55,399 nt of DNA. Source: Rhodothermales bacterium (GTDB lineage Bacteria; Bacteroidota; Rhodothermia; Rhodothermales; Bin80). Shown in pieces: positions 1-55,399 of the stretch (its first letter is position 1; every line of letters begins with the position of its first letter). The notes under the pieces were generated by a model. It ran no database searches, was not told the DNA's origin, and saw only the letters and a list, made by a program, of their open reading frames with translations. The DNA is taken from NCBI GenBank assembly GCA_022821385.1, contig JAJEDR010000015.1:1-55399 (forward strand). Direction: 5' to 3'. Position numbers and translations under genes: made by a program.

Positions 1-245
1 CAGACACCGATATACAGGAGTGCCAGAATTCCTGTATCATACCGTCCTCGCCAGGCAGGTCTGTGTGAGAGGCACTCAAGCAGGATGGCCACTACCAGGA
101 TCCCAATCGGCAGATGTACAACGACGGGGTGAAATCGTCCCAGGAACAGGCTGAAATCACTTGGTCGGCCAGAGCCCGGTACGGCTATCAACATTACTAC
201 CAGCAGGGCGAGGCCTGCACACATCCAGAACACGGACTGCTTCAT
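1..245 (-). CDS. Membrane protein N-terminus, DUF2231/cytochrome-associated type (partial)
   Basis: This is an open frame of 81 codons from an ATG at 245, running off the window edge, so only the N-terminus is visible. It starts with a hydrophobic segment (about residues 5-25). A motif GRFHPVVVHLPIGIL follows at about residues 38-52, and then further hydrophobic stretches. FHPxxVHxPIG motifs are known from membrane domains (DUF2231-like) that precede haem c or repeat domains in proteins encoded beside DUF1501/DUF1553 genes. The gene is 41 bp downstream of the last DUF1501 gene and on the same strand, so it is probably the last visible member of the same operon and may be its membrane-bound redox partner. 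The domain content beyond residue 81 is unknown. Confidence 0.6.
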   Translation of the reverse strand, partial: MKQSVFWMCAGLALLVVMLIAVPGSGRPSDFSLFLGRFHPVVVHLPIGILVVAILLECLSHRPAWRGRYDTGILALLYIGV

Positions 246-286
246 AGTGCCAACAAGAAAATGGATTTAGTTATAGTTGAGAAGTA

Positions 287-1750
287 CTAGGCCAAGACCT
301 GGTGAACAACATGTCCGTGCACATCGGTCAAGCGAAAGTCCCGGCCTTGGAAGGGGTAAGTTAATCGCTCGTGATCAAATCCGAGGAGATGCAGGATCGT
401 AGCTTGCAGGTCGTGGACGTGCACCTGACCGCTCACAGTGCTATATCCGATTTCGTCTGTTTCACCATGTGTGATCCCGCCCTTAACGCCGCCACCGGCC
501 ATCCACATCGTATAAGCATCGCTGTGATGGTCCCGGCCGACAAAGGGGTTGTCTGTCCCAGAGCGGTTCTCCAGCATTGGTGTTCGCCCAAATTCTCCGC
601 CCCAGATCACCAGAGTTTCTTCAAGCAGGCCGCGCTGCTCCAGATCTTCCAGTAGTGCGGTTACCGGGCGATCAGTTTCGCGGCAACGTTCTAGGAAGCC
701 CCCATTCAGGGCTTCACTTTCGCCTGCACCGTGAGAGTCCCATCCCCAGTGAAATAACTGGACGAAGCGAACCCCCCGTTCCACAAGCCTTCGTGCGAGA
801 AGACAGTTATTACTGAATGCCGTTTCGCCGGGAGCGGTGCCGTACAACTCATGTATGTAGGCAGGTTCACGGCTGATGTCCATGGCCTCCGGCACAGAGG
901 TCTGCATTCGGAATGCCATTTCATACTGCGCAATGCGTGTGAGAATTTCGGGATCACCAACCTCCTCGTACTGTTGTTGATTGATCGTATTGATGGCATC
1001 AATGGATTTACGCCGCAGGTCACGCGGTACGCCCTCTGGATCGCCCAAAAACAAGACTGGATCTCCTTTGGTTCTGCACTGCACCCCTTGGTATACTGTG
1101 GGCAGAAAGCCGCTTCCATATACACTCGCTCCTGCGTCCGGTGCAGCTCCGCCGGATAGCAGCACGACAAATGCAGGCAAGTTCGCATTCTCGGTACCAA
1201 GCCCGTAAGTTACCCAGGACCCCATACTCGGGCGGCCAAGCCGGGGACTCCCCGAATGAACTAACAATTGTGCTGGAGCGTGGTTGAACTCGTCGGTGCG
1301 CATAGCCTTGAGGAATGCAATCTTATCCGCGACGCGCCCCAAGTGCGGCAGATGATCCGAGATCCAGGCGCCCGACTCTCCGTGCTGACGAAAGTTGGCC
1401 TGTGGCCCCAGCATTTTTGGTACACCCCGGATGAATGCGAAGCGCTTGCCCGCCAGGAGCGATTCAGGGCAGTCCTGGCCATGCAGTCGCGCGAGTGTGG
1501 GTTTGTAGTCAAATAACTCCAACGGAGAGGGACCGCCGGCCATATGCAAAAAGATCACACGTTTGGCACGCGGTGCAAAATGTGGTTTGCGCGGTGCCAA
1601 TGGATCCGGAGAACTGGTCGGATCAATCGCTCCAGCAGCACCAAGTGAGGCAAAAGCCATCGCTCCGAGTCCTGCACCCGCGGACTTCAGGAAGTGGCGA
1701 CGTGTGACGTGCCCTAGGTATGCGCGTTGGGCTTCTTTAACAAGGCTCAT
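287..1750 (-). CDS. DUF1501 family protein with Tat signal
   Basis: A 487-residue exported protein of the DUF1501 family, which shares the alkaline phosphatase/sulfatase-type fold; no member's substrate is firmly known to me. A Tat-type signal is visible: RRHFLK at residues 17-22, then a small-residue hydrophobic stretch. Family landmarks are LFDYKPTL near residue 80, WGGEFGRTP at about 383-391, GRDHH at 405-409 and WMAGGGVKGG after it. The C-terminus [10 protein letters not shown] is shared with the three other DUF1501 genes of the window. It is 82 bp downstream of the DUF1549/DUF1553 gene at 1833-4301, its usual partner. It is the most divergent of the four DUF1501 copies, so this pair is an old duplicate. 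Confidence 0.88.
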   Translation of the reverse strand: MSLVKEAQRAYLGHVTRRHFLKSAGAGLGAMAFASLGAAGAIDPTSSPDPLAPRKPHFAPRAKRVIFLHMAGGPSPLELFDYKPTLARLHGQDCPESLLAGKRFAFIRGVPKMLGPQANFRQHGESGAWISDHLPHLGRVADKIAFLKAMRTDEFNHAPAQLLVHSGSPRLGRPSMGSWVTYGLGTENANLPAFVVLLSGGAAPDAGASVYGSGFLPTVYQGVQCRTKGDPVLFLGDPEGVPRDLRRKSIDAINTINQQQYEEVGDPEILTRIAQYEMAFRMQTSVPEAMDISREPAYIHELYGTAPGETAFSNNCLLARRLVERGVRFVQLFHWGWDSHGAGESEALNGGFLERCRETDRPVTALLEDLEQRGLLEETLVIWGGEFGRTPMLENRSGTDNPFVGRDHHSDAYTMWMAGGGVKGGITHGETDEIGYSTVSGQVHVHDLQATILHLLGFDHERLTYPFQGRDFRLTDVHGHVVHQVLA

Positions 1751-1832
1751 GTTGAATCGGAGATCGTTCCAGTCTTAATCATAAGCATATTGAATTTAGG
1801 ACAAATGCTGCAGTTAGGGGGACTGCACCAGA

Positions 1833-4301
1833 TCACGCCTTCATGATGAACTGATCAAGGTTAAGGATTGCATTGGCGACAACGATCAAGGCTGCCAACT
1901 CAGCAGATTCTTGGTTCCCGGTTAACGTGATGACATCGCTGTCGCGTTCAGCGTAATGGGCGACGGCATCATGATATAGGGTTTTGAGTACGTTAAGCGT
2001 TTCCTGGTCTGGCGCCACCCCCATGGCGTTTGCATACCCCGCTTCAATAGGTTTTTCGGCATCGAGCATACGTTGGGCCAATGCCTGTGCTGCCTCAAAA
2101 AAGACAGGATCATTCAGCGAGACCAGCGCCTGCAGAGGTGTATTGGTTCTTATCCTTCGAGATACACAGAACTCGCGGCTGGGGCTGTCAAACGTCGTCA
2201 TGGATGGGTATGGTACGGTGCGCCGCCAGTATGTATAAATTCCGCGCCTATACCGATCACCCCCTTGACTGGTTTGCCATCGGCGGGCATCGTAGGGGTT
2301 GTTCCAGAGCCCTTCCGGTTGAGGAGGCATTACACTTGGACCGTACATCGTGGGGCTTAGCAACCCGCTCACATAGAGTGCCTGATCCCGGATCTGCTCT
2401 GCGCTCAAACGGAAGCGGGCACCCCGCGCCAGCAGCCGGTTGCGAGGATCTTTGGCTTCCAGTTCATCGGTCACGCGTGAGGACTGCCTGTACGTCGAAG
2501 AGACCACTACAGAACGCAGCAATGATTTGACGCTCCAGGAATAGTCTTCCATAAAATTGACCGCCAAGTAGTCCAGTAGATCTGGATGCGAGCGTTCAAG
2601 CCCCTGAGTACCAAAATCTTCCAGTGATTCAATGATTCCAACCCCGAAGAGCTGTTCCCAGAATCGATTTACCGTTACCCGTGCGGTGAGCGGATTGTCA
2701 CGGCTGACCAGCCACTGTGCCATTCCTAGGCGGTTACGAGGAGCATCCTCCGGCATGGGAGGTAATGCATCGGGTGTATTGGATTCAACCAGCTCACCTT
2801 TCAGCAGAAAGCTGCCCCGTTCAAACACATGTGTGCGTCGCTGGAAGGGTAGTTCCTGCATGACGGGGGTATGAACCGCGTTTAATGTTCGCAGCTCCCG
2901 CTCTTTTTCCGCTTTTTCAGAGCGCAGCCGCTCAAGTTCAGGATCATCACTGACACTTGCATAAATGTGGTCCAGCGTCCATCGCTGACCATCTCCCCGC
3001 AGCTCTTCTGGAGTCGCCACAACCCGCTTGACTTCATTTTGAAGCATAAGTCGGACACGGCCAATTATTTCGGGTTGGTCCAGCGTCGTCTCCCATGCAC
3101 GCCGCTCATCAGCCAGTGCGTTGGAGCGCACGCGCGCAATGATGTCTTCTTCCAGTTGGGCAATGTCCCCCAGGAGTTTATTTCCTTGCTCGGCAACCTC
3201 TTCCCCAAACAACGGAAGAGTCGGGTACTCGCTGTCCAGATCTCGGTCGGCGGTGCTGTTGAAGAACGCAAAGAACTCGTAGTACTCCTCGTGTGTGAAT
3301 GGGTCATAGGGGTGGCCGTGGCACTGAACACAGGCGAATGAGGTCCCCTGCCAGACCTCCCAGGTCGTGTTCACGCGATCAATGACTGCCGCAACGCGAA
3401 ATTCTTCATCGTCTGTCCCCCCTTCGGTGTTGGTCATAGTGTTGCGGTTAAAGGCAGTCGCGACACGCTGACTTTCGGTCGCGTTCGGCAGAAGATCCCC
3501 TGCCAATTGTTCGATCGTGAACTGATCGAACGGCAGATCATCATTGAAGGCCTGGATGACCCAGTCCCGATAACGCCAGATGGTCCGGCCTATATCTTTT
3601 TCATATCCCTTGGAGTCAGCATACCTTGCGAGGTCCAGCCACATGGCTGCCCAGCGTTCACCGTATGCGGGAGAGGCCAGCAGCGAGTCCACATAGGTCT
3701 CGTAGGATCCTCCGTCAACGCAGACCTGTCTCACGTCATCTGGTTTTGGGGGTAGGCCAGTCAGGTCCAGTGTGACTCTCCGGACGAGTATGGGGCATTC
3801 TGCTTCTGGAGAAGGTGGCAGCTCTTCCTCGTCGAGCCGAGAAAGTATAAAGTAATCCAGCGGCTCACGCGGCCATGCGGGATCAGAAACGTCCGGCAAT
3901 GCGGGTCGCTCGGGAGCAACATAAGCCCAGTGATCCTCCCACTGTGCCCCTTCTTCAATCCAGGTGTGCAGAATTTCAATTTGCTCAGGTGTGAGCGGGT
4001 CATCATCCTGAGGCATCCGGTGCTTCGGATCCGCATGCGATACTCGTCGCAGCAGTTCACTTTCGTTGGGATTAAGCGGTACGATTGCACGTTCGCCCGA
4101 TTCTGCCGTGGCAAGCGCTTCGTGCCGGAAGAGCAGGTTTAGATCTCCCTGGCGGCGGATGCCCCCATGACAGTTCACGCATCGCTCGTTCAGTATAGGG
4201 CGAACCTGCTCGTTGAAACTGACCTCGGGAGCACGGCTACAGCCGCCGAACATTGACACGGCAACTGCGATCACAATGTACCCGGTAGGGAGATACTTCA
4301 T
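1833..4301 (-). CDS. PSCyt1-DUF1549-DUF1553 lipoprotein without LamG domain
   Basis: An 822-residue predicted lipoprotein; the lipobox Cys is residue 21 (MFGGC). An N-terminal haem c-type motif CVNCH lies at 41-45 (planctomycete cytochrome domain). DUF1549 follows, with LDLTGLPP and the WLDLARYAD motif, and a second CxxCH (CVQCHGHPYDP) lies in its C-terminal part. DUF1553 occupies the last third (NPLTARVTVNRFWEQLFG, TPLQALVSLNDP). Unlike the three longer paralogues upstream it has no LamG domain between DUF1549 and DUF1553, which accounts for most of its shorter length. Its ATG overlaps the TGA of the upstream DUF1501 gene by 4 bp (ATGA), suggesting translational coupling. The biochemical role is unknown; two haem-binding motifs suggest a periplasmic or surface redox protein. 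Confidence 0.88.
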   Translation of the reverse strand: MKYLPTGYIVIAVAVSMFGGCSRAPEVSFNEQVRPILNERCVNCHGGIRRQGDLNLLFRHEALATAESGERAIVPLNPNESELLRRVSHADPKHRMPQDDDPLTPEQIEILHTWIEEGAQWEDHWAYVAPERPALPDVSDPAWPREPLDYFILSRLDEEELPPSPEAECPILVRRVTLDLTGLPPKPDDVRQVCVDGGSYETYVDSLLASPAYGERWAAMWLDLARYADSKGYEKDIGRTIWRYRDWVIQAFNDDLPFDQFTIEQLAGDLLPNATESQRVATAFNRNTMTNTEGGTDDEEFRVAAVIDRVNTTWEVWQGTSFACVQCHGHPYDPFTHEEYYEFFAFFNSTADRDLDSEYPTLPLFGEEVAEQGNKLLGDIAQLEEDIIARVRSNALADERRAWETTLDQPEIIGRVRLMLQNEVKRVVATPEELRGDGQRWTLDHIYASVSDDPELERLRSEKAEKERELRTLNAVHTPVMQELPFQRRTHVFERGSFLLKGELVESNTPDALPPMPEDAPRNRLGMAQWLVSRDNPLTARVTVNRFWEQLFGVGIIESLEDFGTQGLERSHPDLLDYLAVNFMEDYSWSVKSLLRSVVVSSTYRQSSRVTDELEAKDPRNRLLARGARFRLSAEQIRDQALYVSGLLSPTMYGPSVMPPQPEGLWNNPYDARRWQTSQGGDRYRRGIYTYWRRTVPYPSMTTFDSPSREFCVSRRIRTNTPLQALVSLNDPVFFEAAQALAQRMLDAEKPIEAGYANAMGVAPDQETLNVLKTLYHDAVAHYAERDSDVITLTGNQESAELAALIVVANAILNLDQFIMKA

Positions 4302-5710
4302 GCGATCAGAGGTTCGACGACCGTACCATGCACGTCCGTAAGGCGATAACGACGGCCCTGATACTTAAAGGTAAGTCGCTCATGGTCAATTCCTAGGAGA
4401 TGCATCAGGGTTGCTTGCAGATCATGCACGTGCACCGGATCGCGAACCACATTATAGCCAAGATCATCCGTCTCGCCATAGCTGAGACCGGATCGCACGC
4501 CTCCACCCGCCATCCACAGTGTGAAGCATCGGGGATGGTGATCACGACCGTAATCTACATCTGTAAGGCGTCCCTGGCAGTAATTGGTGCGCCCAAACTC
4601 TCCACCCCAGATGACCAGGGTATCGTCCAGCATGCCCCGCTGTTTGAGGTCCCGCACGAGTGCAGCCGAGGGCTGATCGGTTTCTCTTGACTGGACTTCA
4701 ATCCCGGATGGCAGTCCCGCATGATGATCCCATCCCTGATGGAAGAGCTGGATAAAGCGTACGCCCCGCTCGGCTAGACGCCGGGCCAAAAGACAGTTGG
4801 CGGCAAAGGTGCCCGGCTCCCGGGCATCTTCACCATAGAGGTCAAAGATATAATCCGGCTCATTGGAAAGGTCCATCACATCAGGCACGGAGGTTTGCAT
4901 CCGATAGGCCATTTCGTACTGAGATATCCGTGACTCAATACGTTCCCATCCGGGTGCGCCTTCTTTCAGTTGATGCAATTCCCGAAGGCGATCAAGTTGC
5001 ATTCGTCGCTGTTTTGAAGAGACGCCATCAGGGTTGCTCAGATAAAGTACGGGATCCACTCCGCTTCTGAACTGCACTCCCTGGTGTCGCGATGGCAGGA
5101 ACCCATTTCCCCATAGTCGGGCATAGAGTGGTTGTCCTCCCTTGTCTTTGGTGATGAGTACACAAAACGCAGGCAGGTTTTCGTTCTCGGTTCCGAGTCC
5201 ATAGCTGAGCCATGATCCGAAGGATGGCCGACCCGCAATCTGTGATCCTGTAAGAAAAAATGTAATTGCCGGATCGTGATTGATCGCTTCGGTGTGCATG
5301 GATTTAATGAAGCATAACTCATCCACAATCTCTGCAGTGTACGGCATCAGTTCGCTCACCCAGGTTTCACTCTCTCCATATTGCGCAAAAGAAAAGTGTG
5401 AGCGTGCCAGGGGCAACGTGTTCTGGAAACCAGTCATTCCCGTAAGCCGCTGTCCCTTGCGCACGGATTCAGGCAGTTCCTGCCCGTGCATGGCGTTAAC
5501 CTGTGGCTTATAGTCGAACAGTTCAAACTGCGAGGGGCCGCCGCTCTGGAACAGATAAATGATACGTTTAGCGCGTGGGATCAAATCCGTCCCAGTGGCC
5601 AGAGCCGGATTCACTAGCGAGGACAACGCGAGCCCGCCCAGCCCCATGCCAAGGCGCCCCAGAAACTCCCTGCGAGTGCCGAGAGTGCTGTAATTACCAC
5701 AAGCATGCAT
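4298..5710 (-). CDS. DUF1501 family protein, tandem copy A
   Basis: A 470-residue exported DUF1501 protein. The Tat-like signal has RREF at 13-16 followed by GMGLGGLALSSL. Family motifs are LFQSGGPSQFELFDYKP near residues 52-68, WGGEFGRTN, GRDHHPRCFTLWMAGGG and HVHDLQATLMHLLG. It is nearly identical to the gene at 8825-10237 except for its last residues (TVVEPLIA instead of HVVKDLLA), which marks a duplication junction. Its ATG overlaps the stop of the upstream DUF1549 gene by one base (TGATG), and its own stop overlaps the next gene as ATGA, so the three are probably translated as a coupled unit. Confidence 0.88.
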   Translation of the reverse strand: MHACGNYSTLGTRREFLGRLGMGLGGLALSSLVNPALATGTDLIPRAKRIIYLFQSGGPSQFELFDYKPQVNAMHGQELPESVRKGQRLTGMTGFQNTLPLARSHFSFAQYGESETWVSELMPYTAEIVDELCFIKSMHTEAINHDPAITFFLTGSQIAGRPSFGSWLSYGLGTENENLPAFCVLITKDKGGQPLYARLWGNGFLPSRHQGVQFRSGVDPVLYLSNPDGVSSKQRRMQLDRLRELHQLKEGAPGWERIESRISQYEMAYRMQTSVPDVMDLSNEPDYIFDLYGEDAREPGTFAANCLLARRLAERGVRFIQLFHQGWDHHAGLPSGIEVQSRETDQPSAALVRDLKQRGMLDDTLVIWGGEFGRTNYCQGRLTDVDYGRDHHPRCFTLWMAGGGVRSGLSYGETDDLGYNVVRDPVHVHDLQATLMHLLGIDHERLTFKYQGRRYRLTDVHGTVVEPLIA

Positions 5711-8700
5711 CAGTATTTCTCAATAACTTCATCAAAGGATAATAATGCATTGGCAACCATGGTATGTGCAGCCCATTCAACGGGGATCAGTCCCGCTTGC
5801 AGTTGAGACTCCCCGGTTTCCAATAGCTGTCTAGCCGCTTCGGGATCCTTGGAAAATTCCTCAAGCTGTTCGGTGTATAGTGATTGCAATGCTTTCGTTT
5901 CGGATGGATCTGGACTTCGTCCGGTTAACAGTCTAAATCCCAACGCAATTTGATCTTCAAGTGTTTCCATTCCGAGCATGCGGGCGGCTATATGACGGGA
6001 TGCTTCGACATACTGCGGGTCATTGAGCAGAACCAGGGCCTGCATAGGGGTCGCCGTACGCTGACGCCGCATCACACATTGTGCACGTGTTGGCATGTCA
6101 AACGTGATCAGGGAAGGAGGCGGGGAAGTGCGCTTGAAGAAGGTGTATAGTGTGCGCCGATAAAGGTCGGAGCCCGAGCCCTGCTCATACCTGATCCCGG
6201 ACTTTTCCTGCCAGAGTCCTCCTGGTTGATACGGTTTAACTGCAGGTCCACCAAGCGTTCGGTCGAGAAGTCCACTGACTGCAAGTGCCTGATCGCGCAC
6301 CATCTCTGCACTCAGGCGAAGTCTGGGGCCTCGTGCGAACAACTTATTGTCGGGGTCAAGATCCAGAAGTTCAGGGGTAGCTTCAGATTGCTGGCGATAG
6401 GTGGCACTCGTCACGATCAGGCGCTGCATAGCTTTGATGTCCCATCCCGAGTTAACGAATGTCGTGGCCAGATAATCAAGCAGTTCAGGGAAGGAGGGCA
6501 AGGCGCCCTGTCGTCCAAAATCTTCAGGTGTGGAGACAATGCCGGTTCCAAAGTACTTCTGCCAATACCGATTCACTGCAACCCGGGCAGTAAGAGGATG
6601 CTCTGGATGAAAGAGCCATCTGGCCAAACCGAGTCGGTTTTGAGGTGCACCATCGGGGAAAGGCAGGATGGCATCTGGTGTGTGCGGTTCAACGTGCTCC
6701 CCCTTTGCGTCGTACAAGCCACGGTTCAATATGTACGCTGGTCGTGGGGCGGACATCTCCTCAGTGACCATGATTGCCGGGATACCTTCAAGGAGGGTGT
6801 TCTCCTGTTCGCGCAGGGTTTGGAGGGCAGCCTGTGCGCGCTGCCAAGGCATCACCTCATGTGCCAGATACCATTGAAAAAGATCGTGTCGATCCGGGGT
6901 CGTTTCTGTTCTCCCTGCCAGGCGCGCAACCTCAAAGCCATACAGCCTCTGATCGTACAGGCGCAATTCATCAACAGCTCCGTTGCGCAGGCCGCTCTCT
7001 TCGTGTCGGTATGCGATTTGCAGGGGGACCTTAATACTTTCGTACGTGATATGTCGGGTCAGACCATCACGAACGGTTTCTACATCGGCGAGGAGTCCAT
7101 TGATGTACAGGCGCACACCGGAGGCGCGGCTGGATCCATCGTAGGTCATGGCTACATGCGCCCATTCTCCGAGCGGGAGGGTATCAATTGTTTGGATGCG
7201 CAAGGCATTTTGGGGCCACATATGGGCCAGTTGCGCCACGAGGCGACCATCCAGGAGTACAAGCTCCCAGCCGCGGCTCCCGACAGGCAGTGCAGCCAGC
7301 GTGCGATGCAGGACGGCACCTGTATCTTCTCCCGGATTGATCCAGAGACTTACGGTGAAGGGTTGTGTTCGCCGGAATTCACCCATATCTGCGAAGGAGA
7401 AACCGCTCTGACCGTCAAAGGCCATTGCCCGCCCCTGGTACCCAGGCACTATATCTGGGGTGAAGACGGCTGTCCCCTGTTTGCCATCATGGCATGGTAA
7501 TGTTGATTCGTTCAGGCGTTCAAACTCGCAGGCAAGAATGGGTCTGGGGTCGGTATCCGGCGGTAATGAAGGGTACCGGGAAGTAAAGCCCAGCCTTGAC
7601 ATTTCCGCTATATTGCCAACTGCACGCTCAGCTGATTCAATCTCACGTGCGAGACGATCCAGTTCCTCCTGATCATCCGGCGTAGGCAGATCCAGTGCAG
7701 GCACGGGCACTGCATACGGTGAAATCTGCCCGGACTCATCCACATTGTTAAAAAAACTGAAGAGCCCATAGTAGTTGGCTTGCGTAATCGGATCGTACTT
7801 GTGATCGTGGCAGCGCGCGCATTCAAGGGTCAGGCCCATGAATGCCGCCCCCATCGTATTGACGCGATCCGCCACATATTCCGTGCGTAACTCTTCTTCA
7901 ATAATGCCCCCTTCGTTAGTCTGGCGATGGTTACGGTTGAAGGTGGTCGCCAGCCGTTGGTTCAGCGTTGCATTTGGCAGCAGGTCTCCCGCAAGCTGCC
8001 AGGTTGCGAACTTATCAAAGGGCAAGTTCTGGTTGTAGGCTTCAACGACCCAGTCTCTCCACGGCCACACGTACCGATCCCCATCAATCTGATATCCATC
8101 TGTGTCCGCGAATCTAGCGATATCCAGCCACATAGAAGCCATGTGCTCTCCATAAGCAGGGGAGTCAAGCAGCCGATCAACAGACTTTTCATAGGCATGA
8201 GCAGAGGTATCTGCACGAAAAGCGTCCAGTTCCTCCAACGTCGGGGGAAGACCAGTTAGGTCAAGTGTAACGCGTCGAAGGAGCGTACCCGGATCTGCCT
8301 CTTGAGCCGGGGTCAGCCCTTCCGACTCAAGACGTGCCAGTGTAAAGTGGTCAATTCCGTTGTTTGGCCAATCTGATTGTTGGACGGCCGGCAGCGGTAG
8401 ATCGGCAGCCGGCAGGAAGCTCCAGTGTGGCTTCCATTCGGCTCCCTGCTCAATCCAGCGACTGAGGAGTGCAATTTCGTGGTCAGATAGCGAAAGATTC
8501 GATTCCAGCGGGGGCATGCGCACCTCTGGATCATCGGAGTTAATACGGAAATGCAGACGGCTCTTTCTGAGGCTTCCCGGTACAACCGCATATCCACCGG
8601 AAGCGAGACGCTCCTGCTTTGCCCCAGCCTCCTCGTCCAGACGCAGGCCGGCCTGCCGCGCGTTGGCATCAGGACCATGGCAGGCATAACAGCGGTCCGA

Positions 8701-8872
8701 AAGGATCGGCCGGACGTGAAAATTGTAGTCAACGACTTCCGGCAACGATGCATCCCGTGGACGCAGTTCACTCCCGCACCCGGCTGTCAAAAGCAGGGTT
8801 ATGCAAACCGCAAAAGGGATGATTTCAGGCCAGGAGATCCTTAACCACATGGCCATGCACATCTGTTAGTCT
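4346..8872 (-). repeat. 4.53-kb tandem direct repeat, copy A
   Basis: Spans most of a DUF1501 gene and the whole LamG-type DUF1549/DUF1553 gene upstream of it. The same DNA recurs immediately next to it with a period of about 4527 bp at the DUF1501 end and 4533 bp at the other end; the 6-bp difference is the two-codon insertion in copy B. Edges are set by eye. Confidence 0.85.
5710..8862 (-). CDS. PSCyt1-DUF1549-LamG-DUF1553 lipoprotein, tandem copy A
   Basis: A 1050-residue predicted lipoprotein (lipobox Cys 29, LTAGC). Domains in order: haem motif CYACH at 58-62 in the planctomycete cytochrome domain; DUF1549 at about 170-380, with WLDIARFAD and a second CARCH at 348-352; a LamG/concanavalin-like domain at about 445-650 ([25 protein letters not shown]); DUF1553 at about 735-1000 ([30 protein letters not shown]). 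LamG domains usually bind carbohydrate or protein ligands, so this part may tether the protein to its substrate (inference). The start overlaps the 3' end of the upstream DUF1501 gene by 38 bp; Met3 or Met5 are equally possible starts. About nine residues in ten match the copy at 10237-13395 by eye. Confidence 0.88.
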
Positions 8873-10237
8873 ATAACGACGGCCCTGATACTTAAAGGTA
8901 AGTCGCTCATGATCAATTCCCAGGAGGTGCATCAGGGTTGCTTGCAAATCATGTACATGCACCGGGTCACGAACTACATTATAGCCAAGATCATCCGTCT
9001 CGCCGTAGCTGAGGCCGGATTGCACGCCTCCACCCGCCATCCACAGTGTGAAACACCGGGGATGGTGGTCGCGACCGTAATCTACATCTGTAAGGCGTCC
9101 CTGGCAGTAATTGGTACGCCCGAACTCTCCTCCCCGGATGACCAGGGTATCGTCCAGCATGCCCCTTTGCTTAAGGTCTCGCACTAGAGCAGCCGAGGGC
9201 TGGTCGGTTTCTCTTGACTGGACTTTAATACCGGATGGCAGTCCCCCATGATGATCCCATCCCTGATGGAAGAGCTGGATAAAGCGTACTCCCCGTTCGG
9301 CCAGACGTCGGGCCAAAAGACAGTTGGCGGCAAAAGTGCCGGGCTCCCGGGCATCTTCGCCGTACAGATCAAAGATATAATCCGGCTCATTGGAAAGGTC
9401 CATCACATCAGGCACAGAGGTTTGCATACGATAGGCCATTTCGTATTGAGATATCCGTGACTCGATACGCTCCCATCCGGGCGCGCCTTCTTTCAGTTGA
9501 TGCAATTCCCGAAGGCGATCCAGTTGCATTCGACGCTGTTTTGAAGAGACGCCATCAGGGTTGCTCAGATAAAGTACGGGATCCATTCCGCTTCTGAACT
9601 GCACTCCTTGATGTTGCGATGGCAGAAATCCATTCCCCCAGAGCCGGGCATAGAGTGGTTGTCCTCCCTTGTCTTTGGTGATGAGCACACAAAATGCAGG
9701 CAGGTTTTCGTTTTCGGTTCCGAGTCCGTAGCTGAGCCATGATCCGAAGGATGGCCGGCCCGCAATCTGTGATCCTGTAAGAAAGAACGTAATTGCCGGA
9801 TCGTGATTGATCGCTTCGGTGTGCATGGATTTAACGAAGCACAACTCATCCACAATCTCTGCAGTGTGCGGCATCAGTTCGCTCACCCAGGTTTCACTCT
9901 CTCCATATTGCGCAAAAGAAAAGTGTGAGCGGGCCAGGGGCAACGTGTTCTGAAAGCCAGTCATTCCCGTAAGCCGCTGTCCCTTGCGCACGGATTCAGG
10001 CAGTTCCTGCCCGTGCATAGCATTAACCTGGGGCTTATAGTCAAACAGTTCAAACTGTGAGGGGCCACCGCTTTGGAACAGGTAAATGATACGTTTAGCG
10101 CGCGGGATCAAATCCGTCCCAGTGGCCAGGGCCGGATTAACCAGCGAGGACAACGCGAGCCCGCCCAACCCCATGCCAAGGCGTCCCAGAAACTCCCTGC
10201 GAGTGCCGAGAGAATTATAATTACCACACGCATGCAT
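8825..10237 (-). CDS. DUF1501 family protein, tandem copy B
   Basis: A 470-residue Tat-exported DUF1501 protein, almost the same as the gene at 4298-5710 (only scattered substitutions). One substitution falls in a family motif: the usual IWGGEFGRT reads IRGGEFGRT here, so a normally conserved Trp is Arg. Its last residues ([15 protein letters not shown]) match the DUF1501 gene at 13358-14818 and not its own close copy, which fits a recombination junction at about 8873-8876. It overlaps the upstream DUF1549 gene by one base (TGATG) and the downstream one by 38 bp. Confidence 0.87.
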   Translation of the reverse strand: MHACGNYNSLGTRREFLGRLGMGLGGLALSSLVNPALATGTDLIPRAKRIIYLFQSGGPSQFELFDYKPQVNAMHGQELPESVRKGQRLTGMTGFQNTLPLARSHFSFAQYGESETWVSELMPHTAEIVDELCFVKSMHTEAINHDPAITFFLTGSQIAGRPSFGSWLSYGLGTENENLPAFCVLITKDKGGQPLYARLWGNGFLPSQHQGVQFRSGMDPVLYLSNPDGVSSKQRRMQLDRLRELHQLKEGAPGWERIESRISQYEMAYRMQTSVPDVMDLSNEPDYIFDLYGEDAREPGTFAANCLLARRLAERGVRFIQLFHQGWDHHGGLPSGIKVQSRETDQPSAALVRDLKQRGMLDDTLVIRGGEFGRTNYCQGRLTDVDYGRDHHPRCFTLWMAGGGVQSGLSYGETDDLGYNVVRDPVHVHDLQATLMHLLGIDHERLTFKYQGRRYRLTDVHGHVVKDLLA

Positions 10238-13200
10238 CAGTATTTCTCGATAACCTCATCAAAGGATAGTAATGCGTTAGCAACCATGGTATGTGCAGCC
10301 CACTCAACGGGGTTCAACCCCGCTTGCAGTTGAGACTCCCCGGTTTCCAACAGCTGTCTGGCCGCTGAGGGATCCTTGGAAAATTCCTCAAACTGCTCAG
10401 TGTATAGAGTCTGCAATGCTTTCGTTTCGGATGGATCTGGACTTCGTCCGGTTAACAGTCTAAATCCCAACGCAATTTGATCTTCGAGTGTTTCCTTTCC
10501 AAGCATACGGGCAGCTATATGACGGGACGCTTCCACATACTGCGGGTCATTGAGCAGAACCAGGGCTTGCATGGGGGTCGCCGTACGTTGACGCCGCATC
10601 ACACACTGCGCGCGTGTTGGCATGTCAAACGTGATCAGGGAAGGGGGTGGGGAAGTGCGCTTGAAGAAGGTGTATAGCGTGCGCCGGTAGAGGTCAGAGC
10701 CCGAGCTCTGCTCATACCTGATCCCGGCCTTTTCCTGCCAGAGTCCTTCTGGTTGATACGGTTTAACCGCAGGTCCACCAAGCGTTCGGTCAAGAAGCCC
10801 ACTGACTGCAAGTGCCTGATCGCGCACCATTTCTGCACTCAGGCGTAGTCTGGGGCCCCGTGCAAACAACTCATTATCGGGGTCAAGGTCCAGGAGCTCA
10901 GGAGTAGCTTCAGATTGTTGGCGGTAGGTGGCACTTGTCAGGATCAGGTGCTGCATGGCCTTGATGTCCCATCCCGAGTTAATGAATGTCGTGGCCAGAT
11001 AATCCAGTAGTTCGGGGGAGGAAGGCAAGGCGCCCTGTCGTCCAAAGTCTTCGGGCGTCGACACAATGCCGGTTCCAAAGTACTTCTGCCAGTACCGGTT
11101 CACTGCAACCCGAGCGGTAAGGGGATGCTCTGGATGAAACAGCCATTTGGCCAAACCGAGGCGATTTCGAGGTAAATCATCGGGAAAAGGCAGAATGGCT
11201 TCTGGTGTGTGCGCTTCAACGGGGTCCCCCTTAGCGTCGTACTGGCCACGGCTCAATATATATGCTGATCGCGGGGAGGACATCTCCTCAGTTACCATGA
11301 TTGCCGGGATACCTTCAAGGAGGGCGTTCTGCTTTTCACGCAGGGTTTGGAGGGCAGCCTTTGCTTGCTGCCAAGGCATCACTTCATGTGCCAGATACCA
11401 TTGAAAAAGATCGTCTTGATCCGGGGCCACTTCCTTTCTCCCAGCCAGGCGGGCAATCTCGAAGCCATACAGCTTCCGATCGTACAGGTGCAGTTCGTCT
11501 ACAGCTCCGTTGCGCAGGCCGCTATCCCGGAATCGGTATGCGATTTGCAAGGGCACCTCCATATTTTCGTACGTGATATGTCGGGTAAGGCCATCACGTA
11601 CGGTTTCTATTTCGACACGGAGACCATTAATGTACAGGTGCACACCGGAGGCGCGGCTGGATCCGTCATAGGTCATAGCAACATGCGTCCAATCTCCAAG
11701 CGGGAGGGTATCAATTGTCTGGACGCGCAGGGCGTTTTGGGGCCACATATGGGCCAGTTGAGCGACGAGGCGACCGTCCAGGAGGGCAAGCTCCCAGCCG
11801 CGGCTCCCGGCATCCAGTGCAGCCTGTGTGCGATGCACGATGGCACCTGTCTCTTCTCCAGGGTTGATCCAGAGGCCGACGGTGAAGGGTTGTGTTCGCC
11901 GGAATTCGCCCATACCTGCGAAGGAGAAGCCGCTCTCACCATCAAAAGCCATTGCCTGCCCCCGGTACCCAGGCACCACATCTGGAGTGAAAACGGCCGT
12001 TCCCTGTTTGCCATCTTGGCATGGTAATGTTGATCCGTTCAGACCTTCAAACTCGCAGTCGAGAATGGGTCTAGGGCCGGTATCTGGTCGCAGTGGCTGA
12101 TCCCAGGAAGTAAAGCCGGCCCTTGACATTTCCGCTATGCCGTCAACTGCACGCTCAGCTGATTCGATTTCACGTGCAAGGCGATCCAGTTCCTCCTGTT
12201 CATCCGGCGCAGGCAGGTCCAGTGCGGGCACGGGCACTGCATTGGTAAAATGCGAAGTCTGCCCGGACTCATCCACATTGTTAAAATAACTGAAGAGCCC
12301 ATAGTAGTTGGCTTGCGTAATCGGGTCGTACTTGTGATCATGGCAGCGCGCGCATTCAAGGGTCAGGCCCATGAATGCTGCCCCCATCGTATTGACGCGA
12401 TCCGCCACATACTCCGTGCGGAACTCTTCCTCGATACTGCCACCTTCGTTAGTCTGGCGATGGTTACGGTTGAAGGTGGTTGCGAGCCGTTGATTCAGCG
12501 TTGCATTTGGCAGCAGGTCTCCCGCAAGCTGCCAGGTCGCGAACGCATCAAAGGAAAGGTTCTGATTGTACGCATCCACGACCCAGTCTCTCCATGGCCA
12601 CACGTACCGGTCCCTATCGTTCTGGTATCCATGCGTGTCTGCGTATCTGGCGAGATCCAGCCACATAGAGGCCATATGCTCTCCGTAAGCTGGGGAGTCG
12701 AGCAGCCGATCAACAACCTTTTCATATGCGCGGGCAGAGGTATCTGCAAGAAAAGCGTCCAGTTCCTCCAGCGTTGGGGGAAGACCGGTCAGGTCAAGTG
12801 TGACGCGTCGAAGGAGTGTACCCGGGTCTGCCTCTGGAGCCGGGGCCAGTCCTTCCGACTCAAGACGTGCCAGTGTAAAGTGGTCAATTCCGTTGTTCGG
12901 CCAATCTGATTGTTGGACGGCCGGCGGGGGTAGATCGGCGGCCGGCAGGAAGCTCCAGTGGGGTTTCCATTTGGCTCCCTGCTCAATCCAACGGCTAAGG
13001 AGTGCAATTTCGTGGTCGGATAGTGAGAGATTCGATTCCAGCGGGGGCATACGCACCTCAGGATCATCCGAGCTGATACGAGAATGCAGGCGACTCTTTC
13101 TGAGGTTTCCCGGTACGACCGCATATCCACCGGAAGCAAGACGCTCCTGCTTTGCCCCAGCCTCCTCATCCAGACGCAGGCCTGCCTGCCGTGCGTTGGC

Positions 13201-13405
13201 ATCTGGGCCATGACAGTTGTAACAGCGGTCCGAAAGGATCGGCCGGACGTGAAAATTGTAGTCAACGACTTCCGGCAATCTCGCATCCTGTGGATGCAGT
13301 TCGTTCCCACACCCGGCTGTCGTAAGCAGGGTTATGCAAACTGCAGAGGGAATGAGTTCAGGCCAGGAGATCCTTAACCACATGGCCATGCACATCTGTT
13401 AGTCT
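8873..13405 (-). repeat. 4.53-kb tandem direct repeat, copy B
   Basis: Second copy, with DUF1501 and LamG-DUF1553 genes in the same order. The boundary between copies (about 8873-8876) lies inside the DUF1501 coding tail: below it the sequence matches the 3' end of the gene at 13358-14818, above it the body of the gene at 4298-5710. This is what an unequal crossover between the conserved RLTDVHG codons of two DUF1501 genes would leave. Confidence 0.82.
10237..13395 (-). CDS. PSCyt1-DUF1549-LamG-DUF1553 lipoprotein, tandem copy B
   Basis: A 1052-residue lipoprotein with the same architecture as the copy at 5710-8862: lipobox Cys 29, haem motif CYNCH at 58-62, DUF1549 with a second CARCH near 350, a LamG domain ([20 protein letters not shown]) and C-terminal DUF1553. 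It has two extra residues ([11 protein letters not shown] versus ISPYAVPVP) in the linker before LamG. Differences from copy A concentrate in the linker and LamG regions by eye, while the DUF1549 and DUF1553 cores are nearly constant. It is translationally linked to the DUF1501 gene downstream (TGATG) and overlaps the DUF1501 gene upstream by 38 bp. Confidence 0.88.
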
Positions 13406-14818
13406 ATACCGGCGTCCCTGATGACGATATGTGAGCCGCTCATGTTCAATGCCCAGCAAGTGGAGGATTGTTGCCTGGAAGTCGTGCACATGGACGGGGT
13501 TCTGTGTGATATTGTATCCCAGTTCATCGGTGGCTCCGTAAGTGAGGCCAGACTTGATCCCGCCTCCTGCCATCCAGATGGTGAAGCATCGCGGATGGTG
13601 GTCTCGTCCATAGTTTGTTTCTGTGAGCGTGCCCTGCGAATAATTCGTACGGCCGAATTCGCCGCCCCAGATGACCAGTGTATCTTCCAGCAGCCCCCGT
13701 TGCTTCAGGTCGGTGACCAGTGCTGCAGATGGTTGGTCGGTATCCTTGCATTGCAGCGCAATGTCGTTTGGCAGGTTGCTGTGCTGGTCCCAACCCATAT
13801 GGTAGAGTTGAATAAAGCGTACATCTCGTTCAGCGAGGCGGCGGGCCAGGAGGCAATTGGCTGCATAAGTCCCTGGTGTGCGAGCGGCTTCCCCGTAGAG
13901 CTCAAACGTTGCTTCGGGCTCGTTTGACAGATCGGTCACGTCGGGTACAGAGGTTTGCATCCGGTAAGCCATTTCGTATTGGGCAATGCGCGACTGGATT
14001 TCTGGGTCTCCGCTGACGTCATAATGCATTTCGTTCAGACGGGCCAGATGTTTGAGCATACTTCGACGGTCACCAGTATCCAGTCCGGGCGGGTTATTCA
14101 GATACAAAACTGGATCCCCACCTGCCCGAAACTGTACTCCTTGATGCAGTGCTGCCAGAAATCCGTTACCCCATAGACGTGAATAGATTGGTTGTGGGCG
14201 CTGGAGTCCGCGGGACAAGAGTACACAGAAAGTGGGCAGGTCCTCGTTCGAGCTGCCCAGACCATAGCTCAACCAGGCTCCCATGCTGGGGCGTCCGGGT
14301 TGTTGCGAACCGGTTTGGAAGAAGGTAATGGCCGGGTCATGATTGATCGCCTCGGTATACATAGACCGTACGATGCAGAGTTCATCGGCAATCTTGGCGG
14401 TGTAGGGTAACTGGTCACTGATCCATGCACCACTGTTGCCGTGCTGTGCAAACGGATATATGGTAGGTGCTAGAGGCAGCGAGTTCTGATAGGCAGTCAT
14501 GCCGGTCAGGCGCTGTCCCATCCGGATGGATTCTGGCAGATCCTGTCCCCTTCTTTGATGCAGTGTGGGTTTATAGTCAAAAAGTTCAAGTTGGGAAGGT
14601 CCACCGCTTTGGAAGAGGTAAATCACCCGGCGCGCCTTGGGGGCAATGTGAGGGGAGTTCAGAATTCCTCGAAAAGCTGAGCCCGCGGCCAATTGTTCGG
14701 ATGTTTGGGCACATCCCATCAGGGACGCGAGGGCTGCACCGCCTATTCCAAGACTCAGTTTTGAAAAGAAATGTCGCCGGTTCATGCAGCATCCGGCATC
14801 GTAGAAGGGGTCACTCAT
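13358..14818 (-). CDS. DUF1501 family protein
   Basis: A 486-residue DUF1501 protein. The first ATG (14818) overlaps the upstream stop as ATGA, but the Tat-like signal begins at Met12 (NRRHFFSKLSLGIGG), so 14785 is a reasonable alternative start. The signal ends in SLMGCAQ, so this copy may be a lipoprotein rather than cleaved by signal peptidase I. Motifs: LFQSGGPSQLELFDYKP, WGGEFGRTNYSQG, GRDHHPRCFTIWMAGGG. It is clearly related to, but well diverged from, the two near-identical copies downstream, so it predates their duplication. Its 3' end supplied the sequence now found at the 3' end of copy B. Confidence 0.87.
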   Translation of the reverse strand: MSDPFYDAGCCMNRRHFFSKLSLGIGGAALASLMGCAQTSEQLAAGSAFRGILNSPHIAPKARRVIYLFQSGGPSQLELFDYKPTLHQRRGQDLPESIRMGQRLTGMTAYQNSLPLAPTIYPFAQHGNSGAWISDQLPYTAKIADELCIVRSMYTEAINHDPAITFFQTGSQQPGRPSMGAWLSYGLGSSNEDLPTFCVLLSRGLQRPQPIYSRLWGNGFLAALHQGVQFRAGGDPVLYLNNPPGLDTGDRRSMLKHLARLNEMHYDVSGDPEIQSRIAQYEMAYRMQTSVPDVTDLSNEPEATFELYGEAARTPGTYAANCLLARRLAERDVRFIQLYHMGWDQHSNLPNDIALQCKDTDQPSAALVTDLKQRGLLEDTLVIWGGEFGRTNYSQGTLTETNYGRDHHPRCFTIWMAGGGIKSGLTYGATDELGYNITQNPVHVHDFQATILHLLGIEHERLTYRHQGRRYRLTDVHGHVVKDLLA

Positions 14819-17800
14819 CGGTATTGAGCCTCGTCCAAATTCAGGATAGTACTGGTTACAACAGTCATGGCGGCCAGTTTCACGATGTCACTGGTACGCC
14901 TGAGCGGGGTTATGCCCACCGACACTAGCGCGCGAGCATCGGCAGGGTTCTGCTCAAATTTACGCGTTTGTTCCTCTAGAAGATCAGTGAGCGTGTTGAG
15001 CTCTTCTGCCTGCGGTGATCTGGAGGTCAGCCAGCGAAAGGCCTCCGCAATCTGTTCCTGCTGGCTTATGTCTTCGCCGGTGAGCACGCGAGTGGCAAGT
15101 GCACGCGCTGCTTCCACATACTGCGGATCGTTCAAAAGCACCAGAGACTGCAGCGGTGTCGCCGTGGTTTGTCGCTCCACCGTACATATCGACCGCTCCG
15201 GGGCGTCGAAGGTCAGCATTGCCGGCGGGGGGATCGTTCGTTTCCAGTAAGTGTAGAGGCTGCGCCTGTGAACATCTGGGCCGGGGCGATAGCGATTCTC
15301 TCCAACCTGATTTGCTAGTGCTTTCCAGAGTCCAGCAGGTTGGTAGGGTCGTACTGGCTCGCCGCCAATCGTCGGGTTCAGCAGATGACTGACCAGTAAC
15401 GCGTTGTCCCGCATCATTTCGGCGGACAGTCGTTTGCGTGGAGCACGCGCTAACAGCATATTGTTTGGATCCCGTTCCCGAACAGGGCGTGCAATTCGGC
15501 CGCTTTGACGATAGGTGGCAGACAGGACGATCTCTTTGATCAATGCCTTGGTATCGTAATCCAGGTCAACAAATCTAGTGGCCAGATAATCAAGCAGTGC
15601 AGGATGGGAAGGGAGTGCTCCCTGATTACCGAAGTCTTCTGGTGTATGAACCAGTCCTTCTCCGAAGAGCAGTTGCCAGAGGCGGTTTACAGCTACACGT
15701 GCGGTCAGCGGGTTGTCTTCATGTACAATCCACTGCGCAAGTCCAAGTCGGTTACGTGGCAGGCTGTCAGGAAAGGAAAGGATCGCTGCCGGGGTCCCCG
15801 GCCCCACGGAGTCCATGGGTGCATCATATGCCCCACGATCCAGCACATGAGTGGTGCGCGGTGTGGGCATCTCTTCCATGACCATAACATGGGGTACACC
15901 TCTGAGCGCGCGCCGTAGGCTATCCAGTGCAGCGTTTGCCGCATTCAGCCCGGGATCGTTGAAAGCTTGATAGTGGGCAGTCAATTGGGAGCCGGACTCC
16001 TGTCCTGCCAGGTACGCAACTTCCAGGTCAGTGAGTGCCCGGGCATGCACATAGAGGTCATCCAGGATACCATCCGTCACACCTTCAATATCCCCAAGCG
16101 TGTGATTTCGGTGCGTCCAATTGCCTGCCAGGAGGTCGTTTCCATTCAGAATATTTTTACGTGCAAGCGAGTCCTCGCTAACGCGGACAACGCTTGAAGT
16201 GCCATTCAGATAGAGGGTAACTCCTTGAGCGCGCCCGCTGCCGTCGTAGGTGGCAGAGACGTGTGTCCATGTATTTGTCGGGATCGCCCGTGTGGTCTGT
16301 ACGGAGATCTGATGGTTTCCGTCGTGTATCAGGCGGAGCCGAAGCCAACCTTCTTTGGTACGGGCGAGGTCGTAGCCGCTGCGCTTTTGCTCCCCAATTC
16401 GTTTGGAGAACAGTGCAATATCTTTCTGCTGATCCTGGACGAGTATCCAGGTGCTTAGTGAGAACCGGTTGTACCACGCGAAGTCGGCATCTGGGCCGAG
16501 GTTTAGAAAATTCTGCCCGTCAAAGGTCAACCCACTGCCACGTTTCCCTTCGGTGACCAGAGGTGGGTCAAGCACTTTTTCCAGTCCGGTGTTTGCCAAC
16601 CCGTCCAAGCCCACGCGCGCAGGAGAAACCAGACCGTCCAAGCTGTCCAGGGGCAGGGCTGTTAGAAGGCCGGATTCGATCGTCGCCTCAATATCCGGAG
16701 TCCAGTCAGGTGGTGGAGGCTTGTGGGGCCAGTCCGCAACAACTTGCTCAACAGAATCAATTTCCGCTTCTGTTTGCGCAATGGAGGCTTCCAACTCAGG
16801 ATCTTCGAGTAGGATGGAGGGTCTTGGTGAAAGGTCAAAATAACTGATCGGGGCCTGTTCATCCACGCCGTTAAAGAACGCGAACATGCTGTAGTACTCT
16901 TCCTGCAGGATCGGATCATATTTATGATCATGGCATCGTGCACATTCCATGGTTAATCCTAGGAATGCAGTTGCTGTTGTATTGGTCCGGTCGGCGACAT
17001 ATTCTGTGATATATTCTTCCGCAACTACGCCTCCTTCCTGAGTTATGGCATGGTTACGGTTAAATCCGGTGGCCAGACGTTGCTCAAAAGTCGCTTCGGG
17101 AAGCAAGTCGCCAGCGAGCTGCCAAATCACGAAGTCATCGTAGGGAAGGTTTTCGTTGAAGGCCTTAACGACCCAGTCACGCCATGGCCACATTGTCCGT
17201 GGACGATCATCCTGATAGCCATGTGTATCGGCGTAACGCGCGATATCCAGCCACATGGAAGTCATACGTTCTCCATAGGTCGGACGAGCAAGCAGGTCAT
17301 CCACTACGCGTTCGTAAGCATCCTCTCGCGTATCATTCAGGAAGGCGTTGAGTTCGGTCGGAGTTGGCGGCAGTCCTGTCAAATCAAATGTCACACGGCG
17401 AAGCAGCTTAGCACGGTCTGCTTCCTCTGACGGACTAAGTCCGGCAGACTCAATGCTATGTAACACGAAGTGATCAATGGGGCCGCGCGCCCAGTTTTCG
17501 TTACGCACCTCTGGCAGGGTAGGGCGCGTAGGTGGTGTGAATGCCCAATGTGGTTTCCAGTCTGCTCCTTGATCAATCCAACGCTTTATGAGTGCAATCT
17601 CGCGTGTGGTAAGTGATAGATTGCTTTCCGGCGGTGGCATACGCCGTTGGGGATCTTCGCTGGAGATGTGTTCAACCAGGAGGCTTGCCGCGGCGTTGCC
17701 GGGCATGATAATTCGCTGTGTTGAATCCTCACGGCTTACGCCGTAGGCACCTGCCTGGGTATCAAGCCGTAGCTCTGCTTTGCGGGCCTGGTCATCCGGC

Positions 17801-17952
17801 CCATGGCATTTGTAGCAGCGATCTGAAAGTACAGGCTTGATATGCCAGTTGTAGTCAACCGTAGTCGGCAGTGCGGACGGATCCGTCGAAGACTGATTAC
17901 AAGCCGCCGACAGGAGCAGTATTACGAGCCAGAATGACCGGAGAATAGACAC
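14815..17952 (-). CDS. PSCyt1-DUF1549-LamG-DUF1553 lipoprotein, first gene of the array
   Basis: A predicted 1045-residue lipoprotein. The frame stays open upstream to a GTG at 18276, but those 108 codons read as unlikely protein and cover two palindromes. Starting at the GTG at 17952 gives a compact lipoprotein signal (FWLVILLLSAAC, Cys18) and a length matching the 1050- and 1052-residue paralogues, so I prefer it. Domains: haem motif CYKCH at 46-50, DUF1549 with [14 protein letters not shown] and [11 protein letters not shown], LamG (FSLSTWILVQDQ, TWTHVSATYDG), and DUF1553 ([20 protein letters not shown]). It is the promoter-proximal gene of the minus-strand run, so regulation of the whole array probably acts in the region upstream. 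Confidence 0.85.
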   Translation of the reverse strand: MSILRSFWLVILLLSAACNQSSTDPSALPTTVDYNWHIKPVLSDRCYKCHGPDDQARKAELRLDTQAGAYGVSREDSTQRIIMPGNAAASLLVEHISSEDPQRRMPPPESNLSLTTREIALIKRWIDQGADWKPHWAFTPPTRPTLPEVRNENWARGPIDHFVLHSIESAGLSPSEEADRAKLLRRVTFDLTGLPPTPTELNAFLNDTREDAYERVVDDLLARPTYGERMTSMWLDIARYADTHGYQDDRPRTMWPWRDWVVKAFNENLPYDDFVIWQLAGDLLPEATFEQRLATGFNRNHAITQEGGVVAEEYITEYVADRTNTTATAFLGLTMECARCHDHKYDPILQEEYYSMFAFFNGVDEQAPISYFDLSPRPSILLEDPELEASIAQTEAEIDSVEQVVADWPHKPPPPDWTPDIEATIESGLLTALPLDSLDGLVSPARVGLDGLANTGLEKVLDPPLVTEGKRGSGLTFDGQNFLNLGPDADFAWYNRFSLSTWILVQDQQKDIALFSKRIGEQKRSGYDLARTKEGWLRLRLIHDGNHQISVQTTRAIPTNTWTHVSATYDGSGRAQGVTLYLNGTSSVVRVSEDSLARKNILNGNDLLAGNWTHRNHTLGDIEGVTDGILDDLYVHARALTDLEVAYLAGQESGSQLTAHYQAFNDPGLNAANAALDSLRRALRGVPHVMVMEEMPTPRTTHVLDRGAYDAPMDSVGPGTPAAILSFPDSLPRNRLGLAQWIVHEDNPLTARVAVNRLWQLLFGEGLVHTPEDFGNQGALPSHPALLDYLATRFVDLDYDTKALIKEIVLSATYRQSGRIARPVRERDPNNMLLARAPRKRLSAEMMRDNALLVSHLLNPTIGGEPVRPYQPAGLWKALANQVGENRYRPGPDVHRRSLYTYWKRTIPPPAMLTFDAPERSICTVERQTTATPLQSLVLLNDPQYVEAARALATRVLTGEDISQQEQIAEAFRWLTSRSPQAEELNTLTDLLEEQTRKFEQNPADARALVSVGITPLRRTSDIVKLAAMTVVTSTILNLDEAQYR

Positions 17953-18100
17953 GGAAAGAATTCTACTGTAGTGACCGGATAATTTACAACGTATAGTTGC
18001 TTTCTGCCACCGGGAGGAGTCTTTATTTCTAAAAGTGGGATGCTCAATCACGGGGGTACAATGAGTGTGATACACATAGCAGAGGTGGCCTGTTTTGACA

Positions 18101-18120
18101 CAGACAATAATCATTGTCTG
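18101..18120. promoter_or_regulatory. 20-bp inverted repeat, candidate operator
   Basis: CAGACAAT and ATTGTCTG form perfect 8-bp arms around AATC. It is 149 bp upstream of the preferred GTG start of the DUF1549/DUF1501 array. No regulator family is assigned; its position makes control of the array the simplest guess. Confidence 0.35.
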
Positions 18121-18310
18121 GATCATCACGAACGGCAGCATTCCGGCGGGCACCTCTTGACTCAGGGGTGAATGCCTTCGGAATAAACATGATCCTGGTA
18201 TCTGCGCGCGGACGTTCTTTGTTGGCGACGCCGTTGCTGCTCTATCTGCATCTGAACCGAAGCTCGGTTTAGCCACCGTAATCCGCCCCGAATTGCATGG
18301 AACCTTAATC

Positions 18311-18347
18311 GTAATATTTATTTAGACTTAATCTAAATAAATATTAC
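18311..18347. promoter_or_regulatory. 37-bp perfect palindrome, candidate operator
   Basis: Arms GTAATATTTATTTAGA (18311-18326) and its exact reverse complement (18332-18347) flank the 5-nt spacer CTTAA. It lies 73 bp before the CbiX-like ATG, between divergent genes, so a terminator is unlikely. The core TTTAGACTTAATCTAAA resembles the TTTAG-n-CTAAA or TTAGG-n-CCTAA dyads bound by DtxR/MntR-family metal regulators; that match is from memory and is inference. Confidence 0.6.
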
Positions 18348-18420
18348 TCTCACCGGCAAAAATACTTCTGGATGGTCTCAGGCATTTTTCGCGGGAGGTT
18401 TCCCATACTGCCATGGATAA

Positions 18421-19326
18421 ATGAACTTGATACAAAGACAAATGAGGATCGTATTGTTTTTCGCCACGATGTGGCTGGCCGCAGCTACAGTCGACGCACA
18501 GAGCTCCAATTCTTGCGGGCTCATGGTCATGGCACATGGCGGTGGTGATCAATGGAATGCTGCAGTTGAAACAGCGGTTATGCCGTTAAGAGGAGAATTC
18601 CCTGTAGCTATAGCCTTCGGGATGGCGGATCCGGTCACAATGAAAGCAGCAGTTACGAAATTGGAAGAGCAGCATGTGGCTTGTATTGCTGTCGTGCGGC
18701 TTTTTATGTCGGCGCACTCTTTTCTGCATCAGACCGAGTACCTCCTTGGTCTAAGAGAAAATCCACCAGCTTTTTTTATTTCCCACGGCAGTCACGCGCA
18801 TCATGGTTCCAAACCTCTGCCACTTGACCTTTCAACCCCTGTCAAAATCAGTGAGACCGCCTTGCTGGATGCCCCTGAGATGGGAGCGATCCTTGCCGCA
18901 AATGCACTGGCGCTAAGTGACAGTTCAGGCGCTGAATCCGTACTTATCATCGCACACGGCACGGGGGATGATCAGATTAATGCCGAATGGATCCAAAAGC
19001 TTGACCTTCTGGCCGACTCTGTTCGGTCTACCGGCCTTTTCAGTGAGGTTGCTGTTCACAGTCTGCAGGAGGATTGGAAGGATAAGCGAGCAAAGTCAGA
19101 GACAGAGATTCGCCAATTTATCGAGACACATTCACAGAACAATGGCAGAACGATTGTGCTCCCGTTCAGATTATATGGATTCGGCCCTTATGAGGAGGTG
19201 CTTGAAGGATTGGCTTACCAGTCGAATGGCCGGGGTTTGTTACCCAGTCCACTGGTAACCGAATGGATCAGGCGGACCGCCAACGAATTATTCCTTGAGC
19301 TAGAGGAAATTGCTAGCATAGATTAA
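18421..19326 (+). CDS. Exported CbiX-like (class II chelatase fold) protein
   Basis: A 301-residue protein with two CbiX-type halves. Each half begins with the family's beta-strand plus His motif: LMVMAHGGG (His39) and VLIIAHGTGD (His179). CbiX/SirB enzymes insert cobalt, nickel or iron into sirohydrochlorin in the cytoplasm. Here residues 1-26 form a clear signal peptide (VLFFATMWLAAATVDAQ), so this one is exported, and a His-rich loop SHGSHAHHGS lies at 121-130. A role in binding or handling metal or tetrapyrrole outside the cytoplasm is inference. It is transcribed away from the haem-protein array across a region with a metal-regulator-like palindrome, and convergent with the propeller lipoprotein gene downstream. 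Met8 (18442) is a possible alternative start. Confidence 0.75.
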   Translation: MNLIQRQMRIVLFFATMWLAAATVDAQSSNSCGLMVMAHGGGDQWNAAVETAVMPLRGEFPVAIAFGMADPVTMKAAVTKLEEQHVACIAVVRLFMSAHSFLHQTEYLLGLRENPPAFFISHGSHAHHGSKPLPLDLSTPVKISETALLDAPEMGAILAANALALSDSSGAESVLIIAHGTGDDQINAEWIQKLDLLADSVRSTGLFSEVAVHSLQEDWKDKRAKSETEIRQFIETHSQNNGRTIVLPFRLYGFGPYEEVLEGLAYQSNGRGLLPSPLVTEWIRRTANELFLELEEIASID

Positions 19327-19421
19327 AAGGGGGTAGGGTCCGAGCCCTCGTCTGGACTGGCACGTCGCCTACCGGCGGCTGCCTTGAAAGAGCCGCATGG
19401 GTTGAGAGTTTCACGTAAGGT

Positions 19422-20549
19422 TTATTGAGGGGGCAGACCTTCTGGTCCCGGGTCTTGCGAATGCGCACTTCTCACCGCCATGTCTGGGGGGTCTACGGCA
19501 TATACAACCACCGTCGTGTCCCGAACCTGCCAAACGCGCTTGCGCATGGGGTCGTACGATGCATAGCTGATGCGTTTCCAAGGCACGGATACCGAATATT
19601 CATAATCTCCTGTGGCCGCGTTGTAAACGTCAAAAGCATTGTAAACGAACACGACCAACTTATCGCCGTATATCTCACTCATACCATTGAGTGTTCGGCC
19701 TGCTACACGGGTGGCGAATCCGGTACTCGTGTTGAGCCTTTCCAAACTGGGTGGCTCTGCCGTCTCGAAATCCGGAGTGGCCCGCGCGTAAATTACGGTT
19801 CCAATGGAATCAAAGCGCACCAGTATCGGATATCTAGCAGAGACGTAAACAATGTCCTCCTGATATGGGACAATCTTTCCACCCATAAGCATTCGATCTA
19901 ACGCAGTTTGACCCTTTAGTATCGTGCCAATAAAGCGAGCATCATTTTCGTCTACACTAGTCCCAAGCAAGGAATCACTCTGTAAGTCAATCCAATAGGC
20001 CCGACCACTCCGTGTGATCCTGTATCTGTACGCATGTACGCCCGGTATGCTATAGAGGAACGTCGGCCTATCTACTGCAAAAAATGAGACGATCCGGCGA
20101 TACGGGTCCATGACATACAAAACGGAATCCCCTAAGATGGCAGCATCCGTGAAAATGCTAAATTCCCCCGGCCCTTCGCCGTGCCTCCCGTAGGACTGCT
20201 TGAAAAAGCCATCCGCATCAAAATGCATGATCTTCATGTCTGCATCATCCCTGAAATACAAGGCTCCATCAGGTCCAATCGTGAATGGTCCCCGCTTGGG
20301 CAGCTCGATGCCAGCCTCACGAGGCACTTCATAGAGCTGCCGTAGAGAAACCTGACGCCACTCCCGCTCAACGCTGGCTTGGCGTTGTATGGGCATTGCA
20401 AATCCTTCAACAGTTACGTACTCAGTATCTGAATTGCATCCAGTTGCTGCCAGAAGAAGCCACAGCACACCCCATGCAACCGGATTCCTTCGGAGCTGGA
20501 ACATTAGGATGCTTTGCTGCCCGAAGTGTAATCTCTTGTTATGGACCAT
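19422..20549 (-). CDS. 6-bladed beta-propeller lipoprotein
   Basis: About 375 residues. I place the start at the ATG at 20549 because GGAGGA lies about 10 bases before it; the longer frame to 20645 adds an unlikely N-terminus. A lipoprotein signal follows (LWLLLAATGC, Cys at about residue 38). The repeated pattern of FTIGPDGALYFRDD, IMHFDADGFFKQSYGRHGEGPGEF and VLYVMDPYRRIVSFF is typical of the 6-bladed propeller proteins common in Bacteroidota (NHL-like). GxGPGEF is a hallmark of that group. The function is unknown; such proteins usually sit in the outer membrane or periplasm and bind ligands. It is 506 bp downstream of the sulfotransferase gene on the same strand, so probably a separate transcript. 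Confidence 0.7.
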   Translation of the reverse strand: MVHNKRLHFGQQSILMFQLRRNPVAWGVLWLLLAATGCNSDTEYVTVEGFAMPIQRQASVEREWRQVSLRQLYEVPREAGIELPKRGPFTIGPDGALYFRDDADMKIMHFDADGFFKQSYGRHGEGPGEFSIFTDAAILGDSVLYVMDPYRRIVSFFAVDRPTFLYSIPGVHAYRYRITRSGRAYWIDLQSDSLLGTSVDENDARFIGTILKGQTALDRMLMGGKIVPYQEDIVYVSARYPILVRFDSIGTVIYARATPDFETAEPPSLERLNTSTGFATRVAGRTLNGMSEIYGDKLVVFVYNAFDVYNAATGDYEYSVSVPWKRISYASYDPMRKRVWQVRDTTVVVYAVDPPDMAVRSAHSQDPGPEGLPPQ

Positions 20550-21055
20550 CTCAGTTGTTTCCTCCAATCTTACCCGCAATAAATTCAAGTCTTGTGGTAA
20601 CTTCGTTTTCTGAACAGGGCACATCCTAAGCGTTACAGCACGCAAATTCTATGCCGCAGTCACCCGTACCGTCGCACCCGTATTCAATACCCTTAACCTC
20701 AGAGCTGCTACTTCAGAATTCCGCCGCGGCACCTATTGATCTTGTTGAGAGACTGTAAGCCGTCAAGAACGTGAGCAACAGGGCCGTAACCACAACTGAT
20801 ATCTAAATCCTAATTCTCTAGGTCATTGGTCCAATCGACAAGTATTTCATTAGTGGTTACCCACTATGGGCGTAGTTAATTCCGGTTTATCTCCAGTGCA
20901 CCTTGCACTCGGCTTGAATTACATGACCCGATGTACGAAAACCTTAGAGACAAACAAAACAATCTGACTCATAACAGAGGATGCCCTCCTTGGCGCTTTC
21001 CTGCCCTATCACGTGGCAAAATTTCCGCCGGGTAGATTTAAGAAGTATCAGAAGA
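20550..21055. other. Intergenic region, no gene seen
   Basis: About 500 bp upstream of the propeller lipoprotein gene. Stops are frequent in all frames and I see no convincing short gene. A small dyad TAGTGG-TTAC-CCACTA lies at 20851-20866. The region should hold the promoter of the propeller gene and the end of the sulfotransferase transcript, but neither is recognisable. Confidence 0.5.
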
Positions 21056-22753
21056 TCACTGATGCGTGAGCGTAATGGTTGCCGAAGATCCTCCGGCGAT
21101 AAATCTACATAAGTAGTGTCCGCGTGGGAGTGCTGCAGCGTTAAACACGTAACTATATGCTCCCGGTGCGTGAAATTCATCTACCAGAACAGCTACTTCC
21201 TGGCCGAGCATATTGAAGACGGTAATCTCAACATTTGTTGGGTTATCGACTTGAATATCTATTGTGGTACTTCCGCTGAACGGATTCGGATAGTTGGGCA
21301 GCAGTGTAAAGGGCAACTCCGGAGTCGAGCCAGCGATATTCAGTTCAATGGCCCCAATAGGAGTTAGGTCCCTTCCATCGAAACCCCCAAAATCTGTACC
21401 GTATCGCAGCGCCCGGTACACAGCATTCTGGAGGCGCACAGAGCCTGGAGGTCCGAATACGGGAATGACATCTCCCTGAGAGAGGGGTCCAGTCTGCACG
21501 ACTGGATTAACATATTCCCAGACCAATGCATCCGATCCTTCCTCAAGTTCAAAGATACGGCCAGTCATCCCCTCGGCAATTAATGTGTTTCCATTGGGGA
21601 GGCGTTGTTGGCCCGAGACGATATTGCTGAAAAACTCGTTCGGTGCGGAGAAGCTCCAAATAGACTCGGGGTCCTCGTAGCTCCCGTCTACTCCTTGCGC
21701 AAACCAGACTGCATTCCCATAGATCTCTTCCATATAGGGGAGCTTGAGCTCGTGTACGGTTGAGTATTCACCTTCCGGTTGCCCTACACCGTTCTCAAAT
21801 ACCATAAGATTCCCTGCTCCCGGCAGGCCATCTGGAATCCATAACACGGAATGCAGAAAATGAAGCGTCTGATCACTCTCGGTTCCCAGACCGTACATCT
21901 GCGGATTTCCCCAGCGATACAACAGTCGCCCACCCCAGCCAAACATGCCCCCTGTCTCTCCACGCGCTTCCTCTGTTGTAGTGCTATGATCAATTATCCA
22001 GAGCTCGTCAACAAAAGAGGCACTGATCGCAATGATGTCGAGCTCCTCATTGTAATCCAGCGCATTGAAATGGAGCCAGTCCCCACCAATCGAAGTGTTT
22101 ACATCAATTCGTTGCGGATGGTCGGAAATGTTTTCCACATAAGTATCCAGTAGCGGAGCATGGTCCTGTGCAAGGTGATCCCAGACATACCACTGCCAGA
22201 CAATTTCTGCACTGTCAGGCAGAATAGGCTTAAACTCCACGATACGTTCACTCAAGATGGTATTCTGATCATCGGCTAGATTTTCCGGGTTGTATCCTAC
22301 GGCCAGTATTTCGTCCATATCGCGCACATCCCAGACGATCGCGAGAATGTTGCCGTTTGGCAGGGGGACTACATCGTGGTGCAGCATATACTCTTCATTC
22401 ACAAAGTCGTATTGCCATCGGATCGTTCCATCCCATTCTATGATTTCTACACGTCCGGCTAAGCCTTGGACGTTAGTCCACGAATTTGGGGATGCCGAAG
22501 CTCTAAGCAGGGCACCATCCTGCAACAGTCTGTTGGTAGCACCAAATGCAGAATTAACCTGCCAACGATGTACCGCCCGCCCTTCCAGATCGACCAAGTA
22601 CACTGAGGGGTGTAGCATTGGAGCAATCAGGGTATAGCCCTCGAATGCTCCCGGCATGTTATGCATGAGCCCGACGGTACGTTGTTGGCCCTGCACAGTG
22701 CCGGGTATAGAGAGCAATATGAGGAGCAAGCAGGAAGGTGCGAATAATCGCAT
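21056..22753 (-). CDS. Arylsulfotransferase (ASST)-like protein with type IX sorting domain
   Basis: A 565-residue exported protein. The signal peptide is at 1-22 (LLLILLSIPGTVQG). The body has the blade repeats of the aryl-sulfate sulfotransferase family: LVDLEGRAVHRWQV, the HHDVVPLPNGNILAIVWD strand, and QQRLPNGNTLIAEGMTGRIFEL near the end. The last 80 or so residues form a type IX secretion C-terminal domain (NYPNPFSG, ITVFNMLGQEVAVLVDE, LPRGHYLCRF). Members of the family transfer sulfate between phenolic compounds without PAPS; whether this distant member keeps the activity is open. It lies 84 bp downstream of a second ASST gene and is likely co-transcribed with it. Confidence 0.72.
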   Translation of the reverse strand: MRLFAPSCLLLILLSIPGTVQGQQRTVGLMHNMPGAFEGYTLIAPMLHPSVYLVDLEGRAVHRWQVNSAFGATNRLLQDGALLRASASPNSWTNVQGLAGRVEIIEWDGTIRWQYDFVNEEYMLHHDVVPLPNGNILAIVWDVRDMDEILAVGYNPENLADDQNTILSERIVEFKPILPDSAEIVWQWYVWDHLAQDHAPLLDTYVENISDHPQRIDVNTSIGGDWLHFNALDYNEELDIIAISASFVDELWIIDHSTTTEEARGETGGMFGWGGRLLYRWGNPQMYGLGTESDQTLHFLHSVLWIPDGLPGAGNLMVFENGVGQPEGEYSTVHELKLPYMEEIYGNAVWFAQGVDGSYEDPESIWSFSAPNEFFSNIVSGQQRLPNGNTLIAEGMTGRIFELEEGSDALVWEYVNPVVQTGPLSQGDVIPVFGPPGSVRLQNAVYRALRYGTDFGGFDGRDLTPIGAIELNIAGSTPELPFTLLPNYPNPFSGSTTIDIQVDNPTNVEITVFNMLGQEVAVLVDEFHAPGAYSYVFNAAALPRGHYLCRFIAGGSSATITLTHQ

Positions 22754-22837
22754 TAGGACTAAGCTTTGTTTGAAAATGACAGTGTAGTTCGTTGAGGGGA
22801 TGGCACGGCCGTTGCCGATTCTGATTGCGTTCGGAAG

Positions 22838-24385
22838 TTATCGATTTTGTGGATAGATCGGCAGCCGTTCGACGCGATGAAACGTGATACCATATCGTGC
22901 ATCAGTGTTGGGAATGGTAGCCTCATACACGACATCTTTCGTTTGGTAATCGACTTCGATTGTTTTGCCGTTTGGGCCATTTTCCCAGTTGGCTCCCGGC
23001 ATAAATACCACATTGTCTTCCTCTGGGTGATAATCAACGTCCGACACAATAGCTGAATAGGTCGTATGTCCACGTTCCCGACCGTATTCCCAGAGCTGTT
23101 GAACGGTCATGGCATCATCGTCAAGTCGATATTCGACTGCGCGACTGAACACGGGTTGACCTTGGTAGTGCCGATTGTCGCCGTTGTCAAATAAGAGCAG
23201 AGTTCCGTGTGGGGTTAGTTTCGGGGCATGCTGATACCATGCCCATGAGAACTCCGAATGATCAACAAAGCCGTCGAGAACGGCGGGATCTGTGATTGGC
23301 AGACCACTCGCATCCAAGGGTTGCAGGAGTTTACTGTTCAGGTCTGTGCCATCACCAGCTCTACCCCAGTTGTTGTGGGGTGCAAGGATCCAAATAACCT
23401 GATTGTCGCGTGTCAGCTTGACGGTACCCTGGACACGTCCAGAAACAATTATGGCGTCCTTCGCCTCGTCATATGCCAGACCGTTTGCATGAAACCAATC
23501 CCGGGCATTGGTACTCCATACGCGTCGTCTTCGATTGAGAGATTCTCTAAGATCCCATTCCTGTACAATATCACCGGTCTCACGATCGATTTCCAGGATA
23601 TGATCTTCAACGGTTGCCAGACCGTGCTTATTGACGGTGGCCAGCAGGTTACCATTTGGAAGCTCCAATACGTTGTGATGGAATCCATAGCCGGGCAGGG
23701 GCCATTCGTTGATCACTCTGCCCAGCATATCCAATTCGACGAGACGCCCGCTACTACCGTCTCCAAAGTAGAGATTTCCATTCTTGAGTCGCTCAACACC
23801 TGCATCGTAGAACAGATTTCCGAGTACGGGATGGGTACTCATGTTTGCGTACCAGCGAATATTGCCGTATTGGTCGAACATGAACGGGATTTGAGGTAGG
23901 CCGCTGTCGGTGCGTCCGAAGAAACTGACCAAGTTCATGCCGGGCTTTTTTCGATCAGTATTCACACTGACCTTGATTTCCGGCAGTTCGGGCGAAAGTT
24001 GTGGCGTATCTATGGGTCGGCTCTCTTCTCCCAACAGCTGATCTTCGGCGTCGTAGAATCTAATCAGCAGCGTGTTACGGTGTGCGGGATAGAGTCCGAG
24101 TACAGGAAGGCTAAAAGACTTAGCCCGTTCTCCAAAGCGGTGTATGACTGATTCGGTGCCATTATTCAGACCTAAAATTTCAAGCTCCACCTGCACCGGT
24201 TCGTTGGTTTCCAGCTGTAGCTCCGCCGCGAGTGGTGCATAGCCGGTTGGGTTGAGGATAAGGCTCTCATTCACGATGAGGCTTTCGAGTCCAGGCATTT
24301 CCGTGTCAGTGGGGCTATTGTCGCAGCCCAGGGCCCCACAGAGAGCAAAAACCATTAACCAGGAGTTCCTGCTAGAGAGTAACAT
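22838..24385 (-). CDS. Aryl-sulfate sulfotransferase lipoprotein
   Basis: A 515-residue ASST-family protein, closer to the classical bacterial enzyme than its neighbour. It is a probable lipoprotein (VFALCGALGC, Cys21). An N-terminal beta-sandwich region is followed by propeller repeats with motifs NGNLYFGDGSSGRLVELDMLG, the FHHNVLELPNGNLLATVNKHG strand (split by other residues in relatives), DWFHANGLAYDE, and HAPKLTPHGTLLLFDNGDNR near the C-terminus. The family uses a sulfated catalytic His to move sulfate from a phenyl sulfate to a phenol in the periplasm; the His in HHN, FHAN and QHAP are the candidates. It sits between an ASST-like gene and an arylsulfatase gene, all on one strand, implying work on aryl or polymer sulfates. 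Confidence 0.8.
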   Translation of the reverse strand: MLLSSRNSWLMVFALCGALGCDNSPTDTEMPGLESLIVNESLILNPTGYAPLAAELQLETNEPVQVELEILGLNNGTESVIHRFGERAKSFSLPVLGLYPAHRNTLLIRFYDAEDQLLGEESRPIDTPQLSPELPEIKVSVNTDRKKPGMNLVSFFGRTDSGLPQIPFMFDQYGNIRWYANMSTHPVLGNLFYDAGVERLKNGNLYFGDGSSGRLVELDMLGRVINEWPLPGYGFHHNVLELPNGNLLATVNKHGLATVEDHILEIDRETGDIVQEWDLRESLNRRRRVWSTNARDWFHANGLAYDEAKDAIIVSGRVQGTVKLTRDNQVIWILAPHNNWGRAGDGTDLNSKLLQPLDASGLPITDPAVLDGFVDHSEFSWAWYQHAPKLTPHGTLLLFDNGDNRHYQGQPVFSRAVEYRLDDDAMTVQQLWEYGRERGHTTYSAIVSDVDYHPEEDNVVFMPGANWENGPNGKTIEVDYQTKDVVYEATIPNTDARYGITFHRVERLPIYPQNR

Positions 24386-24422
24386 GCAACTTGAGTGTAC
24401 CGGCTAGAATCTGATTGCCTAG

Positions 24423-24608
24423 TTTCCCGTTGCCAAGGTAAGGACTTTATTTGTTGCTGGACAATATTCTGACGAGCTTGAAGTAGTTATAAAGAACGAA
24501 CCCCCGAAACCCATACATGACCCGGCGGGATTAAAAATGTCCGAATACTCGCCCATTGACAAACTGCCCATTACGTACGGGTTGATCTATGGATCTCCCA
24601 AGCATTAA
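24423..24608 (+). pseudogene. Possible C-terminal gene remnant
   Basis: On the strand opposite the flanking genes, 61 codons are open from just after a TAG to a TAA at 24606. The translation reads like real protein in its second half (KNEPPKPIHDPAGLKMSEYS, then KLPITYGLIYGSPKH). There is no start codon until an internal ATG, and the stop overlaps the end of the sulfatase gene. It may be the tail of a lost gene or a chance frame; I do not recognise the family. Confidence 0.22.
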
Positions 24609-26029
24609 TAATCAGCTTCATTAGCACTGGCCTCTTGGGACGCTCTCCATTGGTGCCATTCCGCAACCATTTCATTTAGTCTTTGGGGATGGGAAGCAGC
24701 TAGATCAACCGATTCAGAGGGGTCGCTGGAGATATCGTACAGCTCAAAAGTTTTGCCTCCATCATCACTATAGATCTTGTAGGCTTCATTCATCAGGCTG
24801 GCTTGTTGTTGGAACCGGAACGCCAGACTTTTTTCTCTCCTCCCAACTGTTCCATTGATAAGAGGCAACAGGTTCACGCCATCATAAGGGCGATCGTATT
24901 TCTCTAGATTGATATTCAGGATACTGGCAATGGTAGGGAAATAATCTGAAGTAAAGGATGGTGATTCCAGGATGCTGCCGGGTGAAATTATTCCAGGCCA
25001 TTCCATGATGCCGGGGACTCGAATCCCTCCTTCATAAAGACTTCTTTTTCTGCCCCGGAGTCCCTTGGTGATTCCCTGAGTCCTTCCAGTTACGGTGGCG
25101 CCTTCAGGGCCATTATCACTGGTGAAGAACAACACCGTCTGTTCTGCCACCCCTAATTCCCGAAGGGTTCTTCTTAGGCGTCCCACTTGTTCGTCCATGG
25201 CAGTCAACGCTCCGTAGAAATGCTGCTGATCTTCGGACAAATCCTTGTATTGCTCTTTATAAAGTTCTCCTGCAATGACAGGAAGATGTGGCGTGTGGAA
25301 CCAAACAACACCTAAGAAGGGTTGGTCTTTCTTTACCGCATCTTCTACGAAAGGGATTACCCTATCCATAATCACACGGGAATCGTCTCCAGCTAGATTT
25401 TCTGTTACGATCTTACCCGGCGCTGACCAATAGAGCGTGTTAAATGGTTCGCGTTCCCGCAGAGACAACGACACATCGCCGGCGGAGCGGGGCGGGGTAA
25501 TCATGGGATCCCAAGTAGGCACTTTTGATTCTGTAACGAAGTACGTGTCAAAGCCATGTTCGGAGGGTGGCGAGTAATGAGCGTCATGTTGAGGTCTGCC
25601 TCCCCGATTGGCATCAATGGTGTCACGGGTCAAGGTTCCCAAATGCCACTTACCAAAAATTCCTGTGACATACCCTGCCTCCTTGCCCATTTCTGCTAGA
25701 GTCACTTCTTCAGTTCTTAAATGGCCACAATTGGCATGGCAGATACCGTAGCGCAGCGGGTGGCGCCCGGTCATTACACTTCCACGCGTGGGTGAGCACA
25801 CTGCCGAAGCCGCATAGAAACGATTGAACACGACGCCATTGGATGCCATCTCATCTATACTGGGGGTTTTTAGGTATGGATGTCCATTATAACCTGTATC
25901 GCCCCATCCCTGGTCATCCGTCATAATTAGAATAATATTAGGACGAGTTGCTTCCGTTGATTTTTTCTGGCATGACGCGATGAGTAGCGGCAGTAAAAAG
26001 ACGATCAGCGTTTTGAGAATTGTATACAT
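24605..26029 (-). CDS. Arylsulfatase-type sulfatase lipoprotein
   Basis: 474 residues from the ATG at 26029; the frame extends to a TTG at 26044 that I do not favour. The lipobox is LLIASC (Cys20). The sulfatase signature is complete: the metal-binding DD in IILIMTDDQGWGD, and the CSPTR motif whose Cys (residue 78) is converted to formylglycine, followed by GSVMTGRHPLRYG. Other family motifs are FGKWHLG, the TSDNGPEG metal site and RGRKRSLYEGGIRVPGI. It hydrolyses sulfate esters, probably in the periplasm or on the outer surface. A formylglycine-generating enzyme must be encoded elsewhere. It is 219 bp upstream of the sulfotransferase gene on the same strand. Confidence 0.9.
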   Translation of the reverse strand: MYTILKTLIVFLLPLLIASCQKKSTEATRPNIILIMTDDQGWGDTGYNGHPYLKTPSIDEMASNGVVFNRFYAASAVCSPTRGSVMTGRHPLRYGICHANCGHLRTEEVTLAEMGKEAGYVTGIFGKWHLGTLTRDTIDANRGGRPQHDAHYSPPSEHGFDTYFVTESKVPTWDPMITPPRSAGDVSLSLREREPFNTLYWSAPGKIVTENLAGDDSRVIMDRVIPFVEDAVKKDQPFLGVVWFHTPHLPVIAGELYKEQYKDLSEDQQHFYGALTAMDEQVGRLRRTLRELGVAEQTVLFFTSDNGPEGATVTGRTQGITKGLRGRKRSLYEGGIRVPGIMEWPGIISPGSILESPSFTSDYFPTIASILNINLEKYDRPYDGVNLLPLINGTVGRREKSLAFRFQQQASLMNEAYKIYSDDGGKTFELYDISSDPSESVDLAASHPQRLNEMVAEWHQWRASQEASANEADY

Positions 26030-26102
26030 GTCAAAGTGCGGCAATGGCGGTTAAAAAAGTGCCCCTGCAACCATACTGTATTCCCGAGTTCCTATCTGGA
26101 TC

Positions 26103-26116
26103 GGGTCAGCTGACCC
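26103..26116. promoter_or_regulatory. 14-bp palindrome upstream of sulfatase gene
   Basis: GGGTCAGCTGACCC is self-complementary and lies 73 bp before the sulfatase ATG. It could be an operator for the sulfatase/sulfotransferase genes; no other copy was found in the window by eye. Confidence 0.3.
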
Positions 26117-26405
26117 AACGCTAGAATCTATCAAAACGGACATTACAATAAGTAGATACACATAAACCAAATACGTATCTGGATAACATCTATATATGGC
26201 AACTCGCCTTTGCATTCGCAGAATGGTCCCCAACCGCCCTGCTGTGCAGATTCTTCAATCCGGTACGTTTGTCTGCTTCAGCGCGCGGGCCAGGCGTCTG
26301 ATTTCGTTTTGCGCGGTTGGATTTGTGTGTTCTGAATGCTCGCAGAGCCCCAAATCTGACTGATTATTCAGGTATGAAAATTCCCAAACAAAACCATAAA
26401 CACGC

Positions 26406-26436
26406 TTGCATCTTTATAGAAAAAGCATTATATACT
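26406..26436 (+). promoter_or_regulatory. Possible promoter of small membrane-protein gene
   Basis: TTGCAT at 26406-26411 and TATACT at 26431-26436 with a 19-bp spacer, in an AT-rich stretch. The spacing is longer than ideal, so this is weak, but a palindromic operator sits just downstream where transcription would begin. Confidence 0.3.
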
Positions 26437-26452
26437 AACAGGCTATGTGTGG

Positions 26453-26466
26453 CGGAAGCGCTTCCG
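26453..26466. promoter_or_regulatory. LacI-type operator-like palindrome
   Basis: CGGAAGCGCTTCCG is a perfect 14-bp palindrome with the AAGCGCTT core and central CG typical of LacI/GalR-family sites. It lies 47 bp before the start of the small membrane protein and just after a possible promoter, a position suited to repression. No LacI-family gene is in the window. Confidence 0.4.
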
Positions 26467-26512
26467 ACGCACTACTATTTTGTTGTTCCATTCACCAAAC
26501 CGGGCGTAAAAA

Positions 26513-26839
26513 ATGTTGAGAAGAGTGTTAGTCGCTGCAATGGTTGTCTTGGCTCTCGTTCAGGGCCTTGGGCCTGAAATGATTGGCGGGGGAGTTGTGC
26601 CTCTATTGTTGGTCCTTGCAGGGCTTGCGTATGGAGTCGTTGCAACGGATGCGGAGAATCCAACCATTTACTTAGTGGTCGTGTTAGCGGTTGGAGCTAC
26701 CGCAGGTGCGGACGTGTTATCTAGCATACATGAATTAGGGTCGTACCTTGACAGCATACTTGATGCAGCTACATATCCCCTGTATGCATCCGTAGCCACC
26801 ATCTTGTGCATACGGACGTACAATCGCGTGAAAGCATAG
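26513..26839 (+). CDS. Small integral membrane protein, function unknown
   Basis: A 108-residue hydrophobic protein with about four predicted membrane segments (roughly residues 3-21, 25-44, 50-68 and 86-103) joined by short loops, one of them acidic (TDAENPT). A Lys/Arg-rich end (RTYNRVKA) suggests the C-terminus is cytoplasmic. I do not recognise a family. It stands alone, transcribed from a region with a LacI-type palindrome, and is followed by about 400 bp without a gene. Hydrophobic composition, membrane topology and the operator-like site are the evidence that it is a real gene. Confidence 0.6.
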   Translation: MLRRVLVAAMVVLALVQGLGPEMIGGGVVPLLLVLAGLAYGVVATDAENPTIYLVVVLAVGATAGADVLSSIHELGSYLDSILDAATYPLYASVATILCIRTYNRVKA

Positions 26840-27246
26840 GGGGCGGGCCAGTTAGATCATTTTGGGGTAACTGCGGGACTTATTGATACGACGGGTTGCA
26901 TTGACGCAACCTGGTTCGTTGCGGCCCGCGTTGCCCAGAGATGATTTGTTGGCCGTTGTGTATTGTTTGATTTGATTCAGGAATCAGCGGATCTCGGTTG
27001 TATGCCATAGAGCCTGTGGTTGCCTGGTTCAGCGGGTCTTATGGTGGATGTTACTCTCCGTTGCCACGGTGCGCGTAGTTGCGGTCAGGCCGGGTGTTGT
27101 TCCTGCCATTTGGTACCGGAGAGGTTTGTACGGGCCATCCCGCTTCAAGCGGAGGTGGCCGGTGGGCTGGACTGGGCGAAAGAGTCCAGCCGGCGGCCTT
27201 GCGGTTATAAGTGGGGTGGCGAACTTGACGCGCTTAGCCGCAACAG
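26840..27246. other. Intergenic region, GC-rich and possibly structured
   Basis: About 400 bp between the small membrane-protein gene and tRNA-Ala. Open frames exist on both strands but read as shadows. A GTTGC-ATTGAC-GCAAC dyad lies near 26895-26910, and the 27060-27240 part is GC-rich with nested inverted repeats (see the candidate RNA entry). Confidence 0.5.
27133..27198. ncRNA. Candidate structured RNA or processing hairpins
   Basis: Two adjacent strong hairpins. The first has a nested stem: GGCCA/TGGCC (27133-27137 with 27156-27160) enclosing CCGCT/AGCGG (27140-27144 with 27148-27152). The second has a 9-bp perfect stem GGCTGGACT/AGTCCAGCC (27165-27173 with 27183-27191). Neither has a T-run, so they are not classic terminators on either strand. 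They lie 49 bp or more past the 3' end of the tRNA. I could not match RNase P, tmRNA, SRP or a riboswitch. Strand undecided. Confidence 0.25.
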
Positions 27247-27319
<73 letters not shown>

Positions 27320-27484
27320 TGAGCTTGCTGCGGGGTTACACAAGGTTTTTGTAATGTGGTTCCTTCCGGAGTTTCTCCACCGTACCTTAATCCTCAAATT
27401 ATGACGAAGTGTAGGTGATCAAGTTTTCGATAAAATGGTTTAGGCGCACGGTAAATCATTTATCTTGGTGGGGGGCAACGGACT

Positions 27485-29959
27485 ATGGAACGTACAGAGT
27501 ATAAACCGGTGCAGGTCACTAAATTTGGAGGCACTTCTGTAGGCACCGCGGAGCGAATTAGGCGAGGCGTTCGTTTGGTTCAGGAGATCGCCGCAGATGT
27601 CCAGCGCGTGGTGGTGGTTTCAGCAATGGGAGGGGTTACCGATAAATTGCTGGATTCCGTAGAAGAGTCACTTTCAGAGAAAAAGCTTCCAGACCGCATT
27701 CTCGACGAGTTACATGATCGTCATGCGGCGGCAGCGCACGAACTTGTGCCAAGCGGGGAACAGCAGCAACTACTTGCATATTTGGAGGAGCTCTGGGCGG
27801 AGCTGGAAAGGTTATTGCAGGGGATCGCGCTTCTGGGAGAGTGTACAGCTCGCACTAGGGATTCTATTCTAAGCATTGGTGAGCGGGCTTCCGCTCCACT
27901 TGTAGCGGCGGCGTTTCGAGCTGTTGGCGAAAAGTCGAGGCACATGGATGCCCGCAAACTGATCAGGACGGACGCAAACTATGGGGAGGCGCATGTGGAT
28001 TTTGATGAAACCATCCGGCGGATCCGAGCAAGATTCGAAGATCTTCCACGCGATCAGATTACGGTTGTAACCGGATACATTGCTTCTGCTTCGGATGGAT
28101 CCACCACCACATTAGGACGCTCAGGGAGCGATTTTACGGCAACCATCCTTGGTTTAGCACTGCGTGCACGGCGTGTGGTCATCTGGACGGATGTTGATGG
28201 GGTGCTGTCAGCAGATCCTCGGGATGTCCCCGAAGCCTTCCCGCTGGCCCGTCTCAGTTATACCGAAGCGGCAGAAATGGCCTATTTCGGGGCTCGCATC
28301 CTGCATCCTCGCACAATGCGACCTGTTCAGTCGCTGGGTATCCCTCTCCTGATCAAGAACTCTCTAAATCCCAAGGCACCAGGTACACTGATCTCCAATG
28401 AGTCGCGTTCGGTAGAGCTCAGAGTAAAGGCGATCTCTACCATTCGGGATGTTGCGGTGGTAATGCTGGAGGGTAGCGGCATGTTAGGCATGCCGGGGAT
28501 TGCCGCGCGGGTTTTCGTTCCTCTGGCGGAGCAGAGTATCAACGTGTTGATGATCGCACAGGCTTCCAGTGAACACAGCATTTGCCTGGTTGTGCGCGAA
28601 TCGGATTCCGATTCTGCCGTAGAAACGCTGCGAAATGCCTTCCAGCGTGAATTGGTGTACGGAGATGTTGGCAGGATTTATTCCATCCCAAGATGTGCTA
28701 TTGTCTCTGCGGTAGGTGACAGAATGCGACATCATCCGGGGTTAGCGGGTCGCATGTTCGCGACACTTGGGCGCAGTCGTGTCAATGTGCTGTCAATTGC
28801 ACAGGGGGCAGCAGAAACGAATATTTCGGCGGTGGTCAGAGACGATGAGGTTCGGCGGGCTGTACGGGCCTTGCATGAGGCGTTTCCGCTCGGGCGTTTG
28901 CGTGCTCACGTGTGTCTACTGGGACCAGGGCGCGTCGGCGCCCACCTCCTGCAGCTCTTGGCGAAACAGCACAACGATCTGTTGGAGCGTGTTAAGCTGA
29001 ATATTAAGCTCATCGGGCTCGCGAATTCAAGAACAATGCTTTGGGATGCGGATGGTCTTGAGTTTGGCACAGCAGTTTCCAAGCTCGCGGATGGGCGTCC
29101 GGCCAACCTGGACTGGTTAGTAGAGCAACTGGGCGCCAGTCGACTGGAACGGATCATTGTCGTGGATGCTACGGCAAGTCAGGCAGTTGCAGCCCGGTAC
29201 CCCGATTTCCTTGAACTCGGGCTGGGCGTTGTAACCGCCAATAAACTGGCAAATACACTGGATCTGCCGTTCTATCAACGTCTGCAAAAGGCAGCCAAGC
29301 GGCGCGAAGTAGCTTTTCGTTACGAAACCACGGTCGGTGCAGCTCTTCCGGTTATTTCTACACTCAAGGATCTGGTAAGAACCGGAGATCCGGTTCACAG
29401 GATTGAAGGCGTTCTGTCAGGAACGCTGGCTTACGTTTTCAACAGTCTTGATGTAGGAGAATCTTTTTCGTCAATCGTGGAGCGAGCACATGCGAATGGC
29501 TGGACAGAACCGGATCCGGCGGATGATCTAAGCGGGGAAGATGTCGCTCGAAAGCTGCTGATCCTGGCCCGTGAGCTAGGTCTTGCCGTCGAACGAGATG
29601 ATATTAAGGTTGAATCCCTGTTGCCGGCAGGACTTCAGCCGGGTACCCCGGAGACGCTCTTTTGTGAACTCAAAAAGGTTGATCATGAATGGAAAGCGCG
29701 GGTTGAGGAAGCGGCTCGTCAGGGCGAGCGGTTACGCTATATCGCCAGACTTGAAGACGGACGATTAGATGTTAGTGTTCAGTCTGTATCCAGTGATTCC
29801 CCATTTGCCAAAGCACCTGGGCGGGGGAATATTGTTGTATTCACGACGGATCGTTATAACGACGAGCCATTGGTTGTACAGGGGCCAGGGGCAGGCCTGG
29901 GGGTTACAGCTGGGGGGCTTCTGGCTGACCTGATCTATTCGGCAGAAATTATGCCCTAA
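27485..29959 (+). CDS. thrA: Bifunctional aspartokinase/homoserine dehydrogenase
   Basis: An 824-residue fused enzyme. The N-terminal aspartokinase (about 9-300) has KFGGTSVG at 13-20, the SGSDFTATILG motif, and WTDVDGVLSADPR. Two ACT-type regulatory domains (about 315-460) follow, with ARVFVPLAEQSINVLMIAQA and NVLSIAQGAAETN. The C-terminal homoserine dehydrogenase (about 475-824) has the nucleotide site GPGRVG at 480-485, VTANK and GVLSGTLAYVFN. It catalyses the first and third steps from aspartate to threonine and supplies lysine synthesis. The ACT domains predict feedback control, probably by threonine. GGGGGG lies about 9 bases before the ATG. dapB follows after 34 bp and dapA after that, so one operon is likely; no thrB or thrC is seen. 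Confidence 0.95.
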   Translation: MERTEYKPVQVTKFGGTSVGTAERIRRGVRLVQEIAADVQRVVVVSAMGGVTDKLLDSVEESLSEKKLPDRILDELHDRHAAAAHELVPSGEQQQLLAYLEELWAELERLLQGIALLGECTARTRDSILSIGERASAPLVAAAFRAVGEKSRHMDARKLIRTDANYGEAHVDFDETIRRIRARFEDLPRDQITVVTGYIASASDGSTTTLGRSGSDFTATILGLALRARRVVIWTDVDGVLSADPRDVPEAFPLARLSYTEAAEMAYFGARILHPRTMRPVQSLGIPLLIKNSLNPKAPGTLISNESRSVELRVKAISTIRDVAVVMLEGSGMLGMPGIAARVFVPLAEQSINVLMIAQASSEHSICLVVRESDSDSAVETLRNAFQRELVYGDVGRIYSIPRCAIVSAVGDRMRHHPGLAGRMFATLGRSRVNVLSIAQGAAETNISAVVRDDEVRRAVRALHEAFPLGRLRAHVCLLGPGRVGAHLLQLLAKQHNDLLERVKLNIKLIGLANSRTMLWDADGLEFGTAVSKLADGRPANLDWLVEQLGASRLERIIVVDATASQAVAARYPDFLELGLGVVTANKLANTLDLPFYQRLQKAAKRREVAFRYETTVGAALPVISTLKDLVRTGDPVHRIEGVLSGTLAYVFNSLDVGESFSSIVERAHANGWTEPDPADDLSGEDVARKLLILARELGLAVERDDIKVESLLPAGLQPGTPETLFCELKKVDHEWKARVEEAARQGERLRYIARLEDGRLDVSVQSVSSDSPFAKAPGRGNIVVFTTDRYNDEPLVVQGPGAGLGVTAGGLLADLIYSAEIMP

Positions 29960-29993
29960 TTCGCAGGGCCTTTATTGCCTCTATTGAATCTTG

Positions 29994-30746
29994 ATGTCAG
30001 TTTCGTTACAAATTGCGATCGCTGGTACCGGACGTATGGGAAGCGCGGTCGCAGCATCCGCAACCTCACGAGGGCATGAGATCAGCCAACGTTTTAACCG
30101 TGATAATCCCGTAACCGAGGCAGCATTAAAACGTAAACCCGACGTCGTTATAGACTTTACACAGCCGGCAATTACGGTCCAGAACATTGAGGCTTACTGC
30201 AGGACAAACGTACCTGCGGTCGTCGGTACAACAGGGTGGTATGATGAAATCAATGACGTCCGTCGTCTTGTGGATCAGCATAATGCCGCTGTACTGTACA
30301 GCCCCAATTACTCCCTAGGTATTCAACTTGTCCTGCAGGCATTGCGTGCAATGGCTCCATTACTGAACAAGCTGCCAGAATTCGATATGGCCTTGCATGA
30401 GTTGCATCATACAGCGAAGATTGATTCTCCTAGCGGTACGGCCATCAATCTGGCAACCGAAATAGTTGAGAATATTGAGAGAAAACACAAGTGGGGAGGT
30501 CACACCACGCCGCATGATCCATTACAGCTTGAGGTTTCAGCAACCCGGCTGGGACACGTATTTGGGCAGCATCGCGTGATCATTGATAGCCCTGCAGACA
30601 ACATCTTATTAGAGCACACCGCCAAGAGTCGTGACGGTTTTGCTCTGGGGGCAGTACGCGCCGCGGAGTGGATACAGGGACGAACTGGATTGTTCACGCT
30701 GGAGGATATGCTTTCTGACTGGTTTTCAGTGACCCAACAAATATGA
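29994..30746 (+). CDS. dapB: 4-Hydroxy-tetrahydrodipicolinate reductase
   Basis: 250 residues from the ATG at 29994 (a TTG codon just before it is in frame). The N-terminal Rossmann motif is IAIAGTGRMGS, followed by DVVIDFTQP and VVGTTGW. The catalytic signature ELHHTAKIDSPSGTA contains the His and Lys of the active site. Length is in the usual range for the family. It reduces the product of DapA in lysine and diaminopimelate synthesis, using NAD(P)H in the cytoplasm. It lies between thrA (34 bp) and dapA (6 bp), as expected for an aspartate-pathway operon. Confidence 0.95.
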   Translation: MSVSLQIAIAGTGRMGSAVAASATSRGHEISQRFNRDNPVTEAALKRKPDVVIDFTQPAITVQNIEAYCRTNVPAVVGTTGWYDEINDVRRLVDQHNAAVLYSPNYSLGIQLVLQALRAMAPLLNKLPEFDMALHELHHTAKIDSPSGTAINLATEIVENIERKHKWGGHTTPHDPLQLEVSATRLGHVFGQHRVIIDSPADNILLEHTAKSRDGFALGAVRAAEWIQGRTGLFTLEDMLSDWFSVTQQI

Positions 30747-30752
30747 CTTCGA

Positions 30753-31661
30753 ATGCTGTTTAGAGGTGCTGCCCCGGCGCTTGTGACGCCCTTCTCCGAA
30801 ACAGGGGCGATTGATAAAGCTGCATTCTGTGGATTGATTGAACACCAGATCACATCGGGCGCTGCAGCCCTGGTTGTTCTTGGTACGACGGGTGAAAATC
30901 CAACGGTTACGTCCACGGAAAGAAGCGAGCTGGTTGCCACTGCGGTTGAATATGCATCTGGTCGTGTTCCGGTTATAGTTGGCACGGGAACTAACTCAAC
31001 CGCGGAAAGCATTACGTTTTCTATTGAAGCCGAGCGATTGGGAGCTGACGGTTTACTCGTTGTCGGTCCCTACTACAACAAGCCCCCTCAAAGGGGATTT
31101 GAAGCTCATATAGCGGCCATTGCAGCAGCAACCTCGTCCCCGATCATACTCTACAATGTCCCCAGCCGTACAGGCTTTGACATTGACCTGGAGACCATTC
31201 TCAATCTGGCAAACGAAATCCCCGCCGTAGTCGGGGTGAAGGAGGCTTCAGGTGATCTCTCAAAGGTCGCAGATCTTATCCAAGGTCGACCGGATGGGTT
31301 TGCAGTGTATTCCGGGGATGATGAGTGGACGCTATTCTTCCTGGTTCTTGGGGCAGATGGGGTTATTTCGGTTGTCAGTAATATTCTTCCACGCATGATG
31401 CACAAACTTACGCAAGTCGGTCTGCAGGGTGATCTGATTGGCGCAGCAGAGATGCACCATTCGTTGGTGCATGCAATGCGAGCGTGTTTTTTCGATACTA
31501 ATCCGATACCCGTCAAGGCGGTTCTGGCTCATCTTGGAAAGTGTAGGCCTACGGTGCGCCTGCCTCTTGTCGAATTGCCTCCCGAGAAAAAAAGCAGGGT
31601 AATGGCTGCGTTTGCTACGGCACTGGAAGACGAACTTGGAATTCAAGACCGTTCCTGGTAG
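30753..31661 (+). CDS. dapA: 4-Hydroxy-tetrahydrodipicolinate synthase
   Basis: A 302-residue TIM-barrel enzyme that condenses pyruvate with aspartate semialdehyde. Active-site residues are all present: Thr45-Thr46 in GTTGE, Tyr134 in ILYNVPSRTG, Arg139, and the Schiff-base Lys163 in GVKEASGD. It starts 6 bp after the dapB stop. An overlapping ATG at 30743 meets a stop within seven codons, so 30753 is the start. It completes a thrA-dapB-dapA set feeding threonine, lysine and cell-wall diaminopimelate. Confidence 0.96.
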   Translation: MLFRGAAPALVTPFSETGAIDKAAFCGLIEHQITSGAAALVVLGTTGENPTVTSTERSELVATAVEYASGRVPVIVGTGTNSTAESITFSIEAERLGADGLLVVGPYYNKPPQRGFEAHIAAIAAATSSPIILYNVPSRTGFDIDLETILNLANEIPAVVGVKEASGDLSKVADLIQGRPDGFAVYSGDDEWTLFFLVLGADGVISVVSNILPRMMHKLTQVGLQGDLIGAAEMHHSLVHAMRACFFDTNPIPVKAVLAHLGKCRPTVRLPLVELPPEKKSRVMAAFATALEDELGIQDRSW

Positions 31662-31979
31662 TTATATGCCCATTTCTGAATCACGGGGAGATGTGTCATA
31701 CAAGTGAGCAGTAGCACGTGATTAAGTAGTGCAGAAAACATCGTGTAATCTGGACATAAATGGGCCGATCCTCGGTTTCCAAACGCTCACTTAGGCGTAT
31801 AACTATCTGAATTTATCCGGTGAATATAGTCTGTGTTCACGGATTAGCATAACATTGTCGAGGCACATGCCCAATATGATAAAGGCAACGGATGCACCAA
31901 AGGAAGAAGCACTGTAAGAAACGGAGGGCATGCCATGACGGCGGCATTGTGCATGGACCAGTCACATAAACAGGAGTAA
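31662..31979 (+). other. Intergenic region between dapA and gyrA
   Basis: 318 bp that should carry the gyrA promoter. No clear terminator for the thrA-dapB-dapA operon is visible. The last 45 bp are occupied by a possible 14-codon leader frame that abuts the gyrA start; otherwise I see nothing definable. Confidence 0.5.
31935..31979 (+). CDS. Possible leader peptide directly before gyrA
   Basis: A 14-codon frame (MTAALCMDQSHKQE) starts at an ATG that has GGAGG 7 bases upstream and ends in a TAA that touches the gyrA ATG (TAAATG). The gyrA ribosome site (CAGGAG) lies inside its last codons, so ribosomes finishing the leader could re-initiate on gyrA. Whether it is translated is unknown; chance is possible at this length. 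Confidence 0.35.
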   Translation: MTAALCMDQSHKQE

Positions 31980-34559
31980 ATGACCGACCTTGTTTCTGAA
32001 GTAGGGGATGATAACGGGCGTATTGTGCCGTTAAACATCATTGAGGAGATGGAAGCCTCCTACATTGATTATTCAATGTCGGTGATCGTGGGGCGGGCGC
32101 TTCCTGATGTTCGAGATGGCCTTAAGCCAGTGCATCGGCGCGTATTGTATGGTATGCGGGAGCTGGGGCTTGGTCCGGGTTCGACCTACAAAAAGAGTGC
32201 CCGTATTGTAGGCGAGGTGTTGGGTAAGTATCATCCGCACGGTGATTCGTCGGTCTACGATACGATGGTACGGATGGCGCAGGAGTTTTCACTCCGCTAT
32301 CCACTTGTGGACGGTCAGGGTAATTTTGGATCAGTAGACGGTGACTCTGCCGCTGCGATGCGGTACACAGAAGCACGTCTGACACGCCCTGCCGCAGAGC
32401 TGCTCCGGGATATCAGACAGGATACCATTGATTTTCAGGAGAATTTTGACGGTTCACTTCAAGAGCCTATAGTTCTGCCTGCGTCATTCCCGAATCTGCT
32501 GGTCAACGGAGGCGACGGAATTGCTGTGGGCATGGCAACCAAAATTCCCCCGCACAACCTTCGCGAGGTGGCTGATGCCATTATAGCCTATATAGAAAAC
32601 CCCGAAATTGATACTCTGGGGCTTATGGAGTATGTCCCTGGCCCGGATTTCCCGACAGGAGGTATCATTCACGGTATCAATGGGATCCAGAAGGCCTATC
32701 ACACTGGTCGGGGCCGTGTTGTCATCAGAGCGCGTATGCATGAGGAGGAGCTGCGCAAGGGCCGAGAAGCGTTGATTATTACAGAATTGCCTTATCAGGT
32801 TAACAAGGCGCTGCTGATAACCAAGATTGCTGATCTTGTACGTGATAAGCGCATCCAGAGCATAAGTGACCTGCGCGATGAAAGCGACCGTGACGGGATG
32901 CGTATCGTTATTGAGCTCAAGAAGGATGCGATTGCCAAAGTTGTTGAAAACAAGCTCTATAAGTATTCCAAGTGTCAGCACACCTTTGGTGCAAACCTGG
33001 TAGCTCTGGTTAATGGCCGCCCGGAGGTACTCACGTTAAAAGATGCGATTGTTCACTTTGTCAATCACCGGCATGAAGTAGTCACCCGTCGCACGCAGTA
33101 CCAACTTAATGAGGCCGAGAAACAGGCGCATATACTGGAGGGACTCACAATTGCACTGGATCATCTGGATGCAATTATTACCATGATTCGTGAATCTGCT
33201 GATACAGCGGAAGCTCGTGAGTGCCTGATGGCGGGAGTATGGCCGGCGAAACTGTCCCTCGCACAACTCGAAAAGCTGGGTCTATCAGCAGAAGCACCGG
33301 GGCAAGCAGACCATGGTAGAGCCTCCTGGTTAAGTGAAGCCCAAGCGGATGCAATTCTTGCGCTTCGACTTAACCGGCTGACCGGCCTGGAGCGTGACAA
33401 GATCGTAACAGACTTTGAAGCGAAGAAGAAGGAGGTAGTGGGTTTGACTGCGATCCTCGGCAGTGAGGAGCGCCGGATGAGCATCATCAAGGAAGAGATC
33501 CGGGAACTGGCAGAAAAACATGGAGATGCACGTCGCACAAAGATTGATTCCTCGGGAAGCGGAGATATATTGATCGAAGACCTGATCAGTAATGATCAGG
33601 TTGTCGTTACGATATCTCACCAAGGAATCCTCAAGCGTACGGCGGCGCAGGAATTTCAGGCTCAGGGGCGTGGTGGAAAAGGTTCACGCGGTAGCAGCCT
33701 GCGCAGGGACGATTATGTCGAGCACCTGTTTGTTTCGTACAATCTGGATTACCTGCTGATTTTCACGGATCATGGCAAGTGCTACTGGTTGAGGGTGTTC
33801 CGCATTCCGGCCGGCGGGCGTGCGGCACGTGGTCGCAGCATTCGTAACCTTATTTCTATTGCAGCAGATGATCGTATTCGGGCCATATTACCGATCAGTC
33901 GAGAGGACTTCTTGAGCGAAGAGTACCTGAAGTCGCATTATGTACTGATGGCCACACGCCGTGGTATGCTCAAGAAAACGAGTCTTTGGGCGTTCCGCTA
34001 TCCCTGGCAAGCGGGCATTAAGGCTATTGTTGTTCGAGAGGGTGACGCCGTATTGGAGGCTCGCTTGACCGACGGTAAGAGGCAGATAGTTCTGGCAACA
34101 TCGGCGGGAAGGGCAAACCGGCGCAGTGAAGAGCGGATACGGGCAATGGGGCGTGTCACAAGGGGGCTGATTGGGATAAGGCTCGGGGAAGGTGAACGTG
34201 TAATTGGTATGGTAGTGATTTCCGAGGATACTGATCGCACGCTTCTAACGATTAGTGCAAATGGTTACGGAAAGCGCACGGAGATCAGCAAGTATCCGTT
34301 ACACTCGAATGCGGGGAAGGGGGTTATAGCACATAGAATAAATGAGAAGACGGGAGCACTTGTGGCGCTCCATGGCGTGACAGATACGGATGATCTGATG
34401 ATCATCACTCAGAATGGCAAACTGATTCGTCAGTCTGTAAATAAGATTTCGCAGACTGCAAGGGGCGCGATCGGTGTACGTACAATCCGCCTTGAAGAAG
34501 ATGATGCCATTGCCGACGTTACACGTGTGGTTGAGGAAGAGGAGGAATTAGCGGAATAG
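31980..34559 (+). CDS. gyrA: DNA gyrase subunit A
   Basis: An 859-residue type II topoisomerase A subunit. The N-terminal winged-helix region has the catalytic Tyr129 in AMRYTEARL. The quinolone region reads [17 protein letters not shown], with Ser90 and Asp94 at the positions equal to E. coli Ser83 and Asp87, so it is of the drug-sensitive type. The C-terminal DNA-wrapping domain carries a GyrA-box variant QGRGGKG instead of QRRGGKG, which together with the overall fit argues for gyrA rather than parC. The tail is acidic (EEEEELAE). It introduces negative supercoils together with GyrB, whose gene is not in the window. The start is set by AGGAG 4-8 bases upstream. Confidence 0.95.
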
Positions 34560-34780
34560 TTCCTTGCTCGGGTGGCTAGATTGAATCGATCGCACCAGCG
34601 TCCTCATTGCATCTCATCACCTGGACACAGTAAACAGGAATGTAGATCCCTAGTGGAGGATGGAGAGTTGCTGCTCTACCCAACGCATACGATTTGGGCA
34701 CCACGCGCCTATAGGATCCAAGCACCAAATATTCGTTATTGAAGACGGGCCGGGACTGCTTACCTAATCAGATCGGTTGC

Positions 34781-36223
34781 TCACTTAGGGGACAAGATTC
34801 CCGAGTCGTTCGGAGATGTCTTCGCTTTTGCAGTACAACCGGCCTGTACCACCCGATCAAATATATCCATCCCAAAATCCAACTCATCTTGCGTAATGAT
34901 CAGAGGTGGTCGGAAACGAATGGTTGATTGGCCGCAACCGATCACCAACAAGCCGTTCTCGCGGCAAAGCTTGAGCAGTTCATTGCGGAGTGATCTAGTT
35001 GAAACATCAATGGCACACATGAGGCCACGCCCACGCGCGTTTGAGAGGTGATCATTGAAATCAGCTATTTTTTTGAGACGCTCCAGGAGGTGATTTCCTA
35101 GATCACGCGTATTACGGAGGAGTGCATCTTCCTCCATGATCTCCATGATGCGGTCAAATCTCACCATATCTACCAGGTTGCCTCCCCAAGTAGAGTTGAT
35201 TCGTCCAGGCTTGACAAATACGTGATCTTCAACTTCATCAAGCCTTTGACCTGCTAGGACCCCACACACCTGTGTTTTTTTTCCAAAGGCGATCAGATCG
35301 GGTGTAACTCCCAACTGCTCCCAAGCCCAGAACGTACCTGTGATTCCCGCACCGCATTGAACCTCATCAAAAATGAGCAACGCATCGTTCTCCATACACA
35401 GTTCCTTGAGGGCACTCAGAAATTCTGGCCGAAAATGATTATCTCCTCCTTCACCCTGAATGGTCTCCAGGATAATACAGGCGATCTCATTCTTACGCTC
35501 GAAGAAGTATGATTTAGCTTCTTCAAGTGCTTGTGCTTCCAGGCGAGTTACATGCTCCAGGTGATCCGCTAAGGGGAATGTGATTTTTGGATTCAGGATA
35601 CGGGGCCAGTCGAATTTGGGAAAGAATCTTGTTTTCCACGGATCAGATGTATTGGTGAGGGATAATGTGTAGCCACTTCGTCCATGAAAGGCTTCTCGCA
35701 GGTGCATGACATCTTGGCCGTGCTCGCTGGAAATGCCTTTAGCAAGATTCTTGCGCACCTTCCAGTCGAAGGCGGCCTTCAATGTGTTCTCAACGGCAAG
35801 CGCACCACCAGAAATAAAGAACGCGTACGGTAAGGTGCTGGGTTGTGCAACACGATTAAAGGTTTCAAGGAACCGTGCCATGTGGGAGGTTTGCACATCC
35901 GAGTTTGAAACCTTGTTCAGCGCAGCATCTTTGAGTCGCTTGAGCGCATCCTCGTCGGATTCAAGTTTGGGATGATTCATCCCCAGCATATTACTGGCAA
36001 AGAAACCAAAGAAATCTATATAGGGCTTGCCGGTAAGCCCGTCCACCAGTGTGACGCCCTGACTTGCCCGCATATCCAGCACAATGGGCATCATACCTTT
36101 AGCATTGAGGTGCTTGCCAAATATATCTGGTACCTGTCCTGAGCGAATGTGCATGGATCGTGGAGATTGGTTGAGTTTAGGTTGCTCTGGATCAATGACG
36201 GCACTGAAAGGTACGCGTGGCAC
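34781..36223 (-). CDS. lat: L-lysine 6-transaminase
   Basis: A 480-residue class III PLP aminotransferase. It has the lysine-epsilon-aminotransferase features: [15 protein letters not shown] near residue 75, [23 protein letters not shown], and the PLP Lys in [10 protein letters not shown]. The family transfers the 6-amino group of lysine to 2-oxoglutarate, giving allysine, which cyclises to piperideine-6-carboxylate. No partner dehydrogenase is nearby, so the product's fate is unclear: lysine breakdown, pipecolate or a stress role are options. The frame begins at a GTG at 36223 that overlaps lipA on the other strand by 7 bp. Neither GTG has a ribosome site, and Met24 (36154) is a plausible real start. 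Confidence 0.88.
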
Positions 36224-37200
36224 TAGAGCAGATTCTTAAGCCGTTGAATTCTACAGTGCGTCCATCTCTCCCCGGGGAAGTTACGTTGAAAAAGGTGTCA
36301 GGTGCAACAGGGGATGCAGCCCCGGGTTTCGTTGGCCTGCCGCTTGTCGAGACACAGCTGCGTGTTCGACGCCCTGACTGGTTGCGTGTTAAGCTGCCCT
36401 ACGGCCCGGTGTACAAGAATCTCGTTGAGCTGATTGACGAGCACGATTTGCATACCGTATGCCAGAGTGCCCGTTGCCCTAACATGGGTGAGTGCTGGAC
36501 TGCAGGAACAGCGACCTTCATGATTCTCGGCAATGTATGCACAAGATCCTGCGGCTTCTGTGCTGTTCAGACGGGCAGGCCTGAGCCGGGCCTGGATTAC
36601 GATGAGCCACGTCGTGTAGCAAATGCTGCGCGTATTATGGGTTTGAAGCATGTGGTCGTGACCTCTGTAAATCGCGATGAAAGAGAAGATGGAGGTGCGC
36701 CCATCTTCGCGGAAACCATTCGCCGTATCCGCAAAGAAATCCCGGGTTGCACCGTAGAGGTACTGATCCCAGATTTTAGGGGTATATGGGATGCGCTGCA
36801 GATCGTTTTGGATGAGCGTCCAGAGATCCTTAACCACAATGTGGAGAGCGTACCACGCCTGTACCGTCGGGTACGCCCACAGGCGGACTATGAACGTTCA
36901 TTAAAGGTACTGGAGATTTCAAAAGACCAGGGGCTGCGTACCAAGAGCGGTATTATGGTTGGCCTGGGAGAGACCGAAGACGAAGTACTCACGTTGATGG
37001 ACGATTTTGTGCGTGTGGGGGTTGACGTAATGACCATTGGACAGTACTTGCAACCGACGCACATGCATTTACCGGTTGAGGAATTTATTCACCCCGATCA
37101 GTTTAGGCGCTATAAAGAAATTGGGGAGGCCAAGGGGATTGAGCATGTCGAGAGCGGTCCGCTGGTACGCAGCTCATACCACGCTGAGCGTCACGTATAG
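36217..37200 (+). CDS. lipA: Lipoyl synthase
   Basis: A 327-residue radical SAM enzyme that inserts two sulfurs into octanoyl groups on lipoyl domains. Both iron-sulfur clusters are visible: auxiliary-cluster cysteines at 82, 87 and 93 ([12 protein letters not shown]) and the radical SAM CxxxCxxC at 108-115 (CTRSCGFC). The C-terminal motif [13 protein letters not shown] supplies the conserved Ser. The first GTG gives an N-terminal extension of about 50 residues before [11 protein letters not shown], longer than usual and overlapping the divergent lat frame, so a later start is likely. lipB is not seen in the window. Confidence 0.93.
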
Positions 37201-37266
37201 CCGTGAAGGACCAAGCGTGCACCGTGCCTGATGCTCTGCAGGTTTATCCCTTATCAGCACTGCGGG

Positions 37267-38697
37267 CTATAAGCTCCAGCCTTCGCGGTATTCTCTACGA
37301 ACAAACTGGTTAGCTGCTTCGTGGTTGGTGACTCTGAGATTTTCACTGTCCCAGTACAACCTCTTGCGGCCGGAATATGATCGTCTGCTCCCTTCATCGG
37401 GAGTCATAAAGCTCCGGATTGCCAAATTTCCGATGAGAATCATCTCAGATAAAGGGCCGGCATAATCAAAGTTGGAGCTACACGGTGGACCTCCCTTGCA
37501 AGCTTCCACCCAGACCCGCTGGTGGCCGGCGGAACCGCCTTCAACGCGGTCGAGCATCTGGCTTGGCGCCTCAAAATCTTGCATGTCTGAAGTGGGTAAT
37601 AAGGTGGGCTCAGCACCGTAGGTTCCGCACATGATCGTCCCTTTGGAACCGTGGAACAGGCATCCTCCACCACCATCCCCCATGTTCTCATTGTCCTTCA
37701 ATCCGTCAGGTCTTGGGGGAAGCAATCCACCATCCAGCCACATAACCTCTACCGGAGGCATCTCGTCCCTACCTGGGAATTTGAATCGGATCATGGATGA
37801 ATTTGGCGCACTTTCAAGGTTGTCGATCGGCGACCAGTTCTCTACAAATACGGACGCACTGGCCTCAACACTTTCGGGGAAGCCCAGCTTGAGCGCTTTG
37901 AAGACAGGATCAACGATATGGCAAGCCATATCACCGAGGGCCCCGGTGCCAAAGTCCCACCATCCGCGCCAGCTAAAGGGCAGGTAGGCAGGATGATAGG
38001 GTCTATACGGGGCCGTGCCCAGCCACAGGTCCCAGTCGAGCGTTGATGGTATAGGGGGAGTTTCAGCAGGTCTGACCAAGCCTTGGGGCCACACGGGACG
38101 ATTGGTCCAGGTGTACACTTCTGTCACATCTCCGATAACGCCAGACCAGATCCATTCGCAGATCTGCCGGATTCCCTCACCAGAATTACCCTGGTTACCC
38201 ATCTGGGTGACTACGCCATACTCCCGGGCAGCTTCTGTAAGCTTTCGTGCTTCATACACGTCATGCGTAAGCGGCTTCTCCACGTAGACATGCTTGCCGA
38301 GTTGCATGGCAGCCATAGCCGGTGCAGCATGCATATGATCGGGAGTAGCAATGATCACTGCATCAATGCTATCATGCATTTCATCAAGCATCATGCGATA
38401 ATCGCGATACCTTTTTGCATCAGCATACCGCTCATAGGAGTTTGCGGCACGCTCATCGTCCACATCGCACAGCGCAACCACGTTTTCAAGCATCGTGCCG
38501 GAATCTTCATTGTATCCTGTTACTCCCTGCAGGACGCTCTGGCCACGGCCACCGGCTCCTACGGCGGCCACGTTGAGTTGGTCGCTTGGTGCAATATACC
38601 CGGATCCGCCAAGTACATGACGTGGCAGAACAAGAACACCGGTTGCCAGTGCTGCTGACTGTGTCAGGAATGAACGTCGATCAAGTTTGGACTTCAT
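37267..38697 (-). CDS. Tat-exported Gfo/Idh/MocA family oxidoreductase
   Basis: 476 residues. A Tat signal (DRRSFLTQ, residues 6-13) is followed by a short hydrophobic region. The NAD(P)-binding site is VGAGGRG at 46-52, and the family's catalytic EKP is at 140-142 (VYVEKPLTHD). The C-terminal part contains the GALGDMACHIVDP motif usual in the exported subgroup. Such proteins oxidise or rearrange sugars and inositols, and Tat export would let the enzyme fold with its cofactor first. The substrate is unknown. It shares a strand with the M14-type peptidase and sulfatase genes upstream, with a 182-bp gap, and is convergent with lipA. Confidence 0.87.
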   Translation of the reverse strand: MKSKLDRRSFLTQSAALATGVLVLPRHVLGGSGYIAPSDQLNVAAVGAGGRGQSVLQGVTGYNEDSGTMLENVVALCDVDDERAANSYERYADAKRYRDYRMMLDEMHDSIDAVIIATPDHMHAAPAMAAMQLGKHVYVEKPLTHDVYEARKLTEAAREYGVVTQMGNQGNSGEGIRQICEWIWSGVIGDVTEVYTWTNRPVWPQGLVRPAETPPIPSTLDWDLWLGTAPYRPYHPAYLPFSWRGWWDFGTGALGDMACHIVDPVFKALKLGFPESVEASASVFVENWSPIDNLESAPNSSMIRFKFPGRDEMPPVEVMWLDGGLLPPRPDGLKDNENMGDGGGGCLFHGSKGTIMCGTYGAEPTLLPTSDMQDFEAPSQMLDRVEGGSAGHQRVWVEACKGGPPCSSNFDYAGPLSEMILIGNLAIRSFMTPDEGSRRSYSGRKRLYWDSENLRVTNHEAANQFVRREYREGWSL

Positions 38698-38879
38698 GGT
38701 TACGAATTACTCAGTGAAAAAAAACACCCGTGGTTGTCAAAGGACACAATAAAAGATACAATATCAGATTGGCAGATGCGCTGACAGAAAGGAATGAATC
38801 CCATAGATTCAAATTATAAATCGGGGGTCGTGTCCCAGCAGTTCGCACATAGTTCGGACGCCATGTCACCCAAAGAGGT

Positions 38880-41471
38880 CTACTGCCGACTCACAGGCAG
38901 ATCCCCCACCGTCAGTGCGTTGAAGAGCAGTTTGTAGGTTCCGCGCGATTGGCCCCTGAATTGCGGGCGAAATCCAAAAAGGATAACATTTCCATCACCG
39001 ACGCCAACGCGCACTACGGCAGCCTTACCACCTAGATGCTCTTCTTCCCCCAAAGCCCAGCCGCTCATCAATAGATCCTCTTCGGCATAACTAGCCACTA
39101 CCTCAACAGGTGGATCAGGGCCTGGAGCCAGTGTGATGCGCCCTCCCTCTTGCCGGTTTGAGCGACGGACAGTCGAAAAGCCTCGACTCCTTACAAATGA
39201 GGCAGCCGCTTCAGAACGCATTCCATAACCGATAGGATGGGTCGTATCGACTTCCAGGCGCATCAGGGAGCCCGGAATAAAGAATGAAGATCCTGAAACA
39301 CCATCCACAATATTCTCCACCGGCAGTCCAAAGTGATCAATAACAAAATCACTTGCAGCATCCAGGGCCACAAGCGTTCCGCCATTTTCCACATACTTCA
39401 TGAGCGCAAGCGTTCCATCCAGACCGAGGCCACCTGTATAGGCCTCGGGCATCATTCCTGTACGATGGCCATGCAGCAGACTTTCACCTCCCTGGCTGGG
39501 CAGGAGGATTGCTGTATAAGCAGACAGATCCGCCGTCTGGATATCTGCATCGTGCAGGGTATCAACGTCGAATGCGTACGATTCCAGGAGCCAGCGCGTC
39601 CAGCCTTCATCCATGTTGGCGACCCAAGACTTGTATAGTCCGATCCGCGGAGTTCTTACTTCGCGCAACGCGGGGACATGTTCCGGAACGCTGTGAAAAT
39701 TTACACCAGTATTTCCGGCAATACTATGAAGGTCTTGATCAGACTCCACGAAGAAAGCCCCGGCGGGCCAGGTATGATCTCCTACCGTGATCGAATCAGT
39801 TACAACCTGTACCGTGAGGCCAGCATTCAGTGCTTTGTTGACCGCGTGTCGGCTACGGTTTTCCCGTGGATCGACCACATAATTCCTGTTACTCCCATCG
39901 GCAATGATTCCAGGACCGGAACTGAGATCGCCAGTAACCGGGACTGTTTCTACGACGGGCAATGTGCTTACCCGGTCGACCTGAACCCCCATCTGGAGAG
40001 GTAGCGTCCACCCTGCCAGGTCGTAGGGTACAATTGGCGATCCGGTCTGTGTTCGGCGGTCGGGGTAATGCTGAGCTTCCAGCAAGTCTTCCAGATAGGG
40101 TCTGAATGCCTGCGCTTTAGGTATGATAAATGAACCGGGAGCATAGGTAGTATCGCCGACACTGAAGGCATGTGTAGCATACTCAATTTCAATGCCTCCG
40201 ACACGCAGTAGGTTGACCAGCTTCAATTCTTCCCCGGCATTCCATTGATTGGAAGGGACCACATAGGCTGCAACCGAATCGGTTTCGGTGATCGCGTCTC
40301 GCCCCATTTGCCAGATGTTATACAGCCAGCTTTCGCGGCGGTCGGCCGCCAAACGAAGAACAGCCATAGATCCTGTGACCATATAGCGAACTGGGTCTGC
40401 AAAGTGCGACCAGCCACCTTTCCAGGGATTGGGATAAAAGATGTTCGTGCCAGTCGTCGGATTGCGGCCGCTCACATATTGCGGAATGGAATCGGGGTCA
40501 AAGAAACGGGGACTTGGCGTTGCGTGTCCGACCTCGGTCAGGATCCCGACCATGTTGTGAAAATAAGGTACCGTGCGCATTCCACCATTCCACCACATGC
40601 TAAAGGTGACGCCCGAAATCACCCCCGGCAGATCCTTCATGGCAAAACGATTAGCCATTGCCGATCCAACCAGGTTTACGGCGGTGGTCACGCCCGGATG
40701 GATGCGCGGGTTGACCGGGTCCGTGAAGGGGGGCAGAAAGATTCGCGTCCAACTGGGACTAGTCTGGTGGTGGTTGTAGACGATTTGGGGATACCATTCA
40801 TTGTAGAGCACTTCGGTGACCGCCTTTGATTCGGGCATGTTATTCATGAACCAGTCCCGGTTGTTGTCATGCCCCACATAGTAGTGATACAGCCACGGGG
40901 GGCGGGTAGCTTCATAGGGGGTATTGACCGTGAGATCGTACCAGGAAGCGATGATATCCAGTCCGTCGGGGTTCATGACGGGCATGAGGAGCAGGATCAC
41001 ATTATCCCGGATGTGTGCCATTTCCGAAGATTCTTCCGTAGCTACCCGCCAGGCAAGGAGCGGTGTCATCTGTGCGCCAGCAACCTCTGTTGCGTGTAGC
41101 CCGCCATCAATCCAGACTACGGCCCGTCCCTCTTTTGAGAGTGCAGTGGCTTCTTCCTCAGCAATCCTTGCACGGGCAAGGGAAGTACTGATCTCCCGCC
41201 ATTTGTCCAGCGATGCCAGGTTTTCCTCACTCGATATAATCAGAAGGAGGAGTGGTTCACCAAGTACGGAGGTGCCAATCTCGCGCAGCATGACGCGATC
41301 GCTGGCGTCTGCCAGGGATCGGTAATACGATTCCATTTGATCATACCGGGCCAGTTTGTAATCGTCGCCGGGCATAAATCCGAACACATCCTGGGGATGC
41401 GGAACCTGGCTAAATGAATCGGTGCCGGCAAGACACAAAAGGAGCAGCGCGAATGTACGGAGCGGTTTCAT
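38880..41471 (-). CDS. M14 family zinc carboxypeptidase-like protein
   Basis: An 863-residue exported protein with a signal peptide at 1-22. The N-terminal half is an M14 metallopeptidase domain with the zinc pair HATE at 126-129 (GGLHATEVAGAQ), MPVMNPDGLD, a probable third ligand in YNHHQTSP, and the catalytic-Glu region LTEVGHATP. The C-terminal half has no zinc motif but looks like a glutamine-amidotransferase-like fold (YTAILLPSQGGESL, MKYVENGGTLVALD), an arrangement common in Bacteroidota. It removes residues from peptides or amide-linked substrates outside the cytoplasm. The gene follows the sulfatase gene by only 12 bp, so the two are probably co-transcribed. Confidence 0.83.
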   Translation of the reverse strand: MKPLRTFALLLLCLAGTDSFSQVPHPQDVFGFMPGDDYKLARYDQMESYYRSLADASDRVMLREIGTSVLGEPLLLLIISSEENLASLDKWREISTSLARARIAEEEATALSKEGRAVVWIDGGLHATEVAGAQMTPLLAWRVATEESSEMAHIRDNVILLLMPVMNPDGLDIIASWYDLTVNTPYEATRPPWLYHYYVGHDNNRDWFMNNMPESKAVTEVLYNEWYPQIVYNHHQTSPSWTRIFLPPFTDPVNPRIHPGVTTAVNLVGSAMANRFAMKDLPGVISGVTFSMWWNGGMRTVPYFHNMVGILTEVGHATPSPRFFDPDSIPQYVSGRNPTTGTNIFYPNPWKGGWSHFADPVRYMVTGSMAVLRLAADRRESWLYNIWQMGRDAITETDSVAAYVVPSNQWNAGEELKLVNLLRVGGIEIEYATHAFSVGDTTYAPGSFIIPKAQAFRPYLEDLLEAQHYPDRRTQTGSPIVPYDLAGWTLPLQMGVQVDRVSTLPVVETVPVTGDLSSGPGIIADGSNRNYVVDPRENRSRHAVNKALNAGLTVQVVTDSITVGDHTWPAGAFFVESDQDLHSIAGNTGVNFHSVPEHVPALREVRTPRIGLYKSWVANMDEGWTRWLLESYAFDVDTLHDADIQTADLSAYTAILLPSQGGESLLHGHRTGMMPEAYTGGLGLDGTLALMKYVENGGTLVALDAASDFVIDHFGLPVENIVDGVSGSSFFIPGSLMRLEVDTTHPIGYGMRSEAAASFVRSRGFSTVRRSNRQEGGRITLAPGPDPPVEVVASYAEEDLLMSGWALGEEEHLGGKAAVVRVGVGDGNVILFGFRPQFRGQSRGTYKLLFNALTVGDLPVSRQ

Positions 41472-41483
41472 GTTATTGAGGGC

Positions 41484-43031
41484 TCACTGTCTAATAGGTG
41501 CGCCGCGCTCGTTCGGGATGCATGGGCCGGTTGGGCGTTCATCCTCGGGTACGGCATAGTGCTCGCGCAGCCTCGTGAGTTCCATTTTCAGTTCAGCCAC
41601 CGTTTCTGCATACGCATCATCGTCGTACACACTGTTCATCTCCATGGGATCGGTCTCCAGGTCAAACAGCTCCCATTCATCCCGCGTGTAGAAATGAATG
41701 AGCTTGTAGCGTTCGGTTCGAACGCCATAATGGCGCTCAACACAGTGGTAACCGGGGTACTCATAGTATTGATAGTAGTGGCTAGTGCGCCAGTCTTCTG
41801 GCGTTTCTCCCAAGAACAGGGGTTTGAGGCTGCGACCCTGAATATCGTCAGGTACTGCCACGCCTGCCAGATCGAGAAAGGTTGCTGCAAAATCCAGGTT
41901 GGATACCATGGCGTTGTTTACACTGCCGGGCTGAATTTTTCCTGGCCAACGTACGAGTAACGGAGCCACCAGTGACTCTTCGTACATCCAGCGCTTGTCG
42001 TACCAGCCATGTTCACCCAGGTACCATCCTTGATCGGATGAATAGATCACAACGGTGTTCTCTGCAAGGTTGTTCTCTTCAAGGAAATCCAGCAGCCGCC
42101 CCACGTTATCATCCACGCCTGCTACGGTACGCAGGTATTCTTTGGCATAGCGCTGATATTTCCAGCGCGTCAGATCATCACCTTCCAGATTTGCTGCACG
42201 AAATTCTTCGTTGCGTGGACCATAGACTTCTTCCCAGGCTGCTGCCTGCTCTTCATTCATGCTTCGGGGGGCGCTCATTTTCAGATCATTTTCGGCATTC
42301 ATATGTCTCGCAATGGTCATGCCTTGCTCAGCCGCAGGGGATGCACGATTGGAATAGTCATCAAACAGGTTGGCCGGCTCGGGGATATCTTCGTCGGCAT
42401 AGAGTTCAAAGTGGTCTGGACCCGGATGCCATTCCCGATGGGGTGCCTTGTGCTGGTACATGAGCATGAAGGGTTTTGATACATCCCGTTGTGTGCCCAG
42501 CCAATCCAGTGCCAGATCGGTAATGATATTTGTAGTGTAGCCTTCAATCTGGACTGTATCTCCGGGGACCAGAAAGCGCGGGTTGTAGTACGGCCCCTGA
42601 CCGATGAGTACCTGCCAGTGATCGAATCCGGTCGGTTCGCTTTGCAGGTGCCACTTGCCGATGATACTTGTTTCGTAACCGGCAGCTTGAAGTAGTTTAG
42701 GGAAAGTTTGCTGTGCACCATCAAATCGATTCCCGTTCGTCAGTTGTCCATTGATGTGACTGTGCTTACCCGTCAGGATTACTGCACGGCTGGGGGCACA
42801 AATTGAATTAGTAACCAGGCAGTTATTGAATCGCATGCCCTCGTTGGCGATCCGATCGAGGTGGGGAGTTTCATTCACAACTGAGCCGTACGCGCTGAGT
42901 GCGCGTGCAGTATGATCATCAGTGAATATGAAGACGATGTTTGGTGTTGCAGCTTCGTCTGGCGATGCGGTCTCTTGTGTGCAACCGGCGACCAACAAAA
43001 TGAGTAAAGGGGCAAATCGTAGAAGTTTCAT
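41484..43031 (-). CDS. Sulfatase lipoprotein (formylglycine type)
   Basis: A 515-residue lipoprotein (LLVAGC, Cys17). The metal site is [10 protein letters not shown] (Asp38-Asp39). The formylglycine motif CAPSR is at 78-82, followed by [16 protein letters not shown] and [17 protein letters not shown] complete the active-site pattern. The pattern and C-terminal region resemble glucosamine- or iduronate-type polysaccharide sulfatases more than simple arylsulfatases, though substrate cannot be assigned by eye. It lies 12 bp upstream of the peptidase gene and is probably first in a sulfatase-peptidase operon. Confidence 0.9.
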
Positions 43032-43159
43032 GATGGGCTATTTGTGTTAAGGAGTCAGCCGTTCAAACCTAAGGATTTTTTTGGCAGTATTCATAGAATG
43101 CTGTTATTCAAGCATGGGTAGCCTTACCTTTGGCAAGTATTAACCAAATTACTCTACCA

Positions 43160-43591
43160 ATGAAAAACGATCGCACGTTGTCAATTTTGAAGCCGGACTG
43201 CGTACGCAGAGGTTTAACGGGGGAAGTACTCCGCAAAATCGAAATCGCAGGATTTAAGGTCTGTGCGCTGCAAATGATAAAACTCACGCGGGAGCATGCG
43301 GAAGGTTTCTATGAAGTACACCGGGATCGCCCGTTCTTTGGTGATCTGATTGCCTTTATGACCAGTGGACCCTGTGTGCCAATGGTGCTTGAGAAAAGAG
43401 ACGCTGTGGAAAGTTTTCGGAAGCTCATTGGGGCTACCGATCCGGCGGCGGCAGCAAAGGGGACCATACGCAGGCTTTATGCAGAGAACAAAGGGGAGAA
43501 TATCGTGCACGGTTCGGATTCCCCTGAAAACGCACAAAAAGAAATCGCGTACTTTTTTAGTGAGTCGGGTATTCCAGCAGATGCCGAATGA
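43160..43591 (+). CDS. ndk: Nucleoside diphosphate kinase
   Basis: 143 residues from the ATG at 43160; the frame extends ten codons to a TTG that lacks support. RTLSILKPD includes the nucleotide-binding Lys11, and NIVHGSDS contains the phospho-accepting His117. Length is typical. It equilibrates nucleoside triphosphates with ATP as donor in the cytoplasm. The last bases overlap the start of the next gene as ATGA, suggesting translational coupling to a cell-wall recycling enzyme. Confidence 0.96.
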
Positions 43592-44820
43592 TGCGCTACT
43601 TGATAATGCTGATGTTTCTAGGAACCGGAGTTGCCTTTGCTCAGGAAACCGTCCAGACGGGTGCTGATGTGTTGGCCGCCTCGAATTTTGATCGTCTGGA
43701 CGGTAAGACGGTAGGGTTAGTCGTGAATCACACCGCGCTGGTGGATGACGAACATCTGATCAATCTGGTTCATGCGGCACCGAATGTCCGTGTTGGGGCG
43801 ATCTTCGGGCCAGAACATGGGTTGCGGGGTACGGCTGAGGACGGAGAGGCCGTGAGTGATGGGAAAGATTTGCTTACCGGTGCACCAGTATACAGTCTTT
43901 ACGGCGCTACTCGTAAGCCAACAATGACGATGCTGGCCGGCCTGGATGTTCTGATATTTGACATACAGGATGTGGGCGCACGGTTTTACACGTTTATCTC
44001 CACGATGGGATTGTCAATGCAAGCGGCGGCAGAAGCACGGATTCCGTTCATTGTTTTGGATCGGCCAAACCCGCTCTCCGGCGCCTATGTATCGGGTTTT
44101 GTTCGGGAGCCTGATCAGGAGTCATTTGTGGGTCAGTACGCAATCCCTATCGCGCACGGTCTGACCGTCGGAGAATTGGCGATGATGATCCAGGGGGAGG
44201 GTCTGATGCCGGGTTTAGAATCTCTGGATTTGGAAGTGGTCTCTATGGAGGGTTGGGATCGGAGCATGCAGTGGCCGGATACTGGGCGTCCCTGGGTCGC
44301 CACCAGTCCGAACATCCCCCAATTTGACAACGCTCTGGTATATCCTGGAACCTGTTTATTTGAAGCCACTTCCGCGAGCGAGGGGCGTGGGACCCATACC
44401 CCCTTCCTTCAGGTAGGAGCGATTGAGGTGGACGGAAGCCGAATAGCTGAGGCACTCAATAAAAAATCACTCCCCGGGGTGCGCTTTGAGGGAGTCGAGT
44501 TCACACCAACACCGCTGTCAAGCATGGACTCTGCTCCTAAGCTAAATGGTCAGACTATTCGCGGCTTGGGGATTACGGTCACAGACCGGAGGAGTTATCA
44601 GCCGGTCGAAGTTGGAGTCCATATTCTTCATGCGTACTATCACGCAACACCAGATGCAGATCAATTCCTGACAAGACCAGAATGGCTTGCAAGACTCTCG
44701 GGTACGTCGAGGCTGTTGGAGATGCTTTCTTCCATGACGCCGGAAGCCATTATAGCGTCATGGGAGAATGACACGGCTACGTTTACTCAGCGGAGCGAGC
44801 GCTATTACCTTTATGACTAG
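43588..44820 (+). CDS. namZ: NamZ-like exo-beta-N-acetylmuramidase (DUF1343)
   Basis: A 410-residue exported protein with a signal peptide at 1-19 ([14 protein letters not shown]). It matches the DUF1343 family: [19 protein letters not shown] near residue 75, [32 protein letters not shown], and the [20 protein letters not shown] stretch. Founding members characterised in recent years (NamZ, GH171) remove N-acetylmuramic acid from the end of peptidoglycan fragments, so a wall-recycling role in the periplasm is likely. The start overlaps the ndk stop by 4 bp. Its 3' end overlaps the convergent small membrane-protein gene by 38 bp. Confidence 0.87.
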
Positions 44821-45055
44821 GACGACGCCAAAGAATGGCGTAGATAATCTCCAGGTATCCGCCGAGAATCAGCAGTGGAGCAACGTAGAGCGAGAGTACA
44901 CCGTCAACCTCATTTTCCAGACGCATGACGGCATATCCGACCACGATTGCCAGCACCCCCAGTGCAATCAGTACGTAATTGTGCACAGAGAAGATCATGG
45001 CACGCCTCACAGCGCGACGTTTTCTGGACCGGGATCGAGTATGTTTACGGGGCAT
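44783..45055 (-). CDS. Small two-TM membrane protein, DUF3098-like
   Basis: 90 residues from the ATG at 45055; a TTG two codons earlier is in frame. A strongly basic N-terminus (RKHTRSRSRKRRAVRR) precedes two membrane segments (about 25-43 and 56-76), the first starting with the NYVLIALGVLAIVVGYAVM pattern seen in DUF3098 proteins. The tail is basic. The assignment rests on this resemblance and is tentative; function is unknown. It is divergent from mreD with a 57-bp gap and overlaps the namZ 3' end. Confidence 0.6.
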   Translation of the reverse strand: MPRKHTRSRSRKRRAVRRAMIFSVHNYVLIALGVLAIVVGYAVMRLENEVDGVLSLYVAPLLILGGYLEIIYAILWRRPSHKGNSARSAE

Positions 45056-45112
45056 GTACAACAGTAGGCTTGCGCCACTTGCACCAATCCACGCGATTTA
45101 AGTTTCTAGAAT

Positions 45113-45583
45113 ATGTCTAGAGTGCTAAACCTAATTCTGGCTGGTGCCGTTATTGTTGTTCTCCAGTGGCTTTTCTTCGGTAGACTGGAACTCTGGGGAG
45201 CTTACCCCGATGTAGTTCTGCTTTTTTTGATTTGGTTGGCCGTACGCCATGGTCGTGTGTACGGGGCAGTTGGAGGCTTTTTGGTGGGCTTCGCGCTTGA
45301 TGCGATTTATGGTTTATGGGGGATTCAGATGTTCGTCAAGACATTGATGGGTTTCTTGGTGGGCCATGTGGCTACCATTCGAAGTGAGGCCATGGAGAAG
45401 CTTATACTCAGGGTGGTTGAGGCTACTTTTGTGACTACGCTGGTGCACAACGCGATTCTGGTGCTTTTTGTCATGTTGCAATCGGGGACGGGCAGGGGTA
45501 GCCTCGTCTGGGCGATCTGTGTCGGAGGTACGTTGTACACCACACTTGTCGCTTTTTTACTTTCGGTTTTCCGGAGCAGGTAG
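45113..45583 (+). CDS. mreD: Rod shape-determining protein MreD
   Basis: 156 residues, almost entirely hydrophobic, with five or so membrane segments. The pattern LWGAYPDVVLLFLIWLAVRHG followed by a GGFLVGFALDAIYGLWGIQM stretch matches MreD, an inner-membrane component of the elongasome that helps direct lateral wall synthesis. mreB and mreC normally precede mreD and are absent here, so the gene is separated from its usual cluster. No strong ribosome site is seen before the ATG. Confidence 0.8.
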   Translation: MSRVLNLILAGAVIVVLQWLFFGRLELWGAYPDVVLLFLIWLAVRHGRVYGAVGGFLVGFALDAIYGLWGIQMFVKTLMGFLVGHVATIRSEAMEKLILRVVEATFVTTLVHNAILVLFVMLQSGTGRGSLVWAICVGGTLYTTLVAFLLSVFRSR

Positions 45584-45682
45584 GCGAGGAGGCTACTCTT
45601 GGGGTTTCGAGGATTTCGGTTATTGCGGAAAGCACCAGGATTAGCGCCGGCGGGCCGACATCCAGGTTCGCAGGAGGAGGTA

Positions 45683-46627
45683 TCAGTTGTACGCGCGGGC
45701 ACTCACCTCAAAAGGAGCGGTGAAATAATGCGTGAATAGGTTACCCTGTGCGTTGGTTGCAACGAAGCATGTGCATCCGGCTTCAGATCTGCGGGAGTTG
45801 CCTGCATCGGGTCCAGACGCCGTGACTTCAACCGGGAAACGGGCCAGCGTTACGATATCGGGGTTGACCAGATAAACTGCTGCCAAGGGATCCCAGGCAT
45901 AAAACACACCTTGCGCGGCAAACGGGCGAATGGATTCCAGTACTTGAGACGTCATGCGCCCGATGGGGCAACGCGCCATTCGGGTGAATTCATCAATAAA
46001 GGGAATTTTTACCGGCACCTGGTTGGTTGCATCCAGGGGGATGAGTGTGATGGGCAGATCAGATGCAAAAACTTTTGATGCCGCCAACGGATCTATGAAA
46101 AAATTCCATTCGGCTTTTCCATTGGGGGAAACGAACTCATCTGAATCATTAACATTGCCGGGTACATCCACTGCTCCGCCCATGATGACCAGTTCTTCCA
46201 TGGCAGGAGCTGAGGCGCGCGTCAGTGTAATCAGGTTCGTAAGTGCACCGAGTGCCAGCACACGAACGGGGCGTGAAGCCCGCGAGAGCCGGCGTTCCAG
46301 AAAAGAGACCGCGTGCTCCTCCTGAGGCGGGATATAGGCCTTAGGCAGACTTACACCGGGGAGGTCATCGGACAACTTGCGCCAGCGTTCGGGAAAGGCT
46401 GCATCACCTACAAGGGGTTTTGTATGGCCGATGTATACTGGAACATGTCCGGTACTGAATGCAGCAACCATACGCGAAATATTTACCGCGGCGCGTTCAG
46501 CATGAGCAAGGCCGTACGCAAGCGTGATGGCCTCTACCGTGATTTCGGGGTGCACCAGCAGGTACGCCAGCGCCAACAAATCGTCGGGGCCGGCATCCGT
46601 ATCAACGATGATGTTTTTGCGGGCCAT
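45683..46627 (-). CDS. Inosine/uridine-preferring nucleoside hydrolase
   Basis: 314 residues. The N-terminal calcium-binding signature DTDAGPDD is at 9-16, and family motifs GALTNLI and MGGAVDVPGNVN follow. A conserved Asp near the C-terminus (AWDPLAAVYLV) completes the metal site. It cleaves the N-glycosidic bond of nucleosides to give base and ribose in the cytoplasm. It starts 2 bp after the gnd stop, so the two are almost certainly one transcript; ribose release and the pentose phosphate pathway make a sensible pair. Confidence 0.9.
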   Translation of the reverse strand: MARKNIIVDTDAGPDDLLALAYLLVHPEITVEAITLAYGLAHAERAAVNISRMVAAFSTGHVPVYIGHTKPLVGDAAFPERWRKLSDDLPGVSLPKAYIPPQEEHAVSFLERRLSRASRPVRVLALGALTNLITLTRASAPAMEELVIMGGAVDVPGNVNDSDEFVSPNGKAEWNFFIDPLAASKVFASDLPITLIPLDATNQVPVKIPFIDEFTRMARCPIGRMTSQVLESIRPFAAQGVFYAWDPLAAVYLVNPDIVTLARFPVEVTASGPDAGNSRRSEAGCTCFVATNAQGNLFTHYFTAPFEVSARAYN

Positions 46628-46629
46628 TT

Positions 46630-48087
46630 TCAGGCTTGGTAAGATCCTGCGGTTACCGGTCCTCCTGATCCAGTCCAGTCGGTGTGAAAAAAGTTTCCCC
46701 GCGCATGATCAAGTCGCTCGTAGGTATGCGCACCAAAATAATCCCTTTGAGCTTGAATTAAATTAGCTGGGCCGCGCGCACGTCGGTAGCCGTCATAGAA
46801 GGAAAGTGCACTGCTGATAGCTGGTATAGGGATACCGGACATGGTAGCTGTTGCAACTGTGCGGCGCCACGCGCCCTGGGCCTCTGAAAGCGCTTTTGAA
46901 AAATAGGGGGCAACCAGCAAACTTTCCATACCTGCTTCGGAGTCGAACGCCTGTTTAATTTTTCCTAGGAAGGCGGACCTGATAATGCAACCGCCTCTCC
47001 ACATGAGGGCGATACTACCGTAGTTAAGGGGCCAGTCATAGGTGTCAGCTGCAGCACGAAGAAGCATGTACCCCTGTGCATAGGACATGATTTTGGAGGC
47101 GTACACGGCTTCATGCAGGTCACGTACCAGCGCGGTGCGGTCGTGTTTGTGTGCCGGTGGAGGCCCGGATAGTACCTTCTCGGCACGAGCCCGCTCGGTG
47201 GTCAGCGAGGAGAGAAACCGGGCAAAGACCGCTTCTCCAATCAGTGTCAGCGGGATTCCAGTATCAAGCGCCGCGATAGCGGTCCATTTTCCGGTCCCTT
47301 TTTGTCCGGCGCTGTCAAGTATCGTATCTAATGTGGACTCTCCCTTTTTGTCCTGATAAGCAAGAATATCCCGTGTGATCTGGATCAAATATGAATCAAG
47401 CGTTCCTGTATTCCAGCGTGCATAGACCTCATACATCTCTTGATTTGAGAGTCCCAGGAGTTCTTTCATAATGTGGTACGATTCCGCAATAATTTGCATG
47501 TCACCGTACTCAATTCCGTTATGAACCATCTTGACAAAATGGCCAGCTCCATTGGGGCCGATCCATTCACAACAGGAGGATCCACCCACCTTAGCGGCGA
47601 CACTTTGCAGGATATGCTTCACATGAGGCCACGCCTCGGGGCTTCCCCCTGGCATAATGCTTGGACCAGTTCGGGCGCCTTCCTCGCCTCCGGATACACC
47701 GGTTCCAATGAAGCGCAAGCCATGTGCTTCCACCTCGCGTGTGCGTCGGATAGTGTCGTGGTAGTTTGAATTTCCCCCGTCAATGATAATATCTCCAGGC
47801 TCCAATAGTGGTATCAGATCGAGGATTGTCTGGTCGGTAGGTGCTCCTGCCTTTACCATCAGCATTACGCGCCGAGGTCGTTTGAGTGCAGCTACAAGTT
47901 CTGCCAGTGAATTTGCGCCCTCAATGGATGTGCCGGAGGCTGGTCCCGCAATAAAATCCGCTACCTTGGAAACTGTGCGGTTGTACACGGCTACCGAAAA
48001 GCCGCGATCGTTCATGTTCAGAACAAGGTTCTGACCCATTACGGCCAGTCCTATCACACCGATGTCGGCAGTGGGATGATTGCTCAT
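46630..48087 (-). CDS. gnd: 6-Phosphogluconate dehydrogenase (decarboxylating)
   Basis: A 485-residue enzyme of the oxidative pentose phosphate pathway making ribulose 5-phosphate, CO2 and NADPH. The N-terminal Rossmann motif is IGLAVMGQNL. The substrate site GVSGGEEGARTGPSIMPGG and the catalytic Lys in FVKMVHNGIEYGDMQ are intact, as is the C-terminal RGNFFHTDWTG. Length is typical of the long-chain (about 470-480 residue) form. It is the first gene of a two-gene unit with the nucleoside hydrolase. Confidence 0.95.
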   Translation of the reverse strand: MSNHPTADIGVIGLAVMGQNLVLNMNDRGFSVAVYNRTVSKVADFIAGPASGTSIEGANSLAELVAALKRPRRVMLMVKAGAPTDQTILDLIPLLEPGDIIIDGGNSNYHDTIRRTREVEAHGLRFIGTGVSGGEEGARTGPSIMPGGSPEAWPHVKHILQSVAAKVGGSSCCEWIGPNGAGHFVKMVHNGIEYGDMQIIAESYHIMKELLGLSNQEMYEVYARWNTGTLDSYLIQITRDILAYQDKKGESTLDTILDSAGQKGTGKWTAIAALDTGIPLTLIGEAVFARFLSSLTTERARAEKVLSGPPPAHKHDRTALVRDLHEAVYASKIMSYAQGYMLLRAAADTYDWPLNYGSIALMWRGGCIIRSAFLGKIKQAFDSEAGMESLLVAPYFSKALSEAQGAWRRTVATATMSGIPIPAISSALSFYDGYRRARGPANLIQAQRDYFGAHTYERLDHARGNFFHTDWTGSGGPVTAGSYQA

Positions 48088-48483
48088 GAATTTGAGTCAA
48101 TTACGTGTTTCTATTATGCGACAGCACATCAAATGCGCTCATTCAGGTCAGCTTGAGCGGCGGTTTAACGCGTTAAGGCTGAGAAAAGCCCCGCAGTACC
48201 GCATTTGCTTTGGCCGTTTCAAAGGACACCCATACCACGTGATAGCCCTCATTTCTGGTCACGTTTATCAAAGGGGCGTGGAATTCATCTTTCCGTTTCT
48301 GTGGCCCGCCGAGATGTATTCTATCTACACAGATTACCGCCGTGCGGCATTGCAGGGCGCAGCATGGCTAGTTACCCTGCAGACGTGGACTGCGAAGGCC
48401 TTCCGCTGTACGGCGCTGCATAAGTCGGACTGATTCCAGACGGCAGGCTTCAATCGCTCGAAGACACACGCTCAGCGGGCGGC
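48088..48483. other. Intergenic region; right part is a duplicated flank
   Basis: About 400 bp. From 48345 onward the sequence is a diverged copy of 50506-50644, the 3' flank of the tandem propeller gene. The left part (48088-48344) has an open frame on the plus strand without recognisable protein character. No terminator is evident. Confidence 0.55.
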
Positions 48484-50331
48484 TCACTTCCGGCGCACCA
48501 GACTGCCCGTTGCGACCTGATTGCCCGCCTCCAGGCGATAGGGGTATACGCCGCTGGGCCAGGATGACGCATCCAGCCGCACCGAATGCGCACCGGCGCT
48601 ATGCCATTCGTCCACGGGCACGGCCATTTCGCGACCGAGAATGTCATAGACCCGCAAGCGAACGTGCGAGGCTTCCGGCAACTCAAAGGTAATGGTGGCT
48701 GCTCCCACGAACGGATTGGGGTAGTGCGCAGTCCACAGACTACTCACAGGCCGTGCGTACTCATCTGCTCGCGCTGTTGTCACTGGCCCATATTTTGCCA
48801 GAAACGCCTTGCTACTGAGGGGAGGCATCGCGAGCGTGTCCACCCCAACGATGATGTGATCCGGCTCGTCCCAATCATTGCGCGCAAACCCGGCAACGTA
48901 CAGTTCACCGCTCGGCATGGGCATTATGCCTGTGACCTTGGAATAATCCGGCCCGGTCACCTGCAGGGTGCGGGCCAGCGTGCCTTCAGCATCGTATTCG
49001 ACGAGCAGACCCGTATGGATTCTGGAGCCCGGGGCGGAGCCATTAGTCAGCACGGTGTCTTCAATCTGAATCTGGTGCCCGTAATAGTAGCCGCCCACAT
49101 ATACGTGGCCGTGCATATCCATTTCGATTTCGGTAAGCGACATATAGCTGTCCGGGATCAACCGGCGCCCCCAGTTCACTGACCCGTCCGGGGAATGCCT
49201 AGTGACAAAGCGCAAGATTCCTTTTTCAGATCCTTGTGGCACCTTGAATGTTGTGTCTCCAACCGCAACCTCAATTCCGTGTGAGCTGTAGCCCACCTCC
49301 CAGGCTAGCGCCAGTTCTCCGTCGTCGCGTGCCGAAAGAATCCAGGGTACAGGCGTCTTTTTGAAGTCATGAGAACCACCATCGGTTTCCACGCCAAAAT
49401 CGCTCGCCGTCCGCAGCCAGCGCAGCTTGCCGGCTGCATCGAAGGACGCGACGACGGCGCCAGATTCCTCCAGCCGCATGCTGTCCGGCTGCCCCTCTGC
49501 GAATACTGTGCCCCTTGAGAAAAAGCCGCCCAGATAGGTATTACCTTCGGCATCCACGTCAAAGCTGGGCTTAGCCGGGCTTGCAAGGGATATATAGTTT
49601 ATAGGGAGGTAACCATCCTCGGTGTAACTCAAACTCACGATCCGGAGTGCCCAGCGTACGTGGCCTTCGTGCGAATAGCTGGCCAAAAATACAGAGCGGA
49701 TGGCGTATGACCGCCCGGCGGGAACATAGGGCACCAGCAGGTGGTCAGGCCCCAATCGCAGCGTATCCAGATAGTAGCCCGTCACATACATATTGCCGGC
49801 ATCGTCTCCTCCGAGCCCCAGGATGTAGGCCGGCGCGTCAAAAATATGGTCCACAGGCCAAGCCAGATAGGTGGCCTGCAGCGAATCTCCGGCATCTGAA
49901 TAGCGGTTGATTAGTATTCCCCCATACTCTGCCCACCGGCTGGCCGGAGGACTAACCCCCCTTATCGCACCCTCGTTCGTCCAGACGTATGGGCCCTGTG
50001 CCACTACGGTGTGGATGGATGAAGCATACGACCAACCGAATAGCGCGCCCGGTCTGACCCAGCGTACGTTTCCGTCCGCAGCAATCCGCGCAAGAAAGGT
50101 CTGGTTGAGCGCTGGCGCGAAGACGGTTCCGTCGGACCAGCGGATTGCGTTCTTGTCCGCAACCCGGCCCGACATGTATACGGAGCCTCCCGCATCTGCA
50201 TCCAGACCAAAATTGTTGATCGCATCCTCTACTTCGAGGATCCAGGTAGCCGGCTCGAAGGACTGCGCCCGCACAGCGTCCAGCCGGGGCAGTACCATGG
50301 AAACCAGAAAGAGGAAAATGATTCGACGCAT
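48484..50331 (-). CDS. Secreted beta-propeller protein with type IX sorting domain, copy 1
   Basis: 615 residues from the ATG at 50331; an upstream in-frame ATG at 50355 is not shared with the paralogue. The signal peptide is IIFLFLVSMVLPRLDAVRAQ. The body has SBBP/propeller-like repeats of the type GLDADAGGSVYMSGR, LGGDDAGNMYVTGYYLDTLRLG, DVDAEGNTYLGGFFSRG, and DMHGHVYVGGYYYGHQIQI, where each blade has a G-x-V/T-Y-x-x-G strand. The C-terminal domain (HYPNPFVG, RVYDILGREMAVPVDEW) is a type IX secretion signal, so the protein is probably displayed or released outside the cell. The function is unknown. It is a close tandem copy of the gene at 50645-52492. Confidence 0.8.
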   Translation of the reverse strand: MRRIIFLFLVSMVLPRLDAVRAQSFEPATWILEVEDAINNFGLDADAGGSVYMSGRVADKNAIRWSDGTVFAPALNQTFLARIAADGNVRWVRPGALFGWSYASSIHTVVAQGPYVWTNEGAIRGVSPPASRWAEYGGILINRYSDAGDSLQATYLAWPVDHIFDAPAYILGLGGDDAGNMYVTGYYLDTLRLGPDHLLVPYVPAGRSYAIRSVFLASYSHEGHVRWALRIVSLSYTEDGYLPINYISLASPAKPSFDVDAEGNTYLGGFFSRGTVFAEGQPDSMRLEESGAVVASFDAAGKLRWLRTASDFGVETDGGSHDFKKTPVPWILSARDDGELALAWEVGYSSHGIEVAVGDTTFKVPQGSEKGILRFVTRHSPDGSVNWGRRLIPDSYMSLTEIEMDMHGHVYVGGYYYGHQIQIEDTVLTNGSAPGSRIHTGLLVEYDAEGTLARTLQVTGPDYSKVTGIMPMPSGELYVAGFARNDWDEPDHIIVGVDTLAMPPLSSKAFLAKYGPVTTARADEYARPVSSLWTAHYPNPFVGAATITFELPEASHVRLRVYDILGREMAVPVDEWHSAGAHSVRLDASSWPSGVYPYRLEAGNQVATGSLVRRK

Positions 50332-50369
50332 CGGAGATTCCCTAGAGATCCTCAATACTTAAAGTACAC

Positions 50370-50443
50370 CTATTTGACCAGAGACACCCAGTGGGTTCAA
50401 TGCTGCCGGGCGGATTCCATGCGGAGCAGGTACATGCCGCACG
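50370..50443 (-). pseudogene. Stranded 3' fragment of the secreted peptidase gene
   Basis: On the minus strand this reads GMYLLRMESARQH, a stop (TGA at 50397-50399), then THWVSLVK and a stop. It is the counterpart of GIYLLRMETARQHWTHWVSLVK at the end of the gene at 52529-55138. A Trp codon has become TGA and there is no start or upstream coding part, so it is a duplication leftover. It shows that the repeat unit extended into the upstream gene. Confidence 0.8.
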
Positions 50444-50505
50444 GCTGTTCCGGTGTCCGGGTATTTCCCGGTAAGGAGATCGCCTGTTGGCCGCGGTGCG
50501 TTTGC

Positions 50506-52602
50506 GCGGCATTGCAGGGCGCAGCGAGGCTCCCTACACTGTAGACGTGGACCTCGAAGGCCTTTCGCAGTACGGCACCGCAAAAGTCGGACTGATTCCA
50601 GGCGGCAAGCTTCAATCGCTTGAGACACACGCTCAGCGGGCTGGTCACTTCTGGCGCACCAGACTGCCCGTTGCGACCTGATTGCCCGCCTCCAGGCGGT
50701 ACAGGTATACGCCGCTGGGCCAGGATGACGCATCCATCCGCACGGAATGCGCACCGGCACTGTGCCATTTGTCCACGAGCACGGCCATTTCGCGACCGAT
50801 AACATCGTAGACCCGTAAGCGAACGTGTGAGGCTTCCGGCAACCCGTAGGTAAGCGTGGCTGCTCCTGCAAACGGGTTGGGATAGTGCGCAGTCCACAGG
50901 CTTCCCACAGGCCGTACGTAATCAACTGCGCGCGCTGTTGTTACTGCTCCATACTTTGCCAGAAACGCCTTGCTACCGCGCGGAGGCATCGCGAGCGTGT
51001 CCACTCCAACGATGACCTGATCCGGACCGTCCCGACCCCAACTGCGCGCATATCCCCCAACGTACAGGTCGCCGCCCGGCATGGGCATCATGCCGGTGAC
51101 CTTGGAATGATCCGGCCCGGTCACCTGCAGGGTGCGGGCCAGGGTGCCTTCCGCATCGTATTCGACGAGCAGACCAGTCACGGTTCTGGAGCCATTGGTC
51201 AGCACGGTGTCTTCAATTTGAATCTGGTGGCCGTAATAGTAGCCGCCCACGTATACGTGCCCGTGCATATCCATTTCGATTTCGGTGAGCTCCACGAAAT
51301 CACTGGCAGTCAACCGGCGCACCCAATGCAGCGACCCGTCCGGGGCATGGCGCGTCACAAAATACAGGTACCCACGCTCAGCGTTGTATGGCACCGTGAA
51401 GGTCGTGTCTCCTACCGCTACTTCGATTCCGAGTGAGCTGTACTCCACCCTCCAGGCAAGGGCCAGTTCTCCGTCGTCGCGTGCCGAAAGAATCCACGGT
51501 ACAGTCGTATTTGCGGCGTGACGAAAATTGTCACCGGGATAGGCCCGATAGTCGGCTTTCACGCCAAGATCGCTCGCCGTCCGCAGCCAGCGCAACTTGC
51601 CGGCTGCGTCAAAGGACGCGACGACGCCATCGGATTCCTCCAGACGCACACTGTCCGGCTGCCCCTCTGCGAATAATGTGCCCCTTGAGAAAAAGCCGCC
51701 CAGATAGGTATTCCCCCCGGCATCCACGTCAAAGCTCGGCTTGGCCTGGTCAGCATAATGGGATATGAAGCTGAGAGGTATATTACCATCGGTACCGTGA
51801 CTCGCCATCCTGTACGCCCAGCGCACATTGCCTTCGGGCGAATAGCTGGCCAGGAATACGGTTCGGAAAGAGGAAGTTCCATAAACCCACGGCGCCAGCA
51901 TATACTCAGGCCCCAATCGCAGCGTATCCAGATAGTAGCCCGTCGCATACACGTTGCCGGCATCGTCTCCGCCGAGCCCCATGATGTAGGCCGGCGCGTC
52001 GTAAAGGATGTCCACTGGCCCAGCCAGATAGGTGGCCTGCAGCGAATCTCCAGCATCTGAATAGCGGTTGATAAGTATTCCCCCGAACTCTTCCCATCGG
52101 GTGGTCGGGGGACTACCTCCCCTTAGCTGACCCTCGTTTGTCCAGACGTACGGGCCCTGTGCCACTACGGTGTGGATGGATATGCGATAATCACCTAAAT
52201 ACAGCGCACCCGGTCTGACCCAGCGCACGCTTCCGTCCGCGGCAATCCGCGCAAGAAAATTATAGTTGTACTCCGGCACGAATACTGTTCCGTCGGACCA
52301 GCGGATTGCGTTCCGATCCGGAACGTAGCCCGACATGTAAACGGAGCCTCCCGCATCTGCATCCAGACCAAAATTGTTGACCACCTCCTCTGCTTCGAGG
52401 ATCCAGGTGGCCGACTCGAAGGACTGCGCCCGGATAGCGTCCAGCCGGGGCAGGATCATGGAAACCAGAAAGAGGAAAATGATTCGGCGCATCGAAGAGC
52501 CCCTAGAGATCCTCGGTAGAATATATACCTATTTGACCAGAGAAACCCAGTGGGTCCAATGCTGCCGGGCGGTTTCCATACGGAGCAGGTATATGCCGCT
52601 CG
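50506..52602 (-). repeat. 2.16-kb tandem direct repeat, copy 2
   Basis: The likely parental copy: its right edge is still continuous with the intact peptidase gene. It includes the propeller gene at 50645-52492 and a 139-bp 3' flank. The interval 50444-50505 between the two copies has no counterpart in either, so it may be filler DNA at the junction or diverged sequence. Confidence 0.78.
50645..52492 (-). CDS. Secreted beta-propeller protein with type IX sorting domain, copy 2
   Basis: 615 residues, the same length and layout as the gene at 48484-50331. Signal peptide IIFLFLVSMILPRLDAIRAQ; propeller strands GLDADAGGSVYMSGYVPD, LGGDDAGNVYATGYYLDTLRLG, DVDAGGNTYLGGFF, DMHGHVYVGGYYYGHQ; C-terminal sorting domain HYPNPFAG, RVYDVIGREMAVLVDKW. 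Differences from copy 1 cluster in loops (for example EYMLAPWVYGTSSF versus DHLLVPYVPAGRSY), with small insertions such as a YRAYPGDNFRHAANT stretch, which suggests the copies are diverging at the exposed surface. It is 36 bp downstream of the peptidase gene and probably co-transcribed. Confidence 0.8.
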   Translation of the reverse strand: MRRIIFLFLVSMILPRLDAIRAQSFESATWILEAEEVVNNFGLDADAGGSVYMSGYVPDRNAIRWSDGTVFVPEYNYNFLARIAADGSVRWVRPGALYLGDYRISIHTVVAQGPYVWTNEGQLRGGSPPTTRWEEFGGILINRYSDAGDSLQATYLAGPVDILYDAPAYIMGLGGDDAGNVYATGYYLDTLRLGPEYMLAPWVYGTSSFRTVFLASYSPEGNVRWAYRMASHGTDGNIPLSFISHYADQAKPSFDVDAGGNTYLGGFFSRGTLFAEGQPDSVRLEESDGVVASFDAAGKLRWLRTASDLGVKADYRAYPGDNFRHAANTTVPWILSARDDGELALAWRVEYSSLGIEVAVGDTTFTVPYNAERGYLYFVTRHAPDGSLHWVRRLTASDFVELTEIEMDMHGHVYVGGYYYGHQIQIEDTVLTNGSRTVTGLLVEYDAEGTLARTLQVTGPDHSKVTGMMPMPGGDLYVGGYARSWGRDGPDQVIVGVDTLAMPPRGSKAFLAKYGAVTTARAVDYVRPVGSLWTAHYPNPFAGAATLTYGLPEASHVRLRVYDVIGREMAVLVDKWHSAGAHSVRMDASSWPSGVYLYRLEAGNQVATGSLVRQK

Positions 52603-55138
52603 GCAGGTGGGCAGCCTCGAACTTTACCGAATGTGTTCCGGCCGCCATGTCGGAATCTGCCAGCACGGCGACGCGGCGCCCGAGTACATCGTAAACCCGT
52701 AGCCGCACCGGCCCGGTTTCTGCCAGCGAAAAACGGACGGTTGTTATCGGATTAAAGGGGTTTGGATACGCCCCGTCCAGCGAAGTCTCGGTGCGGGTCG
52801 CCACTGAATCGGATTGTAAGCCGTTAACCTGATTCGATTGTGAGACCATAGACTGGGTAACATTGCCACCGCTGCCACCCGGCGCGTATTTCACGTCCAC
52901 CGAGTAGGTGCTGATCGTTTCATCAGGCATAGTGTAGGCTTTGTAGGCTGCCACCCTGTAATAGTATACCGAGGAGCCCGGGCAGGTGACCGCCGTGTCC
53001 TCGTACGATTTGACTCCGGTAGTGTTAGTGGTGTTTGCAGGAATTGGAGTAAGATTCGCAATTTGGCTCCATGCGCCACTTCCTTCTTTCCGTTCGACAA
53101 CGTAGCCGGATTCATAGACTGAATTGTCGCTCCACTCCAGCTGCAAGTGCCTGGATCCAGTGCCGGAAGTCGGACAGGTCACGTCTAGCTCGTCAGGCAT
53201 GTTCGGACCCCCCATTCTGCGTTTCGCAAAGGCTTTCTCAATTGCATTCGCGTGGGTTGTAGCGCGAACAGTAGCAGCCGTCGTAAATGCGACTCTGAAT
53301 TCAACTGGGCCTGTGCCTTCCGAGGTCATTTGGAGCGCCTCCATCAGAAATGATGCGGCCTTGCTTTCGAAGCCCTTGATTTCCCACGCGGCTGCTGCCA
53401 GCGCCATTCCAGATTTGTAGATGTTCGCCTCATTCACATTGTGCGTGAAAGCTCTGCATGCCTCCTTCCATGCGTTTACACGTGGGGTTGTTTTCCCCCC
53501 ATACACCCAAAAGCACGTCTGGGCCAGGTTTCTCCACGCGACCGGGCCATCAGGGCTGGCTACCGGTCCTCCAAACAGCGAATGGCCCGTTTTGTCAGCC
53601 GTAAAGAAGTCGGCGGTTCCCTCTCTGATTGCCCAGAGATCAAAATCGCCAGATTCAGAGGTTGAAGTATATATTGAATACTGTACTGCGTGGCCATATT
53701 CATGCAGGATAATGTCGCTTGACCTTCCGTACTTGCCCCCTAAGTCTATGATTGTATACGCCTTGGTTGGACTTGCCCACGCATTGTCCTGATCCACTAC
53801 CTTGATTTTGATTTGATTGCCATCCAATCCTGTGAATTTCAGTGATGTCTTAAAATATTCGTGCATTACCCGGGCATGATAGAGTCCGTTCAGCGCCACG
53901 GCCGTATGGCCGTATTCCCCTAATCTGCCCCAGCCCCAGTCGTAACTCAGAGTGGCTGGTCCATTGACATTCAGCGTGAAGCTCTGCGAGGTATCACAGT
54001 CTGTCAGGACAGTGGATTCCACGAATGCGACATCGTTTGCCATCGAAAAGGTCACCGTGTAGGTGCCGTGCCTGGGCACAATGGCCGAATAATTCCCGCC
54101 GTCATCTGCGTAGCCGGTGCAGTTGAAACTACTGCTTCCGGCCCCGGTAATCGAATACTTCGCCCCCGGAAACGCCGCGGAAATGGTTTTGTCGAGCGCG
54201 CTATTCTTATCGTTCGGTGTCTCGTGGTAGTTCAGGGACACCTGGCCGGATATCTTGGGCCCGCTCCCACTGCTCGAGCAAAGGATCGCCGGCATGGTGC
54301 CTGCGCCAGCCCGTCTGCGAACCGCAACGTCGTGCTGGAACAGCGGCAATGGGGCTGCCACGACGACCGGCGACGCGATGGGAGCCTCCGCCCGGTGCTC
54401 GTCCGATACATGCGTTACCCCGCCGGTATTTTCATACTCTCCCAGGATTTTCCCCTCATGCGCGTCAATCAGGTAGGTTTTGCTCAGCGGCGACTTGAGG
54501 TCATAGTCGAAGACGACGACTTCCCAGGCGAGAGCGAAGGTGTAGGCGTTTTCCAGTTCCACGGGGACGATGACCAGGTCGGTTTTCACGCGCCCCTGCG
54601 CACTTTCAACCGAGGCGGCTCCGAGCGCGATCCGGAGGGCGTCCGCGCTGCTGAGGCTTGGTTTGGTGTTGACCTGGACTCTTGGGAACAGGGCGGCCGC
54701 TGCCCCAACGAGCGTTCCGTTATTGAGGACCGAAAGGACGAGATCCGCCGCCCAGACCCGGACGTTGTCGTAGACCTGGGGGTAGCGGACGAACCACATC
54801 CTGTTGTTGGTGGAAATCCTCGGAGTTCCCAATTGCCTGGTGTCCAGCCCGAAGACATTCTTGTGGGCGTCCACGAAGTCATCCGCGGCGGATTCGACGC
54901 CGAACTCGCTGGAGAGTGTCAAGGGCGTGCCGAGGGTAAAGTCGAGCGAGTCCGTGTCGATGATCCAGGTAGGGGTGCCGTTGATTTCGTTGACGTAGGC
55001 GGCGAACTGCTTGCCGCCGTGCTCGAGGAGCCGCGGGTAGCGGACTTGTTGCTGCGCATTGGCAAGTTGTGGCGCGGCGATCAGGGCCAGCAGCATGCAG
55101 AAGGTGCGCAGACTGAACGGTTGTAGTGACAGGGTCAT
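52529..55138 (-). CDS. Secreted gluzincin metallopeptidase (HEYGH) with type IX sorting domain
   Basis: 869 residues from the ATG at 55138; the ATG at 55174 adds 12 polar residues before the signal peptide. Order: signal peptide ending ANAQ; an FTP/PepSY-like propeptide to about residue 235 (VESAADDFVDAHKNVFGLD, WEVVVFDYDL, TYLIDAHEGKIL); a beta-rich region; the catalytic domain with zinc motif HEYGH at 479-483 and the downstream Glu in IREGTADFF (Glu506); a fibronectin-III-like segment (LQLEWSDNSVYESGYVVERK); and the C-terminal sorting domain (AYPNPFNP, RVYDVLGRRVAVLAD). This fits M4/M36-type secreted proteases. GC is clearly higher in the part encoding the first 300 residues than in the catalytic part. 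Confidence 0.82.
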   Translation of the reverse strand: MTLSLQPFSLRTFCMLLALIAAPQLANAQQQVRYPRLLEHGGKQFAAYVNEINGTPTWIIDTDSLDFTLGTPLTLSSEFGVESAADDFVDAHKNVFGLDTRQLGTPRISTNNRMWFVRYPQVYDNVRVWAADLVLSVLNNGTLVGAAAALFPRVQVNTKPSLSSADALRIALGAASVESAQGRVKTDLVIVPVELENAYTFALAWEVVVFDYDLKSPLSKTYLIDAHEGKILGEYENTGGVTHVSDEHRAEAPIASPVVVAAPLPLFQHDVAVRRRAGAGTMPAILCSSSGSGPKISGQVSLNYHETPNDKNSALDKTISAAFPGAKYSITGAGSSSFNCTGYADDGGNYSAIVPRHGTYTVTFSMANDVAFVESTVLTDCDTSQSFTLNVNGPATLSYDWGWGRLGEYGHTAVALNGLYHARVMHEYFKTSLKFTGLDGNQIKIKVVDQDNAWASPTKAYTIIDLGGKYGRSSDIILHEYGHAVQYSIYTSTSESGDFDLWAIREGTADFFTADKTGHSLFGGPVASPDGPVAWRNLAQTCFWVYGGKTTPRVNAWKEACRAFTHNVNEANIYKSGMALAAAAWEIKGFESKAASFLMEALQMTSEGTGPVEFRVAFTTAATVRATTHANAIEKAFAKRRMGGPNMPDELDVTCPTSGTGSRHLQLEWSDNSVYESGYVVERKEGSGAWSQIANLTPIPANTTNTTGVKSYEDTAVTCPGSSVYYYRVAAYKAYTMPDETISTYSVDVKYAPGGSGGNVTQSMVSQSNQVNGLQSDSVATRTETSLDGAYPNPFNPITTVRFSLAETGPVRLRVYDVLGRRVAVLADSDMAAGTHSVKFEAAHLPSGIYLLRMETARQHWTHWVSLVK

Positions 55139-55200
55139 TTTACTTGTGTCGATAATTACAAAATGGTTGTGCATGGATTGTGAACGTGTTGGAATCTGGA

Positions 55201-55234
55201 CGCCCCCCCGGGACGGCAGCGGTCCCGGGGGGCG
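55201..55234. terminator. Strong GC hairpin after the partial gene
   Basis: CCCCCCGGGA (55204-55213) pairs perfectly with TCCCGGGGGG (55223-55232) around a 9-nt loop, and two more pairs are possible past a bulge. It lies 7 bp after the stop of the minus-strand partial gene. No T-run follows on that strand, so it is a probable but unorthodox terminator. Confidence 0.55.
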
Positions 55235-55240
55235 GCCCGG

Positions 55241-55399
55241 CTAGCTGCTGCCAGCGACGCTGACCGTGAAGGTTTGCGTTGCGCTGCCGTCGCGGTCAGT
55301 GGCGGTGACCTCAACATTGATCCTGCCGGGAGTGCTGCCAGGATCCATGGTGAGGGTGCTGCCGGACATGCGAACCGACACATAATCCGGAATGCGCGG
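55241..55399 (-). CDS. C-terminus of a secreted Ig-like or cadherin-like protein (partial)
   Basis: The last 52 codons of a gene entering from the window edge, ending in TAG at 55241. The text GRINVEVTATDRDGSATQTF followed by TVSVAGSS is typical of the last strand pair of Ig-like or cadherin-like modules in large surface proteins. No sorting domain is present at this terminus. The main body lies outside the window, so its function cannot be judged. It ends just before a strong GC hairpin and about 100 bp upstream of the peptidase gene. Confidence 0.5.
   Translation of the reverse strand, partial: PRIPDYVSVRMSGSTLTMDPGSTPGRINVEVTATDRDGSATQTFTVSVAGSS

Follow-up and report, generated by a model that had tools for sequence, protein, structure and literature searches.

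Closest described systems

Multigene surface-protein families with gene conversion, of the antigenic-variation type, are one comparison. The propeller family described here shares with them several copies, mosaic variable parts, a conserved frame and recombining paralogues. No expression site with silent cassettes was seen, all 7 of 7 close copies possessing full open frames, and the family is not classed as an antigenic-variation system. In Porphyromonas gingivalis, surface adhesins and gingipains diversify by domain rearrangement and allelic exchange (PMC5266723). Common features are T9SS-exported surface proteins, a protease linked to non-protease partners and recombining paralogues; in P. 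gingivalis the units concerned are modular adhesin domains, and here they are loop tracts inside one propeller as well as entire blocks at separate loci. Two further points of comparison are the type A cargo proteins of the T9SS and the SBBP-type propeller forming the C-terminal domain of CylK.

The window, i.e. the whole stretch of 55,399 nucleotides analysed, is contig C45 of the host genome (G000, 96 contigs) and has its right end at 55399. All genes and gene-derived segments located below lie on its minus strand. It encodes a secreted metallopeptidase (52529..55174, 881 aa), followed by a proximal (50645..52492, 615 aa) and a distal propeller gene (48484..50331, 615 aa), whose products share 78% amino acid identity. 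The most likely start of the distal gene is ATG 50331, giving the MRRIIF... found in every copy, rather than TTG 50355. Both propellers and the peptidase carry the Por secretion tail of T9SS type A cargo (PF18962/TIGR04183), recognized here by sequence and passing the curated Pfam and NCBIfam cut-offs in all three. The propeller sorting domains (50672..50884, residues 537-607, in the proximal and 48511..48723 in the distal gene) scored 33.6 and 34.6 bits against a cut-off of 27, and 36.3 and 35.9 against 23. Both propellers are predicted T9SS type A cargo; what sets them apart from described cargo is the propeller as the domain that would be exported.

Behind a signal peptide-like start, a propeller covers about residues 30-515. 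Its sole PDB profile match was CylK (E 3e-9). The SBBP repeat PF06739 was reached by only two of the 11 members, with a best E of 5e-4. An AlphaFold2 model from a four-sequence alignment was of mediocre quality (mean pLDDT 68, pTM 0.70). In a fold comparison the propeller of CylK scored VIA Z 32.7 (rmsd 3.3 over 369 residues) and seven-bladed WD40 propellers about 27. On this model the fold is clearly that of a seven-bladed beta-propeller, in agreement with the identity proposed in the first-pass annotation. The window propellers are without the CylK N-terminal domain, and the likeness is one of sequence and modelled fold. In the peptidase, HEYGH (491) and REGTADFF (517) form what we take to be a gluzincin-like arrangement, the metallopeptidase type being assigned from the motif. 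A fibronectin-like part and the C-terminal sorting domain complete the protein. No catalytic-domain family exceeded the cut-off in Pfam or NCBIfam, and no solved relative was detected besides fibronectin-like and chance matches.

Structure of the tandem duplication

Positions 48344-50445 and 50506-52604 are direct repeats with a piecewise identity of 78-94%. A repeat scan yielded 11 two-copy direct-repeat families with a spacing of 2152-2170, among them 48344-48461/50506-50623 (86%), 48462-48761/50623-50922 (89%), 50042-50341/52203-52502 (88%) and the 81 bp of 50365-50445/52524-52604 (91%). BLAST merges the pieces into one match of 50445..48344 to 52604..50506 (82.9% over 2134 columns, E=0). 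The copies stand head-to-tail with a novel joint built from both unit ends. The window pair is a genuine tandem duplication, the duplicated unit starting within the peptidase gene at its 3' end, as proposed in the first-pass annotation, which had noted the peptidase fragment between the propeller genes.

This fragment, first given as 74 bp, is real and comprises the terminal 75 bp of the peptidase coding sequence (50370..50444) plus a few bases on each side. Translated in the frame of the peptidase, 50444..50370 gives PCGMYLLRMESARQH, stop, THWVSLVK, stop, and the peptidase itself (52603..52529) reads PSGIYLLRMETARQHWTHWVSLVK followed by its stop. The frame is kept throughout except for the Trp codon changed from TGG to TGA at 50397-50399, which had been recognized correctly. 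Only the window has the TGA; at C58, a second locus of the host genome with a tandem pair, the codon is TGG.

The joint (50440..50445) consists of GCCG(A/T)G, common to the peptidase end and to the native 3' flank seen behind the distal C58 copy. That flank reads GGAACCGCCGAGATG and the peptidase CACCTGCCGAGCGGC, with the six bases GCCGAG in common. At the corresponding place of a third locus, C29, the sequence is GAACAGTCGGGG, so that the apparent microhomology can be deduced from C58 only. The sequence across the joint, ...GGACACCGGAACAGCCG(A/T)GCGGC..., is the same in the window and at C58, both being identical from GAAATACCCGGACACCGGAACAGCCG to within one base of GCGGC. An identical joint at two loci most likely arose once, before the two separated. 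Recombination between the sorting domains of peptidase and propeller was considered as a route to the duplication and rejected, the joint lying about 200 bp past the propeller stop and outside the sorting domain.

The filler between fragment and proximal gene had been placed at 50444-50505, with the suggestion that its origin be examined. The segment exists, spanning 50446..50505, but is the propeller's own 3' flank, and a foreign source is rejected as needless. When the 3' flanks of every copy are aligned, it is seen also behind C29, both C58 copies and the copy on contig C123 of a related genome, G009. It is missing only from the distal window copy, because the flank of this copy is cut at 48344; the G009 C8 copy diverges earlier and C65 of the host genome is a remnant. 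The part that follows the filler in the proximal gene's 3' flank (50506..50644) is common with the distal copy (48344-48483). This flank is not a widespread repeat, since matches occurred in 4 of 10 genomes searched. The cut at 48344 coincides with the edge where homology to the 6-phosphogluconate dehydrogenase (6PGD) region of the relatives G004 and G008 ends. Homology to the 6PGD flank stops at 48317 (G004) and 48332 (G008) and family homology begins at 48344, leaving 48318..48343, without strand, as the left edge of the inserted block. Rfam gave no matches in the window part searched.

The first-pass annotation had also taken the proximal gene as parental and the distal one as derived. This is not supported, as a tandem joint has no parent: it fixes the edge of the unit and does not identify the original gene. 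Native surroundings are kept on the 5' side by the proximal copy and on the 3' side by the distal C58 copy, and the latter has further flank past the joint point in common with the single C29 copy. Relative-rate tests showed no difference between the two window copies (121 v 134 and 124 v 123 private changes, p 0.42 and 0.95). In the C58 pair the distal copy had more private changes with one of two outgroups (p 0.016). A whole-gene tree grouped the two distal copies (92) and not the two proximal ones; with distant outgroups, support at most within-family nodes was weak, and no rooting was taken from it.

Copies of the family in the host and its relatives

The host genome contains five full-length close copies at three loci, namely the window pair, one copy on C29 (region L030) and the tandem pair on C58 (L031), with amino acid identities of 78-100%. 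The remnant on C65 (L033) is a propeller 3' part carrying a TGA. About 2 kb from it, L033:5925-6221 is presumably an IS21-like transposase fragment. Close copies were sought in 59 genomes and, among the matches listed (at most 21 candidates scored in most genomes), occurred only in the host and in G009, a member of the same genus. All compared genomes are contig sets and at least one is a metagenome bin: G009 is "Rhodothermaceae bacterium bin80" from the sponge Aplysina aerophoba (PMC5649159). The host bacterium is related to this sponge symbiont. A literature search returned no published description of the propeller family, which does not prove that none exists.

The C58 block and the window are collinear across 4399 columns (86.4%), and cross pairs reach 82.7-83.7%. 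C58 and C29 have only broken peptidase 3' ends (with a TAG in C58 and a frame shift in C29). The single-copy state, one propeller following a peptidase or its end, is found at C29 and on G009 C123; the G009 C8 locus is cut by a contig end. None of the loci with a single propeller has the internal fragment, and loops and strands did not diverge equally (see below), so that neither outcome named in the first-pass annotation as refuting it was seen. The peptidase is present in 6 of 59 genomes, including 2 of 10 within the genus. In G026 and G029, which belong to other families, a related peptidase lies directly upstream of a related propeller, so this gene pair is probably old.

Several further observations concern these genes. 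The peptidase on G009 C123 (L037:5116-7587) has lost the homologous N-terminal 77 residues, signal peptide included, and contig C17 of G009 has an intact first part of the peptidase followed by unrelated sequence. At L032:1245-2070 on contig C7 of the host, a broken 3' part resembling the peptidase immediately precedes a B-type propeller, so that the order of peptidase and propeller recurs in a distant paralogue. Contigs C73 and C74 of the host (L035, L036) both break off within a B-type propeller, at positions that correspond to one and the same base in the G009 gene, and are 91% alike; the true propeller copy number is probably underestimated.

Divergence on one face of the propeller

The first-pass annotation stated that the copies diverged mostly in loops. 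This was borne out and can be narrowed to one face. In the window pair pN was 0.190 in loops and 0.087 in strands, a ratio of 2.18 reached by 0 of 486 circular shifts, so that loops and strands are clearly unequal. With blades assigned by hand on the model of mean pLDDT 68, pN was 0.219 in BC and DA loops, 0.053 in AB and CD turns and 0.075 in strands (loops vs turns, Fisher 2e-6), and 11 of 11 indel blocks fell in BC/DA loops. AB and CD turns were conserved as strongly as the strands, and the sorting domain stayed conserved too. The BC and DA loops of a propeller lie on the same face. On the model, amino acid change thus falls mainly, and indels fall wholly, on one face. As a control, the ratio of BC+DA to strand pN was 1.3-1.6 in four pairs of B-type propellers of the genus vs 2.1-3.3 in five pairs of this family.

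The further claim that this pattern reflects adaptation of exposed surfaces is not supported. In the window pair pN/pS stayed below 1 in every class, the variable face reaching 0.62; synonymous divergence is elevated in the same places, and segments have been exchanged between copies (see below). A value above 1 was found for the propellers only in the youngest pair, G009 C123 and C8 (BC+DA pN/pS 1.18, a point estimate), which relaxed constraint on long loops would also fit. The G009 peptidase copies reached a pN/pS of up to 1.37 in parts (lowest one-sided Fisher 0.101). With no peptidase region significantly above 1, positive selection is rejected for now.

Redundant copies with long loops may simply tolerate change, with neither selection for diversity nor a change of function. 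We regard this relaxation of constraint as the strongest competing explanation and as quite plausible, if short of an even chance. It accords with pN/pS values at or below about 1 throughout, with values near 1 in the G009 peptidase copies (one-sided Fisher 0.1-0.4 where the ratio exceeds 1) and with the broken remnants, i.e. the C65 TGA, the TAG in the C58 peptidase end and the frame shift in that of C29. It accounts less well for intact propeller frames in every close copy of the host and G009, for the conservation of strands, AB/CD turns and sorting domain, and for the weaker loop-strand contrast of B-type propellers in the same genus. Diversification of one face is observed; its cause may be selection or tolerance.

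Empty sites and probable transfer between species

Comparable relatives of the genus are without the block at the three host loci. C58 has a clean empty site, with 15 bp in G008 and 51 bp in G009 where the host has about 4.8 kb. At the window locus, the conserved neighbour is the 6PGD gene (46630..48087). In G004, G008 and G009 its flank runs on into a sulfatase as upstream neighbour and not into the block, and no close copy of this sulfatase was found in the host genome. At C29 homology of the same three genomes ends at 2333-2342 of L030. By eye and BLAST, no transposase or mobility gene, terminal repeats, target duplication or attC was seen at the block edges at C58 and C29. Rfam applied to L030, L031 and L037 gave a tRNA and a sub-threshold DicF match; the tRNA gene (L031:8577-8660, minus strand) lies about 650 bp past the right edge of the C58 block.

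Two further segments were noted on C29. About 320 bp of extra DNA (L030:2564-2886) lie within the 3' flank common to C29 and the distal C58 copy, with a 4-base edge overlap, and part of them resembles G004 C60:6384-6581 (72%). Beside a sorting-domain gene, the ~465-bp segment L030:5447-5911 is repeated at many places of G009 with 73-95% identity, as if, in G009, DNA near the ends of sorting-domain genes behaved like a dispersed repeat.

Propeller dS between the host and G009 was 0.216-0.278 in 10 of 10 cross pairs, vs 0.358-0.683 in 10 flanking genes (11 tried, one without match). GC3 was 0.66-0.67 in the block vs 0.51-0.56 in three neighbours. The low dS between species and the distinct GC3 make transfer or exchange between species likely on sequence grounds, though not proven; codon bias could account for part of the low dS.

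The same values would fit a repeated import of diverged copies, by which the two window genes came from different sources and not from one duplication, and in some segments the distal copy is indeed closest to the G009 copies. The peptidase fragment and the native 3' flank at the joint are nevertheless the residue of a tandem duplication and recur at C58, and we consider such an import unlikely.

Recombination between copies

The propeller copies are mosaics of one another. At all four window sizes used, the PHI test rejected clonal descent (0 of 2000 permutations for each). None of 60 null simulations using the tree and the observed local rates gave p<=0.005, and their lowest statistic ratio was 0.954 vs 0.80 observed. 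A triplet test was positive for 22 of 210 ordered triplets, each exceeded by 0 of 400 permutations. Trees of segments conflict with a support of 94-99, the distal window copy grouping with the G009 copies in one (99) and with the distal C58 copy in another (98). Synonymous divergence is clustered as well (r 0.68 in the window pair and 0.81 across the full set of 21 pairs; in neither case did any of 500 shuffles reach the value). Since segments have been exchanged, the differences between copies are not a simple build-up after one duplication.

This bears on the scenario of the first-pass annotation, in which a single local tandem duplication with the peptidase-side copy as parent was followed by independent divergence, fastest in loops under positive selection. 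The repeats and the fragment are real and so is the excess of loop over strand pN. The recurrence of the joint at C58, with five full copies at three loci, and the mosaic structure already disfavour it, to which come the clustered synonymous divergence, the low pN/pS of the variable face and the symmetric rates of the window pair; we hold it to be quite improbable. Assembly chimeras of similar copies are the least probable explanation of all. In their favour, the genomes consist of contigs, with a metagenome bin among them, and another propeller type is cut by the ends of C73 and C74. Against them, no pair among the seven copies has an identical stretch longer than 81 nt (the longest being mostly 39-68), which is shorter than common reads, each locus has distinct flanks and the same loop types occur in the separate assembly of G009.

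Implications

Taken together, the pair is probably one locus of a small, dispersed and recombining family of T9SS-exported seven-bladed propellers linked to a secreted metallopeptidase, a reading in which we have good though not full confidence. A tandem duplication joined the propeller 3' flank to the final 25 codons of the peptidase gene lying upstream, possibly by illegitimate recombination at the 6-bp microhomology. Blocks of peptidase 3' end and one or more propellers sit at three sites of the host genome. The copies appear to go on swapping tracts by homologous recombination, and the block may move between species too. The face that usually binds ligands in propellers is the face on which change falls here; the variable face may thus be a putative binding surface and the family a set of surface binders of differing specificity. 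A small recombining family of secreted putative binding proteins is the likely description, and its general kind is already known. More tentatively, and in our estimate somewhat doubtful, the family might be a mobile repertoire of a sponge-associated lineage, in which blocks are copied to loci and species, BC/DA tracts are traded and putative surface binders are shuffled.

The locus carries a warning, as loop-rich divergence of paralogues may stem from exchanged tracts and does not imply adaptation. The duplication joint at two loci serves as a marker of relative age, and the relatives offer single-copy and empty sites. The window thereby represents a testable case of the diversification of exported surface proteins in an uncultured lineage.
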